Positions 1-50,597 of a stretch of 50,597 nt of DNA are shown here, one piece after another. This DNA comes from Flavobacteriales bacterium. GTDB lineage: Bacteria > Bacteroidota > Bacteroidia > Flavobacteriales_C > GCA-002722245. The stretch is taken from contig JAQXEE010000145.1 in the NCBI GenBank assembly GCA_029251005.1, positions 1 through 50,597 of the forward strand, written 5' to 3'. A program made the position numbers and the translations under genes. A model generated the notes under the pieces. It searched no databases and was not told where the DNA came from. It worked only from the letters and a program-made list of their open reading frames with translations. Position 1 is the first letter of the stretch, and every line of letters begins with the position of its first letter.

Positions 1-155
1 ATTTGTTTGGAATTTAAAAGTCAAGTAAGTTTAATCCTTTGAAAGTTAATTCCACTGGAGAAATAGATTAACGAATTTCCGCTAATAAATAATTTTAAAA
101 ATCATTAAGTAAGGGGGAATTAAGTAGATTTGTCAACATATTTTAAAAACTGATA

Positions 156-869
156 ATGAAAAAAATAATTTTATTTTTCTTAAGCATTACGCTCATAAGT
201 TGCACTGAATTACTACACGTTTTGGATGCGGTAAGTAAAACTCAATCCGTTGGTATTACTGATTTAGATATTGCGAATGGATTAAAAGAAGCCCTCAATA
301 AAGGAGTCGAAAAAGAAGTGTCAAAACTTACTCAGAATGACGGGTTTTTAGGAAATGAAAAGGTTAAAATATTTTTTCCAAAAGACGTTTTAAGTGTTGA
401 GCGTAAATTAAGAAACCTTGGGTTAGGTTATTTACCAGATAAAGGTATTGAACTTTTAAACCGTGCAGCTGAAAATGCGGTTAAAGAAGCAACTCCTATT
501 TTTATCAGCGCCGTAAAAAATATGAGCATTACTGATGCTCGAAAAATATTAATGGGAAATGATAGCTCGGCTACGAGTTATCTTCAATTAAATACTTCTG
601 ATTCTTTATACCGTAGCTTTTATCCTGTTGTTGAGTCTAGTTTGTCTAAAGTAGGAGCCGATGTTGCTTGGAGCAATATGACGAATAAGTATAATGCGAT
701 TCCATTTGTGACTAAAGTTAATTCTGACATTAAGGATTATGTAACAACAATGGCTTTAGAAAGTGTATTTAAGATGATTCTTATAGAAGAGAAGGCAATC
801 CGTAATAATCTTCAGGAACGAAGCTCAGATTTGCTTAAAAAAGTATTCGCTTTACAGGATAAATTGTAG
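156..869 (+). CDS. DUF4197 domain-containing lipoprotein
   Basis: ORF 237 aa; lipobox LISC; DUF4197-like pattern (GLKEALNKGV...IFFP...GLGYLPDKGIELLNRAAENAVKEATPIF). Confidence 0.85.
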   Translation: MKKIILFFLSITLISCTELLHVLDAVSKTQSVGITDLDIANGLKEALNKGVEKEVSKLTQNDGFLGNEKVKIFFPKDVLSVERKLRNLGLGYLPDKGIELLNRAAENAVKEATPIFISAVKNMSITDARKILMGNDSSATSYLQLNTSDSLYRSFYPVVESSLSKVGADVAWSNMTNKYNAIPFVTKVNSDIKDYVTTMALESVFKMILIEEKAIRNNLQERSSDLLKKVFALQDKL

Positions 870-890
870 CGACTTTTTTTCAATAATTAA

Positions 891-2318
891 TCAATTAATC
901 AATTGATTAATTTGTTCCGACAACTTGTTTAGCGATACGTTTCGGTATTTTAAGTCCGTTATTGGATTTGAATTAGCTTGAATATTTTTACTCCCCAGGA
1001 ATACTTTCCCGTCTTGGTATTTAATGCCAATCAAAACACCTTCTTCACCCCGAGGTATGTTTCTAATGATAGATCTCTTGTTATATTTCTTTGCCCTAAT
1101 AGCGCCGTTGAAATTTTTAAAGTACAACATGAAATCTTCGTTTGTAGACTTAGAAATGATGTTGATATCGGTTTTTTCTTTTGTGGTTTTAGCGAATTTA
1201 TCACAGTTGATCCACCCCAGTTTATTTGTTCTTAAAACATAATATCGAAGTTCATTTTCTGTCGCTTTATCCAAGTTTCCTTCTCCGAATTTATGAATAA
1301 ATTTTCTTCGGTATTCTTCATCACTTTCGGGAATTCCACCGTTGGAGAATAAAGGATAGAATCTTTCGGGGTCGGGATGATTGATGTATTCTTTTATAAA
1401 GCCTTGAGAGTTATTGTTTATTACTTTACTTATGATCTGAAAAGATTTTAAGTCATTTTCAAAGCCTTCTTTTGAAAACATTAAAACTGAGTCTTTAACT
1501 TTTAAAAATCGTATTACAAATTCATATCGATTAGTTGATAAGCGTTTCATTTTATTTTGAAGGTAGTTGAACTCTTCTCTTGTCAAATAATCCATTTCAA
1601 TATCTCGGTATCTGTGTGAAATAAGATTATGCTCAAAATGATGTGTTAATTCGAAGTAATAAAAATCCTTTTGACCATCAATGTTTTCATCCCATTCCAC
1701 AATGGAATCAGAATTTAAAGATTCATTAAATAATCTATACCCTTTATCTTCTGGATTTTTTTTAGGAAAATGAATTGTTATTTCTTTTCCGTTTTGAAGT
1801 TGAACTTCTTTACCGTCAACAAATGCTTCTATTTTAACCATTCCTGCTGTAGTTAAAACCTGATTGTCTGTTGTTTGGGTACTTAAGCAGTTAAATAAGT
1901 AAGAGTCCTTAGAGTAACTCTCCTTTAGTTGTAATTGGATATTCGTTATTTCTCCGAAAGCTGACTTGGGAATGAATAAAACTGTACCTTCTTTTCCTTC
2001 AATAAAAGTGCTTTTTTTTGTGTTGATGTTAAAGATTTGCTTTTTAGATGAAAGCACTTCGTAAATGGAATCTAATCCATTTTTTACAATAAACTTTTTC
2101 ACCTTTTGAATTTTTAGTTTGGATATTGGTTGTTTCTGAATTGTATTGTTTTTCACCAATGCTAATGTATTAACTGTTTGGATTGTGTCTTTTTTAGTTA
2201 CAAAACTTTTTAAGCTGTCTATAGGGTGTTTAATTGGGAATACTACTAGCGTTTGTGTTTCAACATCTGAACACGCAAATAAAAGGAATATGGTACTTAG
2301 GAGAAAAAACGGTTTCAT
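891..2318 (-). CDS. hypothetical lipoprotein (475 aa)
   Basis: Long ORF with signal peptide and lipobox (LLFAC); no family recognised. Confidence 0.75.
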   Translation of the reverse strand: MKPFFLLSTIFLLFACSDVETQTLVVFPIKHPIDSLKSFVTKKDTIQTVNTLALVKNNTIQKQPISKLKIQKVKKFIVKNGLDSIYEVLSSKKQIFNINTKKSTFIEGKEGTVLFIPKSAFGEITNIQLQLKESYSKDSYLFNCLSTQTTDNQVLTTAGMVKIEAFVDGKEVQLQNGKEITIHFPKKNPEDKGYRLFNESLNSDSIVEWDENIDGQKDFYYFELTHHFEHNLISHRYRDIEMDYLTREEFNYLQNKMKRLSTNRYEFVIRFLKVKDSVLMFSKEGFENDLKSFQIISKVINNNSQGFIKEYINHPDPERFYPLFSNGGIPESDEEYRRKFIHKFGEGNLDKATENELRYYVLRTNKLGWINCDKFAKTTKEKTDINIISKSTNEDFMLYFKNFNGAIRAKKYNKRSIIRNIPRGEEGVLIGIKYQDGKVFLGSKNIQANSNPITDLKYRNVSLNKLSEQINQLIN

Positions 2319-2522
2319 GAGTTTATTTATAGTGTTAATTCGGAATTAAAGATTGGTTACAATGTAATCATAATTGAACACAAATGATTTTATTTTAATT
2401 CATGTATTTTAGGCTTGAATCAATAATAAAAAGTTATTTTAATACTCAATATGAATACCTTAAGTATGATTAAGGATTTTGTATTGATGAATTACTTCGA
2501 GTAAGAAGTGAACGTTTAGCAA

Positions 2523-3386
2523 ATGAGAAAATTAATAATAATTCCTGTTTTAATATTTCTTTTGGGGTCTTGCAAAAAGGACAAGATCGAATATATATCT
2601 GGAAATACACCGCCGCCCGACTTTACAGTTGAAACAGTAGTGAAAGAAAACTATGTGAATAAACTTTACATCTCTGTTTTGGGTAGGCAAGCTACAGATA
2701 TTGAGTATTCCGAGGGTTTAAAACTCGTTAATGAAAGCGATTTAAGTGAAACAGGGAGGTTAGAGCTCATCTCAAGTATTATGGATAAGGAAGATTATTT
2801 CCATAATGAATATGAAACAATTCGTGAAGACCTCCTGGATGGAGTGGATACATCTGAGGTGACTAAGTACAAAAAGATATTAATCGATTCGAAAGAGCGA
2901 ACCGATGATCAAGATTTAATTAATAGTTACGATTCACTCATTAAAAATTTAGATCTGATACTTGAAATAATTCCTGGACTAGAGAATAATGCGTTTAATT
3001 TTGTAGAAGTCCAAAGAAGATGTGTAGACAATTATTTGTACGATAATTTAAACATGGGGTCGGAGAATTTTGTAGTTTCAATGTATCAAAATTTTTTGTT
3101 TAGATATCCGACTTCACAAGAAATTATATCAGCAGTTGATATGGTTGATGGAAATCAAAATGTTGTAAATTTTGAGATTGGAAGATCGAAAAGAGATTTC
3201 CTTAAAATATTCTTTTCCAGTGATGAATATTTAGAGGGTCAGGTAAGAACTGCCTTTATTAGGTTTTTATTTAGAGAACCCAACGTTGAGGAATTATTTC
3301 ATATGAAAGTTTTGTACAAAGCGGATTTGGAATTTAAATCACTGCAAAAAAGAATTTTAATATTAGATGAATATGTTGGTATATAA
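2523..3386 (+). CDS. lipoprotein with repeated 'Y..vLgR.pt..E' modules (DUF1549/DUF1553/DUF4214-like)
   Basis: Lipobox LLGSC; repeated motifs YISVLGRQATDIE, YQNFLFRYPTSQE, FIRFLFREPNVEE; first gene of operon with DUF1501. Confidence 0.7.
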   Translation: MRKLIIIPVLIFLLGSCKKDKIEYISGNTPPPDFTVETVVKENYVNKLYISVLGRQATDIEYSEGLKLVNESDLSETGRLELISSIMDKEDYFHNEYETIREDLLDGVDTSEVTKYKKILIDSKERTDDQDLINSYDSLIKNLDLILEIIPGLENNAFNFVEVQRRCVDNYLYDNLNMGSENFVVSMYQNFLFRYPTSQEIISAVDMVDGNQNVVNFEIGRSKRDFLKIFFSSDEYLEGQVRTAFIRFLFREPNVEELFHMKVLYKADLEFKSLQKRILILDEYVGI

Positions 3387-3873
3387 AAACAATAAAAGTA
3401 TATCTCTGCTATTAATTATTATAGTATTGTTTGCATGTAGTAAGGATGAAAAGGAATATGTTTATCAAATTGATGAGGTTGAAATATCTCAAGCAGGTGC
3501 TGAAAAACCAAATGTAAAAACGAGTACTGAATATATATCCATAGCATATGCAGATGTTTTCGGATCTAACGTTCCAACTAATCTATTGGAAGATTTAAAA
3601 AAAATTTACGAATCATTTGGAGATAAAGGTGTTGCTGAGGATTTAATCATAAAGAATTTCTTGAATGACAATTCAGTTCAAATCCCAACTAATCAAGAAA
3701 TGGAAGAAAACATCAGTTTATTTGTTACAAACGCTTATAAAAAAGTGTTTAATAGAGCGCCTAATGAGGCTGAATTATGGTTTTTAAAAGATTGTATCGA
3801 AAAGGATTCGAACATTTCTCCTGAGGTGGTCTATTACGCCTTGATGACTTCAAACGAATATCGTCAGTTTTAA
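3367..3873 (+). CDS. lipoprotein with PSD1/DUF1553-like C-terminal module
   Basis: Lipobox LFAC; AYKKVFNRAPNEAELWFLKDCI...VVYYALMTSNEYRQF; overlaps previous gene by 20 nt. Confidence 0.65.
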   Translation: MNMLVYKNNKSISLLLIIIVLFACSKDEKEYVYQIDEVEISQAGAEKPNVKTSTEYISIAYADVFGSNVPTNLLEDLKKIYESFGDKGVAEDLIIKNFLNDNSVQIPTNQEMEENISLFVTNAYKKVFNRAPNEAELWFLKDCIEKDSNISPEVVYYALMTSNEYRQF

Positions 3874-3874
3874 T

Positions 3875-5191
3875 ATGAAAAGAAGAGATTTTATTAAAAA
3901 AGCAGGATTAACAGCTGCGGGAGCAGTAGTTGCTCCATACATATTGCCTTCGGGTAGATTGTTTGCGGCAACTGGAAATAGAAAAGTAAATCATGTTGTA
4001 TTTTGCATGTTAGCTGGAGGTATTAGAAACAATGAATCGGTAAAACAACAAGAAGGTAATTTAATGTCCACGATGTTAAAAGATGTTAGTGGAGGATATG
4101 CCGAAGAACCTGGGTTTTTGAATGTCGGTGATATTTCAGCAAATCCATTAGGAGGAAGACGACTACAAGAGTTTGGATCTTTGTTAAAAGACGTTCGTTT
4201 TGCCGAAGGTCCAACAGGGCACTATAATGGTCATATAACAGCTTTAACTGGAAGGTATACAACTGCGAACTTAAATTTAAGATCGAATCCTGACTATCCT
4301 ACAATTTTTGAATATTATAGAAAACATGCAGGAGATAGTGCTATGAGCGCTTTAAATGCATGGTGGATTTCTGATTCATTAGGGCCTTATCCGAGTTTGA
4401 ATTACAGTTCCTACCCCGGTTATGGTGCCGGTTATGGTGCAAATTTTATGCAGCCTAGTTCTTTAATTAGTAACAAGGGGTATAATGCAATTGGAAACTC
4501 GCTTAATTTTACGGCTGATGAAAAGTTATCGACTGAGAAAATACGGAGTTTTTGTGATGGTAATTTTGCCGCTCAATTTTCTGCAGAATCGGTAGGTGTT
4601 GTGAATTCAATAACTGAACGGGAGCAATTAGAATTGTTTTTAAACGAGTTGTTTAATGACAGTATTTCTGGTGCTGACTTTCTAAACTGGGGTGTTTCTG
4701 GTTGGGTAAATAGTGACCTTACAAATGTATATTATACAGAGAAAGTTTTGGAGAAGTTTAAACCTGAACTGACTGTTTTAAATTTACAAGCAGTAGATAT
4801 TTGTCATTCCAATTTCACAAAATATTGTAATAATTTGGTTAAAGCAGATTGGGGCGTTTCTCATTTATGGAATTTTATTCAATCAACACCGGGATTAGCA
4901 AATGATACAGTAATGATCGTAATGCCAGAACACGGGAGGAATTCTGAACCAAATACGGTTGTAGATGCATACGGAAGGCCAGCTTACGATCATACAAGTG
5001 ATGATAATTCGAGAGAAGTTTTTTCGATGATTTTGGGGCCTTATAATGTTATTAAACAAGATCATGAAATTTCTTCTTTATACGGAGAGAGTATTGATAT
5101 AGCACCAACTATTGCCAATTTATTAGGTTTTGATGTTGATATTCCAAGCGGTTTATTACCGGGTAAAGTTCTAACAGATGTATACGCTTAA
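3875..5191 (+). CDS. DUF1501 (alkaline-phosphatase-superfamily-like) protein with Tat signal
   Basis: RRDFIKKAGLTAAGAVVAPYI twin-arginine signal; LNLQAVDICHSNF, MPEHGRNSEPN and DIAPTIANLLGF motifs. Confidence 0.85.
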   Translation: MKRRDFIKKAGLTAAGAVVAPYILPSGRLFAATGNRKVNHVVFCMLAGGIRNNESVKQQEGNLMSTMLKDVSGGYAEEPGFLNVGDISANPLGGRRLQEFGSLLKDVRFAEGPTGHYNGHITALTGRYTTANLNLRSNPDYPTIFEYYRKHAGDSAMSALNAWWISDSLGPYPSLNYSSYPGYGAGYGANFMQPSSLISNKGYNAIGNSLNFTADEKLSTEKIRSFCDGNFAAQFSAESVGVVNSITEREQLELFLNELFNDSISGADFLNWGVSGWVNSDLTNVYYTEKVLEKFKPELTVLNLQAVDICHSNFTKYCNNLVKADWGVSHLWNFIQSTPGLANDTVMIVMPEHGRNSEPNTVVDAYGRPAYDHTSDDNSREVFSMILGPYNVIKQDHEISSLYGESIDIAPTIANLLGFDVDIPSGLLPGKVLTDVYA

Positions 5192-6155
5192 CACGATGAG
5201 GTATTTAATAGTATTATTTTTTATTGCTAGTTTGATGGGTTGTAACAAGGAGGATGATTCACCAACAAATCCTTTCGATTCGGTTGATTATAGTGATGGA
5301 GTAAATTCGGTAGATACTTTAGATCCTAATGGGATTGTTTCAATTCATCGAGATATTATTTTACCTAAATGTTCAACTCCGGGTTGCCATGATGGGACGT
5401 TCGAACCAGATTTCAGAACGGTAATGTCATCCTACTCAACGCTGGTATATCATCCTATAATTAAAAATGATCCAGACACTCAATTTATGTTCAGAGTCGT
5501 TCCATTTGACACAACAATGTCTGTTTTACAAAAGCGTTTAAATTGGAAAACATTTGCAAATACAAACGATCGAATGCCTCAAGATAATATTGGTACGGCG
5601 TTACCAAAAGAGGACTTGGATAGGGTTAGTAATTGGATTTTAAACGGAGCTCCTGATCCGGACGGAAATGTGGCTATACTTCCCAATCAAGAACCTAAAA
5701 TAACTTCCCTCTGGATTATCGAAGGTGCTAGTGATGTGAACACAATTTGGAACAATCCAATTAATAGGTTATCATCTACTGAGAATAGGGTTGGTAGTGC
5801 TTGGTATGGTTCATCTATTTTAGATACGGCTATGTGGTTGTTTATTATTCCGGGAGTAGAAGATGATAGTACTGCTATTGATGACCTAGTTGATATGGAA
5901 TTGAGGTTTTCATACGATAAAGATGATTTTAGTAACCCCCTAAAGACTTTAACACCGTTGTTGACTTACAATAAAGACAATTGGTATTTTAATTTTAAGT
6001 TGGATAATACATTCAATACAGAAACCGTTGTTTATACTAAATTGTATGTGAACGATGGAGATCATTCAGATGATACGCACTATCCACGTTTGGATTCTCA
6101 TGAAGGAATTAAATTAAACTGGAGTTTTATAATTATTAAAGGAAGCCAGCAATGA
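5178..6155 (+). CDS. cytochrome-c-like (PSCyt1-type) lipoprotein with CX4CH motif
   Basis: Lipobox LMGC; ILPKCSTPGCHDG then NDRMPQDN...LDRVSNWILNGAPD (possible Met axial ligand and typical WI..GA tail). Confidence 0.7.
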   Translation: MYTLNTMRYLIVLFFIASLMGCNKEDDSPTNPFDSVDYSDGVNSVDTLDPNGIVSIHRDIILPKCSTPGCHDGTFEPDFRTVMSSYSTLVYHPIIKNDPDTQFMFRVVPFDTTMSVLQKRLNWKTFANTNDRMPQDNIGTALPKEDLDRVSNWILNGAPDPDGNVAILPNQEPKITSLWIIEGASDVNTIWNNPINRLSSTENRVGSAWYGSSILDTAMWLFIIPGVEDDSTAIDDLVDMELRFSYDKDDFSNPLKTLTPLLTYNKDNWYFNFKLDNTFNTETVVYTKLYVNDGDHSDDTHYPRLDSHEGIKLNWSFIIIKGSQQ

Positions 6156-6598
6156 GGAATATAAATAAGCTAATCTTAACGCTGCTGTTGATTTGTGTTA
6201 TCTTTTCATGTAAAAAAGATACTGAGAAATTTGCGAATATCCCATCATTAGAATTTGTGAAAATTACACCAAGCGTAGCTGTTGAGTTTGTGGACGAAGT
6301 GAAAATAACAGTACTATACAGAGATAAAGATGGTGATTTAGGAGAGAACGATCCTGAGGTTAAGAATTTATTTGTAACTGATAATCGAAATGATGTTGAA
6401 TATAGCTTTCGAATTCCAAATCTTACGCCAGAGGGTAGTGAAATTGCGGTTGAAGGGAACTTTGAAATTAATTTAAAAGTATTGTCTGTGTTTGGTGATC
6501 AAGAAGAGGAGTCTGCTGATTTTTCAGTTTATATTTTAGATAGGGCTCTAAATCAAAGTAATTCGGTGACTACCGAAACGATTACCGTAAAAAAATAA
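6152..6598 (+). CDS. small lipoprotein with Ig/Big-like fold candidate
   Basis: Lipobox IFSC; ATGA overlap with upstream stop; YRDKDGDLGENDPEVKNLFV pattern. Confidence 0.65.
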   Translation: MRNINKLILTLLLICVIFSCKKDTEKFANIPSLEFVKITPSVAVEFVDEVKITVLYRDKDGDLGENDPEVKNLFVTDNRNDVEYSFRIPNLTPEGSEIAVEGNFEINLKVLSVFGDQEEESADFSVYILDRALNQSNSVTTETITVKK

Positions 6599-6639
6599 TT
6601 AAGTTCAATTAATTGTAATCTTTTTACGAAATTTAGGTC

Positions 6640-7287
6640 ATGGGAAACGAAATGTCTTCAATAGAGGTGTCGGCGAACCTTAGAAAGCCAGAAGGAAAGA
6701 ATGGTTTGAAAGTTGCCGAGTTTATGAATAAGGTGAATGCCAACTTTTATATTCAGCTTCAAAAAAATGTGGAATGGAAACCAGGAATGAAGATTTTAGA
6801 AATAGGCTTTGGAAATGCCAATCACGTTGATGATATTCTTTTAAATTCATCCAATGCTGAATTTACAGGTGTTGATTATTCCAAAACGATGGTGGATTTA
6901 GCGAGAGAGAACAACCCTGATTGTACGTTTTTTCATAAAGATATTATGGGATTAGATTTAGCTGGAGAGCAGTTTGATTTAATTTACACGATTAATACCG
7001 TTTACTTTCTGGATGATTTAAAAGGAGCGTTTCAAAATCTTAAAAAGCATCTGAAACAAAGTGGTGAATTACATATTGGTAAGCGTCCAAAAGAAGATAT
7101 GACTAAGTTAAAAGATATTACCTCGAATGGTTTTATTGCTTATTCTAACGAAGAAGTTGTTAAAGCAGTTATGGACACTGGTTTGGATATATCGAGCGTA
7201 GTTTCTAGTAAGGACCCTGAAATGGAACGAAAAGGAGAAAAAATTCAATTACACACTGATTTTATAATTGCTATTCATGGAAATTAA
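6640..7287 (+). CDS. class I SAM-dependent methyltransferase
   Basis: ILEIGFGNANHVDDIL...FTGVDYS motif I/II; FDLIYTINTVYFL. Confidence 0.85.
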   Translation: MGNEMSSIEVSANLRKPEGKNGLKVAEFMNKVNANFYIQLQKNVEWKPGMKILEIGFGNANHVDDILLNSSNAEFTGVDYSKTMVDLARENNPDCTFFHKDIMGLDLAGEQFDLIYTINTVYFLDDLKGAFQNLKKHLKQSGELHIGKRPKEDMTKLKDITSNGFIAYSNEEVVKAVMDTGLDISSVVSSKDPEMERKGEKIQLHTDFIIAIHGN

Positions 7288-7618
7288 GGATTTACAAAAG
7301 GATGTTGACCATTGGATTAAAACCATTGGAGTTCGTTATTTTAATGAACTAACAAATTTGGCAATTCTTACTGAAGAGGTAGGGGAGTTGGCTCGTATTA
7401 TTAGTAGAAAATACGGAGAGCAATCCTTCAAGAATAAAGAGGAAGAAAATAATCTTGGAGATGAAATGGCTGACGTTTTATGGGTGTTGGTTTGTTTAGC
7501 AAATCAAACAGGTGTAGACTTAGAGGAGGCTATTAAACGCAACATCGAAAAGAAAACATTGAGAGATAAGGATCGACACAAAAACAATGACAAGCTTTTA
7601 AAAGCTCAAAAAAAATAA
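7268..7618 (+). CDS. MazG-like nucleotide pyrophosphohydrolase
   Basis: LTEEVGELARIISRKYGEQ...LGDEMADVLWVLVCLANQTGVDLEEAI (EExxE...ExxD motif). Confidence 0.88.
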   Translation: MLFMEIKDLQKDVDHWIKTIGVRYFNELTNLAILTEEVGELARIISRKYGEQSFKNKEEENNLGDEMADVLWVLVCLANQTGVDLEEAIKRNIEKKTLRDKDRHKNNDKLLKAQKK

Positions 7619-7706
7619 GTGAAGGTGTATCTTTTTATTGGAAGTCGCATTATAGAATCACACACACACACATATCAACTTTAGATAGTACATCACAACT
7701 ATCAGA

Positions 7707-7735
7707 AAAGCTTCAATTTATTGAGGCTTTTTTTG
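7707..7735 (+). terminator. Rho-independent terminator downstream of mazG-like gene
   Basis: AAAGCTTCAA-TTTA-TTGAGGCTTT then T tract. Confidence 0.75.
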
Positions 7736-7883
7736 TGTTTGTTAATCGATTTTTTTATTAAATTGGGCTAATTTTTTGTATCAATACAACCACTTAAAGG
7801 ATTATATAGTGTTCAGTTGCTAGCAAAAAGGAAAGCGTAAATACTGAAATGTTTAGAGATGCTTAAGAGCCAAAATGGCAGTT

Positions 7884-10800
7884 TTACCTTATCAGGTTTA
7901 CTGTACCAACTCGTTCAATTACTTTAGTCGTATGCATTTTTGTATATCTCACGATGTAGACGAAAACATCTTGCTGTTGTTGAACCCCATTAAGTGTTCC
8001 GTCCCAACCTTCATTGATATCTTTTGATTGATAAATAGCCATTCCCCATCTATCATAAATCGTAATTTCAAATTCCTTAATTAAGTGACTATAAGCGTAA
8101 AAAACATCGTTTTTACCATCTCCGTTTGGTGTGAATGTATTGGCAATATATAAAGGAAATATAACATTTATTTTTATTGAATCTGTTACCCGACAAGATC
8201 TGCTATCGGAATAATTTATTAGATAAGTAATATCTTCATCTGGTTTTGAGTTCACAATGGAACAGTTGTCACAATCTAAGCCTGTTGGAGGTGACCAGCT
8301 GTAAATGAAATTAGGGTTTAAACTTATATTTATATCCTCACCATAGTTAATCGTATATATTGAGTTAACGTTCTGATCCGGCTTAGCGAAAACATTAAGT
8401 GATGCTGTGTCTAATTCCGAGCAACCACCTTTACTAATAGACACTATATAGTCACCTGTTGATGTTGCAATTATCTGTGGTGATTGTAAGGTGTTTTGAT
8501 TACCAAAATTTTCACTTTCCCATACATATTGATCGCCTCCATTTGCGAAAAATAAAACTTGATCGCCAATACAAACTGTTGTGTCGGGACCTGCTGATGA
8601 ATTTATTTCGATGAATTCAATGTTAAAAGTATCAACTGCTGAACCACAAGAACTTTCTGTTTTAATATAGTAAACATCGGTTTGATTTTTTGGGAATACA
8701 ATAGAGTCTTCAGTTAATTGAAACGACTTATCGTTTTGCTCAGTTATGACGTAATTAGGATGTTGGAAGAACTGAAAAGTAGGGGATTCTTCTTCACATA
8801 TTGTGTCAGAATTTAAATTACTTGTTGGAGGATGGTAAACAGGTATAATAACTTCTGTTGTGTCTGATCCGCAATTGTTGGTGTAATTTACAAAATAGTG
8901 TGTTGTACTGTCAGGTGAAATTGATAAAAAGGAAGTGTTAAAGTTAAAAAGTGTGTCTTTTGTCCACCAAGTGTAATTTGTATCTAAAGGTCCACCAGTT
9001 GTATTAATCGTAAGGGTGTTATTAGCACATAGAAAAGTGTCAATGTCGATTGATATTTCCGGAGTTTTAATTATTCTAACGTCTATGTTTGCAGTATCTG
9101 AATAGGGGCATTGTGCAGAGTCAATTGCAATTAAAGAAATCGTAAAAAGACCTGTGTCTTGGAAGTAGTGTTGGCCATCGAAATTTTTTGAGATCGAACC
9201 ATCAGGATAGATCCATTTATATTCAACTCCTCCAGTACTTTGATTATTAAAATTAACAGGTAGGTTTTCGCAATGAATTGAATCTTTAGTGAACTTAATG
9301 TTTGCAGTAAGTTTAGAAATATCCATTTTAATAACTGCCAAATTACAGTTTTCGGCATTGTTGGTTTTAGAGTAAGCTGTTGGTGAGACAGGAAATGCAG
9401 ATGAACCACCACATCCGCCACAAACGGCTTGGTAAATAGTTCCACTAGGGTCAAATCTACTCGTCCCCCCATCTACATGTTCGTATAAAGTATTCCCTCC
9501 AAAGAAAGTTGCATACTTTAAAGTAGTAAAATCTTCTCCAAGTAGCATGAAGTAAAAATCTGAACCATTTGTGTTCAATTGATGAGCATCTGAGGTAACT
9601 GGTAAACCTGTTGTTCCCACAAAATCTCCATTTGCTAAACCACCCCATCCCGAAATGTAAACTTCTTTACAATTACTTACCATTAACGCTCCTGGTGAAA
9701 TATTAATTTTTCCATTTCCTGAACCAATAATAGTTGCTGCTTCTAAAACATTTAGATCCTCATTGTATTTTTGTAAAAACTGATGGCTGTTATCATTTTT
9801 GTAAACGCCCGAAGTAGTAGGCATTGTTCCAGATGATTGACCATAACAATAGATTTTATCTTCATGGTCAACTTCAACAAAGTAGCTTTGGTCATAATTA
9901 TTTGTTCCAACGTAAGTAGCAGCAGTTATGCTTCCCCCATTAGGTGCAATTCTTGCTAGGAAACCATCAACATTATTACTATAATTCGGTTGGGAACCAT
10001 TGTTTGTAGATGTTAAATTATTACTGGTTGTACCTCCAGTAATATAGGTTTCTCCTTTTGAATTTCGTTTACTTGCGTAACAAGCATCGGCGCCAGCACC
10101 TCCAAAATAACTACCCCAAATTAATTCTGAAAGATCATTGTTGAATTTTGCGACACAACCATCCTGTATTCCGCCACCGTAATTGGTTTGAAATCCGTTT
10201 GGAGTAGGTAGGTCTATACTTGATGTTACAGATGAAATATAAATATTATTAACTTCATCGATATTTACCTCGCCACGATAAATATCTGCGTAATTATGAA
10301 ATAAATCTTCTGAGCCATTTGCATCATTAAGTGCATCGTTTTCACTTCCTCCGTAATAGGTGCTTCCAATAATTTGATTCCCTAGTTTACTTAGTTTCGT
10401 TATAGCAATGTCAGTGCCATTGAGGTAGTCCAATACGTTACTTGCTGATACTGATGTTCCTCCATTAAATGTATCATCATAAGCATTGCTGGATGTAGGG
10501 TAATCTAATGAACTTGTAACGCCGTAAATAATCAGTTCGTTTCGGTCATTAACAATCATACTATGTGGTGCTTCTAAACCTGAACCTCCTAAGTAAGTTG
10601 AATAGATTAAGCTTGATCCATCTGGACTGAATTTAGAAATAGACATATCAATTTGTCCTCCACCATAAAATTCTTGAAAGGCTCCCAGTGTAATTGGGTA
10701 TCCTGCGTCGAATGAAATTCCTCCAGCGTAAGCATATCCTAATTGATCATAAGTTGCAGTGTAACCCCAATTATCCAATGTTGCTCCAGTAAATGAAGCA

Positions 10801-11552
10801 AAATTTAACTGTGGATCGATTATGAGTGTTTCTGTGATTTCTTTAATCGATGTACTTAATGAGAATGTATTCGGACCGATTTCGTTAAAGGTTGTTTTGA
10901 TTAATTTTTGAGGTGTATTTTTTAAATAGGAAAAAGGTTTTTCATCGATAACTTCTCCGACTGTAGTTGAAATGCTGATAGAATTATTAACCAATTTAGT
11001 TGAAGTTGCATTTTGATATTCTATGATAATATTATCAGGGTTTGCATTAGGGCTTAAAATAAATTCATATTTGATGGAATTTCCTTTAAAATATAGTTTT
11101 AAGTCAGTGCTAGGGTAAATATCATGAATAACTAGTTCATTTATTGGAGTAAGGTTTGAAGCCCACCTTTCGTCTTTCGATCCAAGGAATTGATTAATAA
11201 TAAAGTCTTCTTTTTTTAGAATTGAAAAGTTTTTTGTTAAATCGGCTTTTCTTAAACATACTTTAAATGTGTGGCCGGGGATTTCTTTATTTGAACCATC
11301 TTTTTTAAACGATTTTGAATGTAAGTCGTGGCTTTGATAATTATGTTTGTTGAGTAAGTGATCTAAGGCTCTAGGGGCTAATAGTTTTATTTTAAAACCA
11401 TCTTTTTCAATAAAAAAAGACCCGTAATTAAGCTTAGCTGCAAATAAAACCTGTGGGGGATATTGGCCGTTATTTTTAACGAAATATCCTCCTTGAGCAA
11501 AACTCCAGGAGGATATTAAATTGATTAATATAAAATACAGTGCCTTTTTCAC
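7884..11552 (-). CDS. large secreted protein: SBBP-like repeats, PKD-type region, gliding-motility C-terminal (T9SS type B sorting) domain
   Basis: 1222 aa; N-terminal signal; repeated 'STYLGGSG', 'STYYGGS', 'GSYFGGAGADA' units; C-terminus YIANTFTPNGDGKNDVFYAYS...YDRWGMAIYQSKDINEGWDGTLNG. Confidence 0.9.
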   Translation of the reverse strand: MKKALYFILINLISSWSFAQGGYFVKNNGQYPPQVLFAAKLNYGSFFIEKDGFKIKLLAPRALDHLLNKHNYQSHDLHSKSFKKDGSNKEIPGHTFKVCLRKADLTKNFSILKKEDFIINQFLGSKDERWASNLTPINELVIHDIYPSTDLKLYFKGNSIKYEFILSPNANPDNIIIEYQNATSTKLVNNSISISTTVGEVIDEKPFSYLKNTPQKLIKTTFNEIGPNTFSLSTSIKEITETLIIDPQLNFASFTGATLDNWGYTATYDQLGYAYAGGISFDAGYPITLGAFQEFYGGGQIDMSISKFSPDGSSLIYSTYLGGSGLEAPHSMIVNDRNELIIYGVTSSLDYPTSSNAYDDTFNGGTSVSASNVLDYLNGTDIAITKLSKLGNQIIGSTYYGGSENDALNDANGSEDLFHNYADIYRGEVNIDEVNNIYISSVTSSIDLPTPNGFQTNYGGGIQDGCVAKFNNDLSELIWGSYFGGAGADACYASKRNSKGETYITGGTTSNNLTSTNNGSQPNYSNNVDGFLARIAPNGGSITAATYVGTNNYDQSYFVEVDHEDKIYCYGQSSGTMPTTSGVYKNDNSHQFLQKYNEDLNVLEAATIIGSGNGKINISPGALMVSNCKEVYISGWGGLANGDFVGTTGLPVTSDAHQLNTNGSDFYFMLLGEDFTTLKYATFFGGNTLYEHVDGGTSRFDPSGTIYQAVCGGCGGSSAFPVSPTAYSKTNNAENCNLAVIKMDISKLTANIKFTKDSIHCENLPVNFNNQSTGGVEYKWIYPDGSISKNFDGQHYFQDTGLFTISLIAIDSAQCPYSDTANIDVRIIKTPEISIDIDTFLCANNTLTINTTGGPLDTNYTWWTKDTLFNFNTSFLSISPDSTTHYFVNYTNNCGSDTTEVIIPVYHPPTSNLNSDTICEEESPTFQFFQHPNYVITEQNDKSFQLTEDSIVFPKNQTDVYYIKTESSCGSAVDTFNIEFIEINSSAGPDTTVCIGDQVLFFANGGDQYVWESENFGNQNTLQSPQIIATSTGDYIVSISKGGCSELDTASLNVFAKPDQNVNSIYTINYGEDINISLNPNFIYSWSPPTGLDCDNCSIVNSKPDEDITYLINYSDSRSCRVTDSIKINVIFPLYIANTFTPNGDGKNDVFYAYSHLIKEFEITIYDRWGMAIYQSKDINEGWDGTLNGVQQQQDVFVYIVRYTKMHTTKVIERVGTVNLIR

Positions 11553-11618
11553 CTAAAAAAGTTAAAACATATTAAATTAAAACCATTTAATTCGGTTTTT
11601 GTTACAGTAACTCCCTTT

Positions 11619-13100
11619 TTATTTTAGACTATATATTTGCTTCTTTTTGCTAAAAGCTACTCTAAGAATTGAGCAAAGAATTAATAAAATTCCAGCCGAA
11701 ATAATAAGTAATTGGTTTGGTGTATAGCCTTTTGGGAAAACGGGTAAGAGATTATTTTCATCATCTTTTTCTTGAACTTCTAAAGAAGCGATTTTTGTTT
11801 TGTACTTTTTTAAATAAGCTTGGTAACGATTAGCTTCCCACCAGGTAATATCGGTGAGGTTATTCATCTCGTCGCCTCTTCTTTTTTGTACCTTTTTGTA
11901 GTAAGGTAAAACGTGATCACATAATTCATCTGAAATACTAGCAGGATGGGTCAATACATATCTACATTGAAAGTTTTGTTTGTTTTTTGTTTCTGTAAAA
12001 GCCAAGTCTTGCGGGAAATGTTCTCTGTCATAACGCACATGTAATCGGGTGAAATGTAAGTTGCCTTGGTAGCTAGAACCCCAATTGTTTTGATTCATGT
12101 TTAACCAATCAACTCCAGCGTTTAGTAATTCCTGTGAAGCTGGTGGAGTTGTGTTACAAGGGTCACATTTCGCAAAGTTCTTTCCATCTAAATTCCATGC
12201 ATATTCAACAAATACAGAAGACTTATTATTGGTCCATTTTTTACTGAATACACTTTTGTAAAAATCTCCAAACACCCCTTCTACAAATAGAGGAATCTTT
12301 TGATTTGAAGGCATTTCTTGTGTTCGGTAATTTGATGTTTCAACTCTTCCATTTTGAGTTAATGCGTAAACAATCAAATCTTGTGTTCCATTAGCGTTTG
12401 CCATTCCTAATCGAATAGGAAGCATGAACTTTTTATGTGTGAATGAGATTTGAATTGGACTTAAATAATTTCCTCTTCGCTGATTAAGTCTTTCTGTATT
12501 CACTTTAGCCACAAAGAATTTCATATTGTCTTTGATGTAAGGTGTTAAAACTTCATCTGCTCCGGACGGTATTTTATAATCGTTATCCGTTAACCAGTTT
12601 TTTAAACCATTAGATTCGGTTGCTGAAAGAATAAGAATATCATATTCACCGATTTCATATTTAGCTTCAATTTTTACGCCCTCATATTTTATGTTTATCG
12701 AAGCTTCTTCTTCCACCATCTCGAAGTTAGAATCAGACATAGCCAGTGCTTTATATTTTTGAACATCTGTATAACATGGATTTCGATCAAAATATTCCGT
12801 TAGTCGAGGTGCTGAATAACTATCAAATCGTTCAAATAAATCTTTCTGAATAACCTTTATCTCGTCCTTTTTTAAAATTACTGGTACCGGAACTACCATC
12901 GCGAATTCGCTAAAATCACCTTGGTAGTCATTTGCCATCGTTATCGTATTTCTGTTTGTTTCAGAATTTCGAGCTAGAATAACTTGAGATGATTTATTAA
13001 ATAGTTTTCCACCTGCTTTTGCTACGTAAAATCCGCAAAATGCATTTGCTGAAATAGTAAATGCCGTTAAGGCTCCAAATAATAGATTTGTTTTTTTCAT
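11619..13100 (-). CDS. DUF2330 domain-containing protein with C-terminal TM segment
   Basis: FCGFYVAKAGGKLFNKSSQVILARN...ITMANDYQGDFSEFAMVVPVPVILKKDEI; C-terminal LLIISAGILLILCSILRVAF. Confidence 0.85.
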   Translation of the reverse strand: MKKTNLLFGALTAFTISANAFCGFYVAKAGGKLFNKSSQVILARNSETNRNTITMANDYQGDFSEFAMVVPVPVILKKDEIKVIQKDLFERFDSYSAPRLTEYFDRNPCYTDVQKYKALAMSDSNFEMVEEEASINIKYEGVKIEAKYEIGEYDILILSATESNGLKNWLTDNDYKIPSGADEVLTPYIKDNMKFFVAKVNTERLNQRRGNYLSPIQISFTHKKFMLPIRLGMANANGTQDLIVYALTQNGRVETSNYRTQEMPSNQKIPLFVEGVFGDFYKSVFSKKWTNNKSSVFVEYAWNLDGKNFAKCDPCNTTPPASQELLNAGVDWLNMNQNNWGSSYQGNLHFTRLHVRYDREHFPQDLAFTETKNKQNFQCRYVLTHPASISDELCDHVLPYYKKVQKRRGDEMNNLTDITWWEANRYQAYLKKYKTKIASLEVQEKDDENNLLPVFPKGYTPNQLLIISAGILLILCSILRVAFSKKKQIYSLK

Positions 13101-13104
13101 GTTA

Positions 13105-13914
13105 TTAATTGTTAATCATTTGTTTCCAATTGAAGTTTTTTGATTTATGAATAGAATCTAAAAAGGGGGTAAGTGGTGAAATAAAGAATAAGACCCAAAA
13201 TGGAGCTGAAGATAAGTAGTGAAACTCCATTAAGTAAAAAGAAATAACAGCAACAATACTTGCCCAAATTGCTCTAGTTGTAATGTGTTTTGGAGTTGTT
13301 CTCGGATCAGTAATCATGAAGAAACTAAACAGTAATAGTGAACCGCTTGTGAACTTGTGAAATATAAAATCAATTGGCCATTCTAAATAAAAGTTTAAAT
13401 AACAGGTTTCCAAAATGAATAATGTTCCAAGGAAAACAAGTCCGTTGATGAGTTGTTTAACTTTTGTTAAAACAAGCCATGAGAAAATCCCAATTCCTAA
13501 TAAGTAGGTAGATGCACTGCCCCATTGACCGGGTGAAATCCATGCATCATCGGTAATTAAAATTGTGATGATGATCCCAAAATTAACAGGGTTGAAGATA
13601 TGTTTTCCGTTGTATCGGATTAGAAATTTAGGCGCGATTGATAAAATTCCTGCAATAACGTAAGTTGAGGTTTCGTTGGCTCTTAATAATAAAACTAAAC
13701 CCAGTCCTGAAATTATTGCACTTAGTATAGATTGGTAAGTGAGTTTGTATTTAAGTATTGCTAAAGCTTGAGTTATCGCGATAGTTAAGAAAACAACAGT
13801 AATAACCTGGATAGGTATTTGCCAATTTAAAAAACTTAGTCCGAAAATTAAGAAAGAGCCTAAGAACACAATTTGGAAAAATCGTGGATCTCGAAGTGAA
13901 TGTTTTAAATACAT
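13105..13914 (-). CDS. NQR2/RnfD-like integral membrane protein
   Basis: Multiple TM segments; HIFNPVNFGIIITILI, SGSLLLFSFFMITDPRTTP; 4-nt gap to DUF2330 gene. Confidence 0.7.
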   Translation of the reverse strand: MYLKHSLRDPRFFQIVFLGSFLIFGLSFLNWQIPIQVITVVFLTIAITQALAILKYKLTYQSILSAIISGLGLVLLLRANETSTYVIAGILSIAPKFLIRYNGKHIFNPVNFGIIITILITDDAWISPGQWGSASTYLLGIGIFSWLVLTKVKQLINGLVFLGTLFILETCYLNFYLEWPIDFIFHKFTSGSLLLFSFFMITDPRTTPKHITTRAIWASIVAVISFYLMEFHYLSSAPFWVLFFISPLTPFLDSIHKSKNFNWKQMINN

Positions 13915-13978
13915 TTAAATTGGTTTGAACTTTAGATGTAAAGCTTAAACCAATTCCATAAAAATTATTAAAAAATAA

Positions 13979-14014
13979 AATAGCGAGTTGGTTTTTTAGG
14001 CTCAACTTGCTATT
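13979..14014 (-). terminator. Probable Rho-independent terminator for M20 dipeptidase
   Basis: AATAGCGAGTTG...CAACTTGCTATT stem immediately 3' of the minus-strand stop, U-rich tail. Confidence 0.55.
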
Positions 14015-14024
14015 TATTAGTGTT

Positions 14025-15389
14025 TTATTTTTCAGAAAAGTATTGGAAAAAATAAGGAATTGTTTCTATTCCTTTGTAAAAATTAAATAATCCATAATGT
14101 TCATTTGGAGAATGAATAGCATCTGAGTTTAATCCAAATCCCATAAGTATTGTATTTGTTTTTAAAGCTTTTTCGAAAAAAGAAACAATTGGAATACTTC
14201 CTCCTTGTCTCACAGGAATAGGTTTTTTTCCGAATGTTTTTTCCATAGCTTGGCTAGCGGCTTCATATCCTTTGGAATTCAAATCAGTAACAGCAGGTTC
14301 TCCACCATGATGTACAGAAACTTTAACTTTTACGGATTTGGGAGCAATTTTTTCGAAGTGTTTTTTGAAGATTTCAGAAATATCCAAACTGTTTTGATCC
14401 GGCACCAATCGCATGGATATTTTAGCAAATGCTTTCGATGGTAATACTGTTTTTGCTCCTTCTCCTGTATATCCACCCCAAATTCCATTTACATCAAGTG
14501 TTGGTCTTATTCCAAGTCGTTCAGGAGTAGAATATCCTTTTTCTCCTTGCTCTTTTTCAATATCAATAGATTGTTTGTATTCCTCAAGATCAAAAGGTGC
14601 TCGTGCCATTTCAGCTCGATGTTCTGGACTAACTTCTAATACTTTATCATAAAATTCAGGAATAGTAATTTGGTTGTCTTCATTGGTTAATGAAGCAATC
14701 ATTTTACATAAGGTATTAATTGGATTCGCAACAGATCCACCATATGTTCCTGAATGTAAATCTCTATTAGGTCCTGTAATTTCAACCTCCATATAAGCCA
14801 ATCCTTTTAATCCCGCTGTAATGGAAGGGTCTTCGTTACTAAGCATATGTGTGTCGGAAATTAATATAACATCGTTAGAGAGCAATTCTAAGTTGTTATT
14901 TACGAAGTTTTCAAGGTTTACACTCCCAACTTCTTCTTCCCCTTCAATTAAAACTTTAATGTTACACGGAACTTCATTGGCTTCGATCATGCATTTCAAA
15001 GCTGCAAAATACATGTAGAATTGTCCTTTATCGTCGGCAGCACCTCTTGCATAAATTTTATTATCCTTTATTACTGGCTCAAAAGGAGGACTTGTCCATA
15101 ATTCAATTGGATCAGCAGGCTGAACATCATAATGACCATAAACCAAAACAGTAGGTAGGGAGTTGTTTATGATTACCTCTCCAAATACTATTGGATGACC
15201 TGGTGTTTCAAAAAGTTGTATGTTGGATAATCCTATTTTATTCATAGAGTTCTTCACCCAATTAGCACAATCTCTTGTGTCTTTATCGTGCTTAGAATCC
15301 GCACTGACGGAAGGAATTTTTAAAAGCTCAACTAAGTTGTTTAAAAATTCATCTTTCCTTGCTTCTATATTTTGTTGTGTATTCTTCAT
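14025..15389 (-). CDS. M20/M25/M40 family dipeptidase
   Basis: VYGHYDVQPADPIELWTSPPFEP, YARGAADDKGQ, EGEEEVGS motifs. Confidence 0.92.
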   Translation of the reverse strand: MKNTQQNIEARKDEFLNNLVELLKIPSVSADSKHDKDTRDCANWVKNSMNKIGLSNIQLFETPGHPIVFGEVIINNSLPTVLVYGHYDVQPADPIELWTSPPFEPVIKDNKIYARGAADDKGQFYMYFAALKCMIEANEVPCNIKVLIEGEEEVGSVNLENFVNNNLELLSNDVILISDTHMLSNEDPSITAGLKGLAYMEVEITGPNRDLHSGTYGGSVANPINTLCKMIASLTNEDNQITIPEFYDKVLEVSPEHRAEMARAPFDLEEYKQSIDIEKEQGEKGYSTPERLGIRPTLDVNGIWGGYTGEGAKTVLPSKAFAKISMRLVPDQNSLDISEIFKKHFEKIAPKSVKVKVSVHHGGEPAVTDLNSKGYEAASQAMEKTFGKKPIPVRQGGSIPIVSFFEKALKTNTILMGFGLNSDAIHSPNEHYGLFNFYKGIETIPYFFQYFSEK

Positions 15390-15413
15390 TTTTTTTGAAT
15401 TAATATCGAATTA

Positions 15414-15839
15414 CTAAGCCGTATTCATAGTTGTCAGTTTCTTCCATTGTTTTGAAGATTGAATTGCCGTAATAAATTGTACTGTCGGTTTTGCTAGTGA
15501 TCTTGATTTCCTGTATTGATGGAGCGTTTTCAAGTATTTTTTTGGAGTGATTGGTCTTGAAACTGATGTTTTAACAAAGATTTCGTTTGGTTGAATAATT
15601 ATTTTATTTTCTGAGGATAGGTTTATTCGTCTCAAAAATTCTCCTTTCCTAGTAGACAAGTCACCTTTACTAGTTTTGAAAATAGCGACACTTCTTTGTG
15701 AGGAAAGAGTATTGTAGGTTATTGATACTAATTCGTTCGTCTTATTTACGATAGTAAATGAAGTCGTGTAAGAACAACTGAAAACTAATACACTTATAAG
15801 GGCAGTACTTATTAAAACTCTCACGAAATTAAAATACAT
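15414..15839 (-). CDS. hypothetical lipoprotein (141 aa)
   Basis: N-terminal hydrophobic segment and lipobox LVFSC. Confidence 0.6.
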   Translation of the reverse strand: MYFNFVRVLISTALISVLVFSCSYTTSFTIVNKTNELVSITYNTLSSQRSVAIFKTSKGDLSTRKGEFLRRINLSSENKIIIQPNEIFVKTSVSRPITPKKYLKTLHQYRKSRSLAKPTVQFITAIQSSKQWKKLTTMNTA

Positions 15840-15841
15840 AA

Positions 15842-15871
15842 AAAGCTCTGATGTGTTATCATCAGAGCTTT
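15842..15871 (-). terminator. Rho-independent terminator of peroxiredoxin gene
   Basis: Perfect 12-bp stem AAAGCTCTGATG-TGTTAT-CATCAGAGCTTT; T run on minus strand. Confidence 0.85.
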
Positions 15872-15891
15872 CAATTCGTTATTTATTTTAC

Positions 15892-16527
15892 TTATAAATT
15901 TGGTTGAGGAGTTAATCTCAAATAAGGTTTTACTTCTTTAAATCCTTTTGGGAAAATTTCAGGAATGTCTTCTGTTTTAACTCCAGGAACAACAACACAT
16001 TCGTCACCGTTTTTCCAATTAGCAGGTGTTGCTACTTTATGATATGCTGTTAATTGTAAAGAATCAATAACTCTTAACAATTCATCAAAGTTTCTTCCAG
16101 TAGATGCAGGATAAGTAATCATTAATTTGATTGTCTTATCTGGAGCAATTATAAAAACAGATCGAACTGTTAAGTTTGATAATGCATTTGGATGAATCAT
16201 ATCATAAAGGTCAGCTACTTTCTTGTCCTCATCGGCAATGATAGGGAAGTTGACAGTAGTGTTTTGAGTCTCGTTAATATCCTTAATCCAACCATTGTGT
16301 GATTCAACGCCGTCAACAGATAGCGCTGCTATTTTTACGTTTCTTTTATCAAATTCAGGTTTGTATTTTGCAACAGTACCTAATTCAGTAGTACATACAG
16401 GCGTATAATCAGCTGGGTGAGAAAATAATATCCCCCAACTATCTCCTAACCAATTGTGAAACATTAATTCACCTTCCGTTGATTGTGCTGTAAAGTTTGG
16501 TGCTTCATCACCTAGTCTTAGTCCCAT
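15892..16527 (-). CDS. peroxiredoxin (Prx6/1-Cys-like)
   Basis: MGLRLGDEAPNFTAQSTEGE...SHPADYTPVCTTELG...LSVDGVESHNGWIKDI. Confidence 0.92.
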   Translation of the reverse strand: MGLRLGDEAPNFTAQSTEGELMFHNWLGDSWGILFSHPADYTPVCTTELGTVAKYKPEFDKRNVKIAALSVDGVESHNGWIKDINETQNTTVNFPIIADEDKKVADLYDMIHPNALSNLTVRSVFIIAPDKTIKLMITYPASTGRNFDELLRVIDSLQLTAYHKVATPANWKNGDECVVVPGVKTEDIPEIFPKGFKEVKPYLRLTPQPNL

Positions 16528-16726
16528 TTTATTTTAATTTTAATTTGATCCAAGGTAAATCTATTTAAATAAATTTTAGTCATATTAAAAAATTACATAT
16601 TTTTTGAGTTTAATTTTATTGGTGCAGTACTATAGATAGTTGTGTGATTTGGCTGAAATTTTATGATGTTTGAAAAGTGATTTGGGTTGTCTTGACAATA
16701 AAAGTGTATTTATATTCGGGTAAAAA

Positions 16727-16755
16727 AAATCCCTAACGAAACTCGTTAGGGATTT
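16727..16755 (-). terminator. Rho-independent terminator of atpDC
   Basis: Perfect 13-bp stem AAATCCCTAACGA-AAC-TCGTTAGGGATTT, T tract on minus strand. Confidence 0.88.
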
Positions 16756-16778
16756 AATATTTCAAGGAAATAATTTTA

Positions 16779-17021
16779 TTAAACCGACTCAGCTAAAACA
16801 ATAACTTTATTGTCATTCATTTCTACAACACCACCTGAGATTGTATATTCTTGAGTTTGGCTATCCGCATCAATAACAGTCATTTTCCCAGTTCCTAGAG
16901 CAGAAACGATAGGAGCGTGATTATTTAAAATTTGAAACGAACCATCAATTCCAGGTAAAGCAATAGAAGTTATTTCTCCTTCATATACTTTGCTGTTTGG
17001 TGTTACAATTTCTAAGTTCAT
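16779..17021 (-). CDS. atpC: F0F1 ATP synthase subunit epsilon
   Basis: MNLEIVTPNSKVYEGEITSIALPGIDGSFQILNNHAPIVSAL; adjacent to atpD. Confidence 0.93.
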   Translation of the reverse strand: MNLEIVTPNSKVYEGEITSIALPGIDGSFQILNNHAPIVSALGTGKMTVIDADSQTQEYTISGGVVEMNDNKVIVLAESV

Positions 17022-17042
17022 TATAAATGTGTTGTTACGTTA

Positions 17043-18557
<1,515 letters not shown>

Positions 18558-18599
18558 TCAATTGAGTTTTATAAATATTAGTTATACTAAATTTGGGCG

Positions 18600-18607
18600 C
18601 AAAGTTA
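18600..18607 (-). promoter_or_regulatory. candidate Bacteroidetes -7 box (TAACTTTG) upstream of atpD
   Basis: Minus strand TAACTTTG matches TAnnTTTG; no clear -33 TTG. Confidence 0.4.
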
Positions 18608-18655
18608 TGTAATTTTCTTTTATTAAAGTAATTATTATTGATAAATTTAATTCCT

Positions 18656-18663
18656 TAATTTTG
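18656..18663 (+). promoter_or_regulatory. candidate Bacteroidetes -7 box (TAATTTTG) upstream of ribF
   Basis: TAATTTTG matches TAnnTTTG; TTG 15 bp upstream (spacing shorter than usual). Confidence 0.4.
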
Positions 18664-18710
18664 CTTCAGTATTTAGTAATCATATTTGGATATAGAGAAA
18701 GTATAAAGAA

Positions 18711-19643
18711 GTGGAGGTATATAGAGGTCTTTCTGAGTATTTACCAGCTAAAAATGCTGTTGTTACAACTGGTACATTTGATGGTGTTCATGTTGGACAT
18801 AAAACAATTATAAAAAATCTGAAGAAAGTTGCCACCGATTTTGATGGGGAGACTGTTTTGGTGACTTTTCATCCTCACCCAAGACTTGTTCTCGAGGAAG
18901 ATTGTGATTTAAAGTTGTTAAGTACTATAGATGAACGGATTGAATTACTGGAGAAAGAAGGTGTTGACCACTTAATTATTATTCCTTTTGATAAAGAGTT
19001 TTCGCGGATGAGCTCGATGGAATTTGTTCGCGAAATTTTAGTTAAACAAATAGGAACCCAAAAATTGGTAATTGGATATGATCACCACTTTGGAAGAAAT
19101 AGAGAGGGTTCTTTTAGTCATTTACTTGAGTTTGGTCCTCTGTACGGTTTTGAAGTAGAAGAGATTCCAGCTTTTGATGTAAACCATGTTAATGTAAGTT
19201 CAACCAAAATTAGGGAAGCATTAGAATTAGGAGATATTGTAACCGCTACTAAATTTCTAGGACAGCCTTATAAGGTTTCCGGAGAGGTTGTTAAGGGAGA
19301 GCAATTGGGTAGATTAATCGGTTATCCAACAGCGAATATCAAAGTCAAGCAAGCCTATAAATTAATTCCTCAACAAGGTGTTTATGTAGTTGGTGTAACA
19401 ATTGGTAAGGAACATTTGTTTGGGATGTTGAACGTGGGAGTTCGGCCAACCGTTAGTGCAGAAAAAGAGGTTTCTATTGAGGTGAATATATTTGATTTTG
19501 ATCAAGACATATATGGAAGTCAGATTGAAATAGATTTTATCAAGCACATTAGAAACGAAATTCAATTTGACAGCGTTAATGAATTGAAACTACAATTGGA
19601 ACAAGATTTGTTTTTATGCAAGAAAATTCTAACAAAAGTATGA
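18711..19643 (+). CDS. ribF: bifunctional riboflavin kinase/FAD synthetase (GTG start)
   Basis: VTTGTFDGVHVGHKTII; VGYDHHFGRNREG-type motif; GEQLGRLIGYPTANI; GVYVVGV. Confidence 0.95.
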   Translation: MEVYRGLSEYLPAKNAVVTTGTFDGVHVGHKTIIKNLKKVATDFDGETVLVTFHPHPRLVLEEDCDLKLLSTIDERIELLEKEGVDHLIIIPFDKEFSRMSSMEFVREILVKQIGTQKLVIGYDHHFGRNREGSFSHLLEFGPLYGFEVEEIPAFDVNHVNVSSTKIREALELGDIVTATKFLGQPYKVSGEVVKGEQLGRLIGYPTANIKVKQAYKLIPQQGVYVVGVTIGKEHLFGMLNVGVRPTVSAEKEVSIEVNIFDFDQDIYGSQIEIDFIKHIRNEIQFDSVNELKLQLEQDLFLCKKILTKV

Positions 19644-20230
19644 GATTTTTGTTAATACTATTTCTTTTTGTGTCTCAGGTGGGTATAAGTCAATTATACT
19701 CTGATTCAGCGTATAAAAAAGTTGCTGTCTATAATGATCTTCAAGATGCCCTAGTTGATTCGGGAAGTGTGAAGAAATTGATTCTTAAGAGGGATAAGCT
19801 GACTATTTTCCCCATGGATATTCTGAAGTTAACAGAACTCGAATATTTAGATTTAAGTTCAAATAAGATAGATTCATTACCTCCTGAAATAAATCAATTA
19901 AAGAATTTAAGAGTTTTGATCTTAACAAGAAATAGTCTTGTAAAATTTCCAAAAGAAATCTTTGAACTTCAATATCTAAAAGTTTTAAAAATAGGAGGTA
20001 ATGAGTTTGAAACTATACCTAGAGGGATAGATAGTTTGAAAGTGATCGAGGAAATTGATTTGTGGAATACGAGTATCAATGATTTACCATTCGGTATTGA
20101 AAATATTAAATCACTAAAACGATTGGATCTGCGTGGAATCTTGCTGAATTACGAAAAGCAAGAAGAGATTTTCGAATTACTTCCTAATGTTAAAGTTTAT
20201 TTGAGTCCAGCATGTAATTGCGGATTTTAA
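19640..20230 (+). CDS. exported leucine-rich repeat protein
   Basis: LRR units (LEYLDLSSNKIDSLPPEINQLKNLRVLILTRNSLVKFPKEI); start reassigned to ATG at 19640 giving signal peptide MRFLLILFLFVSQVGIS and ATGA overlap with ribF stop. Confidence 0.8.
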   Translation: MRFLLILFLFVSQVGISQLYSDSAYKKVAVYNDLQDALVDSGSVKKLILKRDKLTIFPMDILKLTELEYLDLSSNKIDSLPPEINQLKNLRVLILTRNSLVKFPKEIFELQYLKVLKIGGNEFETIPRGIDSLKVIEEIDLWNTSINDLPFGIENIKSLKRLDLRGILLNYEKQEEIFELLPNVKVYLSPACNCGF

Positions 20231-20234
20231 ATTA

Positions 20235-21140
20235 TTATTTCTTTTTATTTCTAGGATGAAATTCAATGATTTCACTTCTTAAAAAATCACGATCTAAGTG
20301 CGTGTAAATTTCTGTTGTGGTAATTGATTCATGTCCTAGCATTCCTTGTATTGCCCTTAAGTCGGCGCCACCTTCTAAAAGATGAGTAGCAAAAGAATGT
20401 CGGAAAGTATGTGGGCTAATACTCTTTTTGATCCCCGCAGATAGACAGAGCCTTTTGATTATAGTGAAAATCATCACTCTTGTTAAGCCAGCTCCTCTAC
20501 GATTTAAAAAAAGAATGTCTTCTTCTCCAGGTTTAATTGTTTGGTGATTCCGGTAATGTTGTGTGTAAAGTTGAATTTCCTTAATTGCTTTTTCTCCTAT
20601 TGGTACAAAGCGTTCTTTGTTTCCTTTTCCGATAACTTTAATAAACCCTGAGTCAAAAAATAAATTGGTAATTTGAATTCCAATTAATTCGCTAACTCTA
20701 AGGCCACAACTATAAAGGGTTTCTATGATGGCTTTGTTTCTTTGTCCTTCATTTGAGCTTAAATCTATTTGATTTACAACCTCATCAATTTCATAAACAG
20801 AGAGCGTATCGGGAAGTTTACGACCAGTTCTTGGAGCCTCAAGAAGTTTGGAAGGATCATTTTTTATGAAATCCTCAATTATAAGATATTTGTAAAAACC
20901 TTTTATTCCTGAAATAATTCGTGCCTGACTTACAGGACTCATTCCTAAATCGGCAATCCAATAAACAAATTGCTGTAATTCTTTTAAATCAAATTCACGA
21001 GGTGGTTTTGGCTTTTTTAGAGCCCCAGCAAATTTATAAAGCTTATCAATATCTCTTAGATATGCTTCGATTGAGTTTTTAGATAAACTTTTCTCAAGCT
21101 TTAAAAACGATTTGTATCCATTCCGAATAGCTCTAGACAT
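20235..21140 (-). CDS. xerD: site-specific tyrosine recombinase XerD
   Basis: LYSCGLRVSELIGIQ; SPHTFRHSFATHLLEGGADLRAIQGMLGHESITTTEIYTHLD (R-H-R-H-Y). Confidence 0.93.
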   Translation of the reverse strand: MSRAIRNGYKSFLKLEKSLSKNSIEAYLRDIDKLYKFAGALKKPKPPREFDLKELQQFVYWIADLGMSPVSQARIISGIKGFYKYLIIEDFIKNDPSKLLEAPRTGRKLPDTLSVYEIDEVVNQIDLSSNEGQRNKAIIETLYSCGLRVSELIGIQITNLFFDSGFIKVIGKGNKERFVPIGEKAIKEIQLYTQHYRNHQTIKPGEEDILFLNRRGAGLTRVMIFTIIKRLCLSAGIKKSISPHTFRHSFATHLLEGGADLRAIQGMLGHESITTTEIYTHLDRDFLRSEIIEFHPRNKKK

Positions 21141-21952
21141 TAATTTAAACCTCTACTATCTTTAATTTTTTCATAAGCTTCCTGTACTTTTTGAAACTTA
21201 TCCTCAGCCGTTTGAACATGATCTTGTCCTAAATGAGCCACTTTATCTGGGTGATATTTAACCGCCAATTTTCGATATGCTTTTTTTAATTCTACTTCAT
21301 TAGATGAAGATGCAATTCCTAGAATTTTGTAACACGTATTTAAACTTGGTCCTTGTTGTTTTCTTGCTTGTTGACGACCGGATTGATAAGATCTTTGACC
21401 ACCTTGTGAATGTTGTTGAGTATACATGGCTTTCATACTTAAGAATTCATAATGGTTAATTCCAATACCATTACTAATTCTTTGAATCATATCTATTTCA
21501 GTACTGTGAATCTCTCCGTCAGATAATGCAATACCAAACATATATTGAACCAATAGACGTTTCTCGGCAATTCGCATGTTTAATTTAATTTGGTTTGCTA
21601 CATCATCAATAGGGATTTCTTGCTTTAATACTTCCCCTAATACCTTTATTTTTTCAATTGCGATCGCCTCTCCAAAGTTTTGAAGGAAGTATCTTTTCAC
21701 ATAATCAAGTTCTGACTTTAATATTTTACCATCCGCAGTCATTACTGCGGCAGATACTACAATGAGTGCTGCACTAAAATCTCCACGTTGGGTTTGTCGT
21801 TTCCTACCATGTTGTTTTGGGTCTTCGTCGGATCTGAAAATAGAAGTTCCTCCTTTATCGAATGCGCTACCAATAGCAACACCAATTAAAGCGCCAATTG
21901 GACCTCCGCCTAAAATCCATCCTAAACCTCCACCTAAAATTTTTCCTAACAT
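21140..21952 (-). CDS. TerB-like/DnaJ domain protein (DjlA-like)
   Basis: Glycine-rich N-terminus; TerB-like region ([23 protein letters not shown]); C-terminal J domain YKILGI...[16 protein letters not shown]. Confidence 0.9.
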
Positions 21953-21973
21953 TGTTTAAAATTTATTGCATTT

Positions 21974-22005
21974 TTGTCAAAACATATACCATTTAGGTAT
22001 TTTTG
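21974..22005 (+). promoter_or_regulatory. candidate Bacteroidetes promoter for HAD gene (TTG-N21-TATTTTTG)
   Basis: TTG at 21974-21976, 21-bp spacer, TATTTTTG at 21998-22005 matches TAnnTTTG. Confidence 0.55.
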
Positions 22006-22028
22006 CCAATTTGACGGACTATAAAGAT

Positions 22029-22673
22029 ATGAAGAATCATTTTGTACTTTTTGACTTAGATGGAACTATTACAGATTCATCTTTAGGTATTATAAATTCG
22101 ATACAATACGCCTTGAATAAAATGGGTTTAGAAGAAAACGATAATGATCGACTACGTTCCTATGTAGGCCCATCTTTAAAACAAACTTTTTTGAGTAATT
22201 ACTTTCCAGAAGGAGATGCTTATTTGCAGGCCATAAAATATTACCGAGAGTATTATGCCGAACAAGGTATTTTTGAAAACAAGTTATATGAAGGAATCGA
22301 AGATGTTTTAGAAACAGTTCATAATGCCGGCGGGAAAATAGCTTTAGCTACTGCAAAACCAACCTATTTTGCTAAAATTATCTTGAAGTATTTTGGGATA
22401 TATGATGTTTTTGATACCGTTGTCGGAAGTCATTTAGAAGGTACAAGATCTTCAAAAAACGAAATTATTTTTGAAGTGTTAGATCAATTGGGGTTACCTC
22501 AGTCAGATTCTATCTTTATGATTGGAGATCGAGAATATGATATTTTTGGGGGACAGCATCACAATTTAAAAACAATTGGTGTAGAATATGGATATGGACC
22601 TAAAGGTGAACTTTTAAATGCTAAACCTGATTATCTGGTTAACTCAACAAAGGAAATTTTAAGTTGCTTTTAA
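22029..22673 (+). CDS. HAD-superfamily hydrolase (phosphoglycolate phosphatase-like)
   Basis: FVLFDLDGTITDSS; MIGDREYDIFGG; start moved from 21966 to 22029 on motif position and upstream promoter. Confidence 0.9.
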   Translation: MKNHFVLFDLDGTITDSSLGIINSIQYALNKMGLEENDNDRLRSYVGPSLKQTFLSNYFPEGDAYLQAIKYYREYYAEQGIFENKLYEGIEDVLETVHNAGGKIALATAKPTYFAKIILKYFGIYDVFDTVVGSHLEGTRSSKNEIIFEVLDQLGLPQSDSIFMIGDREYDIFGGQHHNLKTIGVEYGYGPKGELLNAKPDYLVNSTKEILSCF

Positions 22674-22678
22674 ATTAT

Positions 22679-24097
22679 TTACTTCCCAATAATTAATCGG
22701 AAATCATACTCAAAACCTTTCGACGGTGCTTTTGCATAGTTATATACAATATCTCCTTTGGGGTCTATTAGAAAGTAGTTAGCTGGAGTTTGCCAGTGTG
22801 ATTTTTGAACTCTAAAATCAGCTATTTGATAATCAACCAATAATTGAGCTTTAAAATTGTAGTGGAAAATGTGTTCCGTTTTCTTTTTATTCATTAAGAA
22901 TCTAGCGTATTCAGATTTTTCAATATCTGTAGAAATACAAACTACGGTTAAATCATCTTTATATCTTTGTTTGAGATAATCAATGATTTCAAGTTCTTTT
23001 TCAAAGGTCGTATCCCAACTTCTAAAAAAAGCTAGATATACGTATTTTCCTCTATAATCATGTAAATTGAAATTAGTGTTCTCATATTCGATTGTTATTT
23101 CTGGAGCCTTAGATCCGACTTCTAAATGGTTTATTTCTCCTTTTATATTTTTAGCAATGATTTTATGCAAGGGATAAGCAGTTGTTTCAATAATCTTGTC
23201 TAATGTGGCTGTTAGTTTTGATTTACGGTAATAATAAACATTTGATATTTCCTGTATTCCCTTCATTAAAATTAATTCATTTAATTCCCTATTGTTAGAT
23301 GTTTTAGGGTTCACTTCGTCTAGCATCATTACTAAATCAGTTCTGTTCATGTATTTATGAAAAGGGGATACATCGTTGCTAAGTATTGTGTGCTGAACTA
23401 TTCCTTTAAAAAAGGCATTAAAAACGTGCATGCTTTGTATGTTTCCAGAGAAATCTTCTGTATTAGAAATGTGTCTTTTTATAAATTCATCTCTATATGT
23501 TCTCATTACATACATATTTAATTCTGCTATTTTGAATTTTAAATATTTTTGAAAATATGTATTGTTAATTGTTTCGTAAACAGCTTGAATACTGTCGGTA
23601 AAGTTGAGTATGTGTTTGTAATTCTTTCTTTTAAATGGATTGTTAGCAAGGAAGTCTGAGCATGTGATGTCAAGCGTATCGATTAAGTAATTCAGCTCGT
23701 TAGTAGATGTGTTTTTTATTAATGCTTTTCTTAAGTCCTTCGCGAAAAATCCATTTGACTTTTTTAGCTTTTTTAAAGCTGCCCGAATAGTTATATAATA
23801 ATTTGATGAAGGCTCTATAAAAATAGTGCGTTCAACTTTACCCAATTTAATAATTGCAAAATTTGTTGAGGAACTATTGAATTTAAGGTTGAAATTACCA
23901 AAAGCATCAGTAAATCCCTCTGATATTGTTTCTGGAGTATTTGTAATAAAATCTCTTACGATTACCAGTTCAACTTTTTTGTTGTTATAGGTTCCGCCTT
24001 CTACACCTTTAATATTTCCAGAGATAGAGCTTTCAAGTCCAGTTCCGAATACGTTAAGGGTAACAATTAAAAATATGTTTAATAAAAGTTTATTCAC
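22679..24097 (-). CDS. exported thioredoxin-like/TlpA-type protein without CxxC
   Basis: N-terminal signal; GSKAPEITIEYENTNFNLHDYRGKYVYLAFFRSWDTTFEKELEIIDYLKQ (thioredoxin-like fold, catalytic CxxC replaced). Confidence 0.75.
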   Translation of the reverse strand: MNKLLLNIFLIVTLNVFGTGLESSISGNIKGVEGGTYNNKKVELVIVRDFITNTPETISEGFTDAFGNFNLKFNSSSTNFAIIKLGKVERTIFIEPSSNYYITIRAALKKLKKSNGFFAKDLRKALIKNTSTNELNYLIDTLDITCSDFLANNPFKRKNYKHILNFTDSIQAVYETINNTYFQKYLKFKIAELNMYVMRTYRDEFIKRHISNTEDFSGNIQSMHVFNAFFKGIVQHTILSNDVSPFHKYMNRTDLVMMLDEVNPKTSNNRELNELILMKGIQEISNVYYYRKSKLTATLDKIIETTAYPLHKIIAKNIKGEINHLEVGSKAPEITIEYENTNFNLHDYRGKYVYLAFFRSWDTTFEKELEIIDYLKQRYKDDLTVVCISTDIEKSEYARFLMNKKKTEHIFHYNFKAQLLVDYQIADFRVQKSHWQTPANYFLIDPKGDIVYNYAKAPSKGFEYDFRLIIGK

Positions 24098-24569
24098 TTG
24101 CTAAAAAAGCATTTAATTTTTCAGGTAGAAATTGTGAAACGTCTCCATTATTTCTCAATATATCACGAACGATTACGCTGTTTATTGCCAAGAATTCAGT
24201 ATTGGTCATGAAAAATATAGTCTCAACAGATTCTTCAATCTTGTTATTCATGATAGCAATACTTTTTTCGTATTCAAAGTCTTTTACATCTCTTAAACCT
24301 CTTACAATGAAATTAGAGTTGTTCTCTTTACAGAAGTTGACTGTCAAACCCTCGAAGCTTTCTACTTTAATTTTAGGTTGATCACCAAAAATTACTTTGA
24401 TGTGATTGATTCTTTCCTTTAAAGTGAAAAAATATTTTTTATCAGAATTTCTTCCAATTGCAATGGTTATTTCATCGAACAAGGGAAGAGCTTTTTGTAC
24501 AATCGCCTCATGACCTTTTGTAAAAGGGTCGAATGATCCAGGGAAAACAGCCTTTCTTTTTTGATCCAT
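24090..24569 (-). CDS. coaD: pantetheine-phosphate adenylyltransferase
   Basis: AVFPGSFDPFTKGHEAIVQKAL; FIVRGLRDVKDFEYE. Confidence 0.96.
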   Translation of the reverse strand: MDQKRKAVFPGSFDPFTKGHEAIVQKALPLFDEITIAIGRNSDKKYFFTLKERINHIKVIFGDQPKIKVESFEGLTVNFCKENNSNFIVRGLRDVKDFEYEKSIAIMNNKIEESVETIFFMTNTEFLAINSVIVRDILRNNGDVSQFLPEKLNAFLASE

Positions 24570-24649
24570 AAAACCAAAATAAATTATTTAAGGTCAACTT
24601 AAATAACTAATTCAAATCTTTGTGAGCAATTAGGTGTTGAAATAATAAT

Positions 24650-25180
24650 TTAATAACTGAAAATTGAGAAACTAACATTTCCATATTTCCGTGTTTCAAT
24701 GTGATTAGAGTGTCGGAATTTTGTCTTTTTTGAATGCTCTACAATAAGCCATCCATCTTCCGTTAGTAGTTTGTGTTTAAAAACTATTTCAGGGATTTCA
24801 GAAATTTTTTCCATATCATATGGAGGATCGCAGAAGATAATGTCAAATCGTTTTCGAATGGAACTTAATGCCTTAAAAACATCCTGTTTTGCAGGGCTGA
24901 AGTTGTCCAGGCCTAAATCATTCTTGATTTTATTTTGGTAAGCGATACAGTTTGCATCTGCATCAAATGCGGTAACATGACCAACACCCCTTGATAAGAA
25001 TTCATAAGAAATATTCCCTGTTCCACTAAAGCAATCTAAAATTTGTAAATTCTCAAAATAGTAGTTGTTGTTGATTATATTAAACAGACTTTCTTTTGCG
25101 TAATCTGTTGTTGGTCTTACCGGCAAATTATCAGGAGCAACAAATCTTCTACCTTTAAGTTTTCCGCTAATTATCCGCAT
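24650..25180 (-). CDS. rsmD: 16S rRNA (guanine(966)-N(2))-methyltransferase
   Basis: MRIISGKLKGRRFVAP...RPTTDYAKESLFNII; LDCFSGTGNISYE; FCDPPYD. Confidence 0.95.
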   Translation of the reverse strand: MRIISGKLKGRRFVAPDNLPVRPTTDYAKESLFNIINNNYYFENLQILDCFSGTGNISYEFLSRGVGHVTAFDADANCIAYQNKIKNDLGLDNFSPAKQDVFKALSSIRKRFDIIFCDPPYDMEKISEIPEIVFKHKLLTEDGWLIVEHSKKTKFRHSNHIETRKYGNVSFSIFSY

Positions 25181-26019
25181 AAGTGCTGATTAAAGGTGGT
25201 GTAAAAGTAGTGCTTTGGTATTTCATTTAAACCTGCGGCAAGTTTAATATTCTTGTTTCGATTGCCAAAATGTAAATTCTTGATGTATTGAAAAAGTAAC
25301 TGATGCGTTTCTGAACCTGTCTTTATTTCTCCCAGTAAGTAAGTATCAATTTCTAACGGATTGATTTCTAATTGTTCAGCAGTGAACAATACAAAATAAA
25401 GAAAATCTTCTTTTTCACTGTAGGAGAATGAATTAACAAAATTAAGTTTGCCGTTTTTTAGGTAAATGAAATCAAAATAGTTTTTATGTACATTTAAAAT
25501 CACTTTCTTCTCAGAAGCAGAATAAAAGTCTCTAATGATGGATTGTAGTCCAACTGCTAAGTCATGTGATATCTTGGCTTTAGGAAAAACTTTTTTAGTC
25601 CAATCATTTAATTCTTTTGGAATAGCATAGCAAACAATAATACCTTCTTTCTCGAAAGCTTTACTCTTATAAACAAAGTTTTCGGGAACTTTGGTGTTGA
25701 GGTTTACATACGCTTTTACTTGTGATGCATCAAACAATGCTTTTGGAATAACAGCGAAGTGAGTGTTTGCAACACTAAGAAACACCTCATTGTATTTTTT
25801 GGATATTTTAACAGGGGATTTTTTTAACGTTTCAATAAAAGCGTTAATTTTAAATCCCTCCTCTAGGCCACTCTGAAAATCATGTTCGGCAATAGCTATG
25901 TGAGTTGAAGATTTTGTTTTTAATGCATTAGCAATAAAGAAATTGTCTCCAACTTTTAAGCTTAAACTATAATTAGTTAGGTTGTTTATATCAAATGATT
26001 TATCGATGAAGACATCCAT
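25171..26019 (-). CDS. DUF3822 family protein
   Basis: Position next to rsmD/coaD and sequence pattern (YSLSLKVGDNFFIANAL; EKKVILNVHKNYFDFIYLKNGKL). Confidence 0.75.
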   Translation of the reverse strand: MDVFIDKSFDINNLTNYSLSLKVGDNFFIANALKTKSSTHIAIAEHDFQSGLEEGFKINAFIETLKKSPVKISKKYNEVFLSVANTHFAVIPKALFDASQVKAYVNLNTKVPENFVYKSKAFEKEGIIVCYAIPKELNDWTKKVFPKAKISHDLAVGLQSIIRDFYSASEKKVILNVHKNYFDFIYLKNGKLNFVNSFSYSEKEDFLYFVLFTAEQLEINPLEIDTYLLGEIKTGSETHQLLFQYIKNLHFGNRNKNIKLAAGLNEIPKHYFYTTFNQHLCG

Positions 26020-26020
26020 G

Positions 26021-27268
26021 TTATTGCCAGTTTCCTTCTGTTGTTGGGTTGGTTAAACTTCCAATTTTAATAAGAGCTTCCTCGTCGAAATTTTCAGGAT
26101 AAATTCTCAAGCCTTCAACGAACGTTTTCTTTAATGTTTGAATTTCTAAGAAGAAAACATATCTACCATTATTGTTCTTGGTTTTCTTTGTTACCATTTC
26201 GAATTTTTGTGAAGAATAAGGTACTAACGGAAGTGAATCGATTTGTACTGTATGTTTTTCTCCAAATACTTTTTCTTCTATGGATACATAGGTAGTATCT
26301 TTGATTGGGCGGTTATTTCTTATTGCATCATTTACAGCTATGGTGTCATTCTTATCCACTAAGTATTTAATTACAGCTATTGAATCAAACTGGATGAATT
26401 TCATCAAAGAATCCCATTCGTTACAATATTCGCCTTTCGCAGCTAGGTACTCTACCTGTAAATCTCTAATGGTAAGCAGCTTTTCTCGAATTTCTATTTC
26501 CCTTTTTTCAAAAACATCTTTGAATTCAATATCGTCAGCTAAGCTGAAATATGAACCTACTCCTAGTGCGATTGTAATTATTGATAAAGCAGAAAACATA
26601 GAGTATTTAACAATTTTCTTGTGCATTGGAATTAATTGTAGTTCTAAGGCAATGAAAAATATTAGAATACCAATAATACACAGTCCAAAGATTATGAATC
26701 CGCTTTTATCTTGCAGATTAACCTTTCGGATATTGATGTCTTTCGATTTAACTTTTGAGATTGTATTTAAATCATTTGGATTCCTAATTTGATTCGCTAC
26801 AATTAATACATATTTATCTAAGGTTAACGTATCTTTCGTTTTTTTCACCAAGCGATCTAGTTCATCTTTTGGCAATAAGCCTATATCAAATTTGCTTTCA
26901 ATTTCTTCCACCTTTCCAATTAGGTTGTTTTGGAATTTATTAATTAAAACTTGAACCTCTTTTGCTTTAATTTTGTCTCTTCCAAGCTCTGTTTTACTTT
27001 GAAGAATAGCTAATGAATCGGCAATAGGTTTTGCAGCTGCATAAAGCGCGTCTTTCTCCGTTTGCGCTTTAGAAAGAGCGTTTATTTGAACTAAACTTTC
27101 GATGTGCGGTGTGTATTGTGCTTCAACCGAATCACACATTGAGATGTAGTAGTCTTCGCCAACAAAGTAAGCTTTCTTATAGCTAACTAATGGCGTTATG
27201 ATCGTTCCTAAGCCTACTAGGAAAAGTAAACCGTATATAATAGGTTTAAATATGCTGTCCAAATTCAT
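26021..27268 (-). CDS. hypothetical membrane protein (415 aa)
   Basis: Three hydrophobic segments flanking charged helical regions; no family recognised. Confidence 0.7.
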   Translation of the reverse strand: MNLDSIFKPIIYGLLFLVGLGTIITPLVSYKKAYFVGEDYYISMCDSVEAQYTPHIESLVQINALSKAQTEKDALYAAAKPIADSLAILQSKTELGRDKIKAKEVQVLINKFQNNLIGKVEEIESKFDIGLLPKDELDRLVKKTKDTLTLDKYVLIVANQIRNPNDLNTISKVKSKDINIRKVNLQDKSGFIIFGLCIIGILIFFIALELQLIPMHKKIVKYSMFSALSIITIALGVGSYFSLADDIEFKDVFEKREIEIREKLLTIRDLQVEYLAAKGEYCNEWDSLMKFIQFDSIAVIKYLVDKNDTIAVNDAIRNNRPIKDTTYVSIEEKVFGEKHTVQIDSLPLVPYSSQKFEMVTKKTKNNNGRYVFFLEIQTLKKTFVEGLRIYPENFDEEALIKIGSLTNPTTEGNWQ

Positions 27269-27426
27269 AATCTTAATTTGTTGTTGCGATTAACGATACT
27301 AAATTACAATTATTTCATGTTAGAGTTTAATTTTCCAAAAGATAAATATCTATGAACACATTCTTAAAATCTCAGCTTTCCATATTTTTGGAGAACATTT
27401 CATAATTAGAGTAGTACCTTTATTTA

Positions 27427-28842
27427 GTGCAGAAAAATCTGAGCCAATTATTCCCTTTTGAACCCACACGTTTTCAGTCTCTTGCGTTGGTTAAGTTGGA
27501 GAAGTTTACTTCTTATAACGAACGGAAAGCGCTGTTTGTTTTGAAAGGGTATGCTGGTACGGGTAAAACTACACTGATTTCAACTTATATTAATTGGGTT
27601 CCTCAAGTTGGATTAAAAACAGTTTTAGTAGCACCAACTGGTCGCGCGGCAAAAGTATTATCGAATTATTCCAATAAGTCTGCCTTTACAATACATAAAC
27701 AAATTTACTACCAGGCTCATGTAGACGGTAATATTGTATTCACTGTTCAAAAAAACAAGTACACAAATACTATTTTTATTGTTGATGAGGCTTCAATGAT
27801 TAGTAACGTAGGAACGATGGGAGGTTCATTTATTTCTAAAGGAAGAACACTTTTAGATGATCTATTGGACTACGTTTATTCAGGTACAAACTGTCGATTA
27901 GTCATGGTTGGAGATACGGCTCAGTTGCCTCCAGTTGGAAGTAATGAAAGCCCCGCATTGGATAGCGTATACTTGTCTACTAGATACCCAATTCAAGTTG
28001 GTGAGATTGAATTAAGTGAAGTGACAAGGCAATCACAAGATTCAGGGATTTTGTACAATGCAACCATAATTCGAAATTTACTCAAAAATGAAAGCGATTT
28101 TTTCCCCAGGTTTGAGGTAGATAATTTCGATGATATTTTAAAGTTAGGCGGCTATGAAATAGAAGAAGAGGTTTCGACTTGTTATAGTAATTCAGGAATT
28201 GAAAACACAGTAATTATTTGTCGGTCGAATAAACAAGCGAATAATTTTAACAAATACATTAAATACAGTGTTTTATATCAGGAAGATGAATTGAACGCTG
28301 GTGATTTATTAATGGTTGTTCGAAACAACTATTTTTGGTTAAAATTAGAAACCGATATTGATTTTATTGCGAATGGTGACATGGCGGAAGTGCTCAGAGT
28401 TATAAATTATGAGGATAAATTTGGGTTTCGATTTGCAAATGTTTCGATTCGTTTACTTGACTTTAAGAGAGAAGTAGAGTTTGAAATAAAATTACTTTTA
28501 GATACATTAAAGGCAGAGACACCTTCGTTGTCCAAAGATGACGGTCGAAGATTGTATGAAGAGATTTGGAATAGTTATTCTGACATAAGGGATAAAAGAA
28601 AACGACAAAAAGCAGTTAAGGATGATCCTTACTTTAATGCTTTGCAAGTTAAGTTTGGCTACGCTATCACATGTCACAAGTCTCAAGGAGGGCAATGGGA
28701 GAATGTTTTTGTTGATCAAGGCTATCTAAAAGATGAAATGATCAATCGGGAATATATTCGTTGGTTATACACAGCAATAACAAGAGCAACTAAGAAGTTA
28801 TATCTAACAAACTTTCACGATAAGTTTTTTAGTGCCACTTAA
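27427..28842 (+). CDS. RecD-like ATP-dependent DNA helicase (GTG start)
   Basis: GYAGTGKTTLI Walker A; VDEASMIS; VGDTAQLPPVG; AITCHKSQGGQWENVFVD; LYTAITRATKKLYL. Confidence 0.93.
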   Translation: MQKNLSQLFPFEPTRFQSLALVKLEKFTSYNERKALFVLKGYAGTGKTTLISTYINWVPQVGLKTVLVAPTGRAAKVLSNYSNKSAFTIHKQIYYQAHVDGNIVFTVQKNKYTNTIFIVDEASMISNVGTMGGSFISKGRTLLDDLLDYVYSGTNCRLVMVGDTAQLPPVGSNESPALDSVYLSTRYPIQVGEIELSEVTRQSQDSGILYNATIIRNLLKNESDFFPRFEVDNFDDILKLGGYEIEEEVSTCYSNSGIENTVIICRSNKQANNFNKYIKYSVLYQEDELNAGDLLMVVRNNYFWLKLETDIDFIANGDMAEVLRVINYEDKFGFRFANVSIRLLDFKREVEFEIKLLLDTLKAETPSLSKDDGRRLYEEIWNSYSDIRDKRKRQKAVKDDPYFNALQVKFGYAITCHKSQGGQWENVFVDQGYLKDEMINREYIRWLYTAITRATKKLYLTNFHDKFFSAT

Positions 28843-29543
28843 TTTTTGACAAAGCCAAAATCAATGTGGTAATGATCATCATGCATGTTATCTACAATTG
28901 GCTGAAGGTATTTTGCGAAATAGATATTTTTTTTCTTAAGAAGTTTTCCTGACTTAGTTTTAAATAAATCATTTTTTAAGTTAATCTTAAGCAATACTTT
29001 TTTCACAAACATATTTCTTTTTCGGGCAGCAATTTCCAAGGCAAGAATATGTTGAGCCATCATTTCAAAATCTATTTCTATTTTTGGATTTCGCAATAAT
29101 TTACCATTTGCATCAAACTTCATAGCGTAATGTCGTAACCCGTAATTGTGATCCCTAGTAAATGGTTGCTTGTTTTTTAGTAATGGGGAGCCGAAATCAA
29201 TAGAAGTTCCATTTTGATGTGTTCTGTGTGGCCACATTTTACCGCCTTTTTTATTAGAACATTCCATAATTAAGAATTTTCTTTTAGGATATTTTACTTT
29301 GCAATCTTTGTAAGCATCAAGAGTTATGTTAAGAACTTTAGAGTGCACCCAGGCTCTATTGAATAAAATATAACTTAAAAATGAGAAGTATTTATAATTG
29401 TCTTTTTTTCTTGAAAATCTTCTTCCGTTAACCAGTTTTCCTTTTTTAACGGAACCTTCCGATTTGCTTTTTCCTTTCCCTTTTGGTGCAGAAGTGCATG
29501 CGCTGGTTAAGCTTATTAAAAGAATTAAAACGATGTTTTTCAA
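28839..29543 (-). CDS. penicillin-insensitive murein endopeptidase-like (M74/MepA-like) lipoprotein
   Basis: Lipobox LTSAC; PHRTHQNGTSIDFGSPL and MHDDHYHIDFGF LAS-type metal motifs. Confidence 0.85.
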   Translation of the reverse strand: MKNIVLILLISLTSACTSAPKGKGKSKSEGSVKKGKLVNGRRFSRKKDNYKYFSFLSYILFNRAWVHSKVLNITLDAYKDCKVKYPKRKFLIMECSNKKGGKMWPHRTHQNGTSIDFGSPLLKNKQPFTRDHNYGLRHYAMKFDANGKLLRNPKIEIDFEMMAQHILALEIAARKRNMFVKKVLLKINLKNDLFKTKSGKLLKKKNIYFAKYLQPIVDNMHDDHYHIDFGFVKN

Positions 29544-29555
29544 TAAAAATGGGTT

Positions 29556-30164
29556 TTAGTTTAAACTCCCTCCAAATTCTATAACGCAGTTCTGGCCGTA
29601 CTTTTTGTGCGGTTGAATGGAGGTTGATACGTATATGAATGTACTACTTAGAATGTTTTTTCGGTGACCAAGATTTTTGATTCCATCATCAATTAAAAGA
29701 TCAATTACAATCTCTTTGGCATCAGTAGACCCGTAATGTATATTCTCACCTAAATAGGAGTATATTTTAATAAGCTTCTTTGTTCTTTTTGTGTAGTTTT
29801 TAAAACCAACAGACTGGTGACCTACTTTTCCTGCTTTACCTGTAGTTTTGCTGTGATGTTTAGCAAAAAGATGTAAATTCTGTTGGTGATTTAATGGTAG
29901 AAGAGGTGCTTGATTCGCAAGGTCTCTTTTGAGACTTTTAATGTATTTTTTACTGTAAGATGTATGCTTCCTTAAATATGGATTTAATGTGATTTTTAGA
30001 AATTTTTGAGGATTTATTCGTGCAAGGTTTATATAGTAAATTACCTCTTTTTCAGTTTGAGTTAACCCCGATTCCTTTAGGTTAACAAGTGCTGTTTTCC
30101 TTTCTTCATCAGTCCAATTTGTTGCTGATAACAGGAAAAAGGAAATTAATAAAACCTTTAGCAT
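29556..30164 (-). CDS. CAP/SCP domain secreted protein
   Basis: YYINLARINPQKF; FAKHHSKTTGKAGKVGHQ; GENIHYGS; IDDGIKNLGHRKNIL. Confidence 0.85.
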   Translation of the reverse strand: MLKVLLISFFLLSATNWTDEERKTALVNLKESGLTQTEKEVIYYINLARINPQKFLKITLNPYLRKHTSYSKKYIKSLKRDLANQAPLLPLNHQQNLHLFAKHHSKTTGKAGKVGHQSVGFKNYTKRTKKLIKIYSYLGENIHYGSTDAKEIVIDLLIDDGIKNLGHRKNILSSTFIYVSTSIQPHKKYGQNCVIEFGGSLN

Positions 30165-30178
30165 ACTAGTGTAACGAA

Positions 30179-31483
30179 TTATGTTTTCTTTTTATTGAAT
30201 AGGAGCAGTGTTTTTTTTGATTTTTCTTTATTTAGGAATAATAAAAAGAACATAAGAAGAAAAGGAATAGCAGGTATTTTGTATCGAACTAGACTTCCTA
30301 TTATTGGAGTTACCATCCCTATTATGGTTAATAATCCAAATGCAAACATGATGAAAAAGTATCCAATTTTATCAAAGTTTTTTATCTGACCATACCAAAT
30401 ACAAAAACTTATAAATGCAAAAACTATTATGTTTTCGATTGCATTTGGCAATATAACAATAGAGTAGATCTCCCAAGGAAATGGTCTGCTAACTGCATTA
30501 AAGAATCCAAGCATAAAATACTTTAAAAAACTAATAGGAGTATCTTCTAATTGTCCTGTTTCAATTAAACTTTTTGCTTTTACCTTTTCTGCAAGTCCTA
30601 AAAAGGCAGATCTTTTCCATTTGAGTACCGAGAAAAAGCTCCATCTAAAACTATGCTCATGTTTAAGTACTGCCGCTAGAAAGTACACACCAAAGTTGAT
30701 AATCATTTTTATGATAGGATGAGGACCTTTTTTGTATAATATCCAGAGGTATCCAGTTATTGCTGGAACAAGTGTTAAACCTACGTAAAACTTTATGTGA
30801 AATAAGCATAGAAAACAAAAGCAAAGTAATAAGTAATGTTGCCAGTAGGCTCTTTTTGTGAAAATCTTGTTAAGAACATTTAATGTGATTCCGAAAAAAA
30901 ACAACAAAGGACCTTCTTTTAAGACTGCGCTACTCCAAAAAACTAACGATGGTAAAAAGAATATTATCAATCCCAACCAAATCTTTTTACCTGAAAAGTA
31001 TCGATGAAACGCTTTATATATAAATGTGATTCCGTAAAAAGAAGCAAAAGAAAAAAATAATAAATGAACGTAGTAGTTACCGAAAGAAATCCACCTTAAC
31101 AAGGCGTTAATTCTAATTACAGTTCGGTTGTCATTATAAAAGGTGTTTCGTTCTTGCGGAAACCAATTATTCATTGCATCTAAATATGGCAGCAAATCTT
31201 TACCTTCATCGATACCGAGCAGTATTCGAAAGTATTTAACAGGGCTATCAAAAAATACACGGTGAAGATGATAGCTATCATCAAAGTAGCGATACGTATC
31301 AGCTTCTTCTCTTATGTCGTAATAATAAGTATATAAGTAGGTTAGTGCTAATCCTGCAATAATTTTTAGTACAAAAGCACTAAGTAAAAATTTTCGAGAT
31401 AAACCTTGAAGGTTGAAAAAACTCCATTTATAAACACCCCAAGAGAAATATAGAAATAAAAATATGGGAAGTACTGCAAACAT
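30179..31483 (-). CDS. polytopic membrane protein, glycosyltransferase-like or polymerase-like (unassigned)
   Basis: 434 aa with many hydrophobic segments; ADTYRYFDDSYHLHRVFFDSPVKYFRILLG loop. Confidence 0.7.
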   Translation of the reverse strand: MFAVLPIFLFLYFSWGVYKWSFFNLQGLSRKFLLSAFVLKIIAGLALTYLYTYYYDIREEADTYRYFDDSYHLHRVFFDSPVKYFRILLGIDEGKDLLPYLDAMNNWFPQERNTFYNDNRTVIRINALLRWISFGNYYVHLLFFSFASFYGITFIYKAFHRYFSGKKIWLGLIIFFLPSLVFWSSAVLKEGPLLFFFGITLNVLNKIFTKRAYWQHYLLLCFCFLCLFHIKFYVGLTLVPAITGYLWILYKKGPHPIIKMIINFGVYFLAAVLKHEHSFRWSFFSVLKWKRSAFLGLAEKVKAKSLIETGQLEDTPISFLKYFMLGFFNAVSRPFPWEIYSIVILPNAIENIIVFAFISFCIWYGQIKNFDKIGYFFIMFAFGLLTIIGMVTPIIGSLVRYKIPAIPFLLMFFLLFLNKEKSKKTLLLFNKKKT

Positions 31484-31524
31484 GACTTTAAAAGTAAAAA
31501 TAAGAGTTTATGAGTTAACAAAAA

Positions 31525-31553
31525 AAGGCCATATGCAAAATGCAAATGGCCTT
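31525..31553 (-). terminator. Rho-independent terminator of rplS
   Basis: AAGGCCAT...ATGGCCTT stem with T7 tract on minus strand. Confidence 0.75.
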
Positions 31554-31574
31554 CAAATATCTAAAACCTTCAAG

Positions 31575-31931
31575 TTATTTTTTGAAAGTCATTTTTTCTT
31601 TAATTCTAGCAGATTTACCAGTTCTGTCACGTAAATAGAATATTCTAGCTCTTCTTACTTTACCTTTCTTATTTACTTCAATCTTGTTTAAGAATGGAGA
31701 ACCTAAAGGGAAAATTCTTTCAACACCTACACCCCCACTTACTTTTCTAATAGTGAATGTTTCTGTAGCTCCTGACCCTCTTCTCTGTAATACAGTACCT
31801 TGGAAGAACTGTGTTCTTTCCTTTTCACCTTCTTTAATGGTGTAATATACTGTTATTGTGTCTCCAGCTCCGAATTCTGGCCACTCTTTCAAGTCGACTA
31901 ATTCGTTTGATATAGTTTTTAATAAATCCAT
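31575..31931 (-). CDS. rplS: 50S ribosomal protein L19
   Basis: WPEFGAGDTITVYYTIKEGEKERTQFFQGTVLQRRGSGATETFTIRKVSGGVGVERIFPLGSPFLNKIEV; start reassigned to MDLLKTIS. Confidence 0.97.
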   Translation of the reverse strand: MDLLKTISNELVDLKEWPEFGAGDTITVYYTIKEGEKERTQFFQGTVLQRRGSGATETFTIRKVSGGVGVERIFPLGSPFLNKIEVNKKGKVRRARIFYLRDRTGKSARIKEKMTFKK

Positions 31932-32129
31932 TGTCAATCTTTCTTGGTGATATACTATGCCCCAAAAATGGGAGTGCAATATTACAAAAAAAAATTAATG
32001 AAACACTAATGAATTTAATAAATATTAAAAGATCACAAAACTTTTATTATATTCTTTCGTAAAACGACTGACTTCTTTACTATTGTATTGTAGTTTGTGA
32101 TTTATTTATATGGGTAGAAAGATACGTTA

Positions 32130-35100
32130 GTGCGCAAAATAAGTTTAAAATATTTTGTAGTTTTTGTTTTTTGCTTGTCGGCATCTTTGTCGTCAAGCAA
32201 TCTGTATGCTCAAAAGTCTGATCCAAGTTTAAAAGCTCAAATTAAAGCAAGAAAGGAAGAATTAAAAGCGAAACGAAAAGCGAAAGACATTGAGCGTAAG
32301 AGAGATGATTTAGAATATCGTAAACTACTTCAACAGAAGGAAAAAGCTAAGAAATATAGACAACAACAACTTAAGAAGGAAGCTGGTTTAGCAAAAAAAT
32401 ATAGAGAACAACAAGAAGCTAAAAGGCAAAAAGATCTCCTAAATAAAAAAAAGGAAGAGCGTTCTAAGCAACAAAAAATAGCAGAGGAACAGGCAGAGGA
32501 ACAAAAAAGATTAGCAGAAGAAGCTAAAGAAGTTTTGCGCGAAAAAGCAAAAGAACAAAAACGGATTCAAGATGAGCTCAATGCCCAAAAGGATTTAGAT
32601 GCTTTAGAAAAGAGATTTAAAGACGAACAGGAAAAAGCAGATGAAATTGCTATTCAGAAGAAAAAAGCATTAGAGGAAAAAGAAAAGGCCATTCAAAAAG
32701 AACAAGATGATTTGGAAAAAAAGGCCACACTAGACCAAAAAAAGAATGAGCAATATGAAAAAACTAAAAATAATGCCCAAGTAGAAGTTGACGAAATAGA
32801 CTTAAAAAATAGTAAGGAGAAGTCAACGAATGAAGCTCAAACAGAAGCTCAAAAGAAAATAAAGAAAATTAAAGAGCAACGTGCTTCCGCTAAGATTAAA
32901 GTGGAAATGCGCATCAAAAAGGAGTTGCAAAAGAAACAACTTTTAGATTTAAGAAAAAGAACAGAGAACGCAATTCAAAATAGAAAAAGGTTAAAAGATG
33001 CAGCGAACAAACGAAAAAAATATGATCGAGAACGATTTAAAAAGGAGTTAGTTAAAATTAAAAGAGAAATTGAGAATAGGAGAGATATCGATGGTTTTAA
33101 GAGGAAGGCGCTCGCTAAAGAGCAAGAACTAAAACAAAAGTATCAGGATAAAATAAACAAAAAGAATGCAGACCAAAACGCTATTTTAACAACGAAAGAG
33201 CAAAATGTAGCTTTAATACAAGAAAAAATGGATAAGGCTGCTCGTAAAAGAGCTGAACTTCAGAAGAAGCTAGAAACGGAAAGAAATAGTGAATTAGCAA
33301 AAGAAGCTAAAAAGCTCGCTAATGCAGAACGCTTATTGGCTGAAGAGCAGAAAAAAGATTCTGATCGTCAGCGAAAAGAAGATGAAGATTTGATAAATAA
33401 GCTTAATAAATTTAAAAATATTGAGACCGCAAAAAAAGTAAAATCACAAGAAAAGAAAAATGATAAATTGGCGAAATTAGCCGAAATAGCAAGGAAAAAA
33501 GCTGCTGTAGCAAAGAAAAAAGCTGCTTTTGAGGAGGCTCAAAAGATTGCTTTTCAAAAGCGAGAAGAAGAAAAGAAAAAACAAGCTCAGGAAAAAGCTG
33601 TAATTGCCTCGGAGAAAGCAAGAAAAGATGCTGAGTTTGCTGATAGAATGAAAAAACGGGCCGAGAAAGTTGAAGGTCTAAAAGCGGAAGCTGATAAATT
33701 AAAACGTGCGATAAAGAAGAAAAAACTAGAAGGAAAAGCTAATAGAGATAAGTTAAATGAAGAGTTTTTATCAGGAAAAGATTCTTTAAACACAGTGAAA
33801 AAACAAGAAGTATCAAAAGATCAAATTGAAGAGAGAGAAAGGAAGGAAGGAAGCGACTTTTTATCAAGAGAGCAAAAGAAAAAACTTGAGCAAGAAGAAT
33901 TAGAACGTAAAAATAAAAAGTTGGAACGTGAGAAGGAACTAGAAATTCAAAAACTTGCGAATAAAGAAATTCAAAAACATCAAAAAGAATTAGAAAAAAA
34001 GGAAAGTGTTTATGCCGATTATCAGCGTAAGATTGAAGAGAAAGTAAATGATTCTAAAGAAAACTTAAAGTTGGTTAAGGAAGCAGAAGCAAAGGCGGAG
34101 AAGTTGGAAAAGGAAAAGTTAACTGTAAAGAGAAAACAATTATTAGAAAAAGAAAGTGAAGCGCAAAAGCGGAAAGCAAGTTTAGATAAAAAAATAGCTG
34201 ACAAACTAAAGCTTAAAAATGAGTTAGCTAGTAAAAAGGAGTCCTTAAGGCTAAAGGTTCAAGCTGAAAAAGATTCTTTAGATCAAGTTGATTTTTTGAA
34301 TAAACAACAAAAAGATTCGCTATTTGCTGTAAATAAGTTGAAAAAAGCAAAGGAGTTGGCAAGGAAACTTGAAGAAAAAGCAAAGATTAAAGCCCTGCTT
34401 GCAGCGGAAAAACTGAAAATCATCAAGGAAAAAGAAGCTCAGGAGAACAAAATAGCTGAAATTAATAGTCCGCTAGAGGAGAAGAAGAAGGCATTAAAAG
34501 AATCTGCTAATAAAGATAAATTGAAGAAAAGAGCAGAGAAGGTGATAGCTGTAAAAGTTGCCGAAAATTCTGAGAAAGATAAAACTACTGGAGTGACTAA
34601 TGTTAAACCATCTGAAGCTATTGCTTCAGATCCTAAAAAGCAGAAAACTGCCTTAGAATTAGAAAAGGAAAAAATAGCAAAAAGGGAAATAAAACGAAAG
34701 AAAGAGCAAACAGAAAAGCTCAAAGAAGCGGCAAGAAAAAAAGATTTAGGATTAGAGCAGGCTCAAATGGAACAGTTGAAAAGGCTTGCTAACAAAAGAG
34801 CTGAAGAAAATAAAGAAGCTCAAAAGGCAAAGCGGAAAGCGCTTAAAAATCAACAAAAAGAATTGAAGAGAGGGGCAAAGAAAAGAGATGCTCAAATGAT
34901 TGCTGATGCCAACAAAACTATTGATAAAAAGGCGGATAGCTTAGAAGAAAAGGTGGTTAAAGCGGCTGTTATTGATGAAGAGAAAAAACAAGAACGAGTT
35001 GCTGAAAAAAAAGCCTCTAGGTATGATGAAGTTGCTTCTGAATTAGCAAAGAATAATGCTCAAATTGAAAAGCAAGAAAAAGAAAAAACAGCAAAAGAGG

Positions 35101-38100
35101 AGAAAAAATTAAAGATTCTTCAAGACAAGGACGCAATTCGTAGAGCAAAATTAAAAGCGCGATTAAAGTTGAATGAAAATGTACAAGAGAATGAGACTTT
35201 CAAAGCAAAGGTAATTCGTGAATTCAATGAAGGAAAGGCCGTAACGGGACGAAAGAAAAAGCAAAAAGAATTCATTATTAAGGAGTACCAAAAAGAGGTT
35301 AAAAAGAAATTAGAAGAACAGGTTAAGTTGGCTGAAAAGAAGTTGGTTGAAGCAGAGAGAAACGCTGCAATTCAAAAGGAGAACCTAAAAGGATCTACCT
35401 CATCTCGGAACCAAATGTATGCATATTCTAAAAAGATTAAAGAATTAGAGGCTCAGTTGAAAGTTGAACAGGAATCTAAAGCTTTAGTAGAAGGTGGTTT
35501 AAATGAACTAAATGAATCTGGATTAACTGGGAATAATGTTGAGGTTGAACGGAATGAAAAAGAGACGAAAATTAAAGAGCGCGAGCTTAAAATTAAAGAG
35601 ATTGAGAAAGAGTTAGATAGATTACGAGAATTACACAAAAAATCGAAAAATAAATATTACGCAAGTAAAGCTAAGAATAAAGCTAAAAAAGATGCGGGTT
35701 TAGAAAACGTAAAAGAAAAGCTAGAAGCAGCTAAATTAAAGCGTGATTTCGCAAAGCTGGAAACACCAGAGCAACGAAATAGCAGACTTAAAATTGAAGG
35801 TGAAAAACGAAAGTTGTTAGCCAAAAAGCGAAAGCAAAGGTTGAAATTAGAGCGTAAGAAGGCAAAACTAGAAGCTCAAAGAAGGGCATTTAAAATAGCA
35901 GAGAAAGAAGCTCTTATTAGTGAGAAAGTCAAGTTAATTAGAAAAACACAAAAAAGGCAAGATTTAATTTTAAAAGATAAGGCACAGGCTGAATTAAAAG
36001 CAGAAAACGAAACTGCAGCTTTTAGAAAAGATAGTATCCGTAATGCGAATAAACTATTAGTAGAGAAGTTAAAGCGTGAAAAGGCTCAGAAGCAACGAAT
36101 TGACGAGTTGGTAAAGCTAGAAGATAGAGCTAGAATTGATGCTAAATTATCGAGTGAAGCTTTGTCTAAAGATGTGAAAAATAAATTACTCAAAGAACGT
36201 GCAAGGCTAAGTGGAGAACTAGATAAAATTGAAACGGAAAGGAATGCTGAATTAAAGAAAAATAATAGAGAAAAAATTAAGAAAAAAATAAGAAATGCTA
36301 AGGGTGAAAAGGTAAGCATTGCTAGAGATTCACTAAAACGTATTCTAGAGGAAAAGTCAGAAGTTGAATGGCAAAAAATTGCAAAGAAGGAAAAGATGTT
36401 ACTAGCAAAAAGTAAAGCTAAAAAACAAGCTTTAAAGCAAGTAAAGAAAGCTATTATTGAAAAGCAAAAAGAAAGTGGAAAGGTAACAGATGATGAGAAA
36501 TTAAAACAAGAAAAGGAAAAGTATCTAAAGGAAAAAAAGAGGTTAGAAGAAACTTTAACTGCTGCAAACAAGAAGGTTGAGAATAAAGATAAGATATTAG
36601 ATGTTGACTATGCATTGAAAATGAAAGACCTTAAAAAGAAAGCAAAACTTAAGGAGATTCGTGCGAAAGCTAAAAAGTATAAAAAAGAAGAGAAGCTTAA
36701 GAGTAAAGCCTTAAATAGTAAAAAGTTAAGTAAGGATGAAATAAGAATCATGGAATTGCGTGAGGAGATTAAGTTACTTGGAAAAGATATTGGAAGTACA
36801 CGAGAGGGTTTAAAAAATGCTAAAAATGAACTAAAAGCCATAAAGGAAAAAGGTGACGTTGGAGATGCAATTAAAGAGAACGTTTTGAATAGAAGAGTTT
36901 CTAAATATTCAGCTAAGGTAAAGACATTGTTAGAAGATTTAAAGCATAAGCAAGAAGAGTTAGATAAATTAATTGGAGCAAAGAATAACAAAGGAGCTGT
37001 TGCTAGTAAAGAAAAAACAGAAGATTTACTAAGAAAATTTCAGGCATCTGAAAAGCGCAAGGAACTACTTGAGAAGCGGAAGCAAAGAGTAAAAAACGCA
37101 GCGTTAAAAGCAAAATCAGCAAAAAATCAAACTGAACAAACCAAAAATGATCGTGAGGATAGATTGGATCAAATAGCAAAAGATCAAAAGAAGGAGTTAA
37201 GAGATGAAATAAAGGCGGCAAAAGAAGCACGTAAAAAGAAGAGAAAAGAATTTTTAGTAGAGCAAGAAAGATTAGAGGCAGAATTGAATGCACTGGCAGA
37301 TAAAGAGGCATTGGAAGAAGGTTTAGAAAGAGAAGTAGAAGATAGAAAAGAAGCTCTCGAACGTATTCAATCCAAGCTTTTAAAGAAGCTAAATAAGATA
37401 GACAAAAAGGAAAAAGATGATAAAGAATTTGAAGCTTTAGTTTTAGAAGAATTAAAGGAAAAGAAAGAGACTGAAGAGAAAAGAAGAAGGGAACAACGTT
37501 ATCTAGAAAAGAAAAAAATAGAGAACCAAGAGAAAGCCAAAATTGCAAAGAATAAAAAGAAAAATACTGATGATGAAGTCTATTTTAACGCCGAAGCTCA
37601 GAAAAGAAAAGTTTACACAGACAGTATTCGAAAAATAAATGCTGTATCAGTAGACGAGTGGACTCGTTTATCAGTAGATGCTCGTAAAAAGAAAGAGAGT
37701 AGAAGAAAAGATAAGAAAAAAAATGAATTAGCAAAAGAGTTGAGGCGACGCGAGTTAAAAGATCAGCGTAAAGTTGAAGCAGTAAAAAGAAAAGAGCTGG
37801 ATGCGGCTAATATTGAGTTGGCTGCGGAGTTAAAACGAAAAGCTGCATTAGATAGAAAAATAAATGCGGCAAAGAGAACAATAGAAGCATTAGCTATACG
37901 AAAGGAAGCTAAAGCGCTTTTAGAGGCAAAATTATCTAATCAAAGAAATGTTGAAGTGCGTTTAAAGGATTCTTTGAAGTTTGAAGCTCAAAAATTAGCT
38001 GAAAGACTAGTTCCTATAAAATCTGGGATTGAAACGATAGAACGCAGTAAAATTGATTTAGAGGGTGATATTTTGGATTTAAAGACTAGAGAACTTCCAA

Positions 38101-38852
38101 TTTTACAAGAATATCTCATAACCAATCAAAAATCAAAAAGTTTAAAGTACCAAAGTGAGCAATTAACGCATATCGAAAAAATAGAAATAAGAGCAAAAGC
38201 CACAAAGGTTGAGAAAGAAGCTTTAGAAATTAAATTAAGAGTCAAACAAAATTATTTGCTAAGATTAGATAAAGAGCGGCAATTAAATATTTACCGTCAA
38301 AAATTAGCTGTATTACAAAAGCGATTAGAAAACCTAGATACTACCAAAGTCGATGATAAGGAAATAAATAAAGTATTGTTAATTCAGTATAGTCAAATTG
38401 AAAAGGCTATTACTTCTGTAAAGGAAGAGATGGATAAAATTTCTGGTGATATTATAACAAAAGAGAAAGAATACAATGCTGATATTCAATTAGCTCAAAG
38501 CGAAAGAATAAAATTTGGAGAAGAGGAGAATAAAAAAAATGAAGGCAAATTAAAAGCAACAGAGTTAGCTGTTGAGATTGAAAAATTAAAAGCGCTTTAT
38601 AAAAATTCTAACACAGGAAGTAAGCAAGCAGATATTTTAAGGGAAATAGAAGCTTTTCAACGTCAATTACCGGAAGGTATACACGAAGAGATTTTGTATG
38701 AAAATAATAGGACTATTAAGAAGTATATAGTTTGTAAAGGAGGGAACGTTGATATATTCAAAATGGTAATGTATAGTTGGGGAACAACTTATTACTTTAA
38801 AAATAAAGTAGCGATTACTAAAATGAGGTTTGATACAGAAACAAAGTATTGA
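32130..38852 (+). CDS. giant exported K/E/A-rich coiled-coil/single-alpha-helix protein with small C-terminal domain (GTG start)
   Basis: 2240 aa uninterrupted ORF; signal peptide MRKISLKYFVVFVFCLSASLSSSNLYAQ; E/K/A/R heptad-like sequence throughout; C-terminal KYIVCKGGNVDIFKMVMYSWGTTYYFKNKVAITKMRFDTETKY. Confidence 0.85.
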   Translation: MRKISLKYFVVFVFCLSASLSSSNLYAQKSDPSLKAQIKARKEELKAKRKAKDIERKRDDLEYRKLLQQKEKAKKYRQQQLKKEAGLAKKYREQQEAKRQKDLLNKKKEERSKQQKIAEEQAEEQKRLAEEAKEVLREKAKEQKRIQDELNAQKDLDALEKRFKDEQEKADEIAIQKKKALEEKEKAIQKEQDDLEKKATLDQKKNEQYEKTKNNAQVEVDEIDLKNSKEKSTNEAQTEAQKKIKKIKEQRASAKIKVEMRIKKELQKKQLLDLRKRTENAIQNRKRLKDAANKRKKYDRERFKKELVKIKREIENRRDIDGFKRKALAKEQELKQKYQDKINKKNADQNAILTTKEQNVALIQEKMDKAARKRAELQKKLETERNSELAKEAKKLANAERLLAEEQKKDSDRQRKEDEDLINKLNKFKNIETAKKVKSQEKKNDKLAKLAEIARKKAAVAKKKAAFEEAQKIAFQKREEEKKKQAQEKAVIASEKARKDAEFADRMKKRAEKVEGLKAEADKLKRAIKKKKLEGKANRDKLNEEFLSGKDSLNTVKKQEVSKDQIEERERKEGSDFLSREQKKKLEQEELERKNKKLEREKELEIQKLANKEIQKHQKELEKKESVYADYQRKIEEKVNDSKENLKLVKEAEAKAEKLEKEKLTVKRKQLLEKESEAQKRKASLDKKIADKLKLKNELASKKESLRLKVQAEKDSLDQVDFLNKQQKDSLFAVNKLKKAKELARKLEEKAKIKALLAAEKLKIIKEKEAQENKIAEINSPLEEKKKALKESANKDKLKKRAEKVIAVKVAENSEKDKTTGVTNVKPSEAIASDPKKQKTALELEKEKIAKREIKRKKEQTEKLKEAARKKDLGLEQAQMEQLKRLANKRAEENKEAQKAKRKALKNQQKELKRGAKKRDAQMIADANKTIDKKADSLEEKVVKAAVIDEEKKQERVAEKKASRYDEVASELAKNNAQIEKQEKEKTAKEEKKLKILQDKDAIRRAKLKARLKLNENVQENETFKAKVIREFNEGKAVTGRKKKQKEFIIKEYQKEVKKKLEEQVKLAEKKLVEAERNAAIQKENLKGSTSSRNQMYAYSKKIKELEAQLKVEQESKALVEGGLNELNESGLTGNNVEVERNEKETKIKERELKIKEIEKELDRLRELHKKSKNKYYASKAKNKAKKDAGLENVKEKLEAAKLKRDFAKLETPEQRNSRLKIEGEKRKLLAKKRKQRLKLERKKAKLEAQRRAFKIAEKEALISEKVKLIRKTQKRQDLILKDKAQAELKAENETAAFRKDSIRNANKLLVEKLKREKAQKQRIDELVKLEDRARIDAKLSSEALSKDVKNKLLKERARLSGELDKIETERNAELKKNNREKIKKKIRNAKGEKVSIARDSLKRILEEKSEVEWQKIAKKEKMLLAKSKAKKQALKQVKKAIIEKQKESGKVTDDEKLKQEKEKYLKEKKRLEETLTAANKKVENKDKILDVDYALKMKDLKKKAKLKEIRAKAKKYKKEEKLKSKALNSKKLSKDEIRIMELREEIKLLGKDIGSTREGLKNAKNELKAIKEKGDVGDAIKENVLNRRVSKYSAKVKTLLEDLKHKQEELDKLIGAKNNKGAVASKEKTEDLLRKFQASEKRKELLEKRKQRVKNAALKAKSAKNQTEQTKNDREDRLDQIAKDQKKELRDEIKAAKEARKKKRKEFLVEQERLEAELNALADKEALEEGLEREVEDRKEALERIQSKLLKKLNKIDKKEKDDKEFEALVLEELKEKKETEEKRRREQRYLEKKKIENQEKAKIAKNKKKNTDDEVYFNAEAQKRKVYTDSIRKINAVSVDEWTRLSVDARKKKESRRKDKKKNELAKELRRRELKDQRKVEAVKRKELDAANIELAAELKRKAALDRKINAAKRTIEALAIRKEAKALLEAKLSNQRNVEVRLKDSLKFEAQKLAERLVPIKSGIETIERSKIDLEGDILDLKTRELPILQEYLITNQKSKSLKYQSEQLTHIEKIEIRAKATKVEKEALEIKLRVKQNYLLRLDKERQLNIYRQKLAVLQKRLENLDTTKVDDKEINKVLLIQYSQIEKAITSVKEEMDKISGDIITKEKEYNADIQLAQSERIKFGEEENKKNEGKLKATELAVEIEKLKALYKNSNTGSKQADILREIEAFQRQLPEGIHEEILYENNRTIKKYIVCKGGNVDIFKMVMYSWGTTYYFKNKVAITKMRFDTETKY

Positions 38853-39233
38853 TTTACATCGTGCAGTATGATTTATGTAAGCATCGATCTAAAGTAATAT
38901 TTATGAAAAATTGAATCATATTTTATCATTATTTGGTTTTGTACGAATCTTTACTTCTACATGAAGAGTCCAACGAATACAAAACGAATCGAATAGATTT
39001 CTTTTGAAAATACTCCACAATAGAACTAAATTTTCTCACAATTTTTTTATTCGTTAAAGCTTTGTAACCAAGGTAAGAATTGTGTGTTTTTAAATATATC
39101 CTTTATCGCTTAAAAAGTTAACATAAACGGAAGTGAAGATGTTGTTTTAAAAATTGAAACGGCTAATAAAGTAATAAGCGGATCAGCAGTATTTAGGAAT
39201 GCAAGATTTTTTCTGTTTTTTAAGCTAACTATT

Positions 39234-40964
39234 TCACTTAACCTTGTTGTCTAATTTATATTTCACTTTCTTAACAAGCTTTCCATTCTTATCATAAAAC
39301 CTAGAGTAACCCTCCTTTCTCCCATTTTGGTAATTGATTTTACTCTGTACATTTCCATTGCTATAATAAGTAGTAAAAAGTCCAGAGAGCCTTCCGTTTG
39401 AATAATTTATTTTTTGAAACGGTATGTCTGTACCATCAAAATAAACAGTCCATAAACCGTTTTTTACTGACTTCTTTAGTTCTTTTCTAAACTCTCTCAA
39501 GGCATCTCTTTTGAATCGAACTGTATCTTTTTCAGTCTTAACAAGCCTGTATTGACCTTTTTCCCTAATGAATAACCCTTGATCATGATAAACTTCATAA
39601 GGACCATCTAAAAGCCCTTCGCTATAAGTGCTTTTAATTCCAGATCTTCCGTTTGTATAAAATTTAGTATAAGTGCCGTGTTTAACGCCAAGGCTATAGT
39701 TTGCTATGAATTTCTGGTTTCCGTTGTCGTAAAAACCTTCCCATTTTTTATCCATAATACCCATCGAGAAGCTTCCTTTTTCATTCACTTTTCCACTTGG
39801 GTACCATGAAGTCCAAATTCCATTTTCTTTATCGTCTTTGAATTTGCCTTCATGATCTTTTTGTCCACTTTCAAAATAAACAGACCATAAGCCATTTCGT
39901 TTGTCTTTTTTGAAATTTGCAATTCTTAATTTTTTTCCTGATTCATATAAGTACTCCCATTTCCCGTCTTTAAGCCCTTTTTTATAAAAAGCGGTATGCT
40001 CAGTCTTTTCAGTTCCAGGAAAATTATACTTCCATTTGCCCTCCCTTAAACCATTTTTGAAATTTCCTTTAATTCTAACTTGACCTTTATTGTACCAGAC
40101 CCATGTACTATCTTCTGTACCCATTTTGAAATAACCCTCACTCTCTTTAGTACCATCCAAATTGTAAGCAAACCATTTCCCGTTTTCAATTCCATCTATG
40201 TATTGAGTACTGTCCTTAATTTGGCCGTTGGTATAAAACACACGATGTTTTCCACTTTTCTTACCTTGATTAAATTCACTTTTATACCAAAGGTTTCCGT
40301 TTTCGTACCATTTTGTTATTTCGCCATGTACTTTTCCGTTTAAGTAAATCAATTTACCTTTTGGTGCCCCATTGTCATAAAACTCCATTAATTCTCCTTT
40401 TCCTTTAGATACTGTTTGATATCCTTTTTTGTTCCAAGCATTTAGTATACTATCATATCCATTCGTGAAATATGCTTCTTTGAATTTTTCACCGGTCACA
40501 TACCAGTAAGTAAATGAGCTGTCTTTTTTTTCTTTTTTATAAAATCCTTCCCATTCTTTTGTCCCGTTTTCGAAATAAGATATCCATTTGCCTGTTCTTA
40601 AATCGTTACTATAATCACCTTGTAGTTTTATGTTTTTATTAGAGTACCAACTGGTGTATTTTCCATTTCTTTTTCCAGCTTTAAATATTCCCTCATCTTT
40701 TTTATCTCCGTTTTTGTAATAATAAGATACAATACCGTGCAGTCGTCCAACGTTGTAATTAGCTATTTGTTTTAGATTTCCGTTTTGATACCAAAAAGTC
40801 CATTTACCGTGTTCTTTTCCATTAATGTACTTTCCTTCCGCTTCTTTTTTTCCGTTAGGGTACTTGTTTATAATGTACTCTGTTGCAGCTTGCTCGTTAG
40901 TTTGGGACTGTCCAAAAAGAGAAAAGCTTAAAATTGAAAAGGTGATTAAATAAAAAAGTCTCAT
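39234..40964 (-). CDS. exported MORN/YwqK-like repeat protein
   Basis: Signal peptide; about 20 tandem ~23-aa units of the type NGxxxGxWxxYYxNGxxKxxxxY. Confidence 0.88.
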   Translation of the reverse strand: MRLFYLITFSILSFSLFGQSQTNEQAATEYIINKYPNGKKEAEGKYINGKEHGKWTFWYQNGNLKQIANYNVGRLHGIVSYYYKNGDKKDEGIFKAGKRNGKYTSWYSNKNIKLQGDYSNDLRTGKWISYFENGTKEWEGFYKKEKKDSSFTYWYVTGEKFKEAYFTNGYDSILNAWNKKGYQTVSKGKGELMEFYDNGAPKGKLIYLNGKVHGEITKWYENGNLWYKSEFNQGKKSGKHRVFYTNGQIKDSTQYIDGIENGKWFAYNLDGTKESEGYFKMGTEDSTWVWYNKGQVRIKGNFKNGLREGKWKYNFPGTEKTEHTAFYKKGLKDGKWEYLYESGKKLRIANFKKDKRNGLWSVYFESGQKDHEGKFKDDKENGIWTSWYPSGKVNEKGSFSMGIMDKKWEGFYDNGNQKFIANYSLGVKHGTYTKFYTNGRSGIKSTYSEGLLDGPYEVYHDQGLFIREKGQYRLVKTEKDTVRFKRDALREFRKELKKSVKNGLWTVYFDGTDIPFQKINYSNGRLSGLFTTYYSNGNVQSKINYQNGRKEGYSRFYDKNGKLVKKVKYKLDNKVK

Positions 40965-41174
40965 AAAATTTAAGTTATGGTACCAAAATAACTCGAATTA
41001 TTCTGAATAGTCACTTTGTGATCGTTAAATTTTTAACAGTTTAAATTGGATAGAGTTGTTCAAGTTGAAAAAAAACTTGTTATTTATCAGGTTTTACCTT
41101 ATCCGATGTCTTTTTTTTGTAATTCCCGTTTTCTGAAACTTAGTTTTTTTGTTACGAAACAGCATTGTTTAATT

Positions 41175-42020
41175 ATGAAAATAAAAATCATGAGGAACTT
41201 ATACTTTTTCTTATTTATTTTAACCTTCGGTTGTATTTCTGCACAAACCGTTTCTCCAACCGTTTTAGACGGTGTATATATTCGAGAAAATAATTTCCAA
41301 AAAAAACCTACGGCCTACAATTTTGAAAGTGAAGCTAAACTTATGTGGAGTAAAAGGGTTTGGAGAGTGTTGGATTTAAGAGAAAAGATTAACCACCCAT
41401 TTTATTACCCAATACAGCCCACTCGAAGTATGCGTAATTTAGTAACCGTAATTCGCGAAAGTCTGTGTGCTGGAGAATTATCTGCATATGATGTAATGAG
41501 TGATGAGTTTTTATATTTACAAAATTCGGTAGAAGCTTGTAAATTGGGTGAAAAAGTAGATACTATTTTTCAGACCGATGAAAGCGGAAATTTGGTGCCA
41601 ATTCCTATAAATGATCCTTTTCCAACCGAAAATGTTCGTCGATTTAGAATAAAAGAAGATTGGTTTTTTGATAATTCAAGAGGAGTGATGGAAGCACGGG
41701 TGATTGGGATTTGTCCAATAGAGGAAGCTTTTGATGAGTTGGGAGAATATAAAGGAGAACGGCCTTTGTATTGGATTTACATGCCAGAGTTAAGACTTAC
41801 AATAGCTACTGCTCCTGTACCTAACCCACATAATGATGCAAAAAGAAGAACGTATGATGATTTGTTTAATAAAAGATGTTTTAGTAGCTACATATATCAG
41901 GAGTCGAATGTTTATGGACGCAAAATATCTGATTATAAACAAGGTTTAGCTTTGTTACTAGAGGGTAAAAAGATAGAACACGAAATATTTACATTTGAGC
42001 AGGATTTGTGGGAATATTAG
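41175..42020 (+). CDS. gldN: gliding motility / T9SS protein GldN
   Basis: TVLDGVYIRENNFQKKPTAY...MWSKRVWRVLDLREKINHPFYYPIQP...FRIKEDWFFDNSRGVMEARVIGICPI; start moved to ATG 41175. Confidence 0.9.
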   Translation: MKIKIMRNLYFFLFILTFGCISAQTVSPTVLDGVYIRENNFQKKPTAYNFESEAKLMWSKRVWRVLDLREKINHPFYYPIQPTRSMRNLVTVIRESLCAGELSAYDVMSDEFLYLQNSVEACKLGEKVDTIFQTDESGNLVPIPINDPFPTENVRRFRIKEDWFFDNSRGVMEARVIGICPIEEAFDELGEYKGERPLYWIYMPELRLTIATAPVPNPHNDAKRRTYDDLFNKRCFSSYIYQESNVYGRKISDYKQGLALLLEGKKIEHEIFTFEQDLWEY

Positions 42021-42160
42021 AGAATTACGTTTCTTCGTGATCATGTTATAAGTATTCATTACTCATATTTTTAAAATAGAGTTTTTACAAGGGGTTAGGC
42101 ATTGAAAAATTTCTTCAATTCAAAAAATATAGGCATATTTGCAACCTAATTTTTAAGAAT

Positions 42161-42778
42161 ATGGCGAAGAAATTAATTTCAAAACCACATCCGTGGCATG
42201 GTATTCCTATTGGAAAAGACGCTCCAAGCAAAGTTACTGCATTTATTGAAATGGTACCATCCGATACCTGTAAGTACGAAATAGATAAAGAAACTGGGTA
42301 TTTGATGATTGATCGTCCTCAAAAATTTTCTAACATAATTCCTGCTTTATATGGTTTTGTTCCGAAAACGTATTGTGGCCCAAAAACAGCAAAGTTTTGT
42401 AGTGAAAAAATTAATAGAAAAGTTGCGGGTGATTGTGATCCATTAGATATTTGTGTTTTTACTGAAAGAGAAATTACACACGGAAATATTTTAGTTGAAG
42501 CCAAAGTTATCGGTGGTATGAGAATGATTGATGGGGGTGAAGCAGATGACAAAATCATCGCTGTTTTAGCTCAGGATGAGGTTTATGACTTTGATGATAT
42601 AAAAGATGCTCCGTTAAGATTAATTAATAGATTAAAGCATTATTTTTTAACATACAAGCAGATTCCTGGTGAAGAAGCTCCCAAATGTGAGATTACACAT
42701 GTTTATGGTGCTGAAGAAGCTAAGAAAGTTATAGAGCTGAGTGTTGAAGATTACAATGATTTATACCCAGATGATTAA
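42161..42778 (+). CDS. ppa: inorganic pyrophosphatase
   Basis: FIEMVPSDTCKYEIDKETGYLMIDRPQKFSN; YGFVPKTYCG; GDCDPLDICVFTE. Confidence 0.94.
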   Translation: MAKKLISKPHPWHGIPIGKDAPSKVTAFIEMVPSDTCKYEIDKETGYLMIDRPQKFSNIIPALYGFVPKTYCGPKTAKFCSEKINRKVAGDCDPLDICVFTEREITHGNILVEAKVIGGMRMIDGGEADDKIIAVLAQDEVYDFDDIKDAPLRLINRLKHYFLTYKQIPGEEAPKCEITHVYGAEEAKKVIELSVEDYNDLYPDD

Positions 42779-42798
42779 TTCATCCAAAATAGTATTGG

Positions 42799-42830
42799 AA
42801 CCGCTTAGAGAGATCTAAGCGGTTTTTTTT
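42799..42830 (+). terminator. Rho-independent terminator of ppa
   Basis: AACCGCTTAG-AGAGAT-CTAAGCGGTT + T tract. Confidence 0.9.
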
Positions 42831-42971
42831 CTTTATTTTTGATGCATTTTAAACTAAATGATGTTTTTATGCGCTAATTAAGATTGCAAATTAAAGAGTA
42901 ATATGACTTTTAATAAGCTAATTTTTCAATAAAGGGTAGATTAACAAAAATAGCCTTCCAGTATTATTTAA

Positions 42972-44000
42972 TTAGATTTTTTTTATATTCTCAGATCGTC
43001 CTTTCCTAAATACTTTATTACTTACATGCTGACCTTTACGAAGCTTTTTTTGTTCTTCTTCAGGTAGTATAACAACTGATTTACATTCGTCAGAGCAGGT
43101 ATTAAGCATTTCTTTTTTACAGGAGTCACACTGAATGAAAAGTAAGTGGCAAGCCTTATTTGAACAGTTAGTATGTATGTCTGCTGGCTTTCCACATTGA
43201 TGACAATTAGAAACTACGTCTTTAGAAATTCTTTCAGCCCTTCTTTCATCAAAAACAAAGTTTTTACCTAAGAACTTGTTTTCTAATTTATCTTCCTTAA
43301 CTTGACGAGTATACTCAATAATCCCACCCTCTAATTGATAAACATTTTTAAAACCTTTGTGCTTGTAGTAGGCACTCGCTTTTTCACAACGAATACCACC
43401 AGTACAGTACATTACTAAGTTTTTATCTTCTTTGTGCTCTTTTAAGTCCTCTTCAATAACGTCAAGAGAATCTCTAAATGTATCAACGTCAGGAGTAATT
43501 GCATTTTTAAAATGGCCAATTTCACTTTCGTAATGATTTCTCATATCAACCAAAACAGTGTTCTCGTCTTCAATGATTTCATTGAAATCACGTGCCTTTA
43601 AATGCACACCAATATCTGTAACATCAAATGAATTGTCTTTCAATCCATCAGCTACAATCTTATTTCTTACTTTAATTTTGTTTTTCAGGAACGAAAATGA
43701 ATCCTGCTCAATTGCAACATTTAATCTTATTCCATTCATAAAGTCATAAGTATATAAATGTGCTCTAAATGCCTCGATTTTTTTTGCAGGAAGTGAAATT
43801 TGAGCATTAATTCCTTCGGTAGCTACATAAGTTCTACCTAAAACGCCATGTTTAGCCCATTCAATAAATAATTCATCTCTAAAATTCTGAGGGTCTTTAA
43901 TGTGCGCATATTGATAGAAAGAAAGTGTCAATCGGTCTTCTCCAGCATCGGTAATTAATTTCCTTCTTTCTTCAGCGCTTAAAGTATTGTACAGTTGCAT
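42972..44000 (-). CDS. trhO: oxygen-dependent tRNA uridine(34) hydroxylase (rhodanese family)
   Basis: GRTYVATEGINAQIS; VDMRNHYESEIGHFKNA; MYCTGGIRCEKASAYYKHKGFKNVYQLEGGI; C-terminal Cys-rich Zn-like region. Confidence 0.93.
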   Translation of the reverse strand: MQLYNTLSAEERRKLITDAGEDRLTLSFYQYAHIKDPQNFRDELFIEWAKHGVLGRTYVATEGINAQISLPAKKIEAFRAHLYTYDFMNGIRLNVAIEQDSFSFLKNKIKVRNKIVADGLKDNSFDVTDIGVHLKARDFNEIIEDENTVLVDMRNHYESEIGHFKNAITPDVDTFRDSLDVIEEDLKEHKEDKNLVMYCTGGIRCEKASAYYKHKGFKNVYQLEGGIIEYTRQVKEDKLENKFLGKNFVFDERRAERISKDVVSNCHQCGKPADIHTNCSNKACHLLFIQCDSCKKEMLNTCSDECKSVVILPEEEQKKLRKGQHVSNKVFRKGRSENIKKI

Positions 44001-44045
44001 GCTATATCAATTTTAAGTTTGAACCATAAAGATACAAGATTTTGA

Positions 44046-44074
44046 GAAATGGTGTTTTTTTAAAACACCATTTC
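44046..44074. other. perfect 13-bp inverted repeat in divergent intergenic region
   Basis: GAAATGGTGTTTT-TTT-AAAACACCATTTC, upstream of both trhO(-) and ABC permease(+). Confidence 0.8.
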
Positions 44075-44160
44075 TAATGGTTTTACTGCCATTTATCATT
44101 TTAATTTAAACTTTAAACTATTTCCTTTGTAATCGTACATTAAATTCTTTTCCTTTAAGT

Positions 44161-45372
44161 ATGCTTTTAAGATTAGCTTGGAGAAATATATGGCGTAACA
44201 AAAGACGAACGTTGATAACGCTAGGTATGATCCAGTTTGCTGTTGTATTAGCAACCTTAATGGCAACCATCCGCGATGGAATAATGAATATTCAAGTGGA
44301 GAATGTAGTTGGTGGTTATCAAGGATATGCTGCAATTAACGATACGGGCTATGTTGAAGAACCTTCAATAGATTATACAGTTCCTTATAATGATTCTGTT
44401 CAATCTTTTTTAAAAAGTAAAAACCTTATAAAGTCGTACTCTCCCCGAATTATAGGTGGAGGGATAATTACAATTGGTGAAAAATTTAAAATAGGTAGAG
44501 TTGTTGGAGTAAACCCCGAATTAGAAGATAGTTTAACTCATTTTTCTAAGAGTTTAGTAAAAGGAAGAGTACTTCATTCAAGTGGAGAAGTTGTCCTAGG
44601 ACTAGGACTTGCCGAAAGATTAAAAGCAGACATTGATAGTGTTGTTTTTATAACCGGAATGGGTTACCAAGGAAACACAGCTAACTTAATGTTGAAGGTA
44701 GTCGGGATAATGAAATTATCCAATATTCAGGAAAATAAACGTTTGGCGTTCGTAACACTTGAGGAAGCTAGAGAGGGCTTTGCTTTATATGATGGTGTTA
44801 ATCAAATTGTACTAGGTTTAAGAGACAATACGAAAGCAAAGCAGTCGGTTAAAGAATTAAAAAAGCAATTTACAGATCCTGTTCAAATTTATTCTTGGAA
44901 CGAATTAAATGTGCCACTTTACATGCTTGTAGAAGTAAATGACGCCTTAAATATTATCGTTTCAGCGATGTTATACTTCATTATTTCTTTTGGATTATTT
45001 GGAACAATTTTAATGATGTTGGCTGAGCGAAAAAGAGAATTTGGTATGTTGATCGCCATTGGTATGAAAAAATCTAAACTATCCTATATTACCTATTTAG
45101 AAAATACATTTATGGCTGTTTTTGGAACTGCCTTAGGATTTGTTATAGCAATTCCTGTGGTATATTACTTAAACCAAAACCCAATTACACTTACTGGACG
45201 AAATGCTGAAGATATTGCTAAGTTTGGTTTTGAGCCTTTGGTGAAGACTTCCATGAACTTTAATATATTTATGTGGCAGGCGATTTCTGTTTTAGGAATC
45301 TCATTATTTTTTAGTTTGTATCCAATTTTAAAAATTCGTTCCATGAACGAGAATAAAGCCATGAAAGGATGA
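44161..45372 (+). CDS. ABC transporter permease (FtsX/LolC-E-like)
   Basis: LAWRNIWRNKRRTLITLGMIQFAVV; FtsX-like C-terminal (ERKREFGMLIAIGMKKSKL). Confidence 0.9.
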   Translation: MLLRLAWRNIWRNKRRTLITLGMIQFAVVLATLMATIRDGIMNIQVENVVGGYQGYAAINDTGYVEEPSIDYTVPYNDSVQSFLKSKNLIKSYSPRIIGGGIITIGEKFKIGRVVGVNPELEDSLTHFSKSLVKGRVLHSSGEVVLGLGLAERLKADIDSVVFITGMGYQGNTANLMLKVVGIMKLSNIQENKRLAFVTLEEAREGFALYDGVNQIVLGLRDNTKAKQSVKELKKQFTDPVQIYSWNELNVPLYMLVEVNDALNIIVSAMLYFIISFGLFGTILMMLAERKREFGMLIAIGMKKSKLSYITYLENTFMAVFGTALGFVIAIPVVYYLNQNPITLTGRNAEDIAKFGFEPLVKTSMNFNIFMWQAISVLGISLFFSLYPILKIRSMNENKAMKG

Positions 45373-46580
45373 TAGTGAAAATTGGCTGGAACAATATTTG
45401 GCGCAAAAAGGGACGCAGTTTTCTTGTTATTTTATCTGTCGCTTTTGGAATTTGGGTAGGTTTGTTTTTTGGAGCATTTCAATGGGGGACTTTTGTTCAA
45501 AAAATGGATGATATCGTAAATCGGGAATTAGGACACATTCAAATTCACCACCCCGAATTTGTAGATGAAGAGTATGATTATAATTTCCCAATTCTAAATC
45601 CTGATAAGGTTAGAGATGTTTTAAAAAACGATACTTCAGTAAGCGTTTTTGTTGAACGATCAATTTTTTCGGCGATGTTGCAAACTCCTAGAAATCAAAG
45701 CCCAGTTCTTGTTTACGGAGTGGATACAACAGCTGAACAGCATTTATTTTCAATTACTTCCATGATTACTCAAGGTGAAATGATTGAAGGTAGAAGGGCG
45801 CCTTCATTGTTGGTAGGGAAGTCGTTGGCTAATAAATTGAATATTACATTAGGAAGTAAAGTTATCGTTCAAGGTGGAATGTTACACGGTGTTAAATCTT
45901 TTGTCGGAAGAGTTCGTGGATTCTATGAGTCACCTAATAAAATGAAGGATAAAATGGTGATTTACGTTCATAAATCAGATCTTGATACGAAGCTTGGAGA
46001 TGGTTTTACACATGAGTATTCGGTGTTGTTTAGCGATTTAGATTTTCTCCAATCAAATAAAAAAAGGATACAATCCAAATTACCTATGAATCAAGTTTTA
46101 ACCTGGGCAGAAATAATGCCAGAGATTGAAAACGGTATTGAAATGACAGATCAGGTAATGTTTGTTTTTATGTTAATTATTTGGTTTGCTCTGGCCCTGG
46201 GAATTGTAAATACGATGTTGATGAGTATTTTGGAGCGAACAAGAGAATTAGGAATGTTAATGGCTATTGGTATGGGGAGAGGAAGAATTGTTCAAATGAT
46301 TTTTTTTGAAACTACTATTCTTACTGCTATTGGTGTTCCAATAGGGTTGTTTTTAAATTATATAACTGTTAGTTATTTTGGAGAAGTTGGTTTGGATCTA
46401 TCTGTTGCAAATGCTGCAATTGAAGGGTTTGGATATTCAACAATGATTTATCCTGCAATGAAAGAAAGTTTTTATTATCAAGTTATATTTCAAGTCGTTT
46501 TGGTGAGTTTAATCTCTACAATATTTCCGGCTATGCGGGCCTTGAAATTAAAACCTATTGAAGCAATTCATAAAAATTAA
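45369..46580 (+). CDS. ABC transporter permease (FtsX/LolC-E-like)
   Basis: IGWNNIWRKKGRSFLVILSVAFGI; ERTRELGMLMAIGMGRGRIVQMIFFET; ATGA overlap with upstream gene. Confidence 0.9.
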   Translation: MIVKIGWNNIWRKKGRSFLVILSVAFGIWVGLFFGAFQWGTFVQKMDDIVNRELGHIQIHHPEFVDEEYDYNFPILNPDKVRDVLKNDTSVSVFVERSIFSAMLQTPRNQSPVLVYGVDTTAEQHLFSITSMITQGEMIEGRRAPSLLVGKSLANKLNITLGSKVIVQGGMLHGVKSFVGRVRGFYESPNKMKDKMVIYVHKSDLDTKLGDGFTHEYSVLFSDLDFLQSNKKRIQSKLPMNQVLTWAEIMPEIENGIEMTDQVMFVFMLIIWFALALGIVNTMLMSILERTRELGMLMAIGMGRGRIVQMIFFETTILTAIGVPIGLFLNYITVSYFGEVGLDLSVANAAIEGFGYSTMIYPAMKESFYYQVIFQVVLVSLISTIFPAMRALKLKPIEAIHKN

Positions 46581-46584
46581 TACT

Positions 46585-47274
46585 ATGAATGTAGTTGAAA
46601 CTCAAAATTTAGAAAAACTATTTATCGACGCAGGAACTAAAGTGAGAGCGGTTGATGGAGTTTCGATAAATGTAGAAGAGGGTGAATTTACAGCAATTGT
46701 TGGCCCTTCGGGATCAGGGAAAACCACATTGTTAAATATGATTGGCGGTTTGGATAACCCTACAAAAGGGAAGGTTCAGGTTGACAGTGTTGAATTAACG
46801 GAGCTTTCTAAAAATGAATTAATTGATTTTCGGCTGAAAAACATAGGATTCGTTTTTCAGAGTTACAATCTAATTCCTGTATTAACAGCTTACGAGAACG
46901 TTGAGTTTGTTATGTTACTTCAAGGAAGAGATTCAAAAGAAAGGAAAGCAAGAGTGAATGAATTGTTAGTTGCTGTTGGTATTGCCGATAAAGCTAAAAA
47001 CAGACCCTCAAAATTAAGTGGTGGTCAACAACAAAGAGTCGCAGTTGCTAGAGCATTGGCGCCAAAGCCAAAGTTTATCATTGCAGATGAGCCCACAGCA
47101 AATTTGGATTCAAAATCTGCTTCAACCTTATTAGATATTATGCAACAATTAAACGAAAAAGAAAGAATAACTTTTTTGTTTTCAACGCATGATCAAAGAG
47201 TAATTGATAGAGCAAGAAGAGTAGTTACTTTGACAGATGGGAAAATAACAGAAGATAAAAAAGTTGATGCTTAA
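46585..47274 (+). CDS. ABC transporter ATP-binding protein (LolD-like)
   Basis: GPSGSGKTTLLNMIGGLD; LSGGQQQRVAVARALAPKPKFIIADEPTANLDS. Confidence 0.95.
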   Translation: MNVVETQNLEKLFIDAGTKVRAVDGVSINVEEGEFTAIVGPSGSGKTTLLNMIGGLDNPTKGKVQVDSVELTELSKNELIDFRLKNIGFVFQSYNLIPVLTAYENVEFVMLLQGRDSKERKARVNELLVAVGIADKAKNRPSKLSGGQQQRVAVARALAPKPKFIIADEPTANLDSKSASTLLDIMQQLNEKERITFLFSTHDQRVIDRARRVVTLTDGKITEDKKVDA

Positions 47275-47308
47275 ACATCAAGGATTTATATCAAAATGAT
47301 TAATTGTA

Positions 47309-47443
47309 ATGAGCGCAGTTTTTATGTTGATTGGCTATGGCATTACAGATCAATCTGATTCTTCTACTTATTGGAAAAATAAGATTGATTTAAACGGTCA
47401 TGTGAAATTTATGCAAACTTTCTTAGCTGATTCAGAAGGGTAG
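47309..47443 (+). CDS. possible small ORF or gene remnant (44 aa)
   Basis: ATG...TAG encoding MSAVFMLIGYGITDQSDSSTYWKNKIDLNGHVKFMQTFLADSEG; no family. Confidence 0.25.
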   Translation: MSAVFMLIGYGITDQSDSSTYWKNKIDLNGHVKFMQTFLADSEG

Positions 47444-47602
47444 ATTTATGATCAATGTTGGGGGAAGTATGAATAATAAATTGGTATTTTTAGCATATGT
47501 ATTTGTATGTACAAAATGGAGTTTTTAAAAAGGTTTTTTCCTACAAGGGTAGAACTTAATTCCATTTTAACCTTATCTTTAAAATAATAAGAAAAGTAAA
47601 AT

Positions 47603-48688
47603 ATGTCAAAGTCACTATTGAATAAAACATCGAAAAAATTTCTTGAAAAATATTTAAATAATGCTTCACCAACAGGTTTCGAGTCCGAAGGTCAAAAAAT
47701 TTGGTTAGATTATATGACTCCATTTATTGATGAGTATATTGTAGATAATTATGGATCTGTAGCTGGTGTAATTAATCCTAAAGCTAAATATAAGGTTGTA
47801 ATTGAAGCTCATGCTGATGAAATTAGTTGGTTTGTACATTACATTACAGGCGATGGTTTTATTTATTTAAGAAGAAATGGTGGTTCAGATCATCAAATCG
47901 CTCCGTCAAAAAGAGTTAATATACACACAGATAATGGAATTATTGAAGCTGTTTTTGGTTGGCCAGCAATCCATACAAGACATGGAGGTAAAGAAGAAGG
48001 CCCCTCGCTGAAAAATATTTGTTTGGATGTTGGAGCAAAAGATAAAGAAGAAGTTTTAGGAATGGGAATTCAAATTGGTGATGTAATTACCTACCAAGAT
48101 GAATTAACCATGTTAAACAATAGGTGGTATGTAGGTAGAGCATTAGATAATAGAATTGGTGGTTTTATTATTGCTGAGGTAGCACGCTTATTACATAAGA
48201 ACAAAGTAGAATTACCATTTGGATTGTACATCGTAAATGCTGTGCAAGAAGAGGTTGGTTTAAGAGGTGCTCAAATGATTGCGGATAGTATTAAACCAAA
48301 CGTTGCAATTGTAACAGATGTTTGTCATGATACGAATACTCCAAAAATTGATAAAATAGCACAAGGTGATATTAAAGGTGGTGAAGGACCATGTTTACCT
48401 ACTGGTCCAGCTGTTCAAAATAATTTGTTGAAGCTTATTAAAAAGGCAGCTAAGGATAGTAAGATACCTTTTCAAAACGCAGCTGTTTCAAGGGCAACTG
48501 GAACTGATACTGATGCATTTGCTTACAGTAATGGTGGAGTTCCTTCAGCTTTAATTTCCTTACCATTAAGGTATATGCATACAACTGTTGAAGCAGCGCA
48601 TAAAGATGACATTGAAAACGTGATTAAATTGATTTACGAATCGCTATTGAAAATTGAAAACAATCATGATTTTAGATATTTTAAATAG
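47603..48688 (+). CDS. M42 family metallopeptidase (glutamyl aminopeptidase-like)
   Basis: IEAHADEISWFVHYI; GRALDNRIGGF; AVQEEVGLRGA; TGTDTDAFAYSNGGVPSALISLPLRYMHTTVE. Confidence 0.94.
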   Translation: MSKSLLNKTSKKFLEKYLNNASPTGFESEGQKIWLDYMTPFIDEYIVDNYGSVAGVINPKAKYKVVIEAHADEISWFVHYITGDGFIYLRRNGGSDHQIAPSKRVNIHTDNGIIEAVFGWPAIHTRHGGKEEGPSLKNICLDVGAKDKEEVLGMGIQIGDVITYQDELTMLNNRWYVGRALDNRIGGFIIAEVARLLHKNKVELPFGLYIVNAVQEEVGLRGAQMIADSIKPNVAIVTDVCHDTNTPKIDKIAQGDIKGGEGPCLPTGPAVQNNLLKLIKKAAKDSKIPFQNAAVSRATGTDTDAFAYSNGGVPSALISLPLRYMHTTVEAAHKDDIENVIKLIYESLLKIENNHDFRYFK

Positions 48689-48705
48689 ACTGAAAAATAT
48701 CTTAG

Positions 48706-48735
48706 AAGCCTTATTTAAAAGTAAGGCTTTTTTTT
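48706..48735 (+). terminator. Rho-independent terminator of M42 peptidase
   Basis: AAGCCTTA-TTTAAAAG-TAAGGCTT + T tract. Confidence 0.85.
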
Positions 48736-48752
48736 GCTTTTCTTTGGCGATA

Positions 48753-49237
48753 TTATAGGAGAAATTTAATACTTTTTCTACCGATTTGAAGAATGTAAAT
48801 CCCTTTCGAATAAGCGTTTAAATTAATTGAATCATCATAAATTTCAGTTTGAATTAAAAGCTTTCCATCAATGGAAAAAATATTTATTGGCTGTGGAGTA
48901 AGCAGATTATTCACTTTTAGGAATCCTTGGTTTAAAAGATTGTAATTTAGCTTTGGATTCCGATTATCATCTTTAATCCCATTTTCACATGAATTATTTA
49001 AAAAGCCTCTTTTACAAAGTAACCAATTAATTAATCCTGAATTTTCATGATTGTTTAAAAGAGTATCTGACTGAAGAATTAACCGGCTTGCATCCCTAAA
49101 TGTCATTTGAGGAAACCAACTATACATTGATTGAATGATTAATTGATCTGCAGTTGTGTCTTCTATGTTATCTCTGATTTCCATTAATACAGAAGCGAAC
49201 AAGTCTCCGTCTGAATAAATGGAGTTGCTAGCTTTAG
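48753..49237 (-). pseudogene. C-terminal fragment of T9SS type A-sorted exoprotein (possibly M36 peptidase-like), truncated at IS boundary
   Basis: C-terminus QPINIFSIDGKLLIQTEIYDDSINLNAYSKGIYILQIGRKSIKFLL; upstream YSDGDLFASVLMEIRD...ADQLIIQSMYSW...DASRLILQSDTLL...KRGFL; frame runs into IS end with in-frame stop. Confidence 0.75.
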
Positions 49238-49285
49238 TCGGACACAAAAGTTAAGACCTATTCTAAAAACAATTAGATTAGAATT

Positions 49286-49585
49286 ATGGCAAGAGCAAAA
49301 CGACAATTTAGTAAAGAATTTAAATCGGAAGCAGTTCGGTTGAGTTATCAACGGGAGAACATCAAAGATTTAGCAGATGAATTGGGGATTCAAGTAGCTA
49401 GGATTTATAAATGGCGAGCAGCAGCAAGAACTCCTGAGTCAATAACAACTACTGTTATTAAAGCAGAAGACCAAGAAATTAAAAAATTGCGTAAGCAACT
49501 CAAGAATGCGGAATTAGAACTTGAAATATTAAAAAAAGCCGTTCACATCTTCTCCAAGAACGATGGGAAGTTTACCAATTCATAG
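49286..49585 (+). CDS. IS3-family transposase OrfA (HTH)
   Basis: RQFSKEFKSEAVRLSYQ...IKDLADELGIQVARIYKWRA. Confidence 0.92.
   Translation: MARAKRQFSKEFKSEAVRLSYQRENIKDLADELGIQVARIYKWRAAARTPESITTTVIKAEDQEIKKLRKQLKNAELELEILKKAVHIFSKNDGKFTNS
49531..49537 (+). promoter_or_regulatory. A7 slippery heptamer for programmed -1 frameshift
   Basis: Zero frame TTA AAA AAA GCC; the -1 frame is open from A7 through the OrfB start. Confidence 0.75.
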
Positions 49586-49587
49586 CT

Positions 49588-50448
49588 ATGAACAGAGGAA
49601 ATTATTCCATCGAGATGATGTGTAAGGTTTTAAAAGTGTCAAGAAGTTGTTATTACAGATGGTTCACAGGTAATATTTCAAAACGAGACTTTGAGAACAT
49701 ACGATTAACGCAAGTGATAAAACAAGTTTTTAGCGAGAGTAAAGGAACTTATGGAAGTCCAAGAATAACAGCAAACTTGAAAAGGCAAGGTTATCTTGTT
49801 TCTAAGCCGAGGGTTGCTAAATTGATGCGTAAATCAGGCTTGAGAAGCAAAACAAAGAAGATGTATAGAGTGACCACTGATTCTAATCATGGTTATTCAA
49901 TATCAAAAAATCACTTGAGTAGAAACTTTAAACCAAAAGAGTTAAATGAAACTTGGGTATCTGATATTACTTACATCAAAACAGGACAAGGGTGGTTGTA
50001 TTTAACAACAGTAATCGATTTATTTGACCGACAAGTAATTGGTTGGGCGTTGAGTAAATCCTTATTTACAAAGGAAACTATCATTCCAGCCTGGAAAATG
50101 GCGTTGTCGAAAAGAAGCATTAATATGCCGCTGATTTTTCATTCGGATAGAGGTGTTCAATATGCAAGTAAAGAGTTTAGAAAGCAATTAAAAGCTAACT
50201 GTTTGATTATCCAGAGCATGAGTAGAAAAGGTAACTGTTGGGATAATGCAGTCGCAGAAAGCTTCTTTAAAACATTAAAGTCAGAATTAGTTTATCATGA
50301 AGATTACAAAACAATTGAACAGGCTAAAACAGCTGTATTTGAATACATTGAAACTTGGTACAACACCAGAAGATTACACTCTTCTTTGAATTATAAAACA
50401 CCTAAAGAAGTTGAATCAGAATTTATGAATATGAAAAACGCAGCATAG
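49588..50448 (+). CDS. IS3-family transposase OrfB (DDE integrase core)
   Basis: WVSDITYIKT...TVIDLFDRQVIGW; FHSDRGVQYAS; SRKGNCWDNAVAESFFKTLKSEL. Confidence 0.95.
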   Translation: MNRGNYSIEMMCKVLKVSRSCYYRWFTGNISKRDFENIRLTQVIKQVFSESKGTYGSPRITANLKRQGYLVSKPRVAKLMRKSGLRSKTKKMYRVTTDSNHGYSISKNHLSRNFKPKELNETWVSDITYIKTGQGWLYLTTVIDLFDRQVIGWALSKSLFTKETIIPAWKMALSKRSINMPLIFHSDRGVQYASKEFRKQLKANCLIIQSMSRKGNCWDNAVAESFFKTLKSELVYHEDYKTIEQAKTAVFEYIETWYNTRRLHSSLNYKTPKEVESEFMNMKNAA

Positions 50449-50597
50449 GTCATAGAAAAACTGTCCTACTTTTTGTTGCAAGTCCAAAATAACGTCTTTT
50501 ATTTCCCAATACAAATTTTTCAAAATTCAGAAATAACATAAGTTATGATGTTCTGGCTCAAAATAGACACATAAAAAAATGTGACTCTATCTGCCTA

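Follow-up and report, generated by a model that had tools for sequence, protein, structure and literature searches.

Organization of the locus

The DNA analysed here (the window, 50,597 nucleotides) contains five open reading frames on the plus strand, at 2523-3386, 3367-3873, 3875-5191, 5178-6155, and 6152-6598, which form the cassette P1 to P5:

P1, 2523..3386, plus strand: 287-residue lipoprotein (Cys17), all-helical, with three DUF4214/PBS-linker-like repeats
P2, 3367..3873, plus strand: 168-residue lipoprotein (Cys24), with one DUF4214-like repeat at the C-terminal end
P3, 3875..5191, plus strand: 438-residue Tat-exported DUF1501-like protein, alkaline-phosphatase superfamily
P4, 5178..6155, plus strand: 325-residue (319 from the ATG at 5196) predicted heme lipoprotein (Cys22), with a PSCyt1-like and a C-terminal domain
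P5, 6152..6598, plus strand: 148-residue lipoprotein (Cys20), probable β-sandwich (Ig-like)

From 5' to 3', the junctions are a 20-nt overlap, a 1-nt gap, a 14-nt overlap, and ATGA. The second in-frame ATG of P4 (5196) lies directly at the signal peptide MRYLIVLFF; if P4 starts there, the P3/P4 junction may be a 4-nt gap instead of the 14-nt overlap. The lipobox cysteines (residues 17 of P1, 24 of P2, 22 of P4, and 20 of P5) are each invariant in the alignment of their own family. A first-pass annotation had claimed these frames and overlaps, four lipoboxes, and a twin-arginine motif, all of which were found. No Bacteroidota-type promoter pattern was present upstream of the cassette; the single match in the window was elsewhere, and matches were fewer than expected by chance. 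Sigma-70-like sites occurred at chance level.

The N-termini of the four lipoproteins resemble the Bacteroidota LES, C-X-K-(D/E)2-X, an experimentally defined lipoprotein surface signal (PMC5080379), which is that of Capnocytophaga and may differ here. Lys is found at +3 in 72-88% of the P1, P2, P4, and P5 N-termini, compared with 27% in neighbouring lipoproteins, and Asp or Glu at +4 in 34-85%, compared with 21%; the value for P1 is only 34%. In the window, P2 (CSKDE) and P4 (CNKED) fit the signal exactly, and P1 and P5 fit it partly. This enrichment agrees with the earlier view that these are surface-type lipoproteins, the location itself being a prediction. P3 begins with MKRRDFIKK and scores over the NCBIfam TAT cut-off, and TatC is encoded in the same genome.

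Structural features of the cassette proteins

With the AF2 model of P3 (pLDDT 84.6), 448 PDB structures were matched by fold at E<=0.001; those listed were sulfatases, NPPs, and LtaS-type enzymes. The alkaline-phosphatase fold previously assigned to P3 is thus borne out by the model. In profile-profile comparison with real DUF1501 proteins, P3 reached 90% (local) and 96% (global), whereas the remaining four proteins of the cassette gave 0.1-5%. Assignment of P3 to DUF1501 holds as kinship at the profile level and through its orthologues, 19 of 78 of which match PF07394 (best 3e-5), but not as a Pfam match of the window protein, which had none to DUF1501 at E<=1. A DUF1501 search of the same genome likewise found none. 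P3 can be described as a diverged DUF1501 relative whose model has the fold of the alkaline-phosphatase superfamily. It has the Tat signal, the D..H, E-x-G-R, and DH motifs, and the His before TG that characterize DUF1501. Its main features, in which types A and B refer to the two paralogous cassettes described below, are as follows:

3875..3967, plus strand: signal region with the twin-arginine motif; its c-region, PYILPSGRLFA, is nearly invariant in the alignments
4220..4222, plus strand: His116, invariant (78/78), in types A and B; presumed nucleophile position
4796..4807, plus strand: D308-x-x-H311, invariant; presumed to bind metal, and opposite the DTH motif region of DUF1501 in the alignment
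4928..4939, plus strand: E352-H353-G354-R355, aligning with SEFGR in DUF1501; E, G, and R are invariant, and the second residue is H in type A but C in type B
4988..4993, plus strand: D372-H373, invariant; aligned with TDHG of DUF1501

The register of His116 was taken from the downstream TG motif, which is LTG in sulfatases and VTG in NPPs, and from the DUF1501 motifs SHF...TG and NHDP...TG. In this register, the invariant His116 appears to sit where the superfamily has its Thr, Ser, or Cys nucleophile, and Ala47/Arg51 are at the position of the first-strand acidic metal ligand. Because of these two replacements, classical catalysis of the alkaline-phosphatase superfamily by P3 seems doubtful. 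Loss of the expected nucleophile and acidic ligand might mean that P3 has no catalytic activity and acts as a scaffold; the cassette would then build a platform for attachment at the surface, with the CUB protein described below as its type B cargo and the heme of P4 as a structural element or sensor. However, D308, H311, E352, D372, H373, and H116 do not vary across the 78 aligned members or the type B set, which a mere scaffold would not need. The same set of residues recurs in DUF1501, and export by Tat suggests cofactor loading. An attachment platform with an inactive P3 is considered somewhat unlikely.

P4 matched the PSCyt1 domain of PSCyt1-PSCyt2-PSD1 proteins at 97% profile probability, and this domain has no Pfam match of its own. 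Two features are related to heme binding:

5370..5390, plus strand: heme-attachment motif CX4CH (CSTPGCH); C, C, and H invariant (70/70)
5574..5576, plus strand: Met133, within RMPQ; invariant (70/70) and a candidate axial ligand of the heme

From this motif and profile, P4 is predicted to be a monoheme cytochrome c; a cytochrome c assembly protein is encoded in the same genome. The earlier proposal of a heme protein is supported by the PSCyt1-related domain, although the heme motif is CX4CH and not CXXCH. The RMP...WI..GA stretch, including the Met ligand, weakly matches FoxE (E 0.009 and 0.088). Together with the surface-type lipoprotein signal, this could point to a module for extracellular electron transfer or iron oxidation, in which P4 carries electrons to or across the surface and P3 has an accessory role. 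But the resemblance to FoxE is confined to a short motif, and PSCyt1 is by far the better match; furthermore, P4 has a single heme motif, and the flanking families counted include no recurrent multiheme cytochrome. Such a module is very improbable. The C-terminal domain of P4 has no significant Pfam match and no known relative, and it shows no homology with P5 or with the CUB protein. It should be mentioned that a heme beside P3 is in itself no proof of electron transfer to P3.

P1 scored 28.5 bits against Pfam DUF4214, above the cut-off of 23.2, and 59 of 63 P1 orthologues match this family at E<=1. Its repeat segments match each other at 89-94% profile probability. The best fold matches of the AF2 model (pLDDT 92) were phycobilisome linker domains, with Foldseek probabilities of 0.97-1.00 but E-values above 0.1; the rmsd from several of them was about 2-2.5 Å across about 93 residues. 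The DUF4214 match of P2 was sub-threshold for the window protein (3e-4) and was seen in 15 of 19 family members, and P2 matched P1 at 89% profile probability. P1 is thus similar to DUF4214/PBS linkers (PF13946, PF00427) in profile and model, but the cassette has no phycobiliproteins and P1 is a surface-type lipoprotein in a fixed operon. Phycobilisome linkers are themselves scaffolds, and this resemblance would also suit the attachment platform with an inactive P3.

P5 has an invariant YxDxxGDxG motif in its alignment and no significant match to a known family. Its fold is probably an Ig-like β-sandwich.

Conservation and divergence of the cassette

In 80 loci of relatives from GTDB genomes, the order P1-P2-P3-P4-P5 on one strand was found in 65; nine were cut by contig ends and six were true exceptions. 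Three large loci (L100, L115, and L124) have P3 but lack P1 and P2, and in two of these P3 has no partner at all. Median gaps between successive genes were -4, 9, 1, and -1 nt. In 116 genomes of the class, strong matches of P3, P4, and P1 coincided in 39 cassettes in 30 genomes, and strong P4 and P1 matches adjoined P3 almost without exception. The protein distances of P1, P3, and P4 were correlated (r 0.80-0.82, compared with at most 0.19 in permutations). The same five genes in the same order occur across many families, and the hosts are many environmental Bacteroidota, including a named strain, Phaeocystidibacter luteus LMG 25704 (locus L095). The five-gene unit implied earlier recurs well beyond chance, and the synteny search then suggested gave a gene order conserved in many genera. 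Because so many environmental Bacteroidota retain the five genes side by side in one fixed order, these almost certainly form a unit, probably one machine at the cell surface.

Type B is a paralogue of the whole cassette. A CUB protein of about 1170 residues with a type IX secretion signal is almost always next to it: a protein with CUB, PKD, and CHU_C (T9SS type B) domains lies downstream of nearly every type B cassette, as a sixth gene. No type IX cargo directly adjoins type A cassettes, that of the window included. Types A and B separate in each of the five gene trees (support 0.999-1.0), which means that the cassette diverged as a unit. A T9SS-sorted protein following type B cassettes could also be the cargo of an attachment platform. 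That the five are unrelated lipoprotein genes, neighbours by chance, might be argued from the individual weakness of the domain matches; gene order, co-occurrence, congruent distances, and divergence of the whole unit refute this, and its probability is practically negligible.

No conserved neighbour was common to all cassettes when flanking families were counted, and synteny extends to the lineage level only. The largest recurrent neighbour family is an M20-type peptidase (21/80 loci). This family speaks against a nutrient uptake locus of the polysaccharide-utilisation type, as does the fact that no SusC/SusD pair and no glycoside hydrolase was recognised in the count of recurrent flanking families. 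Such a locus, for which the sulfatase-like fold of P3 and the PSCyt genes adjoining sulfatases in Verrucomicrobia (PMC5615132) might be cited, seems highly unlikely. Anti-phage defence was also considered and was dropped, since the cassette had no PADLOC match.

Relation to known modules and proposed function

In the DUF1501-DUF1800 pair (PF07394/PF08811), the gene for a Tat-exported alkaline-phosphatase-type protein shares an operon with the adjacent gene for a helical partner (PMC5122149). Such pairs are present in Bacteroidota. P3 can be aligned along its length with the DUF1501 proteins of these pairs and has the D..H, E-x-G-R, DH, and His motifs in common with them; however, Arg51 replaces the Asp of most of them (GGVR compared with GGND), the cassette has no DUF1800 gene, and the pair lacks lipoproteins P4 and P5. 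A DUF1800 search of the same genome found none. P1 matched DUF1800 weakly, at 40% profile probability, and might be a reduced DUF1800.

The first-pass annotation had regarded the cassette as a split form of the Planctomycetes module PSCyt1-DUF1549(PSCyt2)-DUF1553(PSD1) with DUF1501, a type also found in a minority of Bacteroidota. The likeness is that the gene with a PSCyt1-like domain adjoins the one for a DUF1501-like Tat protein. The rest of the analogy failed: the cassette consists of separate lipid-anchored polypeptides with CX4CH for CXXCH, it has P5 and the P4 C-terminal domain in addition, no DUF1549 or DUF1553 domain was detected in its proteins, and P1 and P2 are DUF4214/phycobilisome-linker-like. 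The PSD1 model was touched weakly by 19 of 63 P1 orthologues (best 3e-4), the located examples being matches of about 25 residues. Against about 20 PSCyt-PSD1 proteins, P1 and P2 gave profile probabilities of 8% and 13%, from a single helix motif of about 30 residues. The reading of P1 and P2 as a split DUF1549/DUF1553 was rejected, since the profile comparison yields a single-helix match only. The type B link to the type IX-secreted CUB protein is as informative as the Planctomycetes parallel. A literature search for a Bacteroidota version of the module returned nothing relevant.

We tentatively prefer the reading that the cassette encodes an outer-surface complex whose metal-binding P3 has an anionic ester or glycan as its substrate and a heme lipoprotein as its partner; the data show the unit with its gene order, the folds, motifs, and targeting signals, and the neighbour of type B, whereas complex formation, surface location, catalysis, substrate, and redox role are what we infer. 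P3 would be exported by Tat, probably folded and metal-loaded, and would act on a substrate bearing phosphate or sulfate esters, most likely a glycan or glycoprotein that is secreted or lies on the surface. P1, P2, P4, and P5, with lipid anchors and signals of the surface-export type, would be tethered to the outer leaflet. P1 and P2 might serve as helical DUF4214/linker-type scaffolds and P5 as a β-sandwich spacer or binding domain, and P4 might give or take electrons, or sense the redox state, for the P1-P5 complex. The type B complex would be made together with the CUB protein and probably acts on it or holds it. More speculatively, and unlikely in its entirety, the cassette could represent an undescribed class of redox-linked surface enzyme complex: a metal-dependent alkaline-phosphatase-fold P3 with His for the canonical nucleophile, linker-type lipoproteins on the outer leaflet, and coupling by a monoheme cytochrome, with type B processing or anchoring the CUB protein.

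DUF1501, DUF1800, and planctomycete-type cytochrome domains span several phyla, and the literature found assigns them no biochemical role; no DUF1501, PSCyt1, or DUF4214 protein is credited there with a demonstrated substrate, activity, or interaction. In this cassette, the PSCyt1-like and DUF1501-like parts are on separate proteins with few partners, and a named host is available, which makes their role testable gene by gene. The secreted type IX protein linked to type B offers a concrete candidate partner.

The five genes and their conservation as a unit

In the first-pass annotation, five ORFs with mutual overlaps had been described in the window, and both the ORFs and the overlaps were confirmed on its sequence:

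2523-3386, + strand: P1, lipoprotein
3367-3873, + strand: P2, lipoprotein
3875-5191, + strand: P3, Tat-exported DUF1501-like protein
5178-6155, + strand: P4, lipoprotein and heme protein; an alternative start at 5196 is possible instead of 5178
6152-6598, + strand: P5, lipoprotein

The lipobox signal Cys is invariant within each of the four lipoprotein families, as judged from the family alignments, and a Tat signal is present on P3. The host genome encodes TatC and cytochrome c assembly. Among the five products, P1 alone reached the Pfam cut-off (DUF4214).

The alignment of P3 was used to scan GTDB genomes, which gave 339 relatives, and 80 loci were kept. Conservation of the gene order across genomes, the check proposed in the first-pass annotation, was observed: P1-P2-P3-P4-P5 recurs among members of the window's own taxonomic order and of its class. 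It is complete in 65 of the 80 loci; nine loci are cut by contig ends, and six are real deviations. The median intergenic gaps from P1 to P5 are -4, 9, 1, and -1 nt. In contrast to the fixed order of the cassette genes, even the most frequent of the recurrent flanking families, that of an M20-type peptidase, is present at 21 of the 80 loci. The five genes form a unit.

In the 116 near-complete genomes of the class, 39 cassettes were found in 30 genomes; 23 are of type A, the kind in the window, and 16 are of type B, a paralogous cassette. Strong matches to P1 and P4 adjoin P3 in this set, with listed exceptions in three genomes: P3 is decayed in G012, a P1-P4 remnant is seen in G077, and one P1 of G084 sits on a separate contig. 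Weaker P3-like matches occur in other genomes of the set. Types A and B are split in each of the five gene trees with support of at least 0.999, and P1, P3, and P4 agree with one another in their protein distances. In a wider sample of the phylum, 2 of 248 genomes had a match at E<=1e-60; the distribution of the cassette is therefore patchy. The named records with the cassette are mostly metagenome-assembled environmental genomes. Decay of the cassette was observed at two loci (L210 and L211), in the form of a truncated P1 adjoining a truncated P4 and of a partnerless P3 with internal loss.

Features of P3 and the four lipoproteins

Foldseek on the AF2 model of P3 (pLDDT 84.6) led to the alkaline phosphatase superfamily, namely sulfatases, NPPs, and LtaS-type enzymes. 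The DUF1501 label given earlier to P3 holds as kinship: the window P3 has no Pfam DUF1501 match, but profile comparison relates it to Bacteroidota DUF1501 proteins (90% local, 96% global). PF07394 is matched by 19 of 78 P3 orthologues, and Phosphodiest by 29 of 78. The invariant motifs of P3 are D308..H311, E352-x-G-R, D372-H373, and His116, and DUF1501 proteins carry the same motifs (D..H, E-x-G-R, DH, and His). From its spacing to the following TG, His116 seems to lie at the nucleophile position, where sulfatases and NPPs have Cys/Ser or Thr ahead of TG; this register was deduced from the motifs and from what is known of the families rather than from coordinates. The short proteins (314-350 aa) at L009-L012 and other weak P3 matches belong to the metalloenzyme/phosphodiesterase superfamily and are distant relatives of P3.

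The N-terminal domain of P4 matched the PSCyt1 domain at 97% in profile comparison. Both the CX4CH motif and Met133 are invariant in P4, and FoxE, in which the distal ligand is Met (PMC10654088), gave a weak match at the Met stretch. P1, modeled by AF2 with a pLDDT of 92, contains three DUF4214-like repeats, and its fold resembles phycobilisome linker domains; P2 contains a single such repeat. P5 showed no significant match to known families, and its sequence pattern might be that of an Ig-like protein.

Compared with neighbouring lipoproteins, those of the cassette more often have Lys in position +3 and an acidic residue in position +4 or +5 after the lipid Cys. This pattern resembles the lipoprotein surface signal defined in Capnocytophaga (PMC5080379), and the cassette is predicted to be located at the cell surface.

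Relation to known systems

The surroundings of bacterial chitin synthases have been reported to include DUF1501-DUF1800 operons with Tat signals (PMC5122149), and PSCyt/PSD genes have been described in the vicinity of sulfatases, also with carbohydrate-binding modules (PMC5615132); neither system has a known activity according to these reports. The window cassette has a DUF1501-like part without DUF1800, and a PSCyt1-like part without DUF1549 or DUF1553. The suggestion of a split Planctomycetes-type module stands for the DUF1501-like and PSCyt1-like parts, but not for DUF1549 and DUF1553, neither of which was detected in the cassette. Furthermore, canonical DUF1501-DUF1800 pairs are present separately in some cassette-bearing genomes, such as G011. 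From the shared parts, the missing partners, and these separate pairs, the cassette should be filed as a system related to both known ones, but distinct from them. Both its conservation and the assignment of the domains have good support. As a reasoned guess, the mechanism proposed for the cassette is given somewhat less than an even chance; a reading of the cassette as an inactive scaffold comes close behind.

The type B paralogue and the neighbourhood

Type B (L037-L042, L198-L208) is a paralogue of the whole cassette, and a CUB protein is nearly always encoded directly downstream of it. Eighteen type B cassettes were read. In 15 of them the cassette is followed by a protein of ~1170 aa with CUB, repeat, PKD, CHU_C, and type IX (T9SS) sorting domains. 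The CUB gene overlaps the P5 gene or lies at most about 16 nt from it in nearly all cases; one small lipoprotein gene intervenes at L040, and the P5 frame of L205 was masked by the ORF filter. As for the remaining three cassettes, the start of the CUB protein is visible at the contig end in L041, the contig of L206 stops ahead of the position of the CUB gene, and a different gene takes its place in L209. No CUB protein was found as a direct neighbour of type A cassettes, including that of the window. Types A and B occur together in nine genomes.

Several genes near the window cassette also neighbour cassettes in other genomes:

7268-7618, 14025-15389, and 17043-19643: MazG-like pyrophosphohydrolase, M20-type dipeptidase, AtpD, and RibF

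Besides the M20 gene at the 21 loci, MazG lies beside three type B loci, and AtpD is present in several. This sharing of neighbours suggests an ancestral locus where types A and B arose together. Two further features were noted in the window:

32130-38852: protein of 2240 aa; its N-terminus is signal-like, and nearly all of its sequence is rich in Lys/Glu and coiled-coil-like
49588-50448: ORF for a transposase of the IS3-family type, where the contig ends
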